From Polytrichum commune (Eukaryota > Streptophyta > Polytrichopsida > Polytrichales > Polytrichaceae): 64,000 nucleotides of DNA. The notes below the pieces were generated by a model that ran no database searches, was not told the origin of the DNA, and saw only the letters and a list, made by a program, of their open reading frames with translations. Position 1 is the first letter of the stretch. Every line of letters starts with the position of its first letter. Below are positions 1 to 64,000 of the stretch, one piece after another. Location of the stretch: the NCBI GenBank assembly GCA_950295325.1, contig OX485804.1, forward strand, positions 10,044,001-10,108,000, read 5' to 3'. A program made the position numbers and the translations under genes.

Positions 1-3000
1 ATAGGTTAGGCTTAGCAAATGCTCATATAGATAGTATTGCTATTCAAAAAAAGGAAAAAAAGAAGAAGAACCACGAGCATGTAATGACTATCTACATCAC
101 CTATCCGTGTTGCTACCTCAAGCTAAGAAGATGTTATGCTTTGTAGAATTAGGTCAGGGGAGATGAGATGCGTCAGGGCAACTATCATGTCTAACCTTCA
201 CAGGGTTGAGGAAATAAAAAAATACACAAAACATGGCAAGTGAAAGTAAGTGTTTACCAAATAGATTATGATTCATGCATTCGGCAATTGTACTATTGGT
301 GCACCCGAAAATTACACCACCCAGTTCACTCTTGCTCAGGCCCCGCTGTGGTGGGGGGCCAGTACCGCCCCCACTAGGTCCAGCGCTAGCAGGAGTGAGG
401 AAAGTCTGGGTTTTCCTCCCCGCCCCCATTGCATGCGAGTCCTACTTAATGCCCGATCAACTTCTGTCTTCGATCTAATCACATGATCTGTGACTTGATG
501 AGTGGAAAACCCACCAGCTGTTTGTGACTGCAAATGGGCAAGGTAACTGGTTACAAACGAGTCATCCAATTACACTTTGTGACACTGCACTCCATGACAC
601 GATGCAGCACATGTGTCATGCAAAGTAACAAACTCCCTGGGATACAGACATGAGTAGGCAAGCACTATCGAATGATAAGATACATGGATATTCATCCAAA
701 GAGAACATGATGATAATGAGGCAAACGGGCAAGGTAAGAGGTTACAAATGCAGCGCCTAATTACACTCTGTGACAGTGCACGCTAGTGGCGATGCAGAAC
801 TGTCATGCAAAATAACAGAATCCCTATGATACAGGCATGAGAAAGCAAGCGAGCACTATCGAATGATGAGATACGTGGATCCTCATCCAAAGAGGACATC
901 ATGATCATGATGAAGAAAAGGCTTAAAGCAAGCTCTGAGACCACAAAATGAGAGCTCCACGTAATAAAATTTCAACATAGATCTGGAGAGAATCATCGCA
1001 AAAGCCCGCCACATCAGGAACGAACTACGAAACGCTACAGATTCTTGACCACTGCAAAAACAAGTTAGATGCTCTCCCCTCGCAAAATTCTCCCTCCCAC
1101 ATGCACTTAACAACAATCTAACTGCAAATTCGCAAACCACTGGTGCCGCTCCTCCCAAACACCAACTCCAGAAAACACACTCTTCCAAAAAATAATGAAC
1201 ACAACACAGAACACATCTAATTTCCTTGAAAATCTCGTCACAGAAACGGCTCCTGACGGAAATTAAAAACCAACTCCCACTCGTCATGTTACCACGCGGA
1301 TTTATAGAAGAAAGAAAAAACTAGTCTCCTATTTCCAAACCCTCACATCATGGTCCGACTGATCAGGGACCATCGACTCCACCAATTCTTGAAAAGCAAA
1401 ACTTCGGGTTACAATAACAAAACCTTGACGCTATAAGTGCACCGGAAACAGGAATCTTAAAAGGGAAGGGGAGCAATAAGAACCTGTACGAAGTTTCCAG
1501 TTGGAAGGTGAGCGATGGCAATTGCGTCCCGCGGAGAAAGACGAAGCGGGCAATGCTGGAGCTGCGAATACAGAGCAATTAGGTTACGAGGAAGCCTTGC
1601 TTGTTGGGTATGGCTATGGCGAACTCTGTCACTTGTGGCCATGGCCAACTTAGTAACCCGAGGGCTCACACTACATAGAGGTGAGTCCACAAATCTACCT
1701 AATCGCCTCGATTTCACGCACACCAAATAGAGAACTACACTAAATAGGCCTATTAGTGTAGGTGGGAAATTAGAATGGAAACAATTGGCATGGGCCACAC
1801 TACCTTTCTAGTCGGAGGTGGAATTAACGAGGGTCCAAGACCCCGGGTCTTCTCCTAAGTCTCATGAAGATTTCCGACCAACACATTAAATATTATTTGT
1901 AAGACAAAAGTAGCACAGAATAAAATAATCACCCACATTACCTTTCTGTTTACTAGAGATTTAACGTGGGTTGAGAATTAATGTGGCATACATTAGTTCT
2001 TATTATGAAACTTAGTGTGGGTTCTAGAAAATTATTGTGGTCCATAAAACTAGGATTATTTAGTGTGCTTGGTATTTATAATACAAAATTACAGGACAGT
2101 GTTTATGGTGTTTAGTGTCACTTACCCTATTTTGAGGCGTATGCTATGTTACACTATCAACATCTTCAGCATTAGTGTCACCTCATGACACTTGGTATTC
2201 AAGTACGCTTACTAATATCTTGGCATGAGTATGTTCAATAGTGTTATGAGGTGTATGCTTATGTTACACAATGATCTACAATTGACAAAAAGTGTGCACA
2301 AATGACCCTTTGTATTTGTAGGCTTGATAATATCTTTCTCTTGCATATTAAAATGTAAGTGAATGATACTTGACACTAGTATGCTCAATAATAGCTTCCC
2401 TTTGCATACAAAAGTGTAAGATTACCATCTGAAGTATCCCAATGTGCTATGCTATATGTCATCATGTAGATAGTTTTCAATTAAAAAAATTACTTATGGT
2501 GACAAATACTATCATATTGGCAAATAGCAGACATGGCATTTTGAGACCTCTAAGCATTTACTATGGGCCCTCCACAAATAGTGTATGTGACACTAAACAC
2601 CATAAAGTTTTGTCCACATCAAGTCATGGTTGTCCATAATGTGAAGGGCCCTAAGGTAGATGGCCCTTATTCGGTTACTTTTCTTATTTATGACACCTAT
2701 GATTGAATGGTATGTGGTATGGTGTGACTCCAAGAATAAATACCAACAACCCATGTGTTTATAAGAGATTATAGGTTGCATGCTAACATTATAATATTGT
2801 TGTTAGGTTTTTCTATCACTTAATACTAACCCAAGGAAACAACCCAAGGTACTATGGCTTAGGGATGAGTGATATAGTGTCTATAAGGATTAATATCAGA
2901 TTTGGATCAAGATTTCTAGTAACAATTTGTGGTCTTTTAATCCTTTATTCCTTCTTAATCATCTGTAGTTCACACTCTTATGATTTGTTTATGTTTTTTT

Positions 3001-4188
3001 TATGGAGTGTGTGGTTTCGTCCTAGATGTGGACTCCTATCATCTTGATTTCATGCTTTACTTGAGTCGTGAAGCTCTATAGCTTGGTGAGTACTCAATAC
3101 CTCATAGCTAGTCATAACAAAGTTTGGGGTATTGTCTTCAAGCAACCGCATAGTCTTTGATTGTCATGAATTATGTTTTGTGATAATCTCACAAGTATGT
3201 TATGTTGATCAACTTACAATCATAAGCAAGTCTTTAAAATTTGTAATCGCCACTTTCATTTTCAAGTAGTTATGGCAAGTCAACTCAAGAATCATCCATA
3301 CGGTTTTTGTCCTTGGCAACCTATAGCCTACACAAAATATCACTAGGCCTCGTGCACCCCTGCATGCAAACTCTTTATTTATTATTGGAAATGTCTAGTA
3401 GACCTACTAGGCTATATCCTAACTATGGTACTTACCATATGGTAAGGTCTCTCCTGTTCTCGAGAACGTGTCTCTCAACCTTTCTTGAGGCTATGGCCGA
3501 TCATGATCACCCGAAGACAACTTTGCCTATCTCGGGCTCTCTCAATCCCTTCACTTTTACTTAGGCTATATGCCTTTCTTGAACTTCAATAACTCACAAA
3601 TTGTGTTACTATGCTCACTTTCTTTGAATCCCAAAGGCTATCGGCCTTCTTTGCCTGATGTCAAGAAATTAACCATTCAATCTTCACTATGGCTCTCACA
3701 ACCTTTAATCACTCCTTTGCCTCACTGACATGCAAACCCTTCTTAGACTATTGCAGCATACATATAAGAAACATGCATCAATGGCATCAAAACACTTTGC
3801 AACAAAATTGAATGGAGTTTCAATCAATTGAAATAGTCAAGCAAAGCACGTGTACATGTTAATCGCTTTGTTAATCTCATTCAAGAGTCATCAATAGTAA
3901 GGGGTCTATGTTAGTAGATAAAAAGTGATCACTTGCAAGTATCAGTATGCACATAAATTTGTTGTAAAATATTGTAGCTACATTGTGAAGCTCAAAGTGA
4001 TGCTCGATAGATATGTAATCAATTAGTCTATTAATATAGGATTGAGATTGATTAAGAGAATTATAAAGTAAAAGTGGGGTTAGGTGTTTATCGATATGTT
4101 GATACGAGGTCACGAAGACAAGTAAAAGTTGCAACATGACTTACTCTAGTGAACCTGTAGAGCAATGCAAGTCTGGGTTTTAAGTGAA
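1..4188. other. Gene-free region, left edge
   Basis: No recognisable coding region, RNA gene or intact transposon was found here. Open frames are short and resemble no family I know. The stretch is mostly AT-rich; 300-1800 is less so and might contain transcribed leader or decayed gene sequence, but nothing supports a specific call. It holds the 191-bp tandem duplication listed separately, and the word GGCTAT recurs around 3300-3650 without clear organisation. Confidence 0.6.
530..912. repeat. Tandem duplication, two copies of about 191 bp
   Basis: Copy 1 runs from 530 to 720 and copy 2 from 721 to about 912. Both start with GCAAAYGGGCAAGGTAA, continue through a segment ending in TGTCATGCAAARTAACA, and finish with CACTATCGAATGAT and CATCCAAAGAG. 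They differ by scattered substitutions and small indels, so the duplication is not recent. No coding potential is shared by the copies. Confidence 0.85.
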
Positions 4189-4190
4189 TA

Positions 4191-5182
4191 CAGTCCTACC
4201 TCTTTAATACGACACTCGATAATACGACAACCTCGATATTATGACACAAATTTCGTAAACCAAACTTCCTAGTTCAAATCTACCTCTATACTACGACTAT
4301 GACAATGTTAATACGACACTCCTAGACCCCCCAAATGTCATATTATAGAGGTAATAAATGCATTTATATGGTGGGTTCCACACACTTATATATACATAAA
4401 TACATATTTTATTTTAAATTCATAAATCTTATACATATGAAGTTTGGATTAAGGAAGTTTAAATGTAAAATGATGAAATAAACATGAGAACCATGGGAAC
4501 TAGGTTCTCTTTCTAAAACCCTACTCATGAGGACCAAAGAGAAAAATCGAGATTGATCAAGGAGTCTGAAGTCCTGGCCCTTCTTATATCAAAACTGTAG
4601 CTTGGATCAGATGAGATGCCATTTGAAGAGTATGTGGTAATGGAAGGTGAAGACATCATTGAGGCTAAATATTGCATGTCAGAGCTGGTTGATATGGCCT
4701 TAGGACAGAGAATAGAGCCAGTTAGTTTGGACCTTACTGTTGAGACCGTAAACCCTTTAGATGTTGATGAGAGACCTCCACCTATTGTGAAACTGACGGA
4801 TGCTCAACAACATGCTCAACTATTAGCCACATTTTTTATGGACAATTCATTAGACTTCACTCCCGCAAATCTGATGAAATTGCAGGGCATAATAGAGAAG
4901 CTCAATAAGATATATGTTGCTAACTTGAAGTGGCAACATCAGCGGACTATTGATTCCTTCTTCAAGTCCGCATAGGTTTAGTGAGGAGAATTTGCATATT
5001 TGTAATACATTTGAAAGAATACTCATTTTTACATATGGAAAAATATCTCAAGTGTGTTTTTATGAAGTACCTCGTTATTGTGACAACCAGGTCCAATTTG
5101 TCATATTATTGAATATGTGACACCTCGATAATACGAACTTTTTCTCGTTTCCCAAACGTGTCATGTTAAAGAGGTAGGACTG
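4191..5182 (+). mobile_element. Pogo-like (Tc1/mariner) DNA transposon, internally deleted
   Basis: The element is 992 bp and is flanked by TA at 4189-4190 and 5183-5184, the target duplication expected for Tc1/mariner. The terminal inverted repeats both start CAGTCCTACCTCTTTAA. Subterminal copies of a TAATACGAC-like word lie at both ends, as in plant Emigrant/Lemi elements. Inside is only the C-terminal end of a transposase. The N-terminal DNA-binding domain and most of the DDE catalytic core are missing, so the element cannot move by itself. Confidence 0.85.
4616..4975 (+). pseudogene. Transposase C-terminal remnant (pogo/Tigger type)
   Basis: An open frame of 119 codons lies wholly inside the TA-flanked element at 4191-5182. 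The residues are acidic and helical early on (EEYVVMEGEDIIEAKY), and the frame ends QRTIDSFFKSA. Tigger/pogo transposases typically end with a short motif of this kind (Q-x-T-I-x-x-F/Y-F). No DDE catalytic triad or helix-turn-helix is present, so this is a leftover of a longer gene. Its ATG may simply be an internal methionine. The location between matched inverted repeats supports the assignment more strongly than the protein similarity does. Confidence 0.65.
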
Positions 5183-5184
5183 TA

Positions 5185-5950
5185 GGAGGAATTCCTTTCC
5201 AGTAGGCACGATATTTTTATTTGACAAGTTTTGATATTTGCTTCGACGATCTACCAGAATGAAAAAGCAATGCATGTATAAGATTAGTATAATAATGTTA
5301 CCCCTCAATAGAGGGTGTCAAGGGCCACTCAGCAATGGCATCTCTCTCCACACCAATATATTGTATCCTGCACTCCCAACTTCACAAACAAGCTTGAATA
5401 TTGAATTAAACCGTTCATTAGTTGGATTGTTCTCTCATCCAGTTAGCGATCTCGAAACCTGCGGATTTTCATTCCAAGGTTGAGGATTGGTGTTGAGCTG
5501 CAAAAGTTATAAGAGGTCAAAGTGAAGCTCTTCTCTCTCTCTCCCTCCCTCTCTCTCACCGAGTGATGGCATAGAACCTCCCAGATGTGTTCAGCCTCAA
5601 ACGGTGTCTAAATTTGAGCACATAATCCAACCCTCATCATAACATGTGTCATTTTGGTGTCCATTTTTAACAACATGCCTTTCTATACTGTACAGATATG
5701 CAATTGAGAGGAGTGATCACATAGGGTCTACATACCTTATACCTTACTTTCAATGCAAAAACTGCCAGACTTCACAAGTCACACAAAACCTCACATGTGT
5801 CCGAGAATAAAATTCCTCACCTTATCAATTTGACAAGACGTGGTATCAAAATAAAATTAGAATACACGGAGGGGAATCCAAGCTATGATTACAAATGCAC
5901 TGCTTCGGACAGACTCAGTCCAAAGAGTTGTGACAAATCAGCTCATCAAG
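5185..5950. other. 3' flank of the solanesyl diphosphate synthase gene
   Basis: No gene is seen. The stretch lies downstream of the stop codon of the minus-strand prenyltransferase and should contain its 3' untranslated region next to 5950. A CT-rich run is present at 5530-5560. I could not assign a polyadenylation signal with confidence. Confidence 0.5.
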
Positions 5951-8900
5951 TTATGATATACGCTCCAGAACATAATCCACCATCTTCTCTAAAGATTGTC
6001 TACAGGCTCCTTGTGGGAGGCAATCCAAAGATTTTAATGCCAACTCCCCTTTTTGCTTTGCAAGCTCCTGGGCGTTTTCAATACCCCCACCTTGGTGCAC
6101 AAGGGAAATGGCAAACTCCAAAGACCCTTCTTCTGTAAATTCAGTGTCTATGAGCTCCCGCAGTTGTGGTTCTGTTTTCAAAGCAAATAGAACTGGAGCA
6201 GTAAGATTTCCTTTGGCCAGGTCACTTCCTGCAGGCTTGCCAAGCTGTTCTGAAGTTTGAGTAAAGTCCAGAATGTCATCCACAATCTGGAAGGCTAGAC
6301 CTAGTTGCATTCCATATTGAAACATTTGATCGCACACTTTCGGACTCGACCCACTGAAGATGGCTGCAGATCTTGTGCTTGCAGCAATTAAGGAGGCAGT
6401 CTTGTAGTAGCTCTTGTCCATATAGTCTTGTAATGTTACATCACAGTTGAATAAGCTTTGGGCTTGCTTTATCTCTCCATTTGCAAAATCCCTGATCACC
6501 TATGCACACAAAAACAAGTCTTCAGTACTCGTACCAGAGATGGATAACAAGGAAACTTGATACATCAGCACTATGTAGTACCCCTCTCACATGCCAATGT
6601 TTTTTTTCTAATAAACAGAGGACAAACAAGCGCTCCACGTCATGGAAAAAGTCTACTACTCCCAGGTCATGTGGCTCAAGTACATCCTCGTGAGGATCGC
6701 ACTAACGCAAAGGAAAAGTCCTCTGGTTGAAAAAGAAGACTGCTCTCTTAAACAACTGCCAATCATTTGTTGGACATCTGAGTGATGCACTGACTAAACT
6801 ACTTGGAGTCGTTTCCCTACTTGCCAGCCACGAACTACATAACTGGCAATAAGAGTGATTGATGAGTTTTTATAGCAGCAAGACGTCCATCTACTCAAGT
6901 TATTTATAGGACATAACCAATCTGCTCATGGATATAACCTGGAGGTTATGGATGGAATGTAATCAATGTGGATAAAAGTGCACAAGAAAGTTGTTGGAAA
7001 TACTCTCCACTTCGAATAGCTGACTGATTATGGGTAAATAACCACAGATCTGTTCTCATTCACATGCATGTGGCGCTTTGTTCCCCCCATGGTGAATATC
7101 ATGATTAAGTGAACCGCCGTCAAAAAGGCGATTGTCTTTCCCTTCACTTCTAGTGCCCCCATTTCAAAAAAAAACTCACACTGTTACCCCCTAACCAGCT
7201 GGTGCTTGTGTCATGCTCTAGTACTACTGTAGCCGTGCTAGACTTGTTCTACCACCAGCCTCTGCACAATCTCAAGAGACTAGAGAAGAACCAAATGAGA
7301 AGGCAATCGTAGGACAATAAATCATACCTGACTGATGAGCTTGATTACTTCCAAATTGTCGAGGTTAGCCAGATACCAGGAGGATTGTGCAAACATGAAA
7401 TCACCAGCTAGCACAGCCACACGTGTACCAAATATTTGATGCACAGTTTGTTTACCTGCCAGAATCAACTGCCATGTCAGTCACAAGACTTGAATGCGCA
7501 ACCACCTAATTTGTGTTGAAGTAGATTAGCAGATGTATTAGCGTCTCTTAGCAGGAAACTAAATTCATATCTCTTGAATCAACAATAATACTATAAGTGC
7601 AACACAAACTTTCTTCAAATAAACCAACTATACAGTAAACATCGCTAAGTCCTTGCTCAGTGTAATAATTTAGAAATTCTAATTAAGCAGAGTGAGTAAA
7701 TTTACCACGCCTTGTGTCACTCTCGTCAAGGACATCATCATGGATCAAACTCGCAGTGTGAATCATTTCTGTGATTTCTGCCAGTCGTCGATGTTGTGGC
7801 CGTATATCCCTATAGCAGAGAACCAATAATTTAATCAAAACTCTACAACCATTGAGTCAAGTGCGGGTCTCTCACCATTGACAACAACCACTCACTCAGC
7901 ATTGAATGCGAAATTTGCATTGGATGTGTGATCGACGGTCTGTAGCAAAACATCTAACCAGATAATTTGCAGATAATTCACCAAATTATCCAACAGATAA
8001 ATTACTCAGAAGAAATATGAACGTACTGGTGGCCATAAAGATCAGAGGTGGCTCTAGACACGAGAAACACCACGGCAGGTCTCATACGCTTGCCTCCTGC
8101 ACCAAATATTTGTCGTGCTGCTGCCATAAGCATAGCATTTTCAGATCCAACCACCTACACCAACAGAACTACTTACATTAAGTACTACTTACATTAAGTA
8201 CTACTTACATTAAGTACTATCACTGTTAAGCTGAAGTGCAGCAATTGCACAAATTATGCGTTGAAGCATTGCAAGATTTCTCGTCTAAGATGAAAATGAA
8301 CAAGACATACCGTTTGCAAGTTGTTGTTCAAAGTTAGCAAGTCATCTGAAACCGGAGCCACTATATCAAATAAACTTAGCTTCTCCCTGGCAATTGCGGG
8401 AGGAGAAGGCGTGGTGGCTCCATTCGTGAAATTCCGCGCTGTTAGATTGTTATACTCTGCAGTTAAAACAGTTGCATATATAACAATCAGCTTTGAGTCA
8501 TGTTCATTACTTCACGCATCACTCAATGAAACACAACTACCCATGACCAGTGCTGCAGGAACATTATTTGCAACATACGTGAAAGAGTTATCCTTGTAAG
8601 TACAGAGTAAGAAAATCGGCCACATAAACTAAGAATCAAGAGAATAATTAATCCAAAGCTTCTAAAGCTACATACTAAGACAACGAAATCAACGACTGGA
8701 ATGAAAATAGAAAACAAATCCCACATGCGGTAATAGCCAAATGCTTTCATCCTTGTCTTGAGTTTCTGTTACTGATATTCAGAGATAGCTGTAAGACTCA
8801 GGAAAGCAGTTGTCTAGCATGTATCCTAATACCTCAATTTCCATATAAGGAAACCAGGAGAGACAAGACCAGACCCTGAAGTAGGAAAACAAAAGCCAAA

Positions 8901-9306
8901 GTCAGTTTATTCGAGAGAACACCATATGTCTATGGCTAAGGGGGCTTTGACAAGCTTCTCTCTCAGGAAGAATGGAAGATGTAGAAATTATACCAGACAA
9001 GTCAGGCAAGCCTGTCTCCAACTTCTTCACTGTCTGCTTGTCAGGGAAGTTAAAGGTCGGCGGGGCAGCCTGCTGCACAATTTGAAGCCGTTGTTGCTGT
9101 CTGCTCTTATTTCTGCGATGATTGTTCAGCTCCCTAAATTCAGTAATACCAGTGTTGCTGAATCCCTTACCACTCCTTAAACCAGAAGAGTGGAAACCTC
9201 GAGGGGTAGGATTGGACGACCGACACGTTTGCATGATGCACCCTCCACAGGGCTCTAGTGAAGCAGCGGCAAATCCTGTAGTAGTTGGCATTCCTACTGC
9301 TGCCAT
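5951..9306 (-). CDS. SPS: Solanesyl diphosphate synthase, chloroplast type
   Basis: A long-chain trans-prenyl diphosphate synthase that adds isopentenyl diphosphate units to an allylic primer, making the C45 side chain of plastoquinone. Six exons join in frame: 9306-8994, 8456-8311, 8154-8027, 7809-7706, 7455-7328 and 6499-5951. All introns are GT-AG, and the protein has 455 residues. The first Asp-rich motif (DDVLD) is at residues 220-224 with downstream Arg229-Arg230; the second (DDILD) is at 347-351, followed by [12 protein letters not shown]. These motifs and LIAAST, IFSG and KTASL closely match plant plastid SPS proteins. The first 100 or so residues are rich in Ser, Arg and Gln and poor in acid, which fits a transit peptide. 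The start is the first ATG in frame; the family is usually 400-420 residues, so the N-terminus is somewhat long. Mitochondrial targeting cannot be excluded. Confidence 0.93.
8171..8218. repeat. Three 16-bp tandem repeats in SPS intron 2
   Basis: Three perfect head-to-tail copies of ACTTACATTAAGTACT lie a few bases upstream of the exon 3 acceptor of the minus-strand gene, in intron 8155-8310. This is a minisatellite and may vary in copy number between individuals. It does not disturb the acceptor. Confidence 0.9.
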
Positions 9307-9707
9307 CAAATTCCTTTTATTTGATCCTAAGGAGCAAGCTCTTACCTAACAATATTTTATCGAAGGATCACACTGCTCACAAACTTTGAAACAGTGACCC
9401 CGACAAGTGAAATTTGAAAGCCCGACTGTAAACTTCAACTTCTCTTCCAAAATCTTGGCACCTTGTTGTTATATGAGGACAATTGAATTCAGCTGCTGCT
9501 TCAGTCCTGCAGTCACACAGAAGATATTCTTCAGATACAATTTAAACTCGTGTCTCTGAATGATGGTAAAGTTCGTCGTGCCACGTGGACAACGCCACGA
9601 GGTTCCTATTATTGCAGTACACGTTCTTTTTATCTAAAAGCATGCCGTCCACCGCTTGATCCATCACACGAAAACACACGCCAGTCGTTCTTCTAGTATT
9701 ACAAACC

Positions 9708-10450
9708 ACCGACTCTCTCTTAAGGCTACAGCGGGACTAAAGTAATACACGTCACCAATCACACTTATAGCATAGCTTGCAACATGCCACTTCTCAACTT
9801 GCAAGTAGCTCATGGATCTGGTGTGAGCACCTAATTTGCAGTAGCGGCACACCAATCGGCTCTTACTATTGGAATAGATGTTCCAAAAAGTCAAGTCTCT
9901 GCATAAATTCTACACTAGTACCGTACTACAGGATGGAGACTTGAGTAACCCCTCTTTCAATTTGAGGTTAAAGAAAGCAGCATCGCCACACTTTCGAGCT
10001 TCACAGGGAGATCAAACTGTGGAACTTGAATTGCGAGGTAAAGGTCGGAGAGCGAACCGACTCTCTCTTAAACCTACAATCGAATTAAAGTGAAACATTC
10101 CGCCAATCACATCTAGCTAGCGGCCAATTCGCCTTGTAGGTTGGCTTGCAAGATGTCACTTCTCCATTTGCACCTAGCTCCAGGAGTTGTGCTGTGAGCA
10201 CCTAATTTGAAATCACAGCACACCAATCGGTTCTAACTGCTCACTATTAGAAAAAAATGCTCGAAAAGTCTAGCCTCTGGATGAATGCCACACTATCACC
10301 GTACTTCTGAGGAATAGAGCCTGAGAGATTGTCGATCCTTTCAATTTGAGTTTAAAGAAAGCTGAAGTGACTGCGTCGCCACACTTTCGAGCTTCAAAGT
10401 TGGAACTGTGGAGTTTGAATTGTGAAGTAAGGTCGAAGAGCAAAGTCCAA
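9708..10450. repeat. Tandem duplication of about 350 bp upstream of SPS
   Basis: Copy 1 (about 9708-10055) and copy 2 (about 10057-10450) both begin ACCGACTCTCTCTTAA. They share GTGAGCACCTAATTTG, CACACCAATCGG and CGCCACACTTTCGAGCTTC in the same order. Substitutions and indels separate the copies. Neither carries a convincing open frame. The pair starts 400 bp upstream of the SPS start codon, so one or both copies could overlap its promoter or leader. Confidence 0.85.
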
Positions 10451-10601
10451 CTAATTGCAACAAAAGCCTGAACAGGAAGAAATCCTAAATAATTGTACGT
10501 CAAAACAGGCTCCTCAGCATCGAAAAACCGTTCGCAGGTTTCTGGATTAGGCTATTCTCAAACTACTTTCAATTTTTGCCAAATACTTGATTTATTTTTA
10601 A

Positions 10602-10784
10602 ATAGATTGTTAAATCGACCGCGTTAAAACGACCACAGAAACGTGTCAGCACGGTCACGTAACCGCATCAACTCTGTGTTAGAATAAATAAACTTGGCCA
10701 CCTAATTGCATTCAACAACTTGACCAACTCTTCTGTATGCGTCTCTGGGTCATTTTAACCAGTGTGTGGTCGATTTAACAATCC
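10602..10784. mobile_element. MITE family C, copy 1
   Basis: A short element bounded by inverted ends of the form GATTGTTAAATCGACC and GGTCGATTTAACAATC. Related copies lie at 17682-17910 and 50276-50514. They share the ends and internal words such as TTAACCAGTGTGTGGT. No open frame is present. The superfamily is uncertain because the target duplication is not clear. Confidence 0.7.
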
Positions 10785-11747
10785 TTTTTTTAAATTAACA
10801 ACAGAACTCTTTAGTTCTCACCTCCAGCGGGAAACTAGACCAACGGGAAAAAAAAAGATAGAGACAGAGACAGAGAATACGGGAAGAAGCAGCTGCGGCT
10901 ATTAAATAACAAATTCCTTGTTGGCGGGAATAAAAAATAGTACAGAATGAAATACGACCTACTAGTGGCAGATGACTAATTTTTGAAGTGAAAAGGAACA
11001 CAAAGGAGATGAAGACGAAGAGCTTAAGAGCATACGAGCTTCTTACGACGGGATTCACGTTTCAACAATCAAAAGCCGAGCAAGAAAAATTTCAACTCCG
11101 ATTCCAATCTAATCCGAAACGAGTGGCTATGAACGGAGAAATTACGAGAGGTCCGGGAGCGCGAGCAATGAAAACATCATCATTATGTATTCAGGAAGTC
11201 TGACAAAAATTTCGAACAACAATTTTATCCTACAATGAACTTCCCGGCTCTAACCTCTCGTGTCAAGCTTCCTACAAATTCACAGGTTTACTTGCTCCGT
11301 AACGACTCACAGATCGAGTCAAACCCCCGACCTTCTTCGCTTGATTGAAAACAAATGTCCTGATAATTGCGTCTGTACTTCGAGACACGAGGAGAATAAT
11401 GCGATCACTTCGCCTACAATGCAGCACCTCCAGAACAAACTCTATATCCACAAATCCTACACACTAAATTCACCTGCTGCGTCATTGTTGCCTTGCGTTG
11501 CAGAACTACTTGTTGCTGACGTGGTTGATCGCTGCAGTTGAGTTGTACCAGTGTGAAACGGCATTTCGGATTTGGAAGCGTCGCAGGAGGGTTGCTAAAG
11601 ATGTGTGGAAGCTGGAAAGCGCAATGATCGAGTGATTGTGGTTGTCGAATCTAGAGCGGTAATGGAAGGTGCAAAACAGAACACGAAGAAACAGTTGAAG
11701 CCTTGCCTCATGTCGTGGACTCAGTGGAGCTCCACAATGCGCATGGG

Positions 11748-11770
11748 CGGCCCGGCCCGGCCCGGCCCGC
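11748..11770. repeat. GGCCC tandem repeat
   Basis: A very GC-rich run of GGCCC units stands out in otherwise AT-rich DNA. It lies just left of the foldback element at 11818-11937. No gene start or CpG-island-like gene is visible next to it. Confidence 0.8.
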
Positions 11771-11817
11771 GTTCAACCCGTTCCTCAAATTCATAACCTA
11801 CCTACGCGAGGCCCTTA

Positions 11818-11937
11818 GGGTTAGTTTCCATGTAGGCCGCTCGCCCACCAAATTCTAGTGGAAATGTACATTCCACCTGGTGGCATCTACGTTTTCACTA
11901 GAATCTGGTGGGCGACATCCTACATGGAAAGTAACCC
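11818..11937. mobile_element. Foldback MITE (PIF/Harbinger-like), 120 bp
   Basis: Almost the whole element is an inverted repeat. Its left arm begins GGGTTAGTTTCCATGTAGG and the right arm ends with the near-complement CCTACATGGAAAGTAACCC. The central arms carry CCCACCAAATTCTAGTG and its complement. TTA is duplicated on both sides (11815-11817 and 11938-11940), the 3-bp target typical of Tourist/Harbinger elements. RNA from it would fold into a long hairpin. Confidence 0.85.
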
Positions 11938-12499
11938 TTAGTCCAAAAGTAACTTAACCCCTAACTTTCCACATCCAATTTTCTTCAAATTTGTCCAGAA
12001 AATGTGACCTAAATTTCGGCAACTGTAGCTAAAGATCTAGAGGTTTTTTTTTTTTTTTTTTGACAAATTCAATCATGTAGATGTTTGTTGGTTAGAGGAG
12101 ACTAATCACATTCTAATTTTTAAACGTTGAAGGTCTGTCATGTAGAAGATAATAATAGGAATGTCAATATATAGTGCCAAAATTTTTACTTTGACTTGAC
12201 CACTTTAAGCCCATGCAAATTTGTCAATAAAAATTAATTTACAAGTACGACATCTAATATATATCGTGCACGTGTCCTTGTGGCAATTACAAAGAAGCAG
12301 TACATCTCATTTTGCCTCTAGAATAACAAAAGCATGAAACACATGAGGCCCGTGCCACCAAATCTTATGGGGGACCAACCTTAAATAAATAAATAAAATA
12401 GAACAAATACATAATATAACACAATTTCCCTTATTAAATATACTAGTGGGAGGGCTGCTCTAGATCATTGCTCAACTCCTTTCAAAATTTGAGGGCTAA

Positions 12500-12999
12500 G
12501 GGTCACTTCACACACAAGACTGAGAGCCCATGACCATTACACTTCAAGCACTCTTATTGGTGGAAAATGTGGAGCCAGTCCAAGTTCGCTTCACACTATG
12601 CTTGAGGGACCATCGGAGTATATGAATGCAAGATGGATGTAAAGTCTACATGGATTCTTACATGAAATCAAATGGATCGTGTTTCGTGGTCACTTGGATA
12701 ATTTTTAAAAATCACCTCTTGGAAGTATGCCTAACATAAAACCGGGAGACCATGACACTCCGAACGCTCACAACCGTTGATTTATTATATTTTACCATAC
12801 GTGAGGACCCACATGAATAGAAAATTCATTGAAATAGCATTTGGTTGAGGGCCCGGTCACATATGACTTCACACTACACTTGAGGGTCCGTGACCACACT
12901 ACATGATTTTGGAGGTGTGTTGGGACGGCCTTTGGACACTTTCAATTGGGCTCTCACAATTTCATGGTAACGGCTCTTGGCTTGTGTGTGAAATGGCCT
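12500..12999. mobile_element. Tourist-like MITE family A, copy 1
   Basis: The ends are GGGTCACTTCACACACAAG and its imperfect complement ending AAATGGCCT. TAA is duplicated on both sides (12497-12499 and 13000-13002). The interior shares blocks with the copies at 15187-15774 and 41796-42285 (for example CACACTATGCTTGAGGG). No protein is encoded. Confidence 0.8.
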
Positions 13000-13139
13000 T
13001 AAGAGCATGAACATAAGAGCCTGAGACTTTGGCTCAAAATTTATGAAAAGGTTTCATAAATTTTGCTTTCTCGAAGAATGCGGACATGTATGTATATATG
13101 AAGAGGATTTGTATGGACAAGCTTGAGAAAATGACTAGG

Positions 13140-13538
13140 TACACTAAACATTGTGTTTAGTGTCATATGATATTTTATGTCATTGTGATGAAAAAAAAAT
13201 TAAAGACACTTCTTATGAATAAGTTTACAAGAACTATCATGGATGATTGAATATTGGATGAAATATGTGCCAATTGTTGAATTGAAGTTTGGTGTACTAT
13301 GCAACCTAACAATTTTGCCATGAAATATTGTCATGGATGATTGAATTTTGGATGAAAAATAACTTGATAAGTGACGGTAATTGTAACATTGTAAATCTAT
13401 AATGTCCCCATTTGTTTACAAGGAATGACAAGTAATGTTGGGTTTACGTTTGGTGTTGGTGACACTACACGGGCAATTTACACTTTGTATGGAGCAAGAC
13501 AAATAGAATTGGTGACACTAAACACAATGTTTAGTGTA
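13140..13538. mobile_element. MITE family B, copy 1
   Basis: About 400 bp bounded by TACACTAAACATTGTGTTTAGTGT at the left (13140-13163) and the related GACACTAAACACAATGTTTAGTGTA at the right. Each end is itself a palindrome. The internal words GTCATGGATGATTGAA, AGTGACGGTAA and GGTGTTGGTGACACTA recur in the copies at 16150-16517 (same strand), 39916-40289 and 50918-51304 (opposite strand). No open frame is conserved. Confidence 0.8.
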
Positions 13539-14689
13539 GATTTTCCCTCAAGGGTTAGGAGCAACTACCAAAATCTATCGTGTAATGAAGTTCATTATGT
13601 TGTGCCTAGTCAAATATTTGCTCAAGGAAACACATTGTTATCAAGTTCATTGTGTGATGGAACATGAACGGAACCCATTAAGGATAAGGGCCGAGGGCCA
13701 ACCATCAAAGTGAATGTGATGGCTCGTCTTAAAGCATGATGGCCCAATAAAACCCAACATTGTCTCTAGTACTATGAACATTTTGTAGGCAAAAGAGTAC
13801 ACAATCAAGTTGCAAAGTGCATAACATGAAATTTAATAATCATTACATAATAAAAGGAACGTCAATGTTTTCATACACTGATGTGCAAAGTCCGTTCACC
13901 ACCTACTCCTCATGTCCAAAAATTCAATAACATTACTCAACCAAGGGCCACCCTCCTCCTTTATTTGCAATGTTCGGTACATGTGCTAGTTGGTGATTGT
14001 CAATTGACAGTAACTAAGTCCTTACAAAATTTTCCTATATTTATGCACTAAGTAATCCATATGTCGGGTTACTCTACCTCCCTTCTTAAATTTAACTTCA
14101 AAGTTTTAGATTCGTATCATCGCAATTTCTCTTTGGGCCCACATAGCACTCAGTTGCTTTTGGTGGTAATGTTATGTTCACTGGTATGATTGGCATGTCC
14201 ACTGTTTAGATATACGGAAGAATGCAAATATCATAATTCAATAACTTGATAAGTTAATGTACAAATGGTAGAGAGTTCATATAGGGGGACATTTTACCAA
14301 AACATGGCATGATAAGTTACAATGTCGGGAAATAAATACGTTTCATCGTAATTGAACGTGTTGATGAAGGATTGATTTGCCAAAACACTTGTTATAGAAT
14401 GTGTAGTTCACATCAATGTTATGTAAAGTGTCGTATAATTGAACTTTTTCTTCACATGATCTTTGGATAGTTTTTAATACTCATGCATGTAGTCCTATCA
14501 CCACTCATGTTTCTTTGTACACTAGCAATATTTGGTCCTTCCTTATAAGACGACGTAGTTGTCTTATTGGGAGCATAATTTCACTGGACTTGCGATTTTA
14601 GGGATGGCGCCCCACCTTCCTGCTCGTTGATCTCTCATTTGCCAAAGTTGATAACATTTTTTTCCATATCTTCACTAACACTAAATTCA

Positions 14690-14918
14690 GACATGTAACT
14701 TCCACATATTACTATAGTTGATATGTAGTGTTTGAATTTACAATTATTGTTACTTACTTTCATAGGGTTATTGACATTCTGTGTATGTGTTCGTATTTAG
14801 TGTATCAAACACTAAATATCTCTTTTAGTGTGATGACCTTATTCATAAGAAGTGTCATTAGAAAAGTTGTCAAAGTGACATGAAATACCATATGACACTC
14901 AATACAATATTTAATGTA
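14690..14918. mobile_element. Composite right end related to families B and B2
   Basis: The left part (14690-14830) is the reverse complement of sequence at about 29915-30040. It shares TTACTTACTTTCATAGGGTTA and GTTCGTATTTAGTGTAT. The right part (14850-14918) is the inverse of the left end of the family B copy at 13140-13230, including CTTATTCATAAGAAGTGTC. This could make 13140-14918 a single larger element with long inverted ends, or two insertions side by side. Confidence 0.6.
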
Positions 14919-15186
14919 CTATTAAGAGGAGTCGAATTATTGGTCACTGGAGTCCGTATGCATATAGAAAATACTTGTGTACATAAATTATCAAGCCAGG
15001 CTTGCAGTGTCTACGGTTCAAATTTCTATGCATTTGTTGTCATACGATGTGGACCGTGGCTAAATAGCCGAAGTTACTACATTGTTTATGGGATCTAGTA
15101 CTACACTTTTTGGAAAGGGTTCTACTAAATTGTTTAAATCCTTAGAAATTTGGAGTTCATCAATTAACAACAAGACACTACACTAA

Positions 15187-15774
15187 GGGCCACTTCACAC
15201 ATGAGCCAAGAGCCGTGACCTTGTAATGGTGAGGACCCTTGACTCTCATCCAAAGGCCGTACCATGGGTGTTGGGAAAGCCATTTTATGTAGTCTTTGGC
15301 CCTCAAGCATAGTGTGAAGTGAGAATGAACCATGTTGCGGGACCATTGCATATTTTGTTGGTGGAAAAAGAGGGGAGGATCTGGTTTAATATAATATGTC
15401 TCCAAGTTTATCAATTTAAGATAACTACTTGGTGGAGTTTGTCTGTCTTGGAATCTGTTCTGGAATCTACCATGCAGTCTGTCCTGAAATTTGTCCCGTT
15501 GGAAAAATATTAAACAAATCATGGTCTCCGGAATTTGCGTCAAGCCCACCTCTTGGAGGTGGGTCTAACGCAAATTCCCGTAGACTATGCACCCTTATCC
15601 ACAACTAGCCATGTAGGACTCCATGTAGACTCTTCATCCACGAACTTTTCTTTGGGCCTTTAGGCCTTCACCTCCTAGTGTGAAGTGAACTTGGACGGTC
15701 TCCGCCTTTTCGACCAATGAGAGCTCTTACATTGCCATGGTCAAGGGCCTTCAACCTTGTGTGTGAAGTGGCCC
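15187..15774. mobile_element. Tourist-like MITE family A, copy 2 (best preserved)
   Basis: The ends GGGCCACTTCACACATGAG and its complement (GTGTGTGAAGTGGCCC) match closely. TAA flanks both sides (15184-15186 and 15775-15777). These are the hallmarks of PIF/Harbinger-derived Tourist elements. A strong central hairpin sits at 15529-15578. There is no transposase, so movement would need an enzyme supplied from elsewhere. Confidence 0.88.
15529..15578. repeat. Internal hairpin of MITE family A
   Basis: The arms GGAATTTGCGT and ACGCAAATTCC flank a second paired segment, CCCACCTC and GAGGTGGG, with a 3-nt apex. An equivalent hairpin occurs in the copy at 41796-42285 (about 42050-42100), where GACCCACCTC pairs with GAGGTGGGC. 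Confidence 0.85.
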
Positions 15775-16142
15775 TAAGGGCCGGTTCACATGGGTCCCAA
15801 GTCCCACTTATGTTAGCAAGTCCCAATGTGGAGGCAAAGTCCTAGCTTGTGAGCCCTCAAGAAACCACTAAAATATGGTTGGTTATCGCTAAAGTCAGAT
15901 CTTGAGTATTTTATGCAAAAGGATATGCTGAACTTGGGGTGAGAGTTGGGTCTAGCTTTTTGCTCGACCTAACTTGCAACACATGTCCCAAGCCTCACCT
16001 CCAAAAAGTGTTGCCATGTAGACATCCATGTCCTAGTTAGGACTTAGGACTTGGGACCCCGTGTGACTTCCATGCTCTCAACGGTTGAGATTGCACGGAT
16101 TGACCTCAAGTGGCTTGGGACCCTGTGTGAACCGGCTCTTTG

Positions 16143-16185
16143 ATACCATATGACACTAAATATGACATTTAGTGTCATATGGTAT
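16143..16185. repeat. Perfect 19-bp inverted repeat at the end of a family B element
   Basis: The arms at 16143-16161 and 16167-16185 (ATACCATATGACACTAAAT and its exact complement) are separated by five bases. They form the left end of the family B copy that ends at 16517. The perfect match suggests that this palindrome is either recent or maintained. Confidence 0.9.
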
Positions 16186-16517
16186 TTAACGTCACTTTTC
16201 GGATCACATTTCTTATGAACAAGTGAACAAACATTGTCATGGATTACGGATGAGTTCATTCATTGGCCAAAACCCTACCTTCTCTTGTTAGCAACTTGTG
16301 ATGAAATATTGTCATGGATGATTGAAATTTGGATGAAAATTCACTTGGTAAGTGACAGTAATGGCAACACTGTAAATCTTTAATCCCCCAAAAAACTACA
16401 AGGAGTGACAAATAATGTTGGGTTAACATGTAGTGTTGGTGACACTATACCGTGGTTTACACTTAGTATTGAGCAAGACAATTAGAATTGGTGACACTAA
16501 ATATCATATTTAGTGTA
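16150..16517. mobile_element. MITE family B, copy 2
   Basis: Same orientation and internal order as the copy at 13140-13538. It starts in the palindrome at 16143-16185, contains GTCATGGATGATTGAA and GTGTTGGTGACACTAT, and ends GACACTAAATATCATATTTAGTGTA at 16517. No coding sequence is present. Confidence 0.8.
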
Positions 16518-17681
16518 CCTATTGTCAACATAAGTGATATTTTGACATGCAAAATGTTTATGTTGTGACATGTAGGTGAAGAAGTTGAAAGAACGAGTGA
16601 GATGGCAACTTAAGGTTGACCCACCACATGTGAGAAACTTTCTTCATGTTTGTGATATATATTTGATATATTTAAATAATTATGAATCCAACATGATACA
16701 ATTTTTGTAATGATAATCATTATATATTTCATAAGCGGTTCCAACCAATAAACTCGTGTCTGATATAACTTCTATACTAACTTCAGTTTGGTTTTATGTT
16801 CATGTTTGTTGTGACACTAATCAGATATATGTTAGCAATTAATGTAACCTATACGAGTAACTAGGAGAATGAATGATATCTCCAACACTTAAGACACTTG
16901 AATGAGACACACCAACGGAATTGCTCATTTTGAGTTTCATGTCACACCTCTTTTAGCACAAAGAAACACAGCGGGTAAATGAGATTCATAGTCTTAGTCT
17001 GCTGACTGGCCTCAAATGCTAAACACTACACTTAAGGTTCCAATCTAAAAATTGTCTCCTATTTGGAAACCTTATAGATGTTTCTTTTCATTTCCAGTTG
17101 CTCCTGATCTTACAGCACGTGAACAATGGCTACCAATGACCCTCCAGTTTGGGATGATGGTTCATGTCCCTTGCTTAATTACCACAATTTTTTATCATTA
17201 GCTTCTAGAGATTGCAGATGTATTGTAATCGGAAAAGCAAAACATAATTCATTCAAATGACTCTACATTTCATTTCTGAAAAGAGATTGGAGTTGGTTGT
17301 AGGCATTTGCAGACAGCAGGAGAGGTTGAATCCGTTCTTGAGATGCAAATCGGTGAATGTTTCTCATGAAACCATCAGACAAACTGTCCATTCAACGCTA
17401 TCTCCCCGAGTACCCATGAAAAATGTAACTAAAGGAAAATGTATCTTGCACTTTAAGAAGGTGGTGGGGTGTTTACCACATTCGTAAATTGTGTAAGACC
17501 ATGAAAGGTATTGAAACTCATCGTGTGTTGAGAAATTCATAATTTAACTACCATAATCTGAGTTCATGGTGCAAACGGGGAAGTCCACCAACAGCTAATG
17601 ATAGTTATTCTCAACCAGAAAGACAAGATTGATAACCTGAAAGCCCAAATGTGCATTCAGAATAGGTAATTGAAAACTTAA

Positions 17682-17910
17682 AGGGAATTGTTGAATTGAC
17701 CACAAAGCTTGTTAAATTCAACCTCATAGACGCATCACGGGGTCACATGACATGTCAAAATTTGATTCTTCATCACACATGAAGATGAGCAAAGTATACA
17801 ATCTGTTTCCTCTTTCTCTTTATATTCCAGCTTACAACTAGAATTGTTCAAATTCGCGTCACATGTATGTGGTCACCTTAACCAGTGTGTGGTCAATTTA
17901 ACAATCCCCT
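17682..17910. mobile_element. MITE family C, copy 2
   Basis: The ends GGGAATTGTTGAATTGACCAC and GTGTGTGGTCAATTTAACAATCCCC are imperfect inverted repeats. Internal words such as TTTGATTCTTCATCACACATGAAGA are shared with the copy at 50276-50514. No protein is encoded. Confidence 0.75.
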
Positions 17911-18886
17911 ACACTAAAGCCCAAATGTAAAATATATACAATACAATTTAACATACTTACTGCTAAATAAGATCCATCTAGCAGCACCCCAAGTGCCAAA
18001 TAACAGTGATTCAGACCTGTGTCAATCATTTTCATCTATTCTTCAGTATATCCCTTACGCCACTGCCCAGAATAAGCCGCTTGTAATGAGTAGTGAGCCG
18101 GAAGTACACAGAACCCTAAAGGGTCAGTATCACAAACACCCTAGATGGCACTTTCCTGTCCACAATGAGATCAACACATGAGGGTAGCATGCACTGATCT
18201 AATTGGCCTCCGCAACTTTTATACATCATGTTGTCCTTCTTGAGGTAGTGCAACATAATAGCTACCTCATGACTTATTCATAAATCTAAAACAATCAATC
18301 TTGATCTGTAGGCATGGAGAATTGTAACTATTGAATCTCCTAATTGACATCTCTTCTCACTCCAAATCCTAAGTTAATTGTGATTTGCAAGGGTTCAGAT
18401 ATTTTATTATTCTGTTCCTAGTCCACCATCTGCACTAAAGTTGGTGCACTATGATCATCAGTACAAGAAAAACAACACCCAGGACCAACTCACGAAAGCA
18501 GTAAACCTACAGATGCAGTATAGAAAATAGCTGACTCAATGCGACCTAATATTCATCCCAAACAGAATACTTTGCCTCCTCTTCATTCCCTCTTGTACAT
18601 TATCATTTTCCTACTGCAATGATGATGTGTACACATCCATAACTTTGGCAACAAAAACATCTACAATGAAGCAGTTTGGCAATTAATGCCTTCCTGAATA
18701 CCTCAAATTGCAACTGTGGTAGTGGTAATGGTGAGAAGCTAATGGTGGCAACCCAATTGATGTGGAGGAGCTTGTATACTGTACACTCCCAGGAGAAACG
18801 GAGCACTTCTTCCAACATTGGACATCACAAATTGCTACCATAAAAATCGTTGGATTTGTCTACGTTGTGTTTGTGATGATTTACCT
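17911..18886. other. Downstream flank of SAE2
   Basis: No gene is seen. This is the 3' side of the minus-strand SAE2 gene, so its 3' untranslated region should lie just left of 18887. Short open frames here match nothing I recognise. Confidence 0.5.
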
Positions 18887-21800
18887 TCACACTAATACTG
18901 GGATTTCTCCTAATCTTGGCCTCTTCTCAACTGAATAGATTTCTTCTTCCTCGAGCTTTCTTTTTGATCCTGCAGCAGTAGTTGCTTTAGCCTCTGGCTC
19001 AACCAGGACCACATCATCCTCCTCTTCCTCAGTGTGCCCATTCTCCACTTTTGATGGTGCTTGCAGGGTGAGGTCTGTGCTCACAAGAGAGGACATATCA
19101 CCCGTGACAACCATCCCTTCTGGCTCTTTCTCCTCATCAAAAGTTTCCCTGCAATCAACCAATAAATATTCAGTGCCATAGCATGCCAGTTCTCAAATTA
19201 TCAGCATAAATGAAACCCATTCTACTTGTAGCATATAGCATCCACAAAAAGAAAGGAAAACCCTCTACCAAGGACTCTGTACACTAGAGCTCGAGTCAAG
19301 CTTGAACTTGGAATGTTAAGGAGTTTGATACTTGGGAGTTAATATGCTGTCATCCAAAAGCTCTCAATGGTTTGAGCAAGTGTGAAGTGGCCATGATCAA
19401 AGGAGATATCAAGGGAGGACTAATAGTAAGCCAAGAAGCATTCATGACAAAGCCAAAGAATGCATGAAAGCCCATTGGCTTGGAGCCCACAAAATGAGAG
19501 CTCAAGCCCTTGACACTCCTATGCTACATCCTTTGGTAGCTTAGGATTTTGACCAAGAGCTTGTCATAGACATTCAAATGGGATCCACCAAAGGTGTGCT
19601 ATCTAAGCACTTTGAGCCCAGAGTTCAAGCTCTCAAGTTAAACGCTCAAGTACAAAGTGGAATTTAGTGAACAACCATGTGTGTGAGGAACCTTTTCCCC
19701 AACAAGAAAGTCTCCTTTCTTTGAGCTCTCAACCTCTTTAATGTAAAGCAGGCCTGAATGTCGTCTAAAACATCTCATGGCTCTTGCACAGCTTCTCTGA
19801 GCATCAAAGTTTGAAAACCAACCTGTGTTTAACATGCAGGCTGCATCTGAAATCCTGATGATAATCTTCCACTGTCAACACTGAACCAGTTGTGATAGGA
19901 GTGGGATACTCTGAGAATTTCTGCACCAGACAACCAGCAAAGAACTTCCAATTAAGTGTATCACCCACTTTCCCATGAGAATCCAACTCAGATAACATCA
20001 ACATGCAACTATTCAAGGAGCTAATTAGGCATGTCTCTACCAAGTTTTCCACTGAAGAATAACCAGATTTTAAGAGCCATTCAGAAGTGAAAGATTTGTA
20101 ATATACTGGGTAAGTTTATGGACCTTATCAAGTAGAGAGGCATAATGGGCTGCCATATCCTCCTCTAAGTCTTCGCCTGTCTCATACAGGAGTGATGATC
20201 CATGCATAATGACTGGATCTGAAACACCCAATTTTCGGGTGACCACCTTCTCCAACACATCCTTCATAGTTGCTGTTGTAGTATTCAGCTCCAATACAAG
20301 TGGTGTCTGTCCTCCCAACCCACAGATACATGCGAGACCTTAGGTCTCCCAATTCAGCCACTGATATACAAAAACGTGTCCTACATAGTTAACCTTAAGG
20401 ATGGGGGGGGGGGGTGTTTTTGCATGGGATATGTGACAATTTGTACGAAATCCCAACAACTATTAAAAAGAAATATTTTATTTGGTCTATGATATTGAAT
20501 CCATATATAGCACAATGTATCAAAAAGAGGAACTGAAATCAAAGTCATAGTGACAACGGTGATTAGATATATTTAAGTCAAGGTCATATATATGAACTCA
20601 AATCTCCCTATAATTCAATTTACAGATATTTATGTTTGCATTGGAATAATGCATATGATAAACGGGATATTTTCAGAATGGTCACTTTTGACACTATTAG
20701 CTTAGAAATATAAAGAAGTAAGCTTTAACATCTATATGACATGTTGAGGCCCATGATGGGCCTCTCAGACCTCTAAGGGCTAAGAGGGTATATAAATTGT
20801 ACCTCAGAGCAGACATAGCAGCGAGGGTTGGGTTCAGCTGGTTCCACAGGAACAAGCAACATCTTTCTTGATGGATGCTCAACACAGTATGTCATCCTGC
20901 ACAGAAATAATATACTGATTGATAATGCTTTCTTCTAGTCGGACCAAAAGAGAGTCCCTAAAACCAATGTGTGTTCAGTGGAGGCAGTAGTAATAAAGAC
21001 ACACCTGCATTCTTTGCTTTTGTTACTGAGAAGCTTGAGGGCTTCAAGAACAATAAGGCCTGCAATGATGGCATTTGTGGTGGCAATTGCATGGATAATA
21101 TTTCCAGCCATACCCTTAGCTTCAAAGAGACTCTGCACAGGTATTCCAAACGAGTGTGCACGCAGGTTGGCTGCAGCCGTCACAAACTCCACGGCAAGCT
21201 GATCATCTTTGTCGAAGACTAGCTTCCCAACATCCTGCAGCCAAATTGGGAAAATAAAAATAATTAAATCGCACATATCCTCAATCCTGAAACATCAGAG
21301 TCAACTGATGATGTTCTTATCAAGGTTTAGTTACCATAGCTCTGGTAATATATTTGTCATCTCACATGACAAACACTATCATCAATAATGTGCAGGTAAC
21401 AGGCTATGTATATGGTTCAGCACAAACTGACAGAGGATCCAAGTTGGTAGGGTAGACCATCATAGCCACCAGGAGGAAAAGAAAAAAAACAACTGACCTT
21501 ACTTCGCTTTTCGAGAAATAGTTGAACTGTTTCCAGGAAAACCCTAGCATTGTCCTCAACACTCCAAATCTCCTGAGGGTTCTTCAATCCCAAAGTTGTC
21601 ATAGCAGAAATTGCACGCTCAGTACTGCCAGATACCCCATTCTCCACTTGTGGGTTCTCTTTGGTGAGGACCTTGTCTACAAATAAGGGATCGGGTCTTC
21701 TTCGTGATTTCCAAGTGTCTTCATTCTGCAGGGCAGTTTCAATATTGGTGCCGAAAATGCGGTCAAACACCCGTCTCGCATATGCTTTACTGGATTCTTC

Positions 21801-24058
21801 AGTCCTCACATTAAAGAACTGCGCTTCGTCCGGGTCATTACTCACTGTGCTGTCTTCATTTGATGATGGCCGCACATCCAGATCACTTACTTGGCTTTTG
21901 TCCCCAAAAAGTTTTGCAAAAGCTAGCTCCTTTGCCCATACTATACAATGGATGAGCTGTTCAAGGGGCACAAAATAGAAAAGAATTTCAGACGCCATGA
22001 TCCGGTATGCTACCTCCAAAAACCTTAAAAAAATAGTGACACTTGTGCTGCTGGGGTGTTGGGAACTAGTGGACTTTCCATAAGCTTCTCTATAATTGAT
22101 ATCTGTCTGCAAATATACCCATGGCTAGATCCTCCAACCACCAGAGCACCTCATCACAAACTTCCGGAGGCAATATTATCATATAAATCCAGTAAAATGT
22201 TGAAGTAACATCTTAAATTCATGAACGGTGTCGTGATAATTACATTGTTTCCTCATTTTCTTCTCATGTGTGCCACATTTATGCTACTACAAAGCAAATA
22301 AAATGTAAGAATAATGCATATATTATTAGATACCAGGAAATCATGTACCAGGGAAAGGGAAGCACCTTAGAGGGGGTGCTGGTGATGGTACAAACTGGGT
22401 AGGATTTAGGAGCCGGCTTTGGCTGGCACTCGTAGCACTCTGTCTGCCCCTTAATGTGCACAGTCACCTGTAGTTTGCCACAGAAATTTGTGAGAAAATA
22501 TTTGGACATATTGGAAACACTGAATTGTGGGCAGGGTGGAATTACTGTATAAAGACACTGAATAGGTGCCCACCTGACCAAGGTAACCAGTTGTGCCACT
22601 TTCCACCAATGGTACACCGGCAGCAAGGCACATACGGTTGACATGACGCCGTGCGTCCAAGTTGTCCAGACCATTGAGGACCACATTAAACTGTTTGAAA
22701 AAATCAATGTCGAACTCTTGATTTTTGACATTGGCATGGTGAGCCACAATCTCAACGCCTGGTCGAAATTTGAGTACAGCTTCACGGGCTACCTGGGATG
22801 GAAAGCTGAATCAGCTTCTTCAAATATAGTTTACATCCTATCAGTTTGCAATCTCGAAAATATGACATAAAAAGAGACAGATACACATTTGTAACGCATT
22901 CACAAGCAATGGTCTCAACTCCACCAAATCTCATTAAAAGATCTGGAAAGAACCATACCTTGGCTTTTGACTGCCCAACATGGTGCTTGCGAAAGAGGAA
23001 TTGTCGATTCAAGTTACTCACTTCTATGGTGTCCATGTCAATCTGTAACCCACCACAGCCGCATTTCAGAAGAATAATCCCTAAACTGCTAAGATAGGCA
23101 CCATCCACATGAAGGCATTCCAACAGCCGCTTTCAAAAGCCAAAAACACTATAGAACAAGAGGGGACCTTTCTCACCTTCTATGAGAATAAAACAACAAG
23201 CAAACATATAAACCCACAGTGTCCTTTATTGCAGTTTTCTAACTGAGGGTTAAGGTTCTCAAGGGAAAAGTTTGAAAAACACATCTTGTGAATGACAGGT
23301 CCCTTCGACCTGTGCATGTAGGTCACAACATTTTTTGAAAACTTAAGCACCTTCGTCCTAAATCTTTAGGCTATCCATGTCTTCAACGTCCTTCTCATGT
23401 TACTGAAAATACTAGCAATAGTTCGACTGATCCAAAAACTGCATATGTGCACCTTAAGCACGACGGACAACTCGGTAAGGGTTTTTCTATGGTTCACATT
23501 AATAGACATGTGCTCGAATCAATGGTTATAAACAAGCATATTAGTAAAAAGAATAAATTACCCATATACTGGCTGTGTCGAGATTCCCAATACAAAAAAT
23601 ACAGGAACTGACTCACCAAGTGAATGTGCTTGAAACCCGTCAACACGAGTGTCTTCAACAGCTCGCAGCCGATGCCACCAGCTCCTACCATGAGCACCTT
23701 CTCTTTCTGTTCGAAACCCCAAAAAAACATCAAACATCCAACACACAAAATCATAGAACCCTCAATGAGCACTCACATACACATACAGACACCAACGAAG
23801 AAAGTAAGGAAAAAAATATATATCATTTCAAATTACACGCAACCACGTTAACTCCAACCCGAACCCGAACCCAGACTCCCAAACAGAGACATTGAAATTT
23901 CATGAGTCTTACATACCAACATTACCGATTCCCAAACCAGGACACACCAAAATGCCAAAACCCCAACCAACCAACAACTACAACTGGGAAGCTACGAAAC
24001 GAATTTCTTCCCGTTCGTTCGTTACCTCGACGAAAACGTAACCCTCCGCTGACCCCAT
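18887..24058 (-). CDS. SAE2: SUMO-activating enzyme subunit 2 (SUMO E1, UBA2-type)
   Basis: The catalytic half of the SUMO E1 heterodimer; it adenylates SUMO and carries it as a thioester in the nucleus. Eleven exons join in frame: 24058-24026, 23706-23617, 23042-22959, 22792-22574, 22467-22366, 21956-21498, 21234-21005, 20896-20803, 20306-20124, 19920-19823 and 19148-18887. The protein has 617 residues against about 625 in Arabidopsis. The nucleotide-binding loop GAGGIGCE is at residues 19-26, followed by [17 protein letters not shown]. The catalytic cysteine is Cys168 in [10 protein letters not shown]. Zinc-binding cysteine pairs are CYEC (153-156) and RCYVC near the end of exon 8. [15 protein letters not shown] and NAIIAGL match the adenylation domain. 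The ubiquitin-fold domain contains [10 protein letters not shown]. The tail is acidic with basic clusters KRK and EKRPR, consistent with nuclear import. All introns are GT-AG; the first exon is only 33 bp. Confidence 0.96.
20403..20414. repeat. G homopolymer in SAE2 intron 8
   Basis: A run of about twelve G on the plus strand (C on the transcript) lies in the intron between the exons ending at 20803 and starting at 20306. Similar long C or G tracts occur at 52932, 53303 and 56466, inside or near dispersed repeats. Confidence 0.85.
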
Positions 24059-24480
24059 TTTGGAAAACGCAGCTACCCCTGGCCTTGTCTGTCGACCTCT
24101 CCGTTTATTTGTCTGCCGTCCGTCTGTCCGTCCGTTGAGGACAGACACAAAACCAAGACACGGCGCCTGCCTACCCGAGCCAGAACCCCGACGCTCCTAA
24201 CTTGTTCATCGTCCTCTTAAGTTAAGTTACCAGTTCGCCATATGGCCATGCGAGCATCATTCCATCGCTCCAATTGCAAAACATCTACACACGGAGAACG
24301 CACAACCAAACCATTCCCCTGCCTGTCTGTTGCTTCCTCCGTTCGCTTGTTTCTCCGTTTCTTTCTTCCTTCCTTCCTTCCCCCCTTGGCCCGTTTTCTC
24401 TCTCTACTCTCTATCTCTACTCTCTACACCTTTTGATTCTCTCTCTCTCTATCTCTACCCTTGCTAAATGAGAGGAGTCA
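24059..24480 (-). promoter_or_regulatory. Upstream region of SAE2 with a polypyrimidine stretch
   Basis: The DNA before the SAE2 start codon is GC-richer than the surroundings. From 24300 to 24470 it is strongly pyrimidine-rich on the plus strand, so purine-rich on the SAE2 coding strand, with runs of CTTCC and CTCT. GA-rich stretches of this kind are common in plant promoters and leaders. I saw no clear TATA box and cannot fix a transcription start. Confidence 0.4.
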
Positions 24481-24660
24481 ATGAAGATGCTACTGCTGCT
24501 TGCAGACACCTGCATAACTGTACCCCTCCTTGCATTTGCATTTCCTTACTACGCATGCGTTAGGTTAGATGAAACAAAGGGGGGGGGGAAATAACAATAA
24601 ATAAATAAATAGATTGTACATGATATAAATATGAGCATGTTCATCTTACAGATAGATAGA

Positions 24661-24710
24661 AACTCCGGTTCCTGGGGTAGGGGCCGGCGTGAATAAAGTG
24701 TCCGTTCGTA
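24661..24710. repeat. Dispersed CCGG-rich block, copy 1
   Basis: The block runs AACTCCGGTTCC, then GGCCGGCGTGAATAAAGTG, then TCCGTTCGTA. A close relative is at 45626-45673. Both are preceded by a simple repeat (AGATAGATAG here, GAAGAAGAA there). On the minus strand the order is block, then microsatellite, as at the 3' end of some non-LTR retroelements. Confidence 0.6.
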
Positions 24711-26316
24711 ATGCCAATAACCCGATGCCCACAGGATTCATCTTACACCAATCATGGCCATCTATGATGCAAATGTAAAGATTGGTGCTTTCATTTCGGA
24801 AGGTGGGTTACGGAAAGAAGAGTAGATGTAATTTGTTATGTTTTCAATGTTTGGTCATTCTTGGTTGCGCAAATATGAGAGCCTTAGTTCGGTGAAGGCC
24901 TCCAAAAAGAGAGGTCATGTTTGGTCAACACAATCTAAAGTTGGCAGACGAAGCACTCAACATAGTGTTAACAGTTTATGTTTGTGAGATCAAGAGGATT
25001 TCAATGTACCGAATAACATGTCGTTTGGATACGGTATGCAAAACTTATCATGAGTGTTAGGTTGCATTTGTAGGTGAGAGGAAACCAACACATGTATCAC
25101 ATGTTCGGGGGTTGTACATCTTCATGATCAATATGTACATGTTGTGCAAGATTTCTAGGTGTTGGTCGTTTTAGGTCAGGTTTTGGGTTTGGGTCTACAC
25201 ACTTGATAATATAATTGGTGGACAATGAGTGGTTATAAATGGAGGGACAAGCATGTTGGCATTTACATAGCCTAATAAAATTGACAGTAGCAAGATAGTT
25301 TGCCTGCTTATGTGGGGACACTCTCGGTACTTTCACTATGTCTTTAAAACATGATCAATATGGCGTTACATCCCAATTTCATCCATTCTTAATTTGCATG
25401 CTAATTTACATTGTTCTTTATCTAATTTTTGAAACATCATATTGTATACTTTCCAAGAAAGGAACGAATGTGGTGAGGGATATGTTATGTTAATTTACAA
25501 ACTTGTGGCCACATAGCATATGTGCTTTTTAAAACATTATATTGAACAACTTTTAGAATTTATCTTCATGTTACGTACTAAACATTATAACATGATTCCA
25601 TCTTGTTACATGCTCAAGGAGGTGCGCCTGATTACACCAATTCTTGGGTGTATGTCACATGTAAGAAATACAACCAAAATGTGCAATTTTATTTGGGAAT
25701 GAAACATTGTGGACTTGGCAACCAACACTTGGAGGTAACCAAATTTGCGTTTTCACCCTAGACCTAATATATAATATTGTATATGGTTACAATTTTAATG
25801 TCCTCAGAAGAACCCTGTCAACATACATCATGTGAACTTTTATACACTACAATGAGGAATCCCAACGTGAGGCAACACATTGAGGTTCCCTAGCACCAAC
25901 AATGTCCACATCAATTCCCTCTATTTGTAGCATGGGATAGATAGAGAGAGTTGTTATGGACCTTGCCTTGGGTGGACACAACAATGTGGTTGTGAAGTTG
26001 TCCTTTGTGTAGGTACCTTTGCTTTGGACAATGGCTCCACTTGTCCATAGTTCATGAGTGTCTTTCCCCACCCCCTTAGACTTGGAGATTCCTTCAAATA
26101 AGACATCAATTTGGCTTATATGAAGACTTGTCTGTCAAGTGTATTGTAGCATATTTCATAGAAGGTCTTCATCGCCCAAGGTTACACAAACACCATAAAC
26201 TCAAGCATGATGAAATGGACGAGAAATATAATTACCTTCTCTCACCTCTAACCGAGGTTGGAAAAGAAGTAAAACGTATGTGCTTTAGAGCAACATTCTA
26301 ATCTCAAAGGTGAGAG

Positions 26317-26338
26317 GTGTGTGTGTGTGTGTGTGTGT
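26317..26338. repeat. GT microsatellite
   Basis: About eleven GT units in intergenic DNA. Confidence 0.9.
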
Positions 26339-29300
26339 TTCCACACTTCATTGTTTGGCAATAGTTATGACATTCTCAAATGGGGTGCTATAGGTACAGT
26401 ACCTAAACTAAGTAGTTTGGTTTGGGGTTTACTTGTGTGTAATGTGTACCATGCAAAGTTATCATTACATGAACATATATAACATTTACATTGGTTGATT
26501 GGACAATTTGCTTTGGGGTTTACTACTTGTGTGTAATCCATGCATGTTATCATGGGTAAGTATGTTCAAAATACAAATGGATTCACCTCAAACTAAAAAT
26601 TCTATTTGCCAAAACTTCAATTGCCATGTTAGATAGCATCGCATCTTTTTGTGCATCTAAATGAATTGAATGTATATTCCATAGAGGTCTCTTTGCTTCA
26701 ATACAAGATGATTATTTTCTCTTCGATTATTACCACATGTCAGCCCTAGCACCTTGTTTGAGACCTACTTGAATCTCACATAAACACTACATTTTGACAC
26801 ATATACAGATGAAATATAGTGCCATCCATTGTAATACATATAGGTGGGCCCAAACTATGCGTGATGGCAATTTGTTCTACACATGGACTACCAAATTGGT
26901 GTTGTGTTTTTAAAATAATGGTTGATCATCCATTGCATACTCATGACATTATTGAGCTAATCAAAAGGTTTGAAGCATATTATTTCAGTTCTATAATGTT
27001 ACAGGAGAGCTCAATGGCCTTCTTGCACCTTATATTTTCTTGAAAGATGCATATGAGTTTATGAATGAAATCGATTGGTTATGGCACAAATAATACGGGC
27101 ATACTTTCCACTAGCCTACAAGTACCTCATGTAGAACATCTCAAAAAGCTCTATTCAATTTATTATTAAAAAAATACGAATTGAAAGGATGTTTCTTGTG
27201 CAACTATCCACCCTTTGCAAACCACCAACGTGTTATGAAGGCACTTTTTGAACAAGATACTGAATTGTACATTCTAAGTGTTCAATCAATATCATGTCCA
27301 AACAAATCTTTCATAATGTGTTGGTAAATTAACAAGGGGTGAAATTATAACATTAGGGGATAATGAGCATTATTGGTCCTTGACATAGTGGGTTTGGACA
27401 ATAGATGGCATGTGTATTTGCTTGTGATCAATCAATGAATCAAATTCTCCATAAGGAGTTATGATTTTCATGTTTTGTGTCGATAAGTGGTGTGCAATCG
27501 ATGAACATATGTCACCCTAGTGGAACATAATCATAAACTTCATCATAAGAAGAGGTCCCCATGTCCAAGTTTCACTTGACAAAAAAATATAAAAATATAA
27601 AAATATAAAAGACATTCATGCAAATTGTACATGGCTTGAACCTTGTATTGTTTCAAATTTGGTTTAAACTATTTGAAATCCTTAAAATTCATAAATAGTG
27701 CACATCAAATCAAAAGTAAATGAAGCTTGACACATAGACTTTAATCATCACTATAGAATACCCAAAATTAAATATCCACTCACAAATATGGTAGTTGTAA
27801 TGTCATATTTCTTTGAAATTAAAATTACTTTCATATCATTCATTATATGCCATAATTGGTTGTCACTTAAGAAGCTCAAATTAAAAGCTATACAACCTCA
27901 ACAATACGAGGCATTGTTTCATTTCAAAACTAACATTTGCTCACATAGAGTTCACCGAGTTACTTCAATGCACTAACCCTATGGATGGGAACTTTAAGTG
28001 GATATTAACCCCTAACTTCTCAAGCCTATGAAAGGGTTGTGTATTTCACTCGATGTTGGTTATGGAATATTCATGGGGAAATGTTGAGGTTAAAATGATA
28101 TTGATTTGTAGGATCTTGAAACATGGGAGATGAGCTATTATGAGCACATGAAGCTTTTTGGATTTTTACACTATAACAATTGAAGAGAGTGATGCACAAG
28201 AAAATGCCATGGTGTGACCCCTAAAAAGAAGCTTTTGTCCAGTCAAATTCACCTAAAAAACTGCGGAATGTTTGTGCGATCCACCAAATGGAAAGAACTC
28301 AATAGTCAAATGCCTCCACAAATTTGCATGCCAAAGTGTGCAAACCACATCAGGTTAGCCACCTTGCATTTGGAGTATGTAAACTATCCTAGATTTTCAA
28401 CCACATATGTGCGAAGAATTCTTAAAAAACAAGAGAACATCCAAATGTTAAGTTGAGCATTGGATGTGAGCACAAAGGCCCCTTTTACATGGATATGAAA
28501 ATAAAAACAAACTTCTACCAAAATAAACACCTTTGATGTTGATGCAAAGTTTGCATTGGGGTGGCAACCATTGATTGGAGTCAACACCCTCAAATGAGCC
28601 TCCCAACACAACAAAAACATGACCACTTTAGACTTTAAATTTTTTTTCTTCACATTCTAGTCATCTCCAAATTGCATGGCTCATGTGTCTATGGGTAGAT
28701 ACACGTATGGACTTGGTGTTTGTAGTCGATCTGATTACAAATGAACGAGGTGTGGCAAGGTTATTGTAGGGTAGAAATCATCCATCGGTCATGAAATGGT
28801 TGCTTGGGAAATAAGGGATTAACAAACGTGCTTCACAAAGTTCATTCTTTCTAGCCTTGGAAGTATCATTTATAGCACATGAAAATGTGTGTTACTATGC
28901 TAAAAGAAGCACGAACCTCGAGGGTTTAGGGTTCAGTATGCATTCCACAAGACACCAAATTCTCTCACATGTGGTGACCATGAGTAGCATCTAATGCGAG
29001 TGAGGATTGTGTATATGATAGATATGTGTGCCTAGATTGGTTACAATAGCAGCTCAACGCCCTTGCTCGTGTTGATTGGACACCTATATTTCAAATGGTA
29101 TATGGCATGGCATACCCCAAAAGGATTGTGCTACTACATATCTTTCTCGGCATATGATTAACCATTCTCTAGATGCTTTTCCCTTAGAAGAAAGATTGTT
29201 ATAATAACTTCACAAAGGTCCAGTCGCACCACCTAGTTAAGAGAATTGGCTAACCAAAAATCTAGCTAACTAAAATCATGGTTGTACCACCTAGCTAGGA

Positions 29301-29705
29301 AATTTAGTTAATAATGTGAGTCAATGAAATCAACTACCATGGAGGATTCTTTATTTCAACAAAAACAAATTTAAAAATATATCCTCAAAATTTGTCACTC
29401 GTAATGTTCACATTCACCACAACTCACATGTATCCTACTTGCATACTACATTCCAACCCATGTAAAGATGAAATAAGCAACATTCTATAGTAATTCATAC
29501 ACAAGCTAATTGATCGCAAAGCCGCACATCTTAGTTACCACTAACCAAAGGTTGACCAGTTTGAGAGAGGAGTTAAGGTTGACCGACCTAAATTTTGCTC
29601 AACTTGCTCAAATTTTGAATTTGACACTGATATGATTTATTCTAATTTTGTAGCCACATCATTTGTGTTTCATTATGACTAAATAAATTAAATATTACGT
29701 TGGTT

Positions 29706-29732
29706 ATCATCATCATCATCATCATCATCATC
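29706..29732. repeat. ATC microsatellite
   Basis: About nine ATC units in intergenic DNA, just upstream of a MITE at 29883. Confidence 0.9.
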
Positions 29733-29882
29733 TAATTGTTATATTGAAAATGATATTTTTGTGATATGTTATACTTTCAAATGTATGCTAATTTAGGACA
29801 ATGTAAGAAATATTGTGGTCTGCCTCGTAGTGGAACAAAGAAGAGATGGGGGTAATGAAAGGTTCTTTACGAAAACTTAGAC

Positions 29883-30183
29883 TACACTAAATATGATATT
29901 TAGTGTTAGATACACTAAATACGAACACTACACTAAAGATCACTAACCCTATGAAAGTAAGTAACATTAAATGTAAACTCAAACACTAAATATCATCTAT
30001 GGTAATATGTGAAAGTTACATGCACGAATTTAGTGTTTAGGAGGAAAGAGGTGGCAACAAGGAAGGCGGCGGCGGCGCATTTATGTCTAACACTAATTAT
30101 CAAAGAATTGAAAATTAATGTTGAGCAGAGTAGGGCGGTAAAACACTAAATCTAATCAAACACTAAATATCATATTTTGTGTA
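29883..30183. mobile_element. MITE family B2 with palindromic ends
   Basis: The left end TACACTAAATATGATATTTAGTGTT and the right end (complement of ATATCATATTTTGTGTAC) are inverted relative to each other, and the left is itself a palindrome. The interior is different from family B, but one segment is also found inverted at 14690-14830. A GGCGGCGGCGGC run sits at about 30063-30076. Confidence 0.7.
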
Positions 30184-31702
30184 CTCATTCTAAAAGTTAA
30201 TTAGCATTAGGGGCATGGATGAATTAAGACGTCTTCACAAAAGCAAGGTCCCAAAATTTAGCAAATTTCTAGTATGATGAATTTTTATTTGAACCTTAAT
30301 TAACTAGGTGGTGCAACCCTAAGATAGATTAGCTCTCACATAGGTTAGCTATCTCATATGTTAGCTAACCCTCTTAACTGCACAATACAACTAATTTGAG
30401 TGGTTACTTACTCTAACCGGAGCCTTGACCGGGATTTACGGCTGGACAATAAGTCAGGTTTTGGTTGCATGTGACCACTTACGGTCGATTATGTAGATTT
30501 CAACAAATTGTCTTGTTTGTGATTACTCGTCAAAACAGCAACTTCATTTCTACATTTTTTCATTGTTAGCAAGCCGTTGACAATCAATTTCGTGATAACG
30601 GAAGTAATTTGTGACATGACCCTGATGTTTGTGAACAATGCAGGTTACAATCAGACAATTTACAAGATTCGGAAGCAATCCTGGAACACCTTTAAAGTGT
30701 ACCACTCAATCAAATCTTTGTGACTATTTAGCACCCAATGCTGATACTATAAACAATTCACTAACACTAATTCCCATAAAAAGCTGAGATACTTTCATCA
30801 AAGCACCTCGCATGGTTGGTAACCTACATGAAGACGAAAAACAAAAAGAGACAGAAGAAAAGAGAATGAACACATTGATGTGACCGCCTTGACAATGGTC
30901 CATTAGGCATCCAAATGTCTTGTTTGAGTGGAGGAAAATGTAGTGCCTAGTGGGACTCTGGTACACTCGAATGAGGCAGGTGAAATATTAGATCAAGGGG
31001 ACTGAGGTGTGCTTATCTTGCAGTTTACGTTTGTTAAGGATGGTATAAGTGAGATTCTTTTGAAGAGCATTAAGAGGGTTTCCATCAGGCTTTGCATTTT
31101 GGAGGTTTGGATACCAAAATTGGAGATTGGCAATGGCAGAAGTGTGAATGACTATGAAAACTTGCTGGTATAGCATTATTACTCTGAACCCATTCTTTGA
31201 ATCTAGGAACTTTCCTTCCTGGTGGTTTCATTTTGATTGGAGGTCACATGCAGTTCATATGGCAGATGTATTAAATATGAACATTACATAACTGCAAATT
31301 GCACCACACGAGATTGAATCATTCTGTGCATCTTCACCTTCCAGACGAATTGAGTAAGAGGAAATATTTCTATGGTAGGGTAATGAGGTTCAGACAAGAG
31401 CCGGTCATCAAGAGTGTAAAAATATATTTTGAAATATCAAATAGATCCCGTGCTCCAGTAAAACAGTTTCCAACAAGGAATCAGAATGATAAAATCCTAA
31501 TGTTGGAAGTGACAAAATGGATGTCCTATGATCTCAAGACTTTGCTCACACATGCCAATCTCGTCTAAATACGAAATATTAAAACCTGATTGGATTTAGT
31601 ATCTACGTGCAGTCCACAGAAGTGAAAATTACAGCAGTATGTAGTACCTAAACAACTGTGCCTCTTATGGATAAAATGAATTCCAGTGCTTCAACCTCAA
31701 AA

Positions 31703-31838
31703 AGATGTTGCTTACATGTATGGAGAAAAGCTAAGATATAAACTTCCCATCATCTTCTAGTCAGCTTTCATGTTTGCCCCATGCGGCAGACGGTCAACCA
31801 TGGAAGGGAGGACTTCTGCAGACTCGATATGGGGCATT
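31703..31838 (-). ncRNA. H/ACA snoRNA-like unit 1
   Basis: Read on the minus strand, the first hairpin (31836-31775) closes with TGCCCCA pairing to TGGGGCA. It opens into an internal loop (TATCGAGTCT opposite CGCA), then closes again with GCAG/CTGC and GTC/GAC. This is the shape of an H/ACA arm with a pseudouridylation pocket. It is followed by ACATGA, which fits the H box (ANANNA). A weaker second hairpin comes next, then ACA three bases before a likely 3' end (AGCAACATCT). The length of 136 nt is typical of the class. The fold was found by eye; no target RNA was identified. Confidence 0.5.
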
Positions 31839-31886
31839 TCAGTGCCAATCTAGACCTAAAAACTCGACATTCAAAGATTCCCAAAC

Positions 31887-32008
31887 AAGACTGCTCATGT
31901 CTATGGAGAAAAACTTGCCATCATCTTCAAGTCAGCCTCCATATTCGCCCAATGCAGCAGACAATTCACCATGAAAAAGCTTACTGCTGCAGACTCGATA
32001 TGGGGCAA
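31887..32008 (-). ncRNA. H/ACA snoRNA-like unit 2 (degenerate)
   Basis: The most diverged copy. The lower stem has lost one pair (TGCCCCA against TTGGGCG), while the upper stem has changed on both sides (CAGT with ATTG replacing GTCC with GGAC) and still pairs. The H-box position reads ATATGG and the 3' box reads AGT instead of ACA. It may be a decaying copy. Confidence 0.35.
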
Positions 32009-32066
32009 CCCAATTCACATCATTCTGTCCACCACTTATCAACGTACGTGCAAATACTGGAAAAAA

Positions 32067-32202
32067 AGATGTCGCTCACACATATGGAGAAAAACTTAGA
32101 TTGCAGTTTCTCATCATCTTCTAGTCAGCATTCATTTCTGCCCCATGCGGCAGACGGTCCACCATTAAGAGGAAGACTGCTGCAGACTCGATATGGGACA
32201 GC
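32067..32202 (-). ncRNA. H/ACA snoRNA-like unit 3
   Basis: Same two-hairpin layout as unit 1. The lower stem keeps all seven pairs, one through a T-G wobble (TGTCCCA with TGGGGCA). The upper stem also uses a wobble (GTCT with GGAC). The hinge has AAATGA, a good H box. The 3' end reads GCGACATCT followed by a T run, placing ACA three bases from the end. Confidence 0.5.
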
Positions 32203-32307
32203 ATTGATAAACAGTTTTCATAATTTCTGGGATAGTTCCCAACTGTAAATTCAAGAGTGACAATCATACAGCTACATCATTAGTTTGAAATCTTTCTTAG
32301 ATTAGAG

Positions 32308-32440
32308 AAATATTGCTCACATATATGGAGGAAAGCTATAGTAACTTCCCATCATCTTCTAGTCAGCTTCCATATTTGCCCCACGCGGCAGACGGTCCAC
32401 CATAGAAAGGAGGACTGCTGCAGACTCGATATGGGGCAAC
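32308..32440 (-). ncRNA. H/ACA snoRNA-like unit 4
   Basis: The first hairpin pairs best of all copies: TGCCCCA with TGGGGCA, GCAG with CTGC and GTCC with GGAC, around a TATCGAGTCT pocket. The hinge is ATATGG and the terminal box is ATA rather than ACA; the latter is a known tolerated variant. A partial fifth copy follows at about 32605-32690. Confidence 0.45.
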
Positions 32441-32944
32441 AGACAAAATGCATCACTTTTCCCTAGACTATCGATATTCCATTATATTCACGGATGATTC
32501 CAGTGCAACTCTACTTTTATAGAGCGCAGAAAACCTCTACTTCGAACAAGATGTGAACCTGCAACTTCTTTTTTCTTGTTGCAGATCGATAATACAAAAC
32601 AAGATATTGCTCATATTCATATGGAAGAATCTCAATCCAGATTTCCCCGCCCAGCAGACGGTCCACCATGAAAATAAGGGTGGCTACCTAATACTCAAGA
32701 CAGCTAGGAATTGCAACATAATACACCACTGGACAAGTAAAACTTCGCTATGACTTTATCTCGAAAACGTGGAAAAACTACAGTGCATGCATCAGGAAAG
32801 TAAAAGCATATCGTGAATTGAACCATGCAAGGACGAAGTCAAGGTTGGAGATGGAAGTACTTTCTTTACTGTTCAACATTAAAATGTATTCTCATCAATG
32901 TACTTTCAAAAACCCTCTGATAAGAGAGACCTTAACGGACTGAC

Positions 32945-33987
<1,043 letters not shown>

Positions 33988-34076
33988 GTTGGTGTCGGAG
34001 CGAGCGCAGCTGCGTAGAGCAAACACGCAGGCTGGAAAGAGAGAGACGATCGCACCCGAGCCTGACCTTCAACACC

Positions 34077-34096
34077 ACCAAACCCTAACCCTACGC
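34077..34096 (-). promoter_or_regulatory. Telo-box upstream of RPS9
   Basis: The plus strand reads AAACCCTAACCCTA about 90 bp before the RPS9 start codon. Telo-boxes (AAACCCTAA) close to the transcription start are characteristic of plant ribosomal-protein and translation genes, where they work with site II elements to drive expression in dividing cells. Confidence 0.7.
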
Positions 34097-34139
34097 TCTC
34101 AGCCCTTCGCCTCCCTAAGCCGTCCGATGCGACCCAACA

Positions 34140-36060
34140 TCTGACGGTTCCAAATGACAGGGTCTCATGGGGCAGCCTTGACGAGGGGAGCTCATCGAAC
34201 CGATGTTAATTCATGTCCACTATGCCACGTCATGCATGTTTAGCGTTACAATCGAATTATTGGCCTTTTTGGGCTTGAAAACCAAACGATTTAGGAAGAA
34301 AGAAACAAATAAATAAGTAATATTTGTAAGGTATAAGGGCCTTAATGGAGCTAGTCTTAAATTGTTGTGAATTGTCAAAGTCTATTGACATTGAGCTTTG
34401 AGAACGTCAAATGGGCCCTTGCAATTATGTTGATTGTTGAGCCAAGAATGATTAACAAATACTAGAGTACAAGTCCAATTTTTTTTACTCACATATTTTT
34501 ATGGTATTCATTCTTAAATTTGCATGTAATCACCTAGCACTTGAATACATGTAGGTGTTCGATTAAGAAGAGTAATTGAGTGAGACATGTGATATTATTT
34601 GTATTATGAGCAACATTCCTACACGTATCACATTGGCTTGTGCTTTCGGCCATATTCTAAAGCATGCCTCATGTGAGAAGTCACTTGCCCCTTAGGATTT
34701 AGAGATATCCACTAAAATATGATAAAGTATCTTGCAATGCTCTTGTGCATTCTTTGTGTTGATGCCATGTGAGATCTCTGACATAAGACCACTTAGCAAA
34801 CTTGCAATTCGCAACCTTATATTTATGACAAAAACTTGCCTTGTATAGCACACATTATATTCATTCATAAGAAATATGTTGGTGCATTATCTTACATGAA
34901 ATTATCGAATAATAAATCACTGTTCAATAATGTGCCAACCTTGGTTTCACATGTAAGAATCTCATTGGATGCTTTCTGCATGTGAAGGGTAGTTGGGCAA
35001 GTACTTGACATACATGTGAATGACCTATGATGTCTATAACCTCCACCAAAAATCCTCAAATTTCTACTTTATTAATCGATAATTCCAAGGCAACTACCAA
35101 TTCAAACATGTGTGCATGCAAAATGGAAAGGATGCAAGAGTGTGAACAAAGAGAAAATTACAACAACAACTCCGTGTGGAGAAGAGCACTAAAGGAAACA
35201 ATATGGCAAACTCTCAAAATGTATAACCTAAAGCAATGGGAATCAATGGGAGGAAAACTAGGGTTAAGGGTTTAGGAGGACCACTTTATTGTGGATATTT
35301 TCAATGAGTTCTAGAAATTTGCAAATGCCGTATGCACGAGAGGTATGGATAAGCTCATCCATTATGGATGAAGGATGCCTCCAAGAAGAATTCCATGTGT
35401 TGGGTATGTGCTTGATTCATCAACGTTGGTTCACATACAATATTGATCCAAGTTGTCTCTTATAAATCACATGAGGCATGTGAACATGGAATCCTTCTCT
35501 TGAGTTATTAACATGTAGTGTACAACACCCCTAAGATTTGTACTGGAGAAATGAGAGTTACAATGCATAATATTACATATGCTAGTGTTTGTTTCAAAGT
35601 TGCATACCTAGCTTATGTATTCCTATGAGGTTCAACACCATTTTATTTTATTTTCTTCATAAGATCATATCCTAGTTGTCATGTCCATATTGAATGGAAC
35701 CTCTAAAAAGGATGTATTTTAAACGACCTAGCTTATTTAGTTAGGTGATAGTTGCCTAACCTCCTCACACACACATATGAGTACACTAAATATAGGATTT
35801 AGTGATGACTTAAAAATTAATATGTCATGTTGATTAAAATGGTCTTTGTAACTTGTCATGTAACACCAAATGTCATATGACATCCTCTCTAGTTGTCACC
35901 CAATAATTAGAAGACAATTAATGTGGGTCGATGATGAATATTGTGGGCCACACTAAACCATATATTCACCTATTGGAATATTGGGGCTCCAAAAGCTGGT
36001 TTCAAAATCTCTAACTGAAGCTTAGAACTAATATTTTCGTTCGTGTGAAAAGGCCATGAA
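34140..36060. other. Gene-free stretch between RPS9 and the TBC gene
   Basis: AT-rich DNA with no recognised gene. A family B-like end (GTACACTAAATATAGGATTTAGTG) is at 35781-35805 and may mark a decayed MITE extending to about 35900. Nothing else organised was seen. Confidence 0.55.
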
Positions 36061-36076
36061 TATGATGATGGAAACC

Positions 36077-36098
36077 TACGTGGACTTCTGACGTGGCG
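36077..36098 (+). promoter_or_regulatory. Two ACGTGG elements upstream of the TBC gene
   Basis: CTACGTGGAC and GACGTGGC lie about 260 bp before the start codon of the TBC gene, immediately followed by GGTTGAC, a W-box core. ACGT-core elements are bound by plant bZIP factors. The location suits a promoter, but no TATA box was recognised. Confidence 0.35.
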
Positions 36099-36354
36099 GT
36101 TGACTCCCTCAAGACTCTTCTCCAAAGAACCAGCCCAGCTCTTTGGGACATTACTTCATCGACGATATTCAAGCTCGCACGCATTCTCGTAAGATTTCGA
36201 TCTGTTCGAATTCGCCAACTTTCGTCAACTCAAACCCCATTCCGCTCTAATTTCTTTACAAGATGTGAGGATGGCAGCTTCGGACGAGAGCAGTTTGGTC
36301 TGCTCCTGCTAAGGATTTGTTGCAAGATTTGAAGCAAGCAAGCATTCAAGAGCG

Positions 36355-38919
36355 ATGGAGGAGCGAGACGTCGTCTCGCAGCTCCTATCGCGAGCTTTCG
36401 ATTGGTCTCTATCAACACCATCTCGTGATGGAGCACCGAATTATGCAACGAATTTGGCGCTGACGGCTGTGGCAGGGGTGGCCGTAGCTGCGGCTGTAGG
36501 AGTTTTGATCTACTACCAAACCAACGACGGGAGTTTGCCTTTCAAGTTGTTTTCCTTCTCAACGAGGCGGCACCATTCCCCTTTAAAAGCTTCCGCATGG
36601 ACGGAGTGTTTCGGAGACGAAGGGAAATTGGTGGACGGAGGGGAGACCGTGATTTGCAGAGTGCGCGGTGGTGGTGTAGAGCCGTCCATTAGGGCACAGG
36701 TATGGCCATTCCTACTCGGTGTGTATGGGCTGGATAGCACCGCATCGGAGAGAGAGGCTGTGATGCGCAGTAAGGAGCAGGAGTACGAGGATCTGCGAAG
36801 CCGGTGTGCCCTGGCTGCCAAAACCCTAAGTGAGGGACTTGAGGAGATCCGACAAGCTGGTGATGTAGTCGAGGAGGAGGAACAATCACGTGATGGGTTT
36901 GGTATTGGGTGCGATTCATCAGGTGTAGCATGCCAGGAATTTGAGGAGAGTCAAGCTGATGCAGTGAAAGAGGAGGAACAATCAACGAATGATACTGATG
37001 ATATTGATTTTGGCTCATCAGGGGTAGCAAGCCACAGTGATGGACATGAAGAGGATAATAGACAAGATTCACCTACAAACTCAAGTGACGATCTGAACTG
37101 CAGCACTGGTTGGGAAGGTGGTGATAATAAGCCTGATGCAACGAAGCTACAGGAGGCAGAGGATTTCCAGAGTGGGCAGCTGTCTACCTCGTTTGATGTT
37201 AGCTGTGAGTCCTCAGGCGGAGCAAGCCAGGAATTGGAGGAGAGGCAAGCTGGTGCACTGAAGGAGGAGGAACAATCAACTGATGATGCTGATGATATTG
37301 GCTGTGACTCAACAAGGGTAGCAACAAACCACAGTGATGGTAATGACGAGCACAAACGACAAGATTCGCCTTCAAGCTCGAGTGGAATTCTGAATTGCAG
37401 TATTGGTTCCCAAGGTGGCGACAAGTCTGATGCAACGAAGCTACAGGAGGCAGAGGACTTCCACTCTGGACAACTTTCTACCCCTGGTGATATTGCATCA
37501 GGGGTAGGAAGCCAGGAATTTGGGGAGAGGCAAGCTGGTGCAGTGAAGGAGGAGGAACAATCAATTTATGATGCTGATGATATTGGCTGTGACTCAACAG
37601 GGTTAGCAAGTCACATTGATGGACATGCGGAGGCTAAACGACAAGACTTACCTGCAAGTTCGAGTGGGCATCTGCATTGCAGTATTGGTTCCCAAGGTGG
37701 TGACAAGCCTGATGCATCGGAGCTACAGGAGTCAAAGGACTTCCATATTGGGCAGCTGTCTACGTCTGTTGGTGTGTTATCAGGGGTGGCTAGCCAGGAA
37801 TTTGAAGAGCGCCAAGCCGATGCAGTCCAGGAGAAACAATCAACACATGGCGCTGATGATATTGGGTGTGACTCATCAGATATAACAAGCCAAGAATGTG
37901 AGGAGAGCCAAGCCGATGCAGTCAAGGTGGAACAATCAACTGATGATGCAGATATTGTGTGTGACTCAACAAGGGTAGCAAGCTGCAGTGATGGATGTGA
38001 AGAGGATAGAGGAGAAGATTCACCTACAAGCTTGAGTGGCAATCTGAATTCCAGTACTGGGAAGGAAGATGGTGACAAGCCTCTTGCAATGAAGCTAAAG
38101 CAGGCAGAGGATTTCCAGACTTGGCAGCGGATCATCAAGCTCGATGCGGTTAGGATGAATGCAGAGTGGATACCGTATGCAGAGACACAGGCAAGTGTGA
38201 CATTTGAGGAGGCAGCCAGGCTATCAGAAGCAGCTGGGTTGAAGGACGATGAGCATCTTGAACCAAGCAGGAGACATCATGCTGCTCGTCTTGTCCTTAT
38301 TCTGGAAGCTTACACCCTGTATGATCCGATAACTGGTTACTGTCAAGGAATGAGTGACCTGCTGTCACCGTTTGTTGCCCTCATTGACGAAGACTATGAA
38401 GCCTTTTGGTGTTTTGTCAAATTCATGGAGGTTGCTCGACACAATTTTCGATTGGATGAAGTTGGAATCCGGCGGCAACTCAACTTAGTCGGCAGCATAT
38501 TGGAAGCAGCCGATCCCCAGCTTTTCAAACACCTTGTAAAACTGGAGTCTGATGATTGTAACTTCATCTACCGAATGGTCGTGGTGCTCGTACGCCGGGA
38601 GCTGAGTTTTGAGCAGACTCTGTGCCTGTGGGAGGTAATGTGGGCTGATTGGGCAGCTATCAACAATAGATTGGGTTCTGGCAGAAGACGAAGATGGGGC
38701 AGATTAGGTCCACCTTCCCGAGATTTGGTGCTCTACACCATTGCAGCTGCTGTTAGGAAAAGGAGAAAACACATTTTACAATGCAGTGGGATGGATGAAT
38801 TGTTTGCGGAATGCAATGGTATGGCTGGTCATCTCGACATCTGGGAGTTACTTGCTGATGCAAGGGAATTGGTGCAGTTGGTCCGGTGCAAGCTCCCGGC
38901 ATGTGAGCAGGATTCCTGA
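36355..38919 (+). CDS. TBC-domain Rab GTPase-activating protein with internal repeats
   Basis: A single-exon gene of 854 residues. TBC proteins speed up GTP hydrolysis by Rab GTPases in membrane traffic. The front part of the domain is at about 80-150 (SAWTECFGDEGKL, VEPSIRAQVWPFLLGVYG, TASEREAVM). The arginine-finger motif I-x-x-D-x-x-R is at 594-600 and the glutamine-finger motif Y-x-Q at 662-664 (GYCQGMSDLLSP). Later come EAFWCFVKFMEVARHNF and LWEVMWADW. Plant relatives also have a long insert between the first and second parts, but here it is about 400 residues of acidic, Ser/Asp-rich repeats (roughly 190-588). A hydrophobic segment at 31-54 (ATNLALTAVAGVAVAAAVGV...) could be a membrane anchor. 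The start is the first ATG and gives a sensible N-terminus. Specific Rab partner unknown. Confidence 0.9.
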   Translation: MEERDVVSQLLSRAFDWSLSTPSRDGAPNYATNLALTAVAGVAVAAAVGVLIYYQTNDGSLPFKLFSFSTRRHHSPLKASAWTECFGDEGKLVDGGETVICRVRGGGVEPSIRAQVWPFLLGVYGLDSTASEREAVMRSKEQEYEDLRSRCALAAKTLSEGLEEIRQAGDVVEEEEQSRDGFGIGCDSSGVACQEFEESQADAVKEEEQSTNDTDDIDFGSSGVASHSDGHEEDNRQDSPTNSSDDLNCSTGWEGGDNKPDATKLQEAEDFQSGQLSTSFDVSCESSGGASQELEERQAGALKEEEQSTDDADDIGCDSTRVATNHSDGNDEHKRQDSPSSSSGILNCSIGSQGGDKSDATKLQEAEDFHSGQLSTPGDIASGVGSQEFGERQAGAVKEEEQSIYDADDIGCDSTGLASHIDGHAEAKRQDLPASSSGHLHCSIGSQGGDKPDASELQESKDFHIGQLSTSVGVLSGVASQEFEERQADAVQEKQSTHGADDIGCDSSDITSQECEESQADAVKVEQSTDDADIVCDSTRVASCSDGCEEDRGEDSPTSLSGNLNSSTGKEDGDKPLAMKLKQAEDFQTWQRIIKLDAVRMNAEWIPYAETQASVTFEEAARLSEAAGLKDDEHLEPSRRHHAARLVLILEAYTLYDPITGYCQGMSDLLSPFVALIDEDYEAFWCFVKFMEVARHNFRLDEVGIRRQLNLVGSILEAADPQLFKHLVKLESDDCNFIYRMVVVLVRRELSFEQTLCLWEVMWADWAAINNRLGSGRRRRWGRLGPPSRDLVLYTIAAAVRKRRKHILQCSGMDELFAECNGMAGHLDIWELLADARELVQLVRCKLPACEQDS
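36925..38118 (+). repeat. In-frame tandem repeats of about 285 bp in the TBC gene
   Basis: Four imperfect units of about 85-105 codons run head to tail. Each starts with a QEFEERQADAVKEEEQST-like segment, passes through DDIGCDST and DGHEEDKRQDSP, and ends in KLQEAEDFQSGQLST. The last unit runs straight into the catalytic segment as KQAEDFQTWQRIIKLD. That suggests the array grew by duplication of the native sequence just before the arginine-finger motif. Confidence 0.85.
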
Positions 38920-39880
38920 CACAATTGCAACTCTAGTCATTTCATTTGGTTCCATTTCTGGTTTGATGCTTTTTCTGAAAGATCTATTAGTTTGAACTCT
39001 AGAATCAATTGTTTTGAGCAGTGCTATTACATCAAAGCAGGCATGTACTTTTCAGTACTTTTGAGACAGGAAATTTGGGAAGCTGGTTTGTCTGTGCTAG
39101 CTCGTAGCTTCCTGACGGAGAGCAACATTCTTTTCTATTTTAGAAGCTCAGCCTGTAATTGTATTCTATGTTCTATAAATGTTTGGTACAGGGGATCTGG
39201 GAAGCAATTTTTTACTGAATTGGTATCAAACAAGTTCAAGCCTATGTATTTGCATTACAAGTTTGACAGAATACATAGAGAGTAATAGCCCACCCACACT
39301 TACTAGTGTGGGCCACCAGTGAACAGTTCTTACCAGCACTGGTTACATCCAGTGGCTCTCACTGGCCAAACCAACTCTAGAAGTGGTCCTTCTTGGTAGG
39401 AGCCGTTTGCTTGGTTGCCCACACCAGTAAGTAATGCTTATGTTCTGGACAAGATTGACAACATGAACACAATTATGAAGTTCCTGTGGAAGAGAAGTTT
39501 CTGCCCATGGTTTCATTTGGCAGCTTTTACAATGCTGAATTGAGCAATTTTCTTGGTATGCATGAGCCTCTACCCTACAGTATGTTAGAAAAATAGTGTA
39601 GTCGGTGTTTGTGAGGGATATACCAAGTACTAATGAAGAAACTGATTTAAATTGAAGGCTTGTAGATGTTAATGAAATGGTTTGCTGGTGCTCAAGATAG
39701 TGACTGATCACTGCAATTTTTCTTGAGGGGCCAACCAACTGAGCCTGAATGTGTTGCAAAGTTATTCATGAAATTTCATTGGAAGAGTATAATGTGCTGG
39801 TGATAATCAAGTATAATTTGCTTGGTGGAAAGTTGTTGAGCTGGATGCACACTGATGTAATTCAGGGAGTATGTTTCTGG
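38920..39880 (+). other. 3' flank of the TBC gene
   Basis: No gene is seen. The first 300 bp or so should contain the 3' untranslated region. The rest has only short random frames. Confidence 0.45.
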
Positions 39881-39915
39881 AAACTACACTGTTAGTGTAC
39901 CCAATTAGAATTGGG

Positions 39916-40289
39916 TACACTAAATGTCATATCTAGTGTCACCAATTCTAATCGTCTGCACAATACTAATTGTAAACCGCAGTATAGTGTTGCCAACACT
40001 AAATGTCAACCCAATATTATTCATCGTTCCTTGTAAAAGTTTTTGGGGATTATAGATTTACAGTGCTACGGTTACTGTCACTTACCAAGTGATCCTTCGT
40101 ATAAATTTCAATCATCCATGATAATACTTCATCACAAGTTGCTGACAAGAGAAGGTAGGGTTTTGGCCAATGGATGAGTATCCATCATCTATGGCAACAT
40201 TTGTTCCCTCAATTCATAAGAAGTGTCATCTGAGAAGTTGCTATACTGACACAAAATACCATATGACACAAAATATCATATTTAGTGTA
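39916..40289. mobile_element. MITE family B, copy 3 (reverse)
   Basis: Inverted relative to the copies at 13140 and 16150. It begins GTACACTAAATGTCATATCTAGTG, contains GTTGCCAACACTAAATGTCAA and CAATCATCCATGATAAT, and ends ATATCATATTTAGTGTA at 40289. No protein is encoded. Confidence 0.8.
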
Positions 40290-40969
40290 GTTAGTATGCA
40301 CACCAAAGAATAAATTACAACTTAGGTGGTAAAAAACGATAATGTTGGTGACGTGTAACTCCAAATGGTAACCCACACTAATTAGACAAGACAGTGTAGT
40401 GTAATGAATACATGCAAACATCAACTTTGACAAGTCTAACTCTGATAAAACTTGGAAATACTGATTTCATGATATTGAGGGGTGTAGAAGAATCAAAATA
40501 AAGATGTGCATGACATACAGTGTAGTCATTGATTATGTGACATTATGGTTCATACAAGTAACAAGTCACTCATACGACACAGTACTTGGTCCTCATTGTT
40601 GTGATCATACACAGAAACAACATTATCAAGAACAAGGAACTGTAATTAGTCATGTTTTGGTCAAGATATATTTTTTTGAAATTTTTTTATCATTTGAGCC
40701 AAAAACAAGTTCAACTGAATTACATAGTGCTGTTGCATGCTTCTAATGTACAAAGATTATACACGATCCATTCAAGATGCACATGGATTGCCATGTACTA
40801 TGGACTACAAATAACTGTCGATGATCTTACATTGTGAAAATCTAGAGTCTAATTAATTATCTGAAAGAAGGTTACTAAATGAGCATATTTTTTCTGTAAC
40901 AACACTATTTGACGTTGTGAAGAGTTGTCGTGCATTTCAGCGCAGATATGTGTAATTTCTGGACAGTAT

Positions 40970-43900
40970 TTACTCAGAAGCTCTGCGTGGAACATCTTCG
41001 GGCAGACCTGCTGGGTTAACATTGTTGGCAGGGTGCACTTCCGCAGGCGAAAAAGTCTCTTTAATTGCATCCTTCAAAGCTGTGGCTGTCTGTCCTACGC
41101 TCTCGGTGATTGTTTGTGCTGGTGGGTGGGTTACCGTGTGGTTGGTTGTAGTTGGAGTTGAAGTGGGTGAGTTTGCTGTAGGAGATGACGCTGATTTCCC
41201 AACTAAGGCGTCTTTCACCGATAGAGCAGTTTTTGAAACAAATGCAGTGACAGACTGAAGAAGCGTAGGATCTTGACCGGCATGCAATGCCCTTGCTTCG
41301 TTTTCCGTGGTTGTGGGTGCAGCAGCTGTTGTGGTGTCAGCTGAATGAGCCCCTTGTTGCAGTGTCTGGTTAATTGCCGCAGCACCTTTACTCAATGCTT
41401 CCTGAACTGTGCTGATACCTGTAGAAACACAAGGTTAAGCGTGTATTTGCAAATGATAGCAAGTGAACAGAAAGGAGGGGATGTAGAGGGCAGCCATAAG
41501 TATAAACTCAGTTCCTATTGACAGTGTCTAGGTCGAGATCACTTGGCAAGTGTTTCCAAGTCCAACTAGTTATATGTTGATATCTATATTTGGAGATTTG
41601 AGATATATTCTATATATTCCTCTAAAATGATCAGCAATTTGCCTCAAGTCTTGAACTTAAACATGAACTCGATATTTCTCAACTTGAACCGAATCATCCG
41701 TAACTAGTGGTCGGATCCCCCCATCCCAAGCTTTAGGAGACTGATTCTATTTGAAGTGGTTAATGTAGGTCGCTAATCAACTGGGGATAATCTAGGGGCC
41801 ACTTTATACTTTGGTCAAGGGCCGTGAACATGAAATTGTGCGCCCCTTGAAACTAATCCAAGAGTGTTCCATGAAAACTTGAAATTGATTTTTGTGTGGT
41901 CATGGGCCTACAAGTGTAGTGTAAAGACAAACATGACCAGGCTCTAAACCTTATTTTATCTTCATTACCAATCCTATTTCATGTGGACCCTTCTACACAA
42001 TAAGCTACAGTAAATCAGGGAATGTGAGGTTTTGAAGTATCATGGTCTCCCAGTTGAGTTAGACCCACCTCTTTGAGGTGGGCTTGATGCAAAACTCGGT
42101 AGACCATGGAAAATTATCCATAGCAGGCCATGTAGGACTCCATGTAGGTTTTCCATCCATTCACACTTCCTTTGATTCCTCCCTCAAGCTCTAGTGTTAA
42201 ATGAGACGGTCTCAGCATTCTCCACCAACAAAAGATTTTAGATTTCAATGGTCACGGGCCCTCAAGCTCTAGTGTAAAGCGACCTTGATGAGGTTTCAAC
42301 AATACCTCGTTACAAAGCAGATTTCTTAGCATATTAATACAGCCTCATCTAACAACAGCAAATAGAAGCTTCTAAACTACAGAGCTTAGTCTTATTAACT
42401 GTAATCTTGTAACTGTTTACAACAGATGTAAAGTAGATCCAGGTTTTTCCATTACTGTTGTTTATGTTTAGCGAATAAATATGGTGTAACATTAAGTGTG
42501 TTGAATGTCTATGATAATGTTCTGAGCGATGTTTACAGAGGAGATTCCAACAATAGGTACCTTGTTGCAAGGCAGATTTGCCACCCTGGGCATGTAGTTG
42601 TGCATCTTGGCTCTTCTGCTGCGCCTGTTGCCTTGCAGCAGTCGTGGCATCCTGCACACCAACAGCAGCTTGGTCGCGTGCTACGCCCATCTGCTGGGCA
42701 ATTTGCTTTCCAGATACTTCTGCTGTGTGGAATGCCTCCCCAAGTTGTTGAAGCGCAGTGTTGTAGCTGTGTGTAGCATCTTGAGCAGTGGTATTAACAT
42801 CTTGCTTCACTTGCTCCCCAGCTTGTCTGAACAGCAAATGTCCATTATAAAATTATTAGTAATTTTCTGGAGCAGCCACAATTGTGGAATTATCGAAGCA
42901 ATTCTTGACAAATACAAATATTTCAAAACGAAGTACAACTGACTGCAGGTGAACAATTTAACAGTGATCACCACGATCCCTTTATGCCATAACCCATAAG
43001 ACTGATATGCCACCAGATCCACTCAAGTGAAACCCAAGCCATCAATGGACAATAAAAGAGAAGTAACTCTGATAAAAACGTAATAGGAACTATTCATATC
43101 AACAAGGATCCCACTACTTCTCTAAAGCCAAACCTGAATATCCGATCCTACACGGAATTAGGTAAAGGACAGAAGTGAGAAGTGATTGACTAAAATAAAA
43201 ACATGATACTAAACTCTCATTCTTGTGTCTCACTTAGAAGTAGTACATAGGTAACATCAGCACCCATTAACCGGGTCGCTTGTTATCTGGGTTGTGCACT
43301 GTTTTATGCACTATATAACGTAACAACGTCAAAAATTACATTAAAGTGTCGATGCAACTCAGATGTGTTTATAAGCGCATTCTGATTACGCACCACAACG
43401 TAACTCTCACAGTGGCAATTTCTGATGATATTTGCCGATAGTGACCTATGTAATATGGCACGTATAGTGCTTGAAATTCTGACACAAGCTCTTATTTCTG
43501 TTGCATAGGCGGTGGAAAAATACTTGAGAAACAGATCCTTCACAGGAACTTCTATGTTGAAAGGAACAAAGAAAATTGACGAATGTAAAACTATTACATG
43601 GTGGACTGTTACACAGCAGAAACCTTTGCAATAATACATAGCATACCTGTTTGTGGGATCGTTACGCGCACTGTCAAATTGCTGCTTCGAGCTACCCACC
43701 AGTTCATTTATCTTGTCCCTGGCGGCAATCTTGAGTTGACTCAGCTGCTCGTCAATAGGCTGCTGAGGCTGCACAAGACAGAAAGACGAACTGTCAGCTG
43801 TTTCTTACTACCTATTCTAACAATTGGTGACCAAACTTCTGAACACATCAAAATGGAGCAATAAAATCTCTGCCACATGACCTGCCTCGCACAAACGAAA

Positions 43901-44329
43901 ACGTCTTCTTTCGCCCCAACTTGCTTAACCCACAACATTTACATAATTGCTTTTACACCATTAACCTACGTATCTTTGTTTCACATTCCCAGTTCCAACA
44001 ATTGGTGATAATAAATTTGAACAACGTTGAACCATTTCTATGAAAACTCTTGCCACAAGACCTGGCCTACACAAACCAGAAACAAATTCTTTCGTCCAAC
44101 TTGCTTAACCCACAACAGTAACAAAATTGCTTCCTATAATAGCATCAAGCCTGCTCACAACATGGCTCTTCCTTCCTATTTCAACTTTATCTTCCAAAAC
44201 TCAAAACCTCACCCACAACGATCTCAGCCATAGCCATTCAATCATTCATTCATCAACTCTCACCTGCACATTCTCGGGCGCCTCCACATACGACCCTGTT
44301 CCAGCGTTCTGAGGTCCCCCACTCGCCAT
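40970..44329 (-). CDS. Late embryogenesis abundant-like protein, 300 aa
   Basis: A hydrophilic, probably intrinsically disordered protein of the kind that protects cells during drying. Four exons join in frame: 44329-44264, 43768-43647, 42826-42561 and 41418-40970. Residues 23-152 are Gln/Ala/Lys-rich and helix-prone (KDKINELVGSSKQQF-like, QAGEQVKQDVNTTAQDA, QQAQQKSQDAQ). The last 150 residues contain LLQSVTAFVSKTALSVKDAL followed by VGKS, a Thr/Pro-rich linker, and a second amphipathic segment, ESVGQTATALKDAIKETF. A similar LQSV-(n)-SVKxA-GK motif occurs in the LEA gene at 58163-60364. There is no signal peptide or membrane segment. An inverted pair of ABRE-like boxes lies 350 bp upstream. 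Assignment to a numbered LEA group is uncertain; it is closest in character to group 3 (LEA_4). Confidence 0.8.
41548..41720. repeat. Dispersed repeat in LEA intron 3
   Basis: Shares with 61505-61690 the ordered words AAGTCCAAC, ATGTTGA, GATATATTCT, CCT-TAAAATGATC, GTCTTGAACTT-AA and ATTTCTCAA. The two copies are quite diverged. One is inside the intron of this LEA gene, and the other is about 1.1 kb downstream of the second LEA gene. Confidence 0.7.
41796..42285. mobile_element. Tourist-like MITE family A, copy 3, in LEA intron 3
   Basis: Starts GGGGCCACTTTATACT and ends AGTGTAAAGCGACCTT, an imperfect inverted pair. The interior matches the copy at 15187-15774, including GGCCATGTAGGACTCCATGTAG and the central hairpin. 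The target duplication has decayed. The element lies inside intron 42560-41419, so it is transcribed with the LEA gene. Confidence 0.75.
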
Positions 44330-44675
44330 ACCTTCTTAGATTTCCGCAAACCCAACAAAATAAAATCCTGCAAACTGTCTTGCGAAGAGCCTCCGATCTG
44401 TCAAACCGAGAAAGCTCCAAAAACTATCTTGGAAGAATCACTTGAACTATCTTTCAAATATACCGAACTGTTGCGGATTCCAGACTTCCGGGGACTAGAG
44501 GTGGCACAACTGATAAGATTACGTTTCCAGATAAAAGAGCGAGAAATTTGACTAAAGATGAGAGAAGAGAAACGAGAGTCTTATGGACGTTGGAAGGATT
44601 TGTCGAAGGAAGCTTGAGAGGCGGGCGGAAGGAAGAGTGTCGCGTGCTGAGTAGGACAGTAGCCATGAGAGGACG

Positions 44676-44699
44676 CCACGTGTCCTTAGTGGACACGTA
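44676..44699 (-). promoter_or_regulatory. Inverted pair of ABRE-like G-boxes
   Basis: CCACGTGTCC and GGACACGTAA form an inverted repeat with a 5-bp spacer, about 350 bp upstream of the LEA start codon at 44329. CACGTGTC is a strong consensus site for the ABF/ABI5 class of bZIP factors. Paired ABREs usually confer response to abscisic acid and dehydration, in line with the encoded protein. Confidence 0.7.
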
Positions 44700-45625
44700 A
44701 GCTCCCCTGTTTTTAGGTCAAGGCAGGGATGGGAACCTTCGGAGGGCACCAATAGGGATCCTCTAATCAAGTGGTGGCCGTGCCACCTGGCACTCATTAT
44801 CTCAAGGAGCGTAGACTTGCAAGTTACTAAAGTATTGTAAGGCAAACTTTTCCGTGACTTGGGGGATCACATTTTGAGTTGATATCATGGATCGGTCATC
44901 CAAGTGGAAGGCACTTCCAACAACTCTCTTGCACTTTTCTATCCACCCGATAGCATTTCATCCATAACGTATAATTTACATCCATGATCATATTTGGTTT
45001 GTCCCATAATGTCCAAGAGTTGATAGAGGTTTGGTTGCTAACGCAGCTTGTCATTCACTTTCCTCTTGTCCATCATGTAGTTTGTAGGGTTTGTTCTTGT
45101 GCACATAAAATGCCATTAGGTGGTGTTAGCTGACTTAATGTGACATTTAGTCTAGGTCTAATATTTACTTGGGACATGGAAATAGGTTGATACCAATTTT
45201 TGGCCGACATAGAGGTGAATGCATGATATGAATAATCAACAACATCAATAATATTTTCACATAACTCCCCCCCCGCTCGCCCGCCCGTACGTATCAACAT
45301 TGTAATACTAATTCAATTTTGATATGTGGTGGGTATAACAAGGTTAAGAGTCTTTTTTATACCCAACTTATTATTTGGGTTGAACTATTATAAACCATTT
45401 TAATACTTAGGGCATTTCTACCTAAGTAAATAGGCTCTTCCATGATATATGCACTCCAATGGTACCAAAAAAAAAACAAACAAATCATCAAATATCCATA
45501 GCATATTGTTGTAGAATCAAAAAAGAAGAAGAAGTAGAAGTCTCATTATAGATACCTAACCGGCATAACATGTTGAAAAAAAATAATCAATACCAATCCA
45601 ACATTGGTAACAGAAGAAGAAGAAG

Positions 45626-45673
45626 AACTCCGGTCTCCGGAGGAGGCCGGAGTGAATAAAGTGTCTGTTCGTA
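45626..45673. repeat. Dispersed CCGG-rich block, copy 2
   Basis: CTCCGGTCTCCGGAGGAGG, then CCGGAGTGAATAAAGTG and TCTGTTCGTA, preceded by a GAAGAAGAAGAA run. It is related to 24661-24710; see that entry for the likely origin. Confidence 0.6.
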
Positions 45674-46689
45674 GAACATCCTAGGCCATGCCTTACGGCA
45701 CTGGCGTTAGATGTAAAGCTACTTCACCCTTTGTAACATTGGTAACACATTATACTTGCATGTGACACACGTTACATGGTTCATTGGATTGGAATCATCA
45801 AACTTTCATAGTATTGTGCGGGCCTACACAACAGACTAGTGTGGTCCACATTACATATGAGCATGATGAAAATGAAACTTGTTTTATAAGTTATGAAGCC
45901 AAGAAACTTATGGGACTAGAAGTACATCCAGGTAGGGTCGAAAGGTGAATTCCCGATAATAACAAAAGGCAGTAGCCTAGGTGAGATGGTTTGACTAACG
46001 CGAAGTTTTTATAAAGACTTGAGATTATATAGTGTTGTAATGTATCTATGAGTAACTTTTGCATACCCAAATGTCCAAAATCATGTAGCTCTTACAATTT
46101 ATACAAAACACATGCAAGAGTTTGTCACATAGAATAAACAATTGATATTTTCATATGATAGACGAGAGTATGTAAACGTTGTGATTGATAGAATTGACAT
46201 GTGATACTTTGATCAAATTATGGAATAATGTGTGTTGAAAATACTTATCACCTACAATACGCTGAAAATAGAAGCATACAAGGGCACATTAGAATAATAT
46301 CCCTAGCACTCTTATCACCTATTACCTACACATAAGACCACGATCAACATGTATTGGTTCCCTAATGGTGTTCCAAAACTTCCAAGGGATTACCAAACCT
46401 CATGTCCAAAAGCAGTGGACGGAGGAGATCAGGGGAGGAGGGTTACATCAGTCAAATCCGACGGTCGAGAAAGCACGGGCAACGTGGCCTCACCAGAAGC
46501 CAGAAGCTGCTTTCATCGCCCATAGACTTCTTCTCGACAACACCTTATTAAAACATGAATGCTTGCCCATTCAATACGTAGGCATGTCTTAAAATGATTA
46601 CTTATTTCGATTGGTTGACTTCTCCTATAATATTAAAAACTTGAATAAATCCAAATCAATATCATAACCATTCTCCTCTAAAATTTTAA

Positions 46690-46935
46690 AGCTTATATAT
46701 ATTGAGACTATTTCTCTTTTTAAATGATCATATAGATTCCGCCAATTGATATGTTAATCGTCAAACCTAGAATAGCTAATAGTTTTGAGCACATAATCCA
46801 ACATCTTCTAAGATGTCTTATTGGCATTACATGTTCTTATATCCACACCTAATCACACATGGCCAACTTGAGTCTAGATGTGCGATTAAGACAAGGTATT
46901 CAACTTCAGCTTGAATATCCATGCATGTTTAAGCT
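46690..46935. repeat. Dispersed family D, copy 1
   Basis: Contains AAATGATCATATAGATTCC, then TGAGCACATAATCCAA, then ACACCTAATCACACATGGCC and GTGCGATTAAGACAAGG. The order matches the copies at 49490, 52855, 53255, 54420 and 62480. The element type is not known; no terminal repeats were found. Confidence 0.55.
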
Positions 46936-49489
46936 CAATTTCCACATTTGTATACATGAATGTGTCGTGATGTTTTTGATCAAAGCTTTAATGCGATGCA
47001 TCACAATGAAGAGGACATAAGTGTAGCCCAAGAGCTGACATCGATGGCCATGACCTAAGTTACCCTAATGACCTAAGGTAGACGAGGCTAATGTGGGCAT
47101 CTCCAACTTTGTGAAATCATCCGGTCAATGGATTTGAGCATTAGAAGCTTGAGCATGTTAGCAATTACAAATCATGATCGAAGAATTTGACATCATTAAA
47201 ATCGGAGTTGAAGAAGGTGTTGATCTAGGCTCCAAAATCAAAGATTCTCTACTGCCCAATGTGGTGTTATAGGGGGAACTCTTTAATCATTCAATGTTGT
47301 GTAAGTGGACAACATCATTAGTTAATAAAACATGGGTCATTTGCCAATGAAAACTAAGTTGAATGCCAATATTGGTTCTCTCATTTCTCTAAAGTGGTCA
47401 CATGTAAGATAAAATGTTGCCGAATTGTTTTTCCATTAAAGAAAACCCACAATACAAGTTGGTTGGCACCTCAGAACCACATGTTGCCTCCCAATTTGCC
47501 CACCTTGGGCACAAGAATCAAGTGTATCATGGCTCGATGAATAGCACACTCCTCATTATGGAGGATGGTGGGTGTAGTTTGAATTTTGTGAAGGTGACTA
47601 ACCCAAATATCATCAAGGCGACAACTTAATCATCATGTATTACTCACCCACTGAACTGAAGCGATTATATTGCCGGTTAGGAGCCAAAAATAGGTGTCCA
47701 ATTAAGGAAGCTAACCGAATTAGTGTCATCTACCTTATTCCCAATAGTTTGGCAAATTTGGATACTTAGAGTGAATTGGTTCATGTGTCAATTAGCTCCT
47801 TGAATTTGAGTATTGCAAAGTGTGTCCGAAAGTCATGTGGTTCATATTATTCCAATCATACCACAATTTCATCTAAGTCACACCGTTTCAAAACTTGTTG
47901 TGGGCACGAAAGGCCAAATGTATGGGATACCCATCTAGGTTTTGCATACCTTTTGTGTGGGATAACGTGTTTCTTGAGTAACTTGTGATTGTGAGAATGT
48001 GTTGCCACAATTGTTGGGCAACTGCCATAGCCCACATCATTCAATAAAGTGTAAAAGTGAGATGCCCAAGGTCCTACCTATGCCAAAGTCCCCGCTCTTT
48101 ACGGTCTGCTACCTAGTGGACATTCCATGTGTGCACACAAGTCACGTTATGTCTACACTTTTAATGTATGAAAACCATATAACATGGTTTGTGTCCATCA
48201 ATTGTCTGAAGTATGTTCTCAAGAAGATTGCTAGGCACGTGCATAACATGGGTGTGTTTTTGAGAGGTAGTTAGATTCTAGAAAATTGCACCCTTTAAGT
48301 ACCTACATTTTTCTTCTTCTTGTAATCCTATGCTACATGTATTTGTAAAGTAACAAGAAAACAATTTAAACTACCCTATTTTACATTCAATATATACTTC
48401 TATGCTATGAATGCAAAGGTCAACACGTTGTGCTTCCAAACGAGGAAAGCCATTCAAAATACATGTAATTATAACATGTGATACCATACCACCACTCCAT
48501 GCCGCCCACCTAATATACACAACATACACAAACAACCATAGTCAATTGTCATAGACCACTCTTGCATTCACAAACAAACATGTGAAATGGTTTTAATAGA
48601 TTGTACCTTGAGACAAAAATGGGTTGGGCAACTATACAATTTTTAGCATGCTCATAGGTTTGAGGTTTAGGGTAATTGCAACAATTTGACACCGCAAGGC
48701 CATTTGATGTTAATTACATAATCTATCATTACACTATGTATAAGCATTGTTACTTACATGGTTTCTCCTCTCTCATGCAACTTGTTGCCTAGTCATAATT
48801 TTTACACTTTCGATAACCTATTTACAAGCTACTGGTGTTCTCAAACATCGATTATGCTCAATTTACATTGCAAAATTTGTTGAACATGCTTAGATAAATA
48901 CTCATCCTTGTTAGGCACTCGGAGTTGCCCATTTGCAAAACATACATCCAAGCACATGTTGTTCTATAAAAAAGTGTGTAGGAGTAAGCCGAATATTTGG
49001 CATTTGGCTCATGATGACCATCTTCCAAATCTCTACATTCACGCAAAATTGAACATTGGGAGGGTGGGATATTGCTCCTCGCAAACAAGCGAACTCCTTG
49101 CACGTGCAATTCTAAGCAACTTCTACATTGGTGAAGTTGGTATTTGTCATATAACAACTACAATGTTTGCAAAAGCCTTTGAGTTCTCCTCATACTACTA
49201 TTGTTTGCACTCCTTTGGATTTGGACTCCATGCGTCTAAAGGCCCGAGCTGCTGAGCGTTTTATTTTGTAATCTCTATGGATGCGGGTCCATGATCCGAC
49301 AAACTACTCCTAGTGAACACTAGCTCAACGAATAACTTAAGGTAAGCATTGGTAAATGCTTACTTTAAGTGACACACCCACTTCTTCTAGGTTGCGACTC
49401 ACACAACTAGTGTGATAAGGTCACTTAAGCTTAGCGACAATCAATATGATATGATTTTCAACATTGTATGTAGACGTTTTCTTCAACAT

Positions 49490-49700
49490 TTTGAAGCTCA
49501 TACGATTCTTTCCTTGATGACATACCCAAACATTCTTGATAACATTAAATGATCATATAGATCCCCCATATCGATCATTGAACCTACATGAATTGACATA
49601 CTTTGAACACATAACTTAGTCCAATCTCTTTCAAACACATTTTTTGGGTGTCCGCTCCTACATTTATACCTAAATGCACACCATTCGAAACGGAGCCGTC
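49490..49700. repeat. Dispersed family D, copy 2
   Basis: Begins TTTTGAAGCTCATACGATTCTT, then AAATGATCATATAGATCCCCC, TTGAACACATAACTTAGTCCAA and TGCACACCATTCGAA. It is clearly related to the copies at 46690 and 53255. Confidence 0.6.
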
Positions 49701-50275
49701 TGATTAGAAAAGGCCGCTTACCTTAAAGCGGAAACAAATCAAACAAACTCGAAATCTTAACATGAAGCCTTAACATGAAGCCTTCCGATCAAAATCACTT
49801 GTGCATCATAACTTCAAGTACTCATCAATGATCGATGTCCTTACAAACACAAGTATCTCACCATTGATTATCATGATCAATTAGTGGCGGCACACTACCG
49901 CTAATGCCCACACACGTGCTTAAAACTATTCAATGTATGTTACATAATCTTTTAATTTTGTCATGCAACATCATCCTCACCCTACCATGGACAATAAGAT
50001 CGTAGATTTTGATATGAAGGAGAGTAAAGGGGAGTATGATATGAGAGATCTAGGAATTGCATTGGAAATTGGGTTCCAAAGTTGTTTGATTTGTTGGGAC
50101 CAACTACACCTTTCACAAGTAGAATTAGTGTGGCCCACTTTAATAATTGACATACCTTGATTATTTTGGTCAATGTGTTTTCTCGTGACTCATATTGTAC
50201 GTTCCAAATACACAACATGGAACAATTGTTACGTACGTAACATGATTTAGTGTGGGTTGGAAAATCTAAAATCAT

Positions 50276-50514
50276 TAGGAGATTGTTGAATCGGCCACGT
50301 AGGTTGTTAGAATGGCCACAGAGTTGCGTTGCGCGGTCATATTGCCTGTTAGAATTTGATTTTTCATCGCACACATGAAGAGGAGCAAAGACATCAACTT
50401 TGTGTTAAAATGAGTAAACTTGACCAACTTGGATGAAAAGTCAAAGCCTCTAACCTATAAGTGACTGTTTTCATGGTTGTATTAACCAGTTCGTGGTTGA
50501 TTTAACAATCCCCT
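50276..50514. mobile_element. MITE family C, copy 3
   Basis: Starts TAGGAGATTGTTGAATCGGCC and ends GTGGTTGATTTAACAATCCCCTA. The interior shares TTTGATTTTTCATCGCACACATGAAGA with the copy at 17682-17910. No coding capacity. Confidence 0.75.
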
Positions 50515-50917
50515 ATCAAAATTTTACCTAAAAAATCCATTTCTTGGTTATTATTTATCATTATGTGTATATTTGAAATAGCCACCATAATTTGTCAAGG
50601 ATGTTAAATCACAAAATTGAAAGACACCTTAGAATGAGGTCGTTAGTGTTGATGTTAAAGTCATGACTGCCCACTTTGGGGCACAAAAGAGGTGTTGAAA
50701 TTGGTTACCTAAAGGAATTGGGCACATTTAGTATTCACACAAATCACTTCTTTGGTTCTATGGTTCTCGTATGCGTCAATGGTGTGACGAGGAGGGGCTT
50801 CATGTATAAAATATTATACCTATACTTAACACATCTACTTCAATTAGTGTGGACCACATCAATTTGAGAGTTGCTTTGAATTCATGAAGTAAACCAAATA
50901 GTAAAATTGTGTGTGAC

Positions 50918-51304
50918 CATGCTAAATATGGTATTTAGTGTCACCAATTCTATTTGTCATGCATGCTCAATACTAAATCTAAACCACCTTTGCAGTGTCA
51001 CCAACACTAAATGTAACCCTAATAGTATTTGTTATTCCTTGTAAAAAAACATTTGGGCGTTGTAGATTTACATTGTTGGAAATATAGTCACTCACTAAAT
51101 GATTTTTCATCCACATCCCAATTAATCCATGGCAATAATTCATTACAAAACATAAGCATGTCAAATATACCAAACTCTTAAGTACTTCACATACATGTAA
51201 GTTGGGATGACAATACTTGTAAGTTCATACATAAAAAGTGTTACTAGAAATGTTACAAGAGTGACATAAAGTATCATATGACATTGAATAGAATATCTAG
51301 TGTA
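50918..51304. mobile_element. MITE family B, copy 4 (reverse)
   Basis: Same orientation as the copy at 39916-40289. It opens with GCTAAATATGGTATTTAGTGTC, contains CAGTGTCACCAACACTAAATG and ends in a diverged TIR (GAATATCTAGTGTA). No protein is encoded. Confidence 0.75.
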
Positions 51305-51771
51305 CCATCCACGATTCACCACACCTTTGTTGTCCTTTTATAAAGTTGACATCTCCCTTTAGTAGATAGAAAGGAAGGTGAGGTGGTAGAAGTTTGACGG
51401 TTCAGAGTGTTATCTAAGAGAGTACAAGATTTGACGAGATGCACGTCAAATCATGAAATATTGTCACAAATTACATGCATAGGGTTAAGTTCTTCAAATT
51501 TATGCCAATGTAATGTACGAAAATATGAAGCATTTTGGAGGAGAAGGGAGACTTTAATGACGTTTGTAATGCAATGATCTCCACATGGGAAAGGAAAATA
51601 TGTTGGAAAACAATGTGTAGGACTAACAAATACGAGTTCCAAATATATAAACGGTGGTTATTGTTTCTTCCATGCTTTCATGTTCACCTTCATACAGACT
51701 TGCAATCAATGCCTTGCAGCCATTGCATCCAACATCAGCCCAAACGCGTGGTGTTTTGAATGTCCGTTTCC

Positions 51772-51795
51772 CAAACCCTAAACCCTAAACCCTAT
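51772..51795. repeat. Interstitial telomere-type repeat
   Basis: Three units of CCCTAAA. This is the Arabidopsis-type plant telomere sequence and supports a plant origin for the window. There is no neighbouring gene start for it to serve as a telo-box. Confidence 0.85.
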
Positions 51796-52149
51796 GCCTA
51801 GCCAAGATGGTGCTATGTCCAAACCGGGTTTAACTTTCTCTTACTAATACGTTCCATACACCACATATTCAAATTGATACCAACAAGCTTTGCTCACAAG
51901 TTCTTCTTTTTTGGTCTAGCAATCTTCATTTTCTAGCACCCATAGCAATTGAGTATTATGGTTTATGATATGATAAAAACACAAGCCTTTAGGAATTGGG
52001 ACAAGTGGCCAAATTAGGCACGCTTCTAATATTCATTGTAAGAAGCTATTAAAGTGGATGGGCTTGGATGGTTACAGTAACCTCCCACTTAAGTACGCAT
52101 CCCAGTTAAGTACGCATTTTTTAGCAAAAAAATTAGGGTTCAAGATTTC

Positions 52150-52353
52150 TTAGTTGAACATGTCGTGAATCGTCATTTGGCGTAAGTTTTGAAGTTTTTT
52201 TGGGGTTGGCTTTGAGGTCGACTGCTCGGATCTTGCTTTGAAATGATTCAAACGATTTCTTAAGGCCATAAAAAATTTCCTCTGCTTCTGCTTGAACTTC
52301 AAGGCAGAGCAACTAATCCTCGATGTCAAGAACTTGCTTATAAACAGAGTCAA
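52150..52353 (-). pseudogene. Transposase C-terminal remnant
   Basis: A 67-codon frame that is basic and ends RQMTIHDMFN. This resembles the QxTIxxFF ending of pogo-type transposases and of the remnant at 4616-4975. It immediately follows the N-terminal piece, so the deletion removed the middle of the gene. Confidence 0.6.
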
Positions 52354-52357
52354 AACC

Positions 52358-52552
52358 CTAGAATATAACTCCGTTTTCTAAACCAACATTCAGTTCCTGA
52401 GTGTTAACATCGCCTTCACTAACGATGTACTCTCGGGCTAGAGCCCTTTTACTCGGGGTATTCGTTATGCTAAGCTTCAAGACGATTTCGCAATGTTGAT
52501 GCTCATTGAGACGCTTTCCGTTTGGTTTCTTCGACATTGTAGCAAAACACAA
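52358..52552 (-). pseudogene. Transposase N-terminal remnant (CENP-B/psq-type helix-turn-helix)
   Basis: A 64-codon frame with internal start at MSKKPNGKRLNEHQHCEI and then VLKLSITNTPSKRALAREY. The pattern fits the first DNA-binding helix-turn-helix of pogo/Tigger transposases, which normally bind the TIR. The frame ends at a stop soon afterwards, and the catalytic DDE core is missing. Its position at the 5' side of the element on the minus strand is as expected. Confidence 0.65.
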
Positions 52553-52710
52553 GCGATTTGGGAAACCTTAAACCCTAAGGTACACACCTACCGGCTATAG
52601 CGAAACACAAGCATAGCGATTTGGGAAACCCTAAATCCTAAAGTACGCACCTACCAACTATAGCGAAACACAAGCAATTTGGGAAACTCTAAAGTACGCA
52701 CCTACCAACT
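52540..52710. repeat. Three imperfect tandem repeats of 50-60 bp inside the pogo element
   Basis: Each unit contains TAGCRAAACACAAGC, then GATTTGGGAAAC and a CCTAAAGTACGCACCTACC-like end. The middle unit has a small internal insertion (CATAG). They lie between the transposase start and the right TIR, where pogo elements carry transposase-binding repeats. Confidence 0.8.
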
Positions 52711-52854
52711 AAGTACGCACAAACTGCGCAGGTTCAAGTTGCATACTTAAGCGGGAGGTTACTGTACTTTGTTTCACATCCTCCTAGGATGTGCAACTCA
52801 CACTTGGTACAAGATGATTAGCAAGTCCAAATCGAGGTTGTAGCCACTTTCCTC

Positions 52855-53250
52855 ATAATTTTTGGAGCTCGTGCGAATACTTATTTATTATCAAAGTGAA
52901 GAATCTTGTGCTCATTGAATCGTCAAATAGTCCCCCCCCCCCCCCTTCCATTGTGTCGAATGTTGAACCTATAATGGTTATCAAAATTTGTGCACATGTC
53001 TTTTGGTACCCATTTTTAATTCCACACCAAACTGCATACCACTCAAATATAGATGGACGACTAAGATAAATAACCGAAATAAGCATGTCTGCCTTATGCC
53101 ACTTTTCTTGGAGGAAGAGATTTCCACAATTGTTGAATTTGGAAGCTCAAGACCTTCGAACTCCAACACCTAACCTACGGCTATAGTCCATAACATTGGT
53201 AGCACGGGCACTTGGATATCTACACAATGCAAACCTTGACTATGGTAGTC
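52855..53250. repeat. Dispersed family D, copy 3 (longest)
   Basis: TTTTTGGAGCTCGTGCGAAT, then ATCAAAGTGAAGAATCTTGTG, a C homopolymer at about 52932-52947, then CACACCAAACTGCATACCACTC and TGCCACTTTTCTTGGAGGAAG. It continues to ACATTGGTAGCACGGGCACTTG. The same order appears in copies 4 and 5. Confidence 0.7.
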
Positions 53251-53254
53251 AAGG

Positions 53255-53460
53255 CTTATCAAAGTGAAGAATCTTATGATCATTGAATGGTCATATAGCC
53301 TCCCCCCCCCCCCCCAATTATGTTGATTACTGAACCTAGAAAAATGGCAATTGAATTTTAAACATGCAATCCAATCTCTTTAGAACACATGTCTTTTTAA
53401 TATCTGTTTTTGGATCTGCACCAAACCACATACCACTCAAATATAAGGTGAACACGCCAA
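53255..53460. repeat. Dispersed family D, copy 4
   Basis: ATCAAAGTGAAGAATCTTATG, GGTCATATAGCC, a C homopolymer near 53303, then CATGCAATCCAATCTCTTTAG and CCAAACCACATACCACTC. It lies directly beside copy 3, so the two may be a tandem duplication. Confidence 0.7.
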
Positions 53461-53676
53461 TGACCAGTCACGGCCCACGGACCGCACAACAACGAGACAA
53501 AACGCTCACATGATTATTTCTTTGGGAACATGTTCAATACTCTGGATGAAAATTTTCATCCAGCCACAACGAGTTGCGAAGCGGGCCCGGGTGCAAAACT
53601 TGAGCAGATTGCGTCCAAACTCCACACAAACTGGCTCGAAATGGCTCCAAAAAAAAGCGGGTGAAAGGAGACGTAC

Positions 53677-53806
53677 CTTGCGCGGCAGGGGAGGAGGGAG
53701 CGAGCAAGAGGGCCAGCAGGAGCAAAGCAGCGCTGCAGGTCACGATCCCTAACCCTCTGTACTGCATTGCTTGCAACGATGAGCGCCTTCCTCGAGCCAT
53801 GCGCAT
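53677..53806 (-). pseudogene. Orphan first exon encoding a signal peptide
   Basis: From the ATG at 53806 the frame gives MRMARGRRSSLQAMQYRGLG, then IVTCSAALLLLALLLAPSSPAA. This is a basic N-terminus, a strong hydrophobic core and a small-residue cleavage region. It then meets a consensus donor (CAAG|GTACGTCT) at 53676. The segment is GC-rich, unlike its surroundings. I found no continuation exon downstream (lower coordinates), where family D repeats begin. It may be a gene fragment, a gene broken by repeats, or a gene whose other exons are too short to spot. Confidence 0.35.
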
Positions 53807-54419
53807 TAGGAGGCTGTTAGTCACACACACACACAACTTCGATTTGTAAGTGAAGACAAACCTCCAAATCTCACAAAACCGACCTCAATGATACAATAAC
53901 ACAGAATCCAAATGAAAAGTCGTTTGTAACCAGAAAACCCTAAGAGCCGCGAGGGTCAATGGTCACGTATGATGATGATCTTATACTTTACTTAGGGTTG
54001 ATCAACAAGATTTCACAAACTCCCTCCCCTCCCAATGCCGAAACAAACAAGAAGCGAGTGTCGCCGCCGGCCTCAAGCACACTCAAACCTGCACTGGGAG
54101 AGACGACCCAGCGGACACACTTGGAGAGACGACCTAACGCAAAACATCATCTTTGAACGGGTATCATCCAATATCATCCAACGTTGTCGTCGTGGGAACA
54201 ACGCGAATCTGCATTGGGAACGTGACGGGAACGTGACGGGAACACTGTGCGGTGAAGGGCTGAGACTAGTTCTCACATAAAATTATATCCCTCTCTCTTT
54301 AACATGCGATAAAAAGTTTTGTGTCAAAAAGTTTTGAATGTGGTTTTTTCGAGGTAAATCCCAATCTCACATATTACAGTCTCACAAAATTTGAGAGATT
54401 GAAAGTTTCTAGATTTTTG

Positions 54420-54670
54420 TTGGGAAGGTTTTGAATCATGCATGTGTGGTCATTGGCATGTCTACATTAGGTGTCCGATTAAGATGTATAACCGAATTAA
54501 GCTCGTCTACCTTATGGCACTTTTCTTGGAGGAAGAGACATTCCACAACTTGTCGAGACCTTTGAAATCCTAGCACGGTCTAACTTAAGGCCACAACATT
54601 GGTAGCATGGCCACTTGTACATTTGCGCAATGGCAAACCTTGACCGAGGTGGCCAAGGCTTTGGATCCTT
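54420..54670. repeat. Dispersed family D, copy 5 (partial)
   Basis: GTCCGATTAAGATGTATAACCG, TTATGGCACTTTTCTTGGAGG, then ACAACATTGGTAGCATGGCC and AAACCTTGACCGAGGTGGCC. This corresponds to the right half of copy 3. Confidence 0.65.
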
Positions 54671-57400
54671 CTCCTACATATAGGTTACGGATAACGATAT
54701 GGATGTAGAAGGAAAAAATGTTCCACTTTCATTTAGAAACCACCGGAAGAAGTGGTGGTACTATAGTGAGGTTCATGTTGTTGGGGTATAAGGGTCGGTT
54801 TAGATGTAAAGAAGTGCACTGGTCAATCAAGAATTTATGTTCAAGAGAAGGTTATTTGAGGCAACAATTGGTATGGTGGACAAGTTGGGGGAAAAAAACT
54901 CCTCAAATTGGAGTTCTCTAAAAGTCAAGTTTCTTGTCTTAGGGTTTGAGGTTGCCCAAGGAATTTGACCTCCGCATTACTCCCCTAATTAAAAGTGTTG
55001 CCATGTTAGGGGAGCCATGTCACTTTTTTTTATCCATGCTTGAAGCTCTTCACTGGAGAAGTCTTGGCCGTAGTGTAAACCCTAGCTGTTGAAGATCCCA
55101 TCTCATTGCCAACTATATTACTCATTTCTGTAAAATTCTTGATCGGTTCACTTCTTCACGAAACCTTGAATCGGCCCTAACTGTGGTTTGGCATTAGGGG
55201 TCCGCCACAAAGGAACTCCAAAATCGAGCAATCCTATCGGTTGAGAGTAATGTTTTGGACCCTAGAAGGTGTTGAGGTGGTGATATAGTGCAACACCTTC
55301 CTGTCAAATCTCATTGGTCTCAACTCAAGGAAACACCTTATTTGAGTGAAACCAACATTTCAAGTTTGTGTCCAATCTTGAGAGTTCAAAAGTGACGGGT
55401 GTAGTTTGAATATGCCAATTCTTAAGTGTCTAAGAAGCCCAAATTGGGCCTCTTGGAGCAAAAAAAATGTATTTGAACTACATACGTTCGTTTTTAGCTA
55501 ATCATGTCAAAAATGACCTTGTCTTGAATCAACTTATTCTTATGGTCCATCATTTGGACAAGACAAACACTTTGAAGCTATTGAAATTTTCAAGTTTATG
55601 TACACAACATGAATCGATGCCTTTGGATGCAAATACATACATTGTATTGTGATCATCAATGTGTAATATTTACATAAAACAATGCATATAAAAAAGTTTA
55701 AAACATATGAATATATGAAATATGATTTATGAATTCAATGAATCATGTATATAGCCGTATATTGAGACCCAAATCGGGGTAAGGCCTAAGGAGTCCTTTT
55801 GGAGCATGCAATTGTGAAGATGGGCTAAGTTATAATCTCTCGTATGTGAACTCGACTATCAACTGTCTTACCGTGTGAGTTAATGTTGTTGTGAGTCATG
55901 GCAGGCGAGGTAAAGAAAACCAAAGAAAAGCAACCCAAGCTTGTCGTGGACAACATGGACATGTTCTCTAGAAAAGTGTAGGAAGGGAGGACAAGTAGTA
56001 GGTTCCAACTCTATTATATCGAGTATTTAAGTAGTGTGGATCGCACTAATTACAATATAATTGCGTTTCACTCCACCAAATAGTTGGTTAGCAACGGTGC
56101 ACTTTCAATTCAATCATGGCACCTCCTATCAACATTCTCGTGAGCCCACGTGGCATGAGAGATCAAATTGTTAACAATGTTATATTGTTTGCATCGAATG
56201 CAATGTAGCTTGGAGGTTTTGAGAAGGGTGTTCCTAAGTTTCTATGGAATTGTCACGATTGTGTCAATTGACCTCCTTGTGTGTTGTAGTATCATAGCAT
56301 ATTTCACATGTTGCAATGTAAAATTCACTCCGCGTCAACTTTTCAGCAACAATTTGGGAACACGTGGCACTTTTACTTTACAACTTAAATAGTTAGTGTC
56401 AAATCGACATGGTATTATGATGCCAAAGTAATTTGCAAAGTGTATTAAAGAGGCAAGAAACAAAAGGGGGGGGGGGTTGGGGTTCATGCCTCTTGGAGGA
56501 ATTTGTTGTTGAGAAAATATTGAAGCGTGTAGTGTCAAGGAGACATTTGAAACTCCGAAGAACTTGATTATTGTAGATTTGTTTTTGACCTATGGAGGGA
56601 GTTGGCCCCATGTTGCAGTTAGACTCATGTTGAAGCTTAGCGAAAGGAGATGCTTTGCTAGGAGCAGACCAATTGCCAATTAAATTGAGCAGGCATAAAC
56701 CTAAACTCCCCTTGTTATTCAAATAACTTGTTTATTGTATAGTGAGCCTTAATGCCAACTATGCCAAAAAGCCACTTACTATGATATGTCAAAAACATCC
56801 AAATTTAAATAACCGAGGGACCCTGGAAATTGGAAGAAACATTCTTTCTTTTTGAAATTTAACGCATGTTTGGTAAGTCCAAGTGGCATAGGAGACTCGG
56901 TGCTTCAAATATGGATGAATTACTTCTAAGAAGTCCAAATGGAAACAAACAATGGAGTTTGAATATTCAACCCTTACTTTTGAAATATATTTAAATATGC
57001 TTTGTAACTCTGAGTGGCTTAATAGATCAAGTACCTACGACACGGACCACATAAGCAGTGAGAGGAGAGTGGATGAGAAGTAGTCGAGGACCAATGAGTC
57101 ATTCACTTACTCGAGCTAGTTATTATTCATAACCGATCATATCATGGACATATATGAGGTTTAGGAATGATATCTCGCCTCTAGAGATGAAGATCAGTTG
57201 CGATAAACCATCTACTCTTGGATGAGTGATCAGGTTATGTTTCCAAACGTCAAGATTAAATCAACCGATGGGCATTGGACATTGCTTGCACCTTGGTTCT
57301 AGAAAGTCTAGGAACAAACAGGGGCGATGCCCGCCCTCTTCTTCCTCCTGCTCTCGGGGCACAAAACTCGCTGCTGGGGACCCTCTCTCGTCGCCCGTCC
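54671..57400. other. Gene-free region left of the second LEA gene
   Basis: No gene recognised. A G homopolymer is at about 56466-56475. A word ACGCATGTTTGGTAAGTCC plus AAGTGGCAT at 56862-56892 recurs at 57572-57600 and probably marks the ends of another transposon. A 27-codon frame at 55898-55981 (MAGEVKKTKEKQPKL...) is lysine-rich but resembles nothing I know. Confidence 0.5.
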
Positions 57401-57456
57401 GTTGTTTTATGTCGTTCGTCGGGGAGACCGACGAATTCCCGAAAAAGATTGAGGTG

Positions 57457-57502
57457 ACGTGGCCGCCCCAGAGGGCTGCATTTCGGGAAAAGGCTATATA
57501 AG
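57457..57502 (+). promoter_or_regulatory. Distal ABRE and TATA-box module
   Basis: GTGACGTGGCCGCC (core ACGTGGC at 57457-57463) is followed 32 bp later by CTATATAAG (57494-57502), a textbook promoter arrangement in a GC-rich island (57300-57520). No open gene begins directly after it. It may be an alternative upstream promoter of the LEA gene that starts at 58163, or a relic of a duplicated promoter. Confidence 0.5.
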
Positions 57503-57769
57503 CCTCCTCCTCAAACAACCGGTTGACACTTTGGACATGTTTAGCAAGCTTTGTCGTAAAAAACTAACATAACGCATTTGTTGGTAAGTCCAAGTGGCAT
57601 TTGGAACTAATTTGGCACCTAAAACATGGATGGATGAATTATTAGTGGTTTATTATTAATTAGTGATTTTTGTTGAGTGGGAAATCTCCACATGGAAGGA
57701 GGCCCAGAATGGGAGCCCATGGCCAGACTGTAAGCCCAGTATATGCTTCTTTAACCGCACATTCATTAC

Positions 57770-57930
57770 TTGGTGGCGCCGACGGCCGCCGCGTGGCGCC
57801 CGATTGACGGACTCTAGTATATCCACACCCTCCACGCGTCACGTCGCCACCCGTCAGAGCCTTGCACCCGCCAGGTGGCGCACCCACGCTCCACTCTTGG
57901 CCTCCTATATGACGAGAGGATGCACTCCTG
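57770..57930 (+). promoter_or_regulatory. Proximal promoter of the second LEA gene
   Basis: GC-rich DNA with CACGCGTCACGTCGCC (57833-57848), which combines a CGCGT coupling-type element and an ACGT core, and with CAGGTGGCGCAC further on. A weak TATA box, CTATATGA, sits at 57905-57912. That would place transcription start near 57935 and leave a leader of about 230 bp before the ATG at 58163. Confidence 0.5.
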
Positions 57931-57996
57931 CCGATCCACATCTCAATCTTTCTCCGCTATCCATCACATTTCTAACTCACAATTTTGGAGGCTTTC

Positions 57997-58030
57997 TTAT
58001 CTATCTATCTATCTGTCTGTCTACCTATCT
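57997..58030. repeat. CTAT/CTGT microsatellite in the LEA leader
   Basis: Tetranucleotide repeats TCTATCTATCTATCTGTCTG in the presumed 5' untranslated region. They may vary in length between individuals. Confidence 0.8.
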
Positions 58031-58162
58031 CGCCTTTTCCATCTCATATTGCGCTTTGTTTGAAGCTTTGTTGGATTTTTGTGCCCGTATATTGGTGAAT
58101 CGAGGTCGAAGAGTTTAGCCTAAGTTTTTAGTTTGTCAAGAGTTCGCTCTGTTCGAGAAAGT

Positions 58163-60364
58163 ATGGCCAACAGCGACAACACCACCTACGGTTCCGCTTT
58201 CGATGACTCTGCCAAGCGCGGGTTAGGGTCGTAACCTGATCTGCCTATTGTTTCTCTCATGTATCATCTCGATTGCATGCAAGATGCAGTGTTCATTGGT
58301 GGCGTAATGATGGAGTTCTGATTGTTTTTTTTTAGTGCGCTACTTAGTTTTGCACATTTTGGGTTTGCATCCCATTATGTCTGAGATGTAAACCCTTGCT
58401 ATGTAAAATGCTACTGTTTCGTTAACAGCAGTTTTCTGTGTTTATCAATTGTTTGCGATTGACGAGTGAACGGGACATGGTTGTTTTGGCATATAGCATG
58501 CTGATAGTAGCTATTCCGATCTCGAGAACTTGGATGCGTCGAGGAGAGCTATGTTCATAAGAATCTTGGAGGAGAGGGTTCTTGGTGAGGTGTACTGGTG
58601 GATTAGGGAAGGTGGTGCTTTGTACGTAACGGTATTTTGTTTTCTCCATGGGTTGTTTTCTCTTCGTGACCTTTCCATGTTCTGGAATGCAGTAGGGACA
58701 ATGCCGACAAAGCCATGACTGACGCAGGGAATGCTGCTCAAGATTCCTACGCGGCTGGAAAGGCTAAAGCCTCTCAAGCAGCCGATGCTGCCAAGGACTA
58801 CTCCAAGCAGGCTGGCGACAAAGCCTCCGAGGCTTGGGGAGCCGCCAAGGACACCACCAAGCAGGTATAGCACTCGCCTGCTTCCATATTTTCCATAAAT
58901 TGTAAAGTCACTTGTCATGGCGAAACGTGCCTGTGAACATTCACAATCTGATGATGGAACATTCAAAGAAACATGTTGGAACATCTTGCCGAAGGTCGAA
59001 AATGTTGTAAATAATTTTGTTTGTTGCTTTTTATAACTTTTTATGCTATTAGAGGATTGTATATAATTGAGTTGATTGTGCAGGCTGCCGGTGATGCTCA
59101 AGATTATACACAACAGAAGGCAGGTGAGGCACAAGATGCCTCCCAGTCTGGATACGACCATGCTGCAAACAACGCACAGAACAGTGCTCAACAAGGAAAG
59201 ACAATTTTGCAGTCTGTCGTAGACAGCGTTTCTGCAACTGCAGCCTCTGTCAAGAATGCTGTCGTTGGAAATGCAACAGTTGCCAAGGACAACACATATG
59301 CTGGAGCACAGAAGACCACCGATGTCACGAGCCAGAAGGTCGGTGAGGCGCAGGATGGGTTGAAGAACTTGTCTATCTCCGCACAAGACAAGGCAGCTGA
59401 GGGAACACAAGCTACCAAGGGTTACGTACAGCAGGCTGTAGACCAGGTTGTGCAAACCGCTTACGCTGTGAAGGATGCAGTTGTAGCCAAAAGCAGCCAA
59501 GCAGCCGATACCGCCGTTGCAGCGAAAGATAACACTGTGCAATATTCCAAGGATACGTACAACTCCGCAGCACAGAAGGCCGCAGACACAACAAACGCAA
59601 CCACCGACACACTTGTCTCTGCTAAGGACACCGCTGTCCAAAAGGCACAAGATACTTACAACTACGCCGCAGATACAGCTAACCAAGCTTACAATTACGC
59701 TACAGGCACCGCTGTGTCTGCTAAGGATACTACTGTGAATACCACTACTGATGCATACAACGCTACTGTTGACAAGGCATACCAGGCTAAGGACACAACC
59801 GCTCAGATGGCCACCGACGCATTCAACACCGTTGCGGATAAGACTGTTGCAGCAAAGGATACAGCTGTGGACACTGCATCTCGTTCCTACAACGTTGCGG
59901 CCGAGAAGGCTGCTGCTGCAAAGGATCAGACAGTGCAAGCTGCACAGTCTGCATATGGTACTGCCGCAGATAAGACTACTCAGGGTTACAATGTTGCTGC
60001 TGATAAGTCTGCACAGGGTTACAATGTAGCTGCTGATAAGGTTGGGGCTGCGAAGGATACTACTATGGCGTATGCTGACCAGGGCAAGAACATTGCTGCT
60101 GACAAGGCAGGTGCTGCCAGAGATGCAACCATGGAATATACAAACCAGGGCAAGAATGTCGCTGCTGACAAGACCGAGCAGGCTGCGGAGTACACCAGGG
60201 CTAATGCTGCCGCAACGAAAGATCAGCAAGGTAAGCCCGGGTTGATGCAAAGCGTGGGTGATTCATTGTGGTCGGTGAAGGAATCTATCCTGGGAAAGGC
60301 AAACAATGCTGCTGCACAGACGCAAGATGTTGCTGCAGATGCACAGAGGCAAAGTAAACAATGA
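58163..60364 (+). CDS. Late embryogenesis abundant protein, group 3-like (LEA_4), 503 aa
   Basis: A large repetitive hydrophilic protein expected to form amphipathic helices on drying and shield membranes or proteins. Exons 58163-58221, 58693-58864 and 59084-60364 join in frame and start MANSDNTTYGSAFDDSAKR. Most of the protein is built from degenerate 11-residue units of the AxxKAxDxTxx kind, such as AKDTTVNTTTDAYN, AADKTTQGYN and AAKDQTVQAAQSAY. These are rich in Ala, Lys, Asp and Thr, and there is a single Trp near each end (EAWGAAKD; SLWSVKESILGK). There is no Cys, signal peptide or membrane span. The segments ILQSVVDSVSATAASVKNAV and LMQSVGDSLWSVKESILGK match a motif in the LEA protein at 40970-44329, suggesting common descent. 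ABRE-like boxes upstream fit stress induction. The exon 1 donor (GG|GTTAGG) is the weakest join but keeps the frame. Confidence 0.88.
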
Positions 60365-62470
60365 AGTTTGTAGAAAGGACTTAGCAAGTTGAGTAGGGTA
60401 GCGGTAGTATGTAGATGGTAATATGTGAGATTTTGTACAAAGCAGGAGATTTATATGTAGATCGAAGTATATGTATACTTGTTTATGGGTATTGATCTGT
60501 ATATGTTGGCTCTGGCAGTTTTGTAGATTAGCAGCTCCAGCATCATGGAGGTGGTGGTGATCTACGTTAGGGCAAGATCGAAGAATCGTTCCGATACTCC
60601 TGAAGGCTATGAAGATTGGTCAATTTATATTCCCCTTATTTGATTCATTTTTCTTGGGTTGCATTGTACATTGCCCACCTGGGCGCGCAAATGTGACGAG
60701 GTAGGAAAGGTCTTGTACATGCTTCTTATCATTGATAGTCGCGGTAGGGTTGAAATTTTTGTTGGTGAGACAGTGGTACTTGAGTATCAAAATGTAAGTC
60801 TACCAATATGCATGTCTGCATGACATTTTTTCCAATAGAAACAAGGTGCAATTAGATATCCAGGAACGGTTTTGATGTATTTTTTTTTTCCCCCTTATTG
60901 ATCTGGAGTATCTCAACTTTGTAATCTTTCAGTAATATTCTGCTGCTAATAGCAGTATGTCACTCACTCTCATTGCGGCATCATTGTTTTTCAATGTTTG
61001 TATTGGTTTTGTTACGTTATATGTGAATTGAAAAAGCTAATGGGACTAGAAGTATATAAGTCTGAAAGCAAACTAATTATCTGCAGTGGCGCAGTGCGGT
61101 AGCCTCCGTGAGGTGTAGAGGCTAATGTCAGCCTGATGTGTAGTTGACTTTGAAGATTGTGTATCCTTGCAATTATATTGTTAAGTACCCTCTAAATTAC
61201 TAAAGATCATTTTAATATTCTGGTGAAAGAATATTCCTTGGTACCCAAAACTCAAATGCACTACATTTTCTCACATCGATAGTGAAGTAAATTACCCAAC
61301 AAAATTTGTCGCAATTGTATGCCTCCATGTGAATAGTAAATTGAATTATATTCTGCCATATCTAACTGACAGTTTAATATTTGTGCATCTGCTGTGTGCA
61401 TGTGTTATTAATTGTTCGACAATCAATTATTTACAGTCAATAATAAAACATTTTAATTGAAAGCAGTGATGGGGGAATTTTTTTGGGCATAATTGGGTTA
61501 GATCCTAGCGTTTGCAAGTCCAACCGGTTTACATGTTGACATCCTCCGGGTTTCCTTTATTAAATTAGGATATATTCTCTAAATTCCTTTAAAATGATCG
61601 GTATTTTCCTGCAGTCTTAAACTTCAACCGGTTATTTCTCAAACTCAACCGGTTCATCTGTAACTAACTGTCAGTTCTGCCCGATCATAGATTGAAAGTT
61701 GAAATGTGTTTACAACGGCAACTCAACTTGTCCTTGGTATGAAGATTAGTATGCAGATTAGAAGTGTTGAAACAGATTTAGTGCCATACTATACGTGGTG
61801 GGTTATGTTGTATGACATGTCTATGCCTTTACATCTAAACTGGTAATACTCTCAAACTAATGTGATATCATTTTAACATTCTGTATGAATGAAGAGTACT
61901 ATTGTATCTGAAGTCAAATAAACTTCGGTCGGTTTCTCTGGTTTTAACATTTAATACTGTAGCCACTGCAATACTGTAGAATTACCACTGAACTTTGCTA
62001 ACTTCAAGCCACATATATTCACTCAAAAGCATCGTCAAAATAATTATTGTTGCATTTGGAGTACACATTTGGAATCCTCCACTTTAAAATCAAAAAGCAA
62101 ATTGAAATAGGCAATCCGTCAAAAGGAAAAGCTACGGCTTGCCAATAACATATGGTATGTTTACAATGTCACTTGAAACTGTAGTGCTTTCTATCCACAA
62201 GGTTTCCAGTTGCTACCTACCACATGTCACCTCCTGTGATTGTATTCAGGTTAATCATTTGCTGAAAGTTGAAAGGAGGAGCTTTAGCACATTATTGTGC
62301 AACTTGTGCGAGTATTCCCTGTAGAGGAAAAAGGAGATATTAATGTTAGCATTTCCAAGTTAATCTCCACATTGGATCATTCAAAACATTACTACTTGGG
62401 TTGCTTGAGTGATGCTCATGTAACGTAGACGCGCCTAAATAGAACATAGCAAGAGTCTGGACACCTAAGT
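60365..62470. other. Downstream flank of the LEA gene and intergenic DNA
   Basis: The first few hundred bases should hold the 3' untranslated region of the LEA gene. No other gene is seen. A diverged repeat shared with LEA intron 3 of the other gene lies at 61505-61690. The word ATGGGACTAGAAGTA at about 61039 is also found at about 45912. Confidence 0.5.
61505..61690. repeat. Dispersed repeat related to 41548-41720
   Basis: Carries the same ordered words as the copy in the first LEA gene's intron and is marked by three AACCGGTT-type sites. Its boundaries are approximate and no terminal repeats were found. Confidence 0.65.
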
Positions 62471-62479
62471 TATAAGTGT

Positions 62480-62700
62480 GTTGTATGTGGTTAGGTGTGG
62501 ATCCAAAAATGACACTAGAAAATATATTTTGTTTACAGGAGATTGGAGTACATGCTCCAAATATGCTCACCATTCGAAGCTCAATAGCTAACATGATTGT
62601 GGGGACCTATATGACCCACTTGATGAGCACACGAATCTTCACTTTGATACTGAATAAGAGATTCATACAAACTCTGAAGATTTTGAGGAAAATGTCTACA
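62480..62700. repeat. Dispersed family D, copy 6 (reverse)
   Basis: On the minus strand it reads ATCAAAGTGAAGATTCGTGTG, then GGGTCATATAGGTCCCC and GGATCCACACCTA, the same order as copies 3 and 4. It ends about 100 bp from the GH32 stop codon. Confidence 0.6.
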
Positions 62701-62812
62701 GGCACAAAAGTTTTTGCTAATCATCTTGCACTAATTGTGTTTTCCATATCCTACGAGAAGTGGGCACAGAGAGAGAAGTATTTAAATAATGCACGACTAC
62801 CTTATACATGAT

Positions 62813-63790
62813 TTAGTCTTGGAAATCTGTGAATTCCACCGTGCCCATGCTCCAGACGTCCACTTTGTGCGCAGTCACCGGGACGGAGCCATTGTTGAAG
62901 AGGAAGACATGAGCATTGGTTCCTTGAGCATATTGTGGATACACTCTTGATGTGATGACTGTCCGGCCACCTTGTGCAAATGTTTCCACCACAGAGTGGT
63001 CCACCTGTGGGCAAGCAATATAGTCAAAGTCGAGAGAAACAAATTGACGTGTAAAGTGAAGACAATGCCTTGAAATTGATATGACTTAGGGAGATCAAAT
63101 CCCTTATTTTGCCAGTTAAGATGTTTCGAATAGGAACAAGCTTGGATATACCTAAGCTCTCTGTATTTGAAGATTATGTTTGTGGGAAATGGAAACCTGT
63201 AGTACTGTGAGTTTGAAGGTTATGTTTCTTGGAAATGGACACCTATTAATATAGGATGAGTCTCTTTAACTTTGATTTGAGGTGCCCTTGCATAAGGGTG
63301 GAGCCTGAGTGTGGGAAGCAAGAATCAAGGAAATCCCAAGTGCAACTGACTTATTGTTCATAAAAACATCGTAAAAACCTTACAATGTTTCTAAATCTAG
63401 ACTACCATATTGGGATCTAGGTGACAGATTCGTGGAGAATTTAGTGGTTACGGAGGCTGTCCCCGTGAGCAACCGGAAACCCACGTAGCCTTAAAGTTGT
63501 ACTTAATAATCTGGAACTCTCCGAGGTTTTACAATAGTCATCATGTCTGTTTTAAAGTTTGGTCTGTGAATTGGGCCAGAGATTTGAGTACACTCACAAG
63601 AAGTCGCAGTGTAAGATGTTCATCATCTTCATAGATGTGGACATAGCTGCCATAAGTTGTTTTATCCGCCATCAAGCTCGCTGAAGCTGTAGACCTGTAT
63701 CCAAGGGCGAACACATGGCCAAGATGGTGAGACATTATAATCTCCGGAGAGACAATTAACCCTTGATATGTCCTGAGCATTCCATAATGC
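62813..63790 (-). CDS. Glycoside hydrolase family 32 (acid invertase-like), C-terminal exons only
   Basis: GH32 enzymes of plants split sucrose (invertase) or fructans in the vacuole or cell wall. Two exons are visible: one ending at 63598 and the last one, 63004-62813. They join in phase 0 across a GT-AG intron as [22 protein letters not shown]. That segment, with RVYP and LFNNG after it, is highly characteristic of the C-terminal beta-sandwich of plant acid invertases. The upstream exon has GLIVSPE and [19 protein letters not shown]; its start is uncertain, about 63760-63790 (AG acceptor candidates at 63756 and 63776 regions). The catalytic N-terminal domain (WMNDPNG, RDP and EC motifs) lies beyond the window or is absent, so activity cannot be judged, nor can vacuolar and cell-wall types be told apart. 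The protein ends at a TAA. Confidence 0.8.
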
Positions 63791-64000
63791 AAGTCACAAG
63801 TCTAGAATGAACAGGTGTTTGCTCCCAGTGTTGGTCTGGTATCGTTTTTTTTCTGATACTCTTCGGATATATATAACGAAGATTTCATATTTTCTGATAC
63901 CAATACAGTATGGGTATTTGACATTATTGTTGTTTTCGATACCATTCAAGTCTCTATACCATGCAAGAACCTTCATACTTAAGAGAAACCTTCCTAGTAC

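Follow-up and report, generated by a model that had tools for sequence, protein, structure and literature searches.

A likely H/ACA-like guide RNA gene family in two clusters behind the RPS9 genes of Polytrichum commune

What are the short repeated units that follow a ribosomal protein gene in Polytrichum commune? The window, that is, the whole 64,000-nucleotide stretch of DNA that was analysed (C2:10044001-10108000, in a genome of 408 Mb), carries four units and a decayed fragment on its minus strand between positions 31704 and 32700, downstream of RPS9 and on the same strand as that gene. In our judgement they probably belong to a polycistronic family of H/ACA-type guide RNAs that occurs in two clusters, was duplicated with RPS9 and has no match in Rfam 15. 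The features concerned are, in the reading direction of RPS9:

34080..34087, minus strand: TAGGGTTT, a telo-box-like motif in the aligned 5' stretch of RPS9
33384-33770 and 32945-33137 (span 32945..33770), minus strand: coding exons of the 3' part of RPS9 (uS4), as aligned to the second RPS9 gene, on C6
32596..32700, minus strand: W5, a decayed fragment, with a weak model match (8.5 bits, E 2.4)
32516..32521, minus strand: TATAAA, 424 nt after the RPS9 stop codon and about 81 nt before W4
32308..32440, minus strand: W4, with hairpin 1 at 32438-32377, hairpin 2 at 32366-32316 and an AUA box at 32313-32311, from alignment, boxes and fold (z -2.79)
32069..32200, minus strand: W3, with hairpin 1 at 32200-32139, hairpin 2 at 32128-32075 and an ACA box at 32072-32070, from alignment, boxes and folds
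31889..32008, minus strand: W2, with hairpin 1 at 32007-31946 and a shortened hairpin 2 at 31935-31894, from alignment, boxes and folds
31704..31838, minus strand: W1, with hairpin 1 at 31836-31775, a hinge, hairpin 2 at 31764-31711 and an ACA box at 31708-31706, from alignment, boxes and folds

The identity of the gene as RPS9/uS4 was established by Pfam and PDB chains. Four units and a fragment in one orientation, as described in the initial annotation, were confirmed at this place, and the clustering and the strand given there are borne out. The units start 171, 193 and 238 nt apart, and W1, W2, W3 and W4 can be aligned along their full length on the minus strand, W2 without 12 columns in hairpin 2. 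Since it has neither an ACA/AUA box nor either form of hinge box, W2 is probably a decayed unit. W5, which looks decayed as well, has lost its 5' guide arm and still contains the apical part of hairpin 1, together with the 3' side of the second hairpin.

A second cluster lies on C6. With a 106-amino-acid query from the window RPS9, two places were found in the genome, the window and C6:17054529-17054846, and at both RPS9 genes found the cluster stands 3' of the stop codon, in the orientation of the gene. When 1,051 nt of the window were used as a query, 10 further stretches were returned on C6 (best E 7.9e-29), where 11 tandem copies (T1-T11) form an array with a period of 142 nt and 89% matches (888-2447 of the C6 stretch L001). 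DNA queries from the window and from the array both returned the same two loci only, as judged by the best-scoring candidates in an assembly with gaps. Additionally, a 20-mer from the 5' arm, allowed up to three mismatches, matched 18 times in the 408 Mb: four times in the window, 11 times in the array and three times elsewhere, each of the last with three mismatches. The reversed pattern, used as a control, gave no match in the same 408 Mb. An identical 20-mer with three mismatches to the unit 5' arm occurs at C2:65107175 and C31:5421, on opposite strands, and a near match at C6 17478298 (L004), a stretch that presumably represents glycosidase coding sequence, was set aside as no unit is present there.

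The 15-unit set used below thus consists of W1-W4 and T1-T11, four units from the window and 11 from the array, and copies inside one locus are not independent. W4 is the window unit nearest to the array, with an identity of up to 83%. T9-T11 (L001 2023-2437) are more diverged and fold more weakly than the array copies preceding them, as if the array were decaying at its 3' end. W1, W3, W4 and T1-T8 look intact, with the exception of T5, which is without either hinge-box form; T9, T10 and T11 are poor folders.

The distance from the RPS9 stop codon to the first full unit is 505 nt in the window (W4; the fragment is met at 255 nt) and 339 nt on C6. Local alignment of the two loci (E up to 1e-3) recovers the RPS9 exons, one stretch in the 5' part of the gene and the units; the spacers do not align, and neither do the introns that separate the RPS9 exons. 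Because the cluster follows the RPS9 stop codon at both loci, it is most likely that RPS9 and the cluster were duplicated as a pair, a reading drawn from position rather than from a tree. The link to RPS9 proposed in the initial annotation is strengthened by this second locus, since it too follows an RPS9 gene, the only other one found. Nine other aligned rows fall outside the RPS9-cluster region and come from window segments 29881-29911, 30143-30195, 39916-40397 and 41549-41662. A stretch of roughly 370 nt, whose occurrences are 78-80% alike, is found at window 39916-40293, at L002 2482-2848 and at about 4731-5093 of L003; it flanks the C6 array on both sides and has a single occurrence in the compared part of the window (20001-44000). 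We regard it as a dispersed repeat or a piece of a gene. The window also holds a single open frame of 854 amino acids at 36355-38919, a stretch of which resembles a TBC domain.

Based on an RNAalifold consensus of the 15 units, the family has the order hairpin, hinge, hairpin and tail. Compared with 300 column-shuffled alignments, the sense consensus has a z of -3.58 (2/300 shuffles as low) and the antisense consensus a z of -0.83 (58/300); for eight chosen rows of the 15, the values are -3.28 (0/300) and -1.79 (12/300), respectively. Folded singly, W1-W4 give z values of -1.03, -0.21, -1.97 and -2.79 on the sense strand and of -1.18, -2.51, -0.58 and -3.37 on the opposite strand, and the fragment gives +0.35 on each; the strand is thus not settled by window units folded one by one. 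Of the 11 array units, seven were folded singly, on the sense strand only, with z values of -2.69 (T1), -2.30 (T3), -3.12 (T5), -2.86 (T7), +0.41 (T9), -1.04 (T10) and +1.67 (T11). When the hairpins were folded one at a time, the sense strand had the lower energy in 12 of the 15 units for hairpin 1 and in 12 of the 15 for hairpin 2.

The lower stem of hairpin 1, given as 7 bp in the initial annotation, is indeed kept, at a length of eight columns (3-10 with 57-64), with one mismatch and one wobble in W2. Above it, the aligned units have the asymmetric internal loop that had been claimed, with AUCGAGUCU on the left and CGC on the right (UGC in W2), followed by the upper stem. The compensatory change reported for the upper stem of W2 (CAGT with ATTG) turned out to be an error of register: W2, W3 and W4 all have CAGT on the 5' strand, and in W2 the 3' strand is altered from ACCG to ATTG and two pairs further up, 28-44 and 29-43, are lost. 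The true two-sided change of this stem is at column pair 24-48, where the 11 array copies have U-A and W2, W3 and W4 have C-G. Over the whole structure, 89.2% of the pairing cells can pair, against 36.6-44.8% when the partners are slid, and 72 of 500 shuffles are as high. Two-sided change was found in 5 of 35 pairs (reached by 59/500 shuffles), the covariation score was reached by 220/500, and the nine two-sided cells, which only 2/500 shuffles reach, compare with 12 when the structure is slid by -2. Even with the larger set of 15 units, covariation is therefore not convincing as support, and it speaks neither for nor against the structure because much of the structure is invariant.

In 14 of the 15 units the stem of hairpin 2 is followed, after two bases, by ACA or AUA, W2 having GTC at that column, and the ACA that had been placed three bases before the 3' ends of W1 and W3 is present. 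The strict form of the H box, ANANNA, was found at the aligned place in 3/15 units (W1, W3 and T4), and ANANA directly after the stem in 12/15, with W2 and T5 fitting neither form. W1 and W3 are the units for which an H box had been proposed in the initial annotation; as a trait of the family, a canonical H box is not supported. As described in a 2025 study of plant structured RNAs (PMC12218528), ANANA and ANANNNA are possible forms of the H box, and AUA can take the place of ACA.

With the eukaryotic box H/ACA snoRNAs, the units share the order of hairpin, hinge, hairpin and tail, an internal loop in each hairpin and an ACA/AUA after hairpin 2; they differ in a hinge box that is mostly ANANA and in closed pockets that lie 10-12 nt from the boxes. 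The assignment to an H/ACA-type class is supported by the two hairpins, the ACA/AUA box and the sense fold. In a search with 4,227 Rfam 15 families, no match at the gathering score was obtained in the window or in L001-L004; the description as a new family holds with respect to Rfam 15 and extends no further. Neither a tRNA nor a known RNA was found, the matches being weak ones only. Among them, snoR110 (RF01180, an H/ACA RNA) reached 21.7 and 18.0 bits, where 44 would be needed for its gathering score. One such sub-threshold match lies at T3 (about 1166-1240 of L001), where hairpin 1 ends in the same hinge, AUAAAUCU, as snoR110; this hinge is found in array copies T1-T3. The letters of the internal loop differ from those of snoR110, and the scores lie far under the threshold.

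Could the hairpins instead act within the RPS9 messenger? They might be cis-acting elements of a long RPS9 3' UTR, serving stability, the choice of 3' end or autoregulation, rather than separate RNAs. Each cluster begins shortly after an RPS9 stop codon and has the orientation of the gene, which suits such elements. On C6, AATAAA occurs at L001 2441-2446 and 2536-2541, 4 and 99 nt beyond the last aligned unit, and these are the only two in the 3.2 kb after the stop codon, although so short a motif is common by chance. However, in the window the first AATAAA comes 2,656 nt past the stop codon, a UTR of about 1.2-1.9 kb with up to 11 copies would be needed, and a plain UTR hairpin has no need of the ACA/AUA that is held after hairpin 2 in nearly all units. 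We consider this explanation unlikely.

The sequence differences between the two loci bear on whether the units have any function at all. The RPS9 genes differ at a proportion of 0.54 of synonymous sites (Jukes-Cantor dS 0.97; 36/78 fourfold sites). Between window and array units, the differences in hairpin 1 are 0.04 for the left arm, 0.01 for the base of the upper stem and 0.09 for the lower stem; in hairpin 2 they are 0.07 for the left side of the loop, 0.09 for columns 86-90 and 0.25 for the lower stem. The right sides of the two loops differ by 0.13 and 0.18, the apical parts by 0.41 and 0.35, the tail by 0.52 and the hinge by 0.63. The left arm and the stems of hairpin 1 are constrained. 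The differences are uneven among the parts, and therefore not every part of the unit is held. A functionless local minisatellite, grown by unequal crossing-over, would account for a tandem array with a 142-nt period and 89% matches, and for T9 and T11, two of the seven array units folded singly, which with z above 0 fold no better than shuffles. It would not account for an arm and stems of hairpin 1 that differ by 1-9% between loci against 54% at RPS9 synonymous sites, for the spread between apical parts, hinge and tail (35-63%) and the remaining parts (7-25%), or for a consensus fold that beats shuffles on one strand. Such an origin appears decidedly improbable, and we return to the guide RNA.

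If the units are guide RNAs, their pockets should find a target. In the closed form, the distance from pocket to box is 10 or 12 nt in hairpin 1 (hinge box) and 11 nt in hairpin 2 (ACA box), compared with about 15 nt described for the H/ACA class (PMC8351944). The spacing would become 14 nt if pairs 20-23/50-53 and 86-88/117-119 opened on target binding. The genome's own rDNA was searched for and not found, and the target scans were run on approximate sequences of Arabidopsis-like 18S, 25S and 5.8S rRNAs and of five snRNAs. In the scan of these rRNAs and snRNAs for pocket sites, as suggested in the initial annotation, 12 choices of pocket were compared with 20 shuffled sets each, and no match exceeded the highest shuffled control. 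Three of the 12 choices, one in hairpin 1 and two in hairpin 2, exceeded the median of the shuffled maxima. Both hairpin 2 choices, with window and array arms, hit position 1059 of the approximate 18S sequence, with scores of 9.1 and 10.0 against control medians of 7.8 and 8.0 and control maxima of 10.8 and 12.0. This site, paired to the closed hairpin 2 pocket with 11 nt to the ACA box, is the best lead.

A second scan, by stacking energy averaged over 4 of the 15 units (W1, W4, T1 and T6), does not have 18S 1059 among its 25 best matches. Its best value for hairpin 1 was -24.2; over 40 shuffled sets, the best values had a median of -22.1 and went as low as -33.3. For hairpin 2 the control median was -15.1, and the best 25 matches, all at or below -12.8, include none of hairpin 2. 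For now, the putative guide RNA is an orphan.

A different two-hairpin RNA, such as a miRNA precursor, another non-coding RNA or an RNA of the opposite strand, might merely resemble the H/ACA class. The non-canonical H box, the short pocket spacing and the want of a target above controls among the approximate rRNAs and snRNAs would fit this, as would the lower fold z on the opposite strand in three of the four window units and the ACA/AUA one base past the outer stem of that strand, the best matching place, in 6/15 units (W4 and T5-T9). Set against these points are the consensus z of -3.58 on the sense strand versus -0.83 on the opposite strand and an ACA/AUA in 14/15 units on the sense strand versus 6/15, on which the opposite strand was judged the less likely RNA, even though single window units fold as well on it. 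In addition, the period of 142 nt cannot be divided by three, and successive copies of the array therefore do not continue one reading frame; a protein-coding repeat was rejected on the same ground. We hold a mere resemblance to the class to be very unlikely, and the H/ACA-type guide RNA remains the reading that we prefer.

In a further reading, a snoRNA from the RPS9 unit might bind RPS9 mRNA and so balance the supply of ribosomal protein. GAGUCUGCAG, where hairpin 1 is most conserved, is perfectly complementary to RPS9 over 10 nt on C6 and over 8 nt in the window; the coding sequence there, at L-Q-T codons, reads CUGCAGACUC on C6 (about 7766 of L002) and CUGCAGACCC in the window (at about 33466, minus strand). 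For the C6 gene, pairing to exon 2 reached -18.5 kcal/mol, with 0/300 shuffles as low, and the pre-mRNA stretch had 4/300; for the window gene, 59/300 shuffles were as low for exon 2 and 39/300 for the pre-mRNA stretch, at a different site. RPS9 mRNA was rejected as a target of pseudouridylation, the pairing of the window gene not being significant and the pocket geometry misfitting. Any binding would be plain antisense, because no uridine is paired on both sides where the pocket needs one. We regard such a balancing role as highly improbable. Finally, membership in a transposon, which the initial annotation had named as the finding that would tell against it, is disfavoured because both loci found adjoin RPS9, and a dispersed repeat was likewise rejected, the 15 units occurring at only these two loci among the best-scoring candidates.

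How might such a family work? The units would be tandem genes for a single guide RNA of the H/ACA type, about 130 nt long, and would share their reading strand with RPS9. We infer that they are transcribed, processed, bound by protein and used as guides, in the following way. Transcription may run on from the RPS9 promoter, or it may begin at a small promoter that lies past RPS9 and ahead of the first unit; either way, the resulting polycistronic precursor would be cut into single RNAs. In each of these, the dyskerin/NHP2/NOP10/GAR1 core would bind the hinge and the ACA/AUA box. A target RNA would be recognised for pseudouridylation by pairing with AUCGAGUCU, the left arm of hairpin 1, perhaps extended by GCAG. 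A TATA-like motif, short enough to be common by chance, precedes the first full unit by 81 nt in the window and 71 nt on C6, and the TATAAA at 32516..32521 is possibly a promoter element of the cluster. The C6 RPS9 gene carries TAGGGTTT at the matching place of the aligned 5' stretch.

Polycistronic snoRNA clusters of plants, as described in PMC3022908 and PMC7671301, likewise consist of several snoRNA genes in the same orientation outside introns. In Arabidopsis, telo boxes are reported in PMC3022908 to precede 37 of 40 non-intronic snoRNA loci; in rice, they precede 22 of 41 independent clusters. In contrast, neither a telo box nor a site II motif was found between the RPS9 stop codon and the first unit at either locus, and the RPS9 clusters hold a single type of RNA as far as Rfam shows. 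A further comparison is with PRP38-HACA, MPCRibo-HACA and EIF3G1&2-HACA, which are described in PMC12218528 as putative plant H/ACA RNAs in introns of homologous genes. Judged by these descriptions, they resemble the present units in keeping a fixed place in homologous host genes, which for one of the three are genes of ribosomal proteins, but lie in introns of flowering plants rather than 3' of the RPS9 stop codon. The genome itself has five matches over the cut-off to a radial-spoke protein family (PF04712), four of them adjacent on contig C1, against none in 14 control genomes; flowering plants lack flagellar proteins of this kind, and the host is thus probably a plant with swimming sperm. 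Among the titles retrieved in a literature search on snoRNAs of non-seed plants, none was that of a catalogue.

In summary, an H/ACA-like gene family is present in two clusters in P. commune; its class is likely, and it is ordinary in kind. A target, if found, would add a modification site; if there is none, the family would be a well-conserved and easily tested orphan. If a guide RNA has kept its place 3' of the two RPS9 genes from a time before they were duplicated, a ribosomal protein gene and a modification guide would be tied to each other outside an intron.
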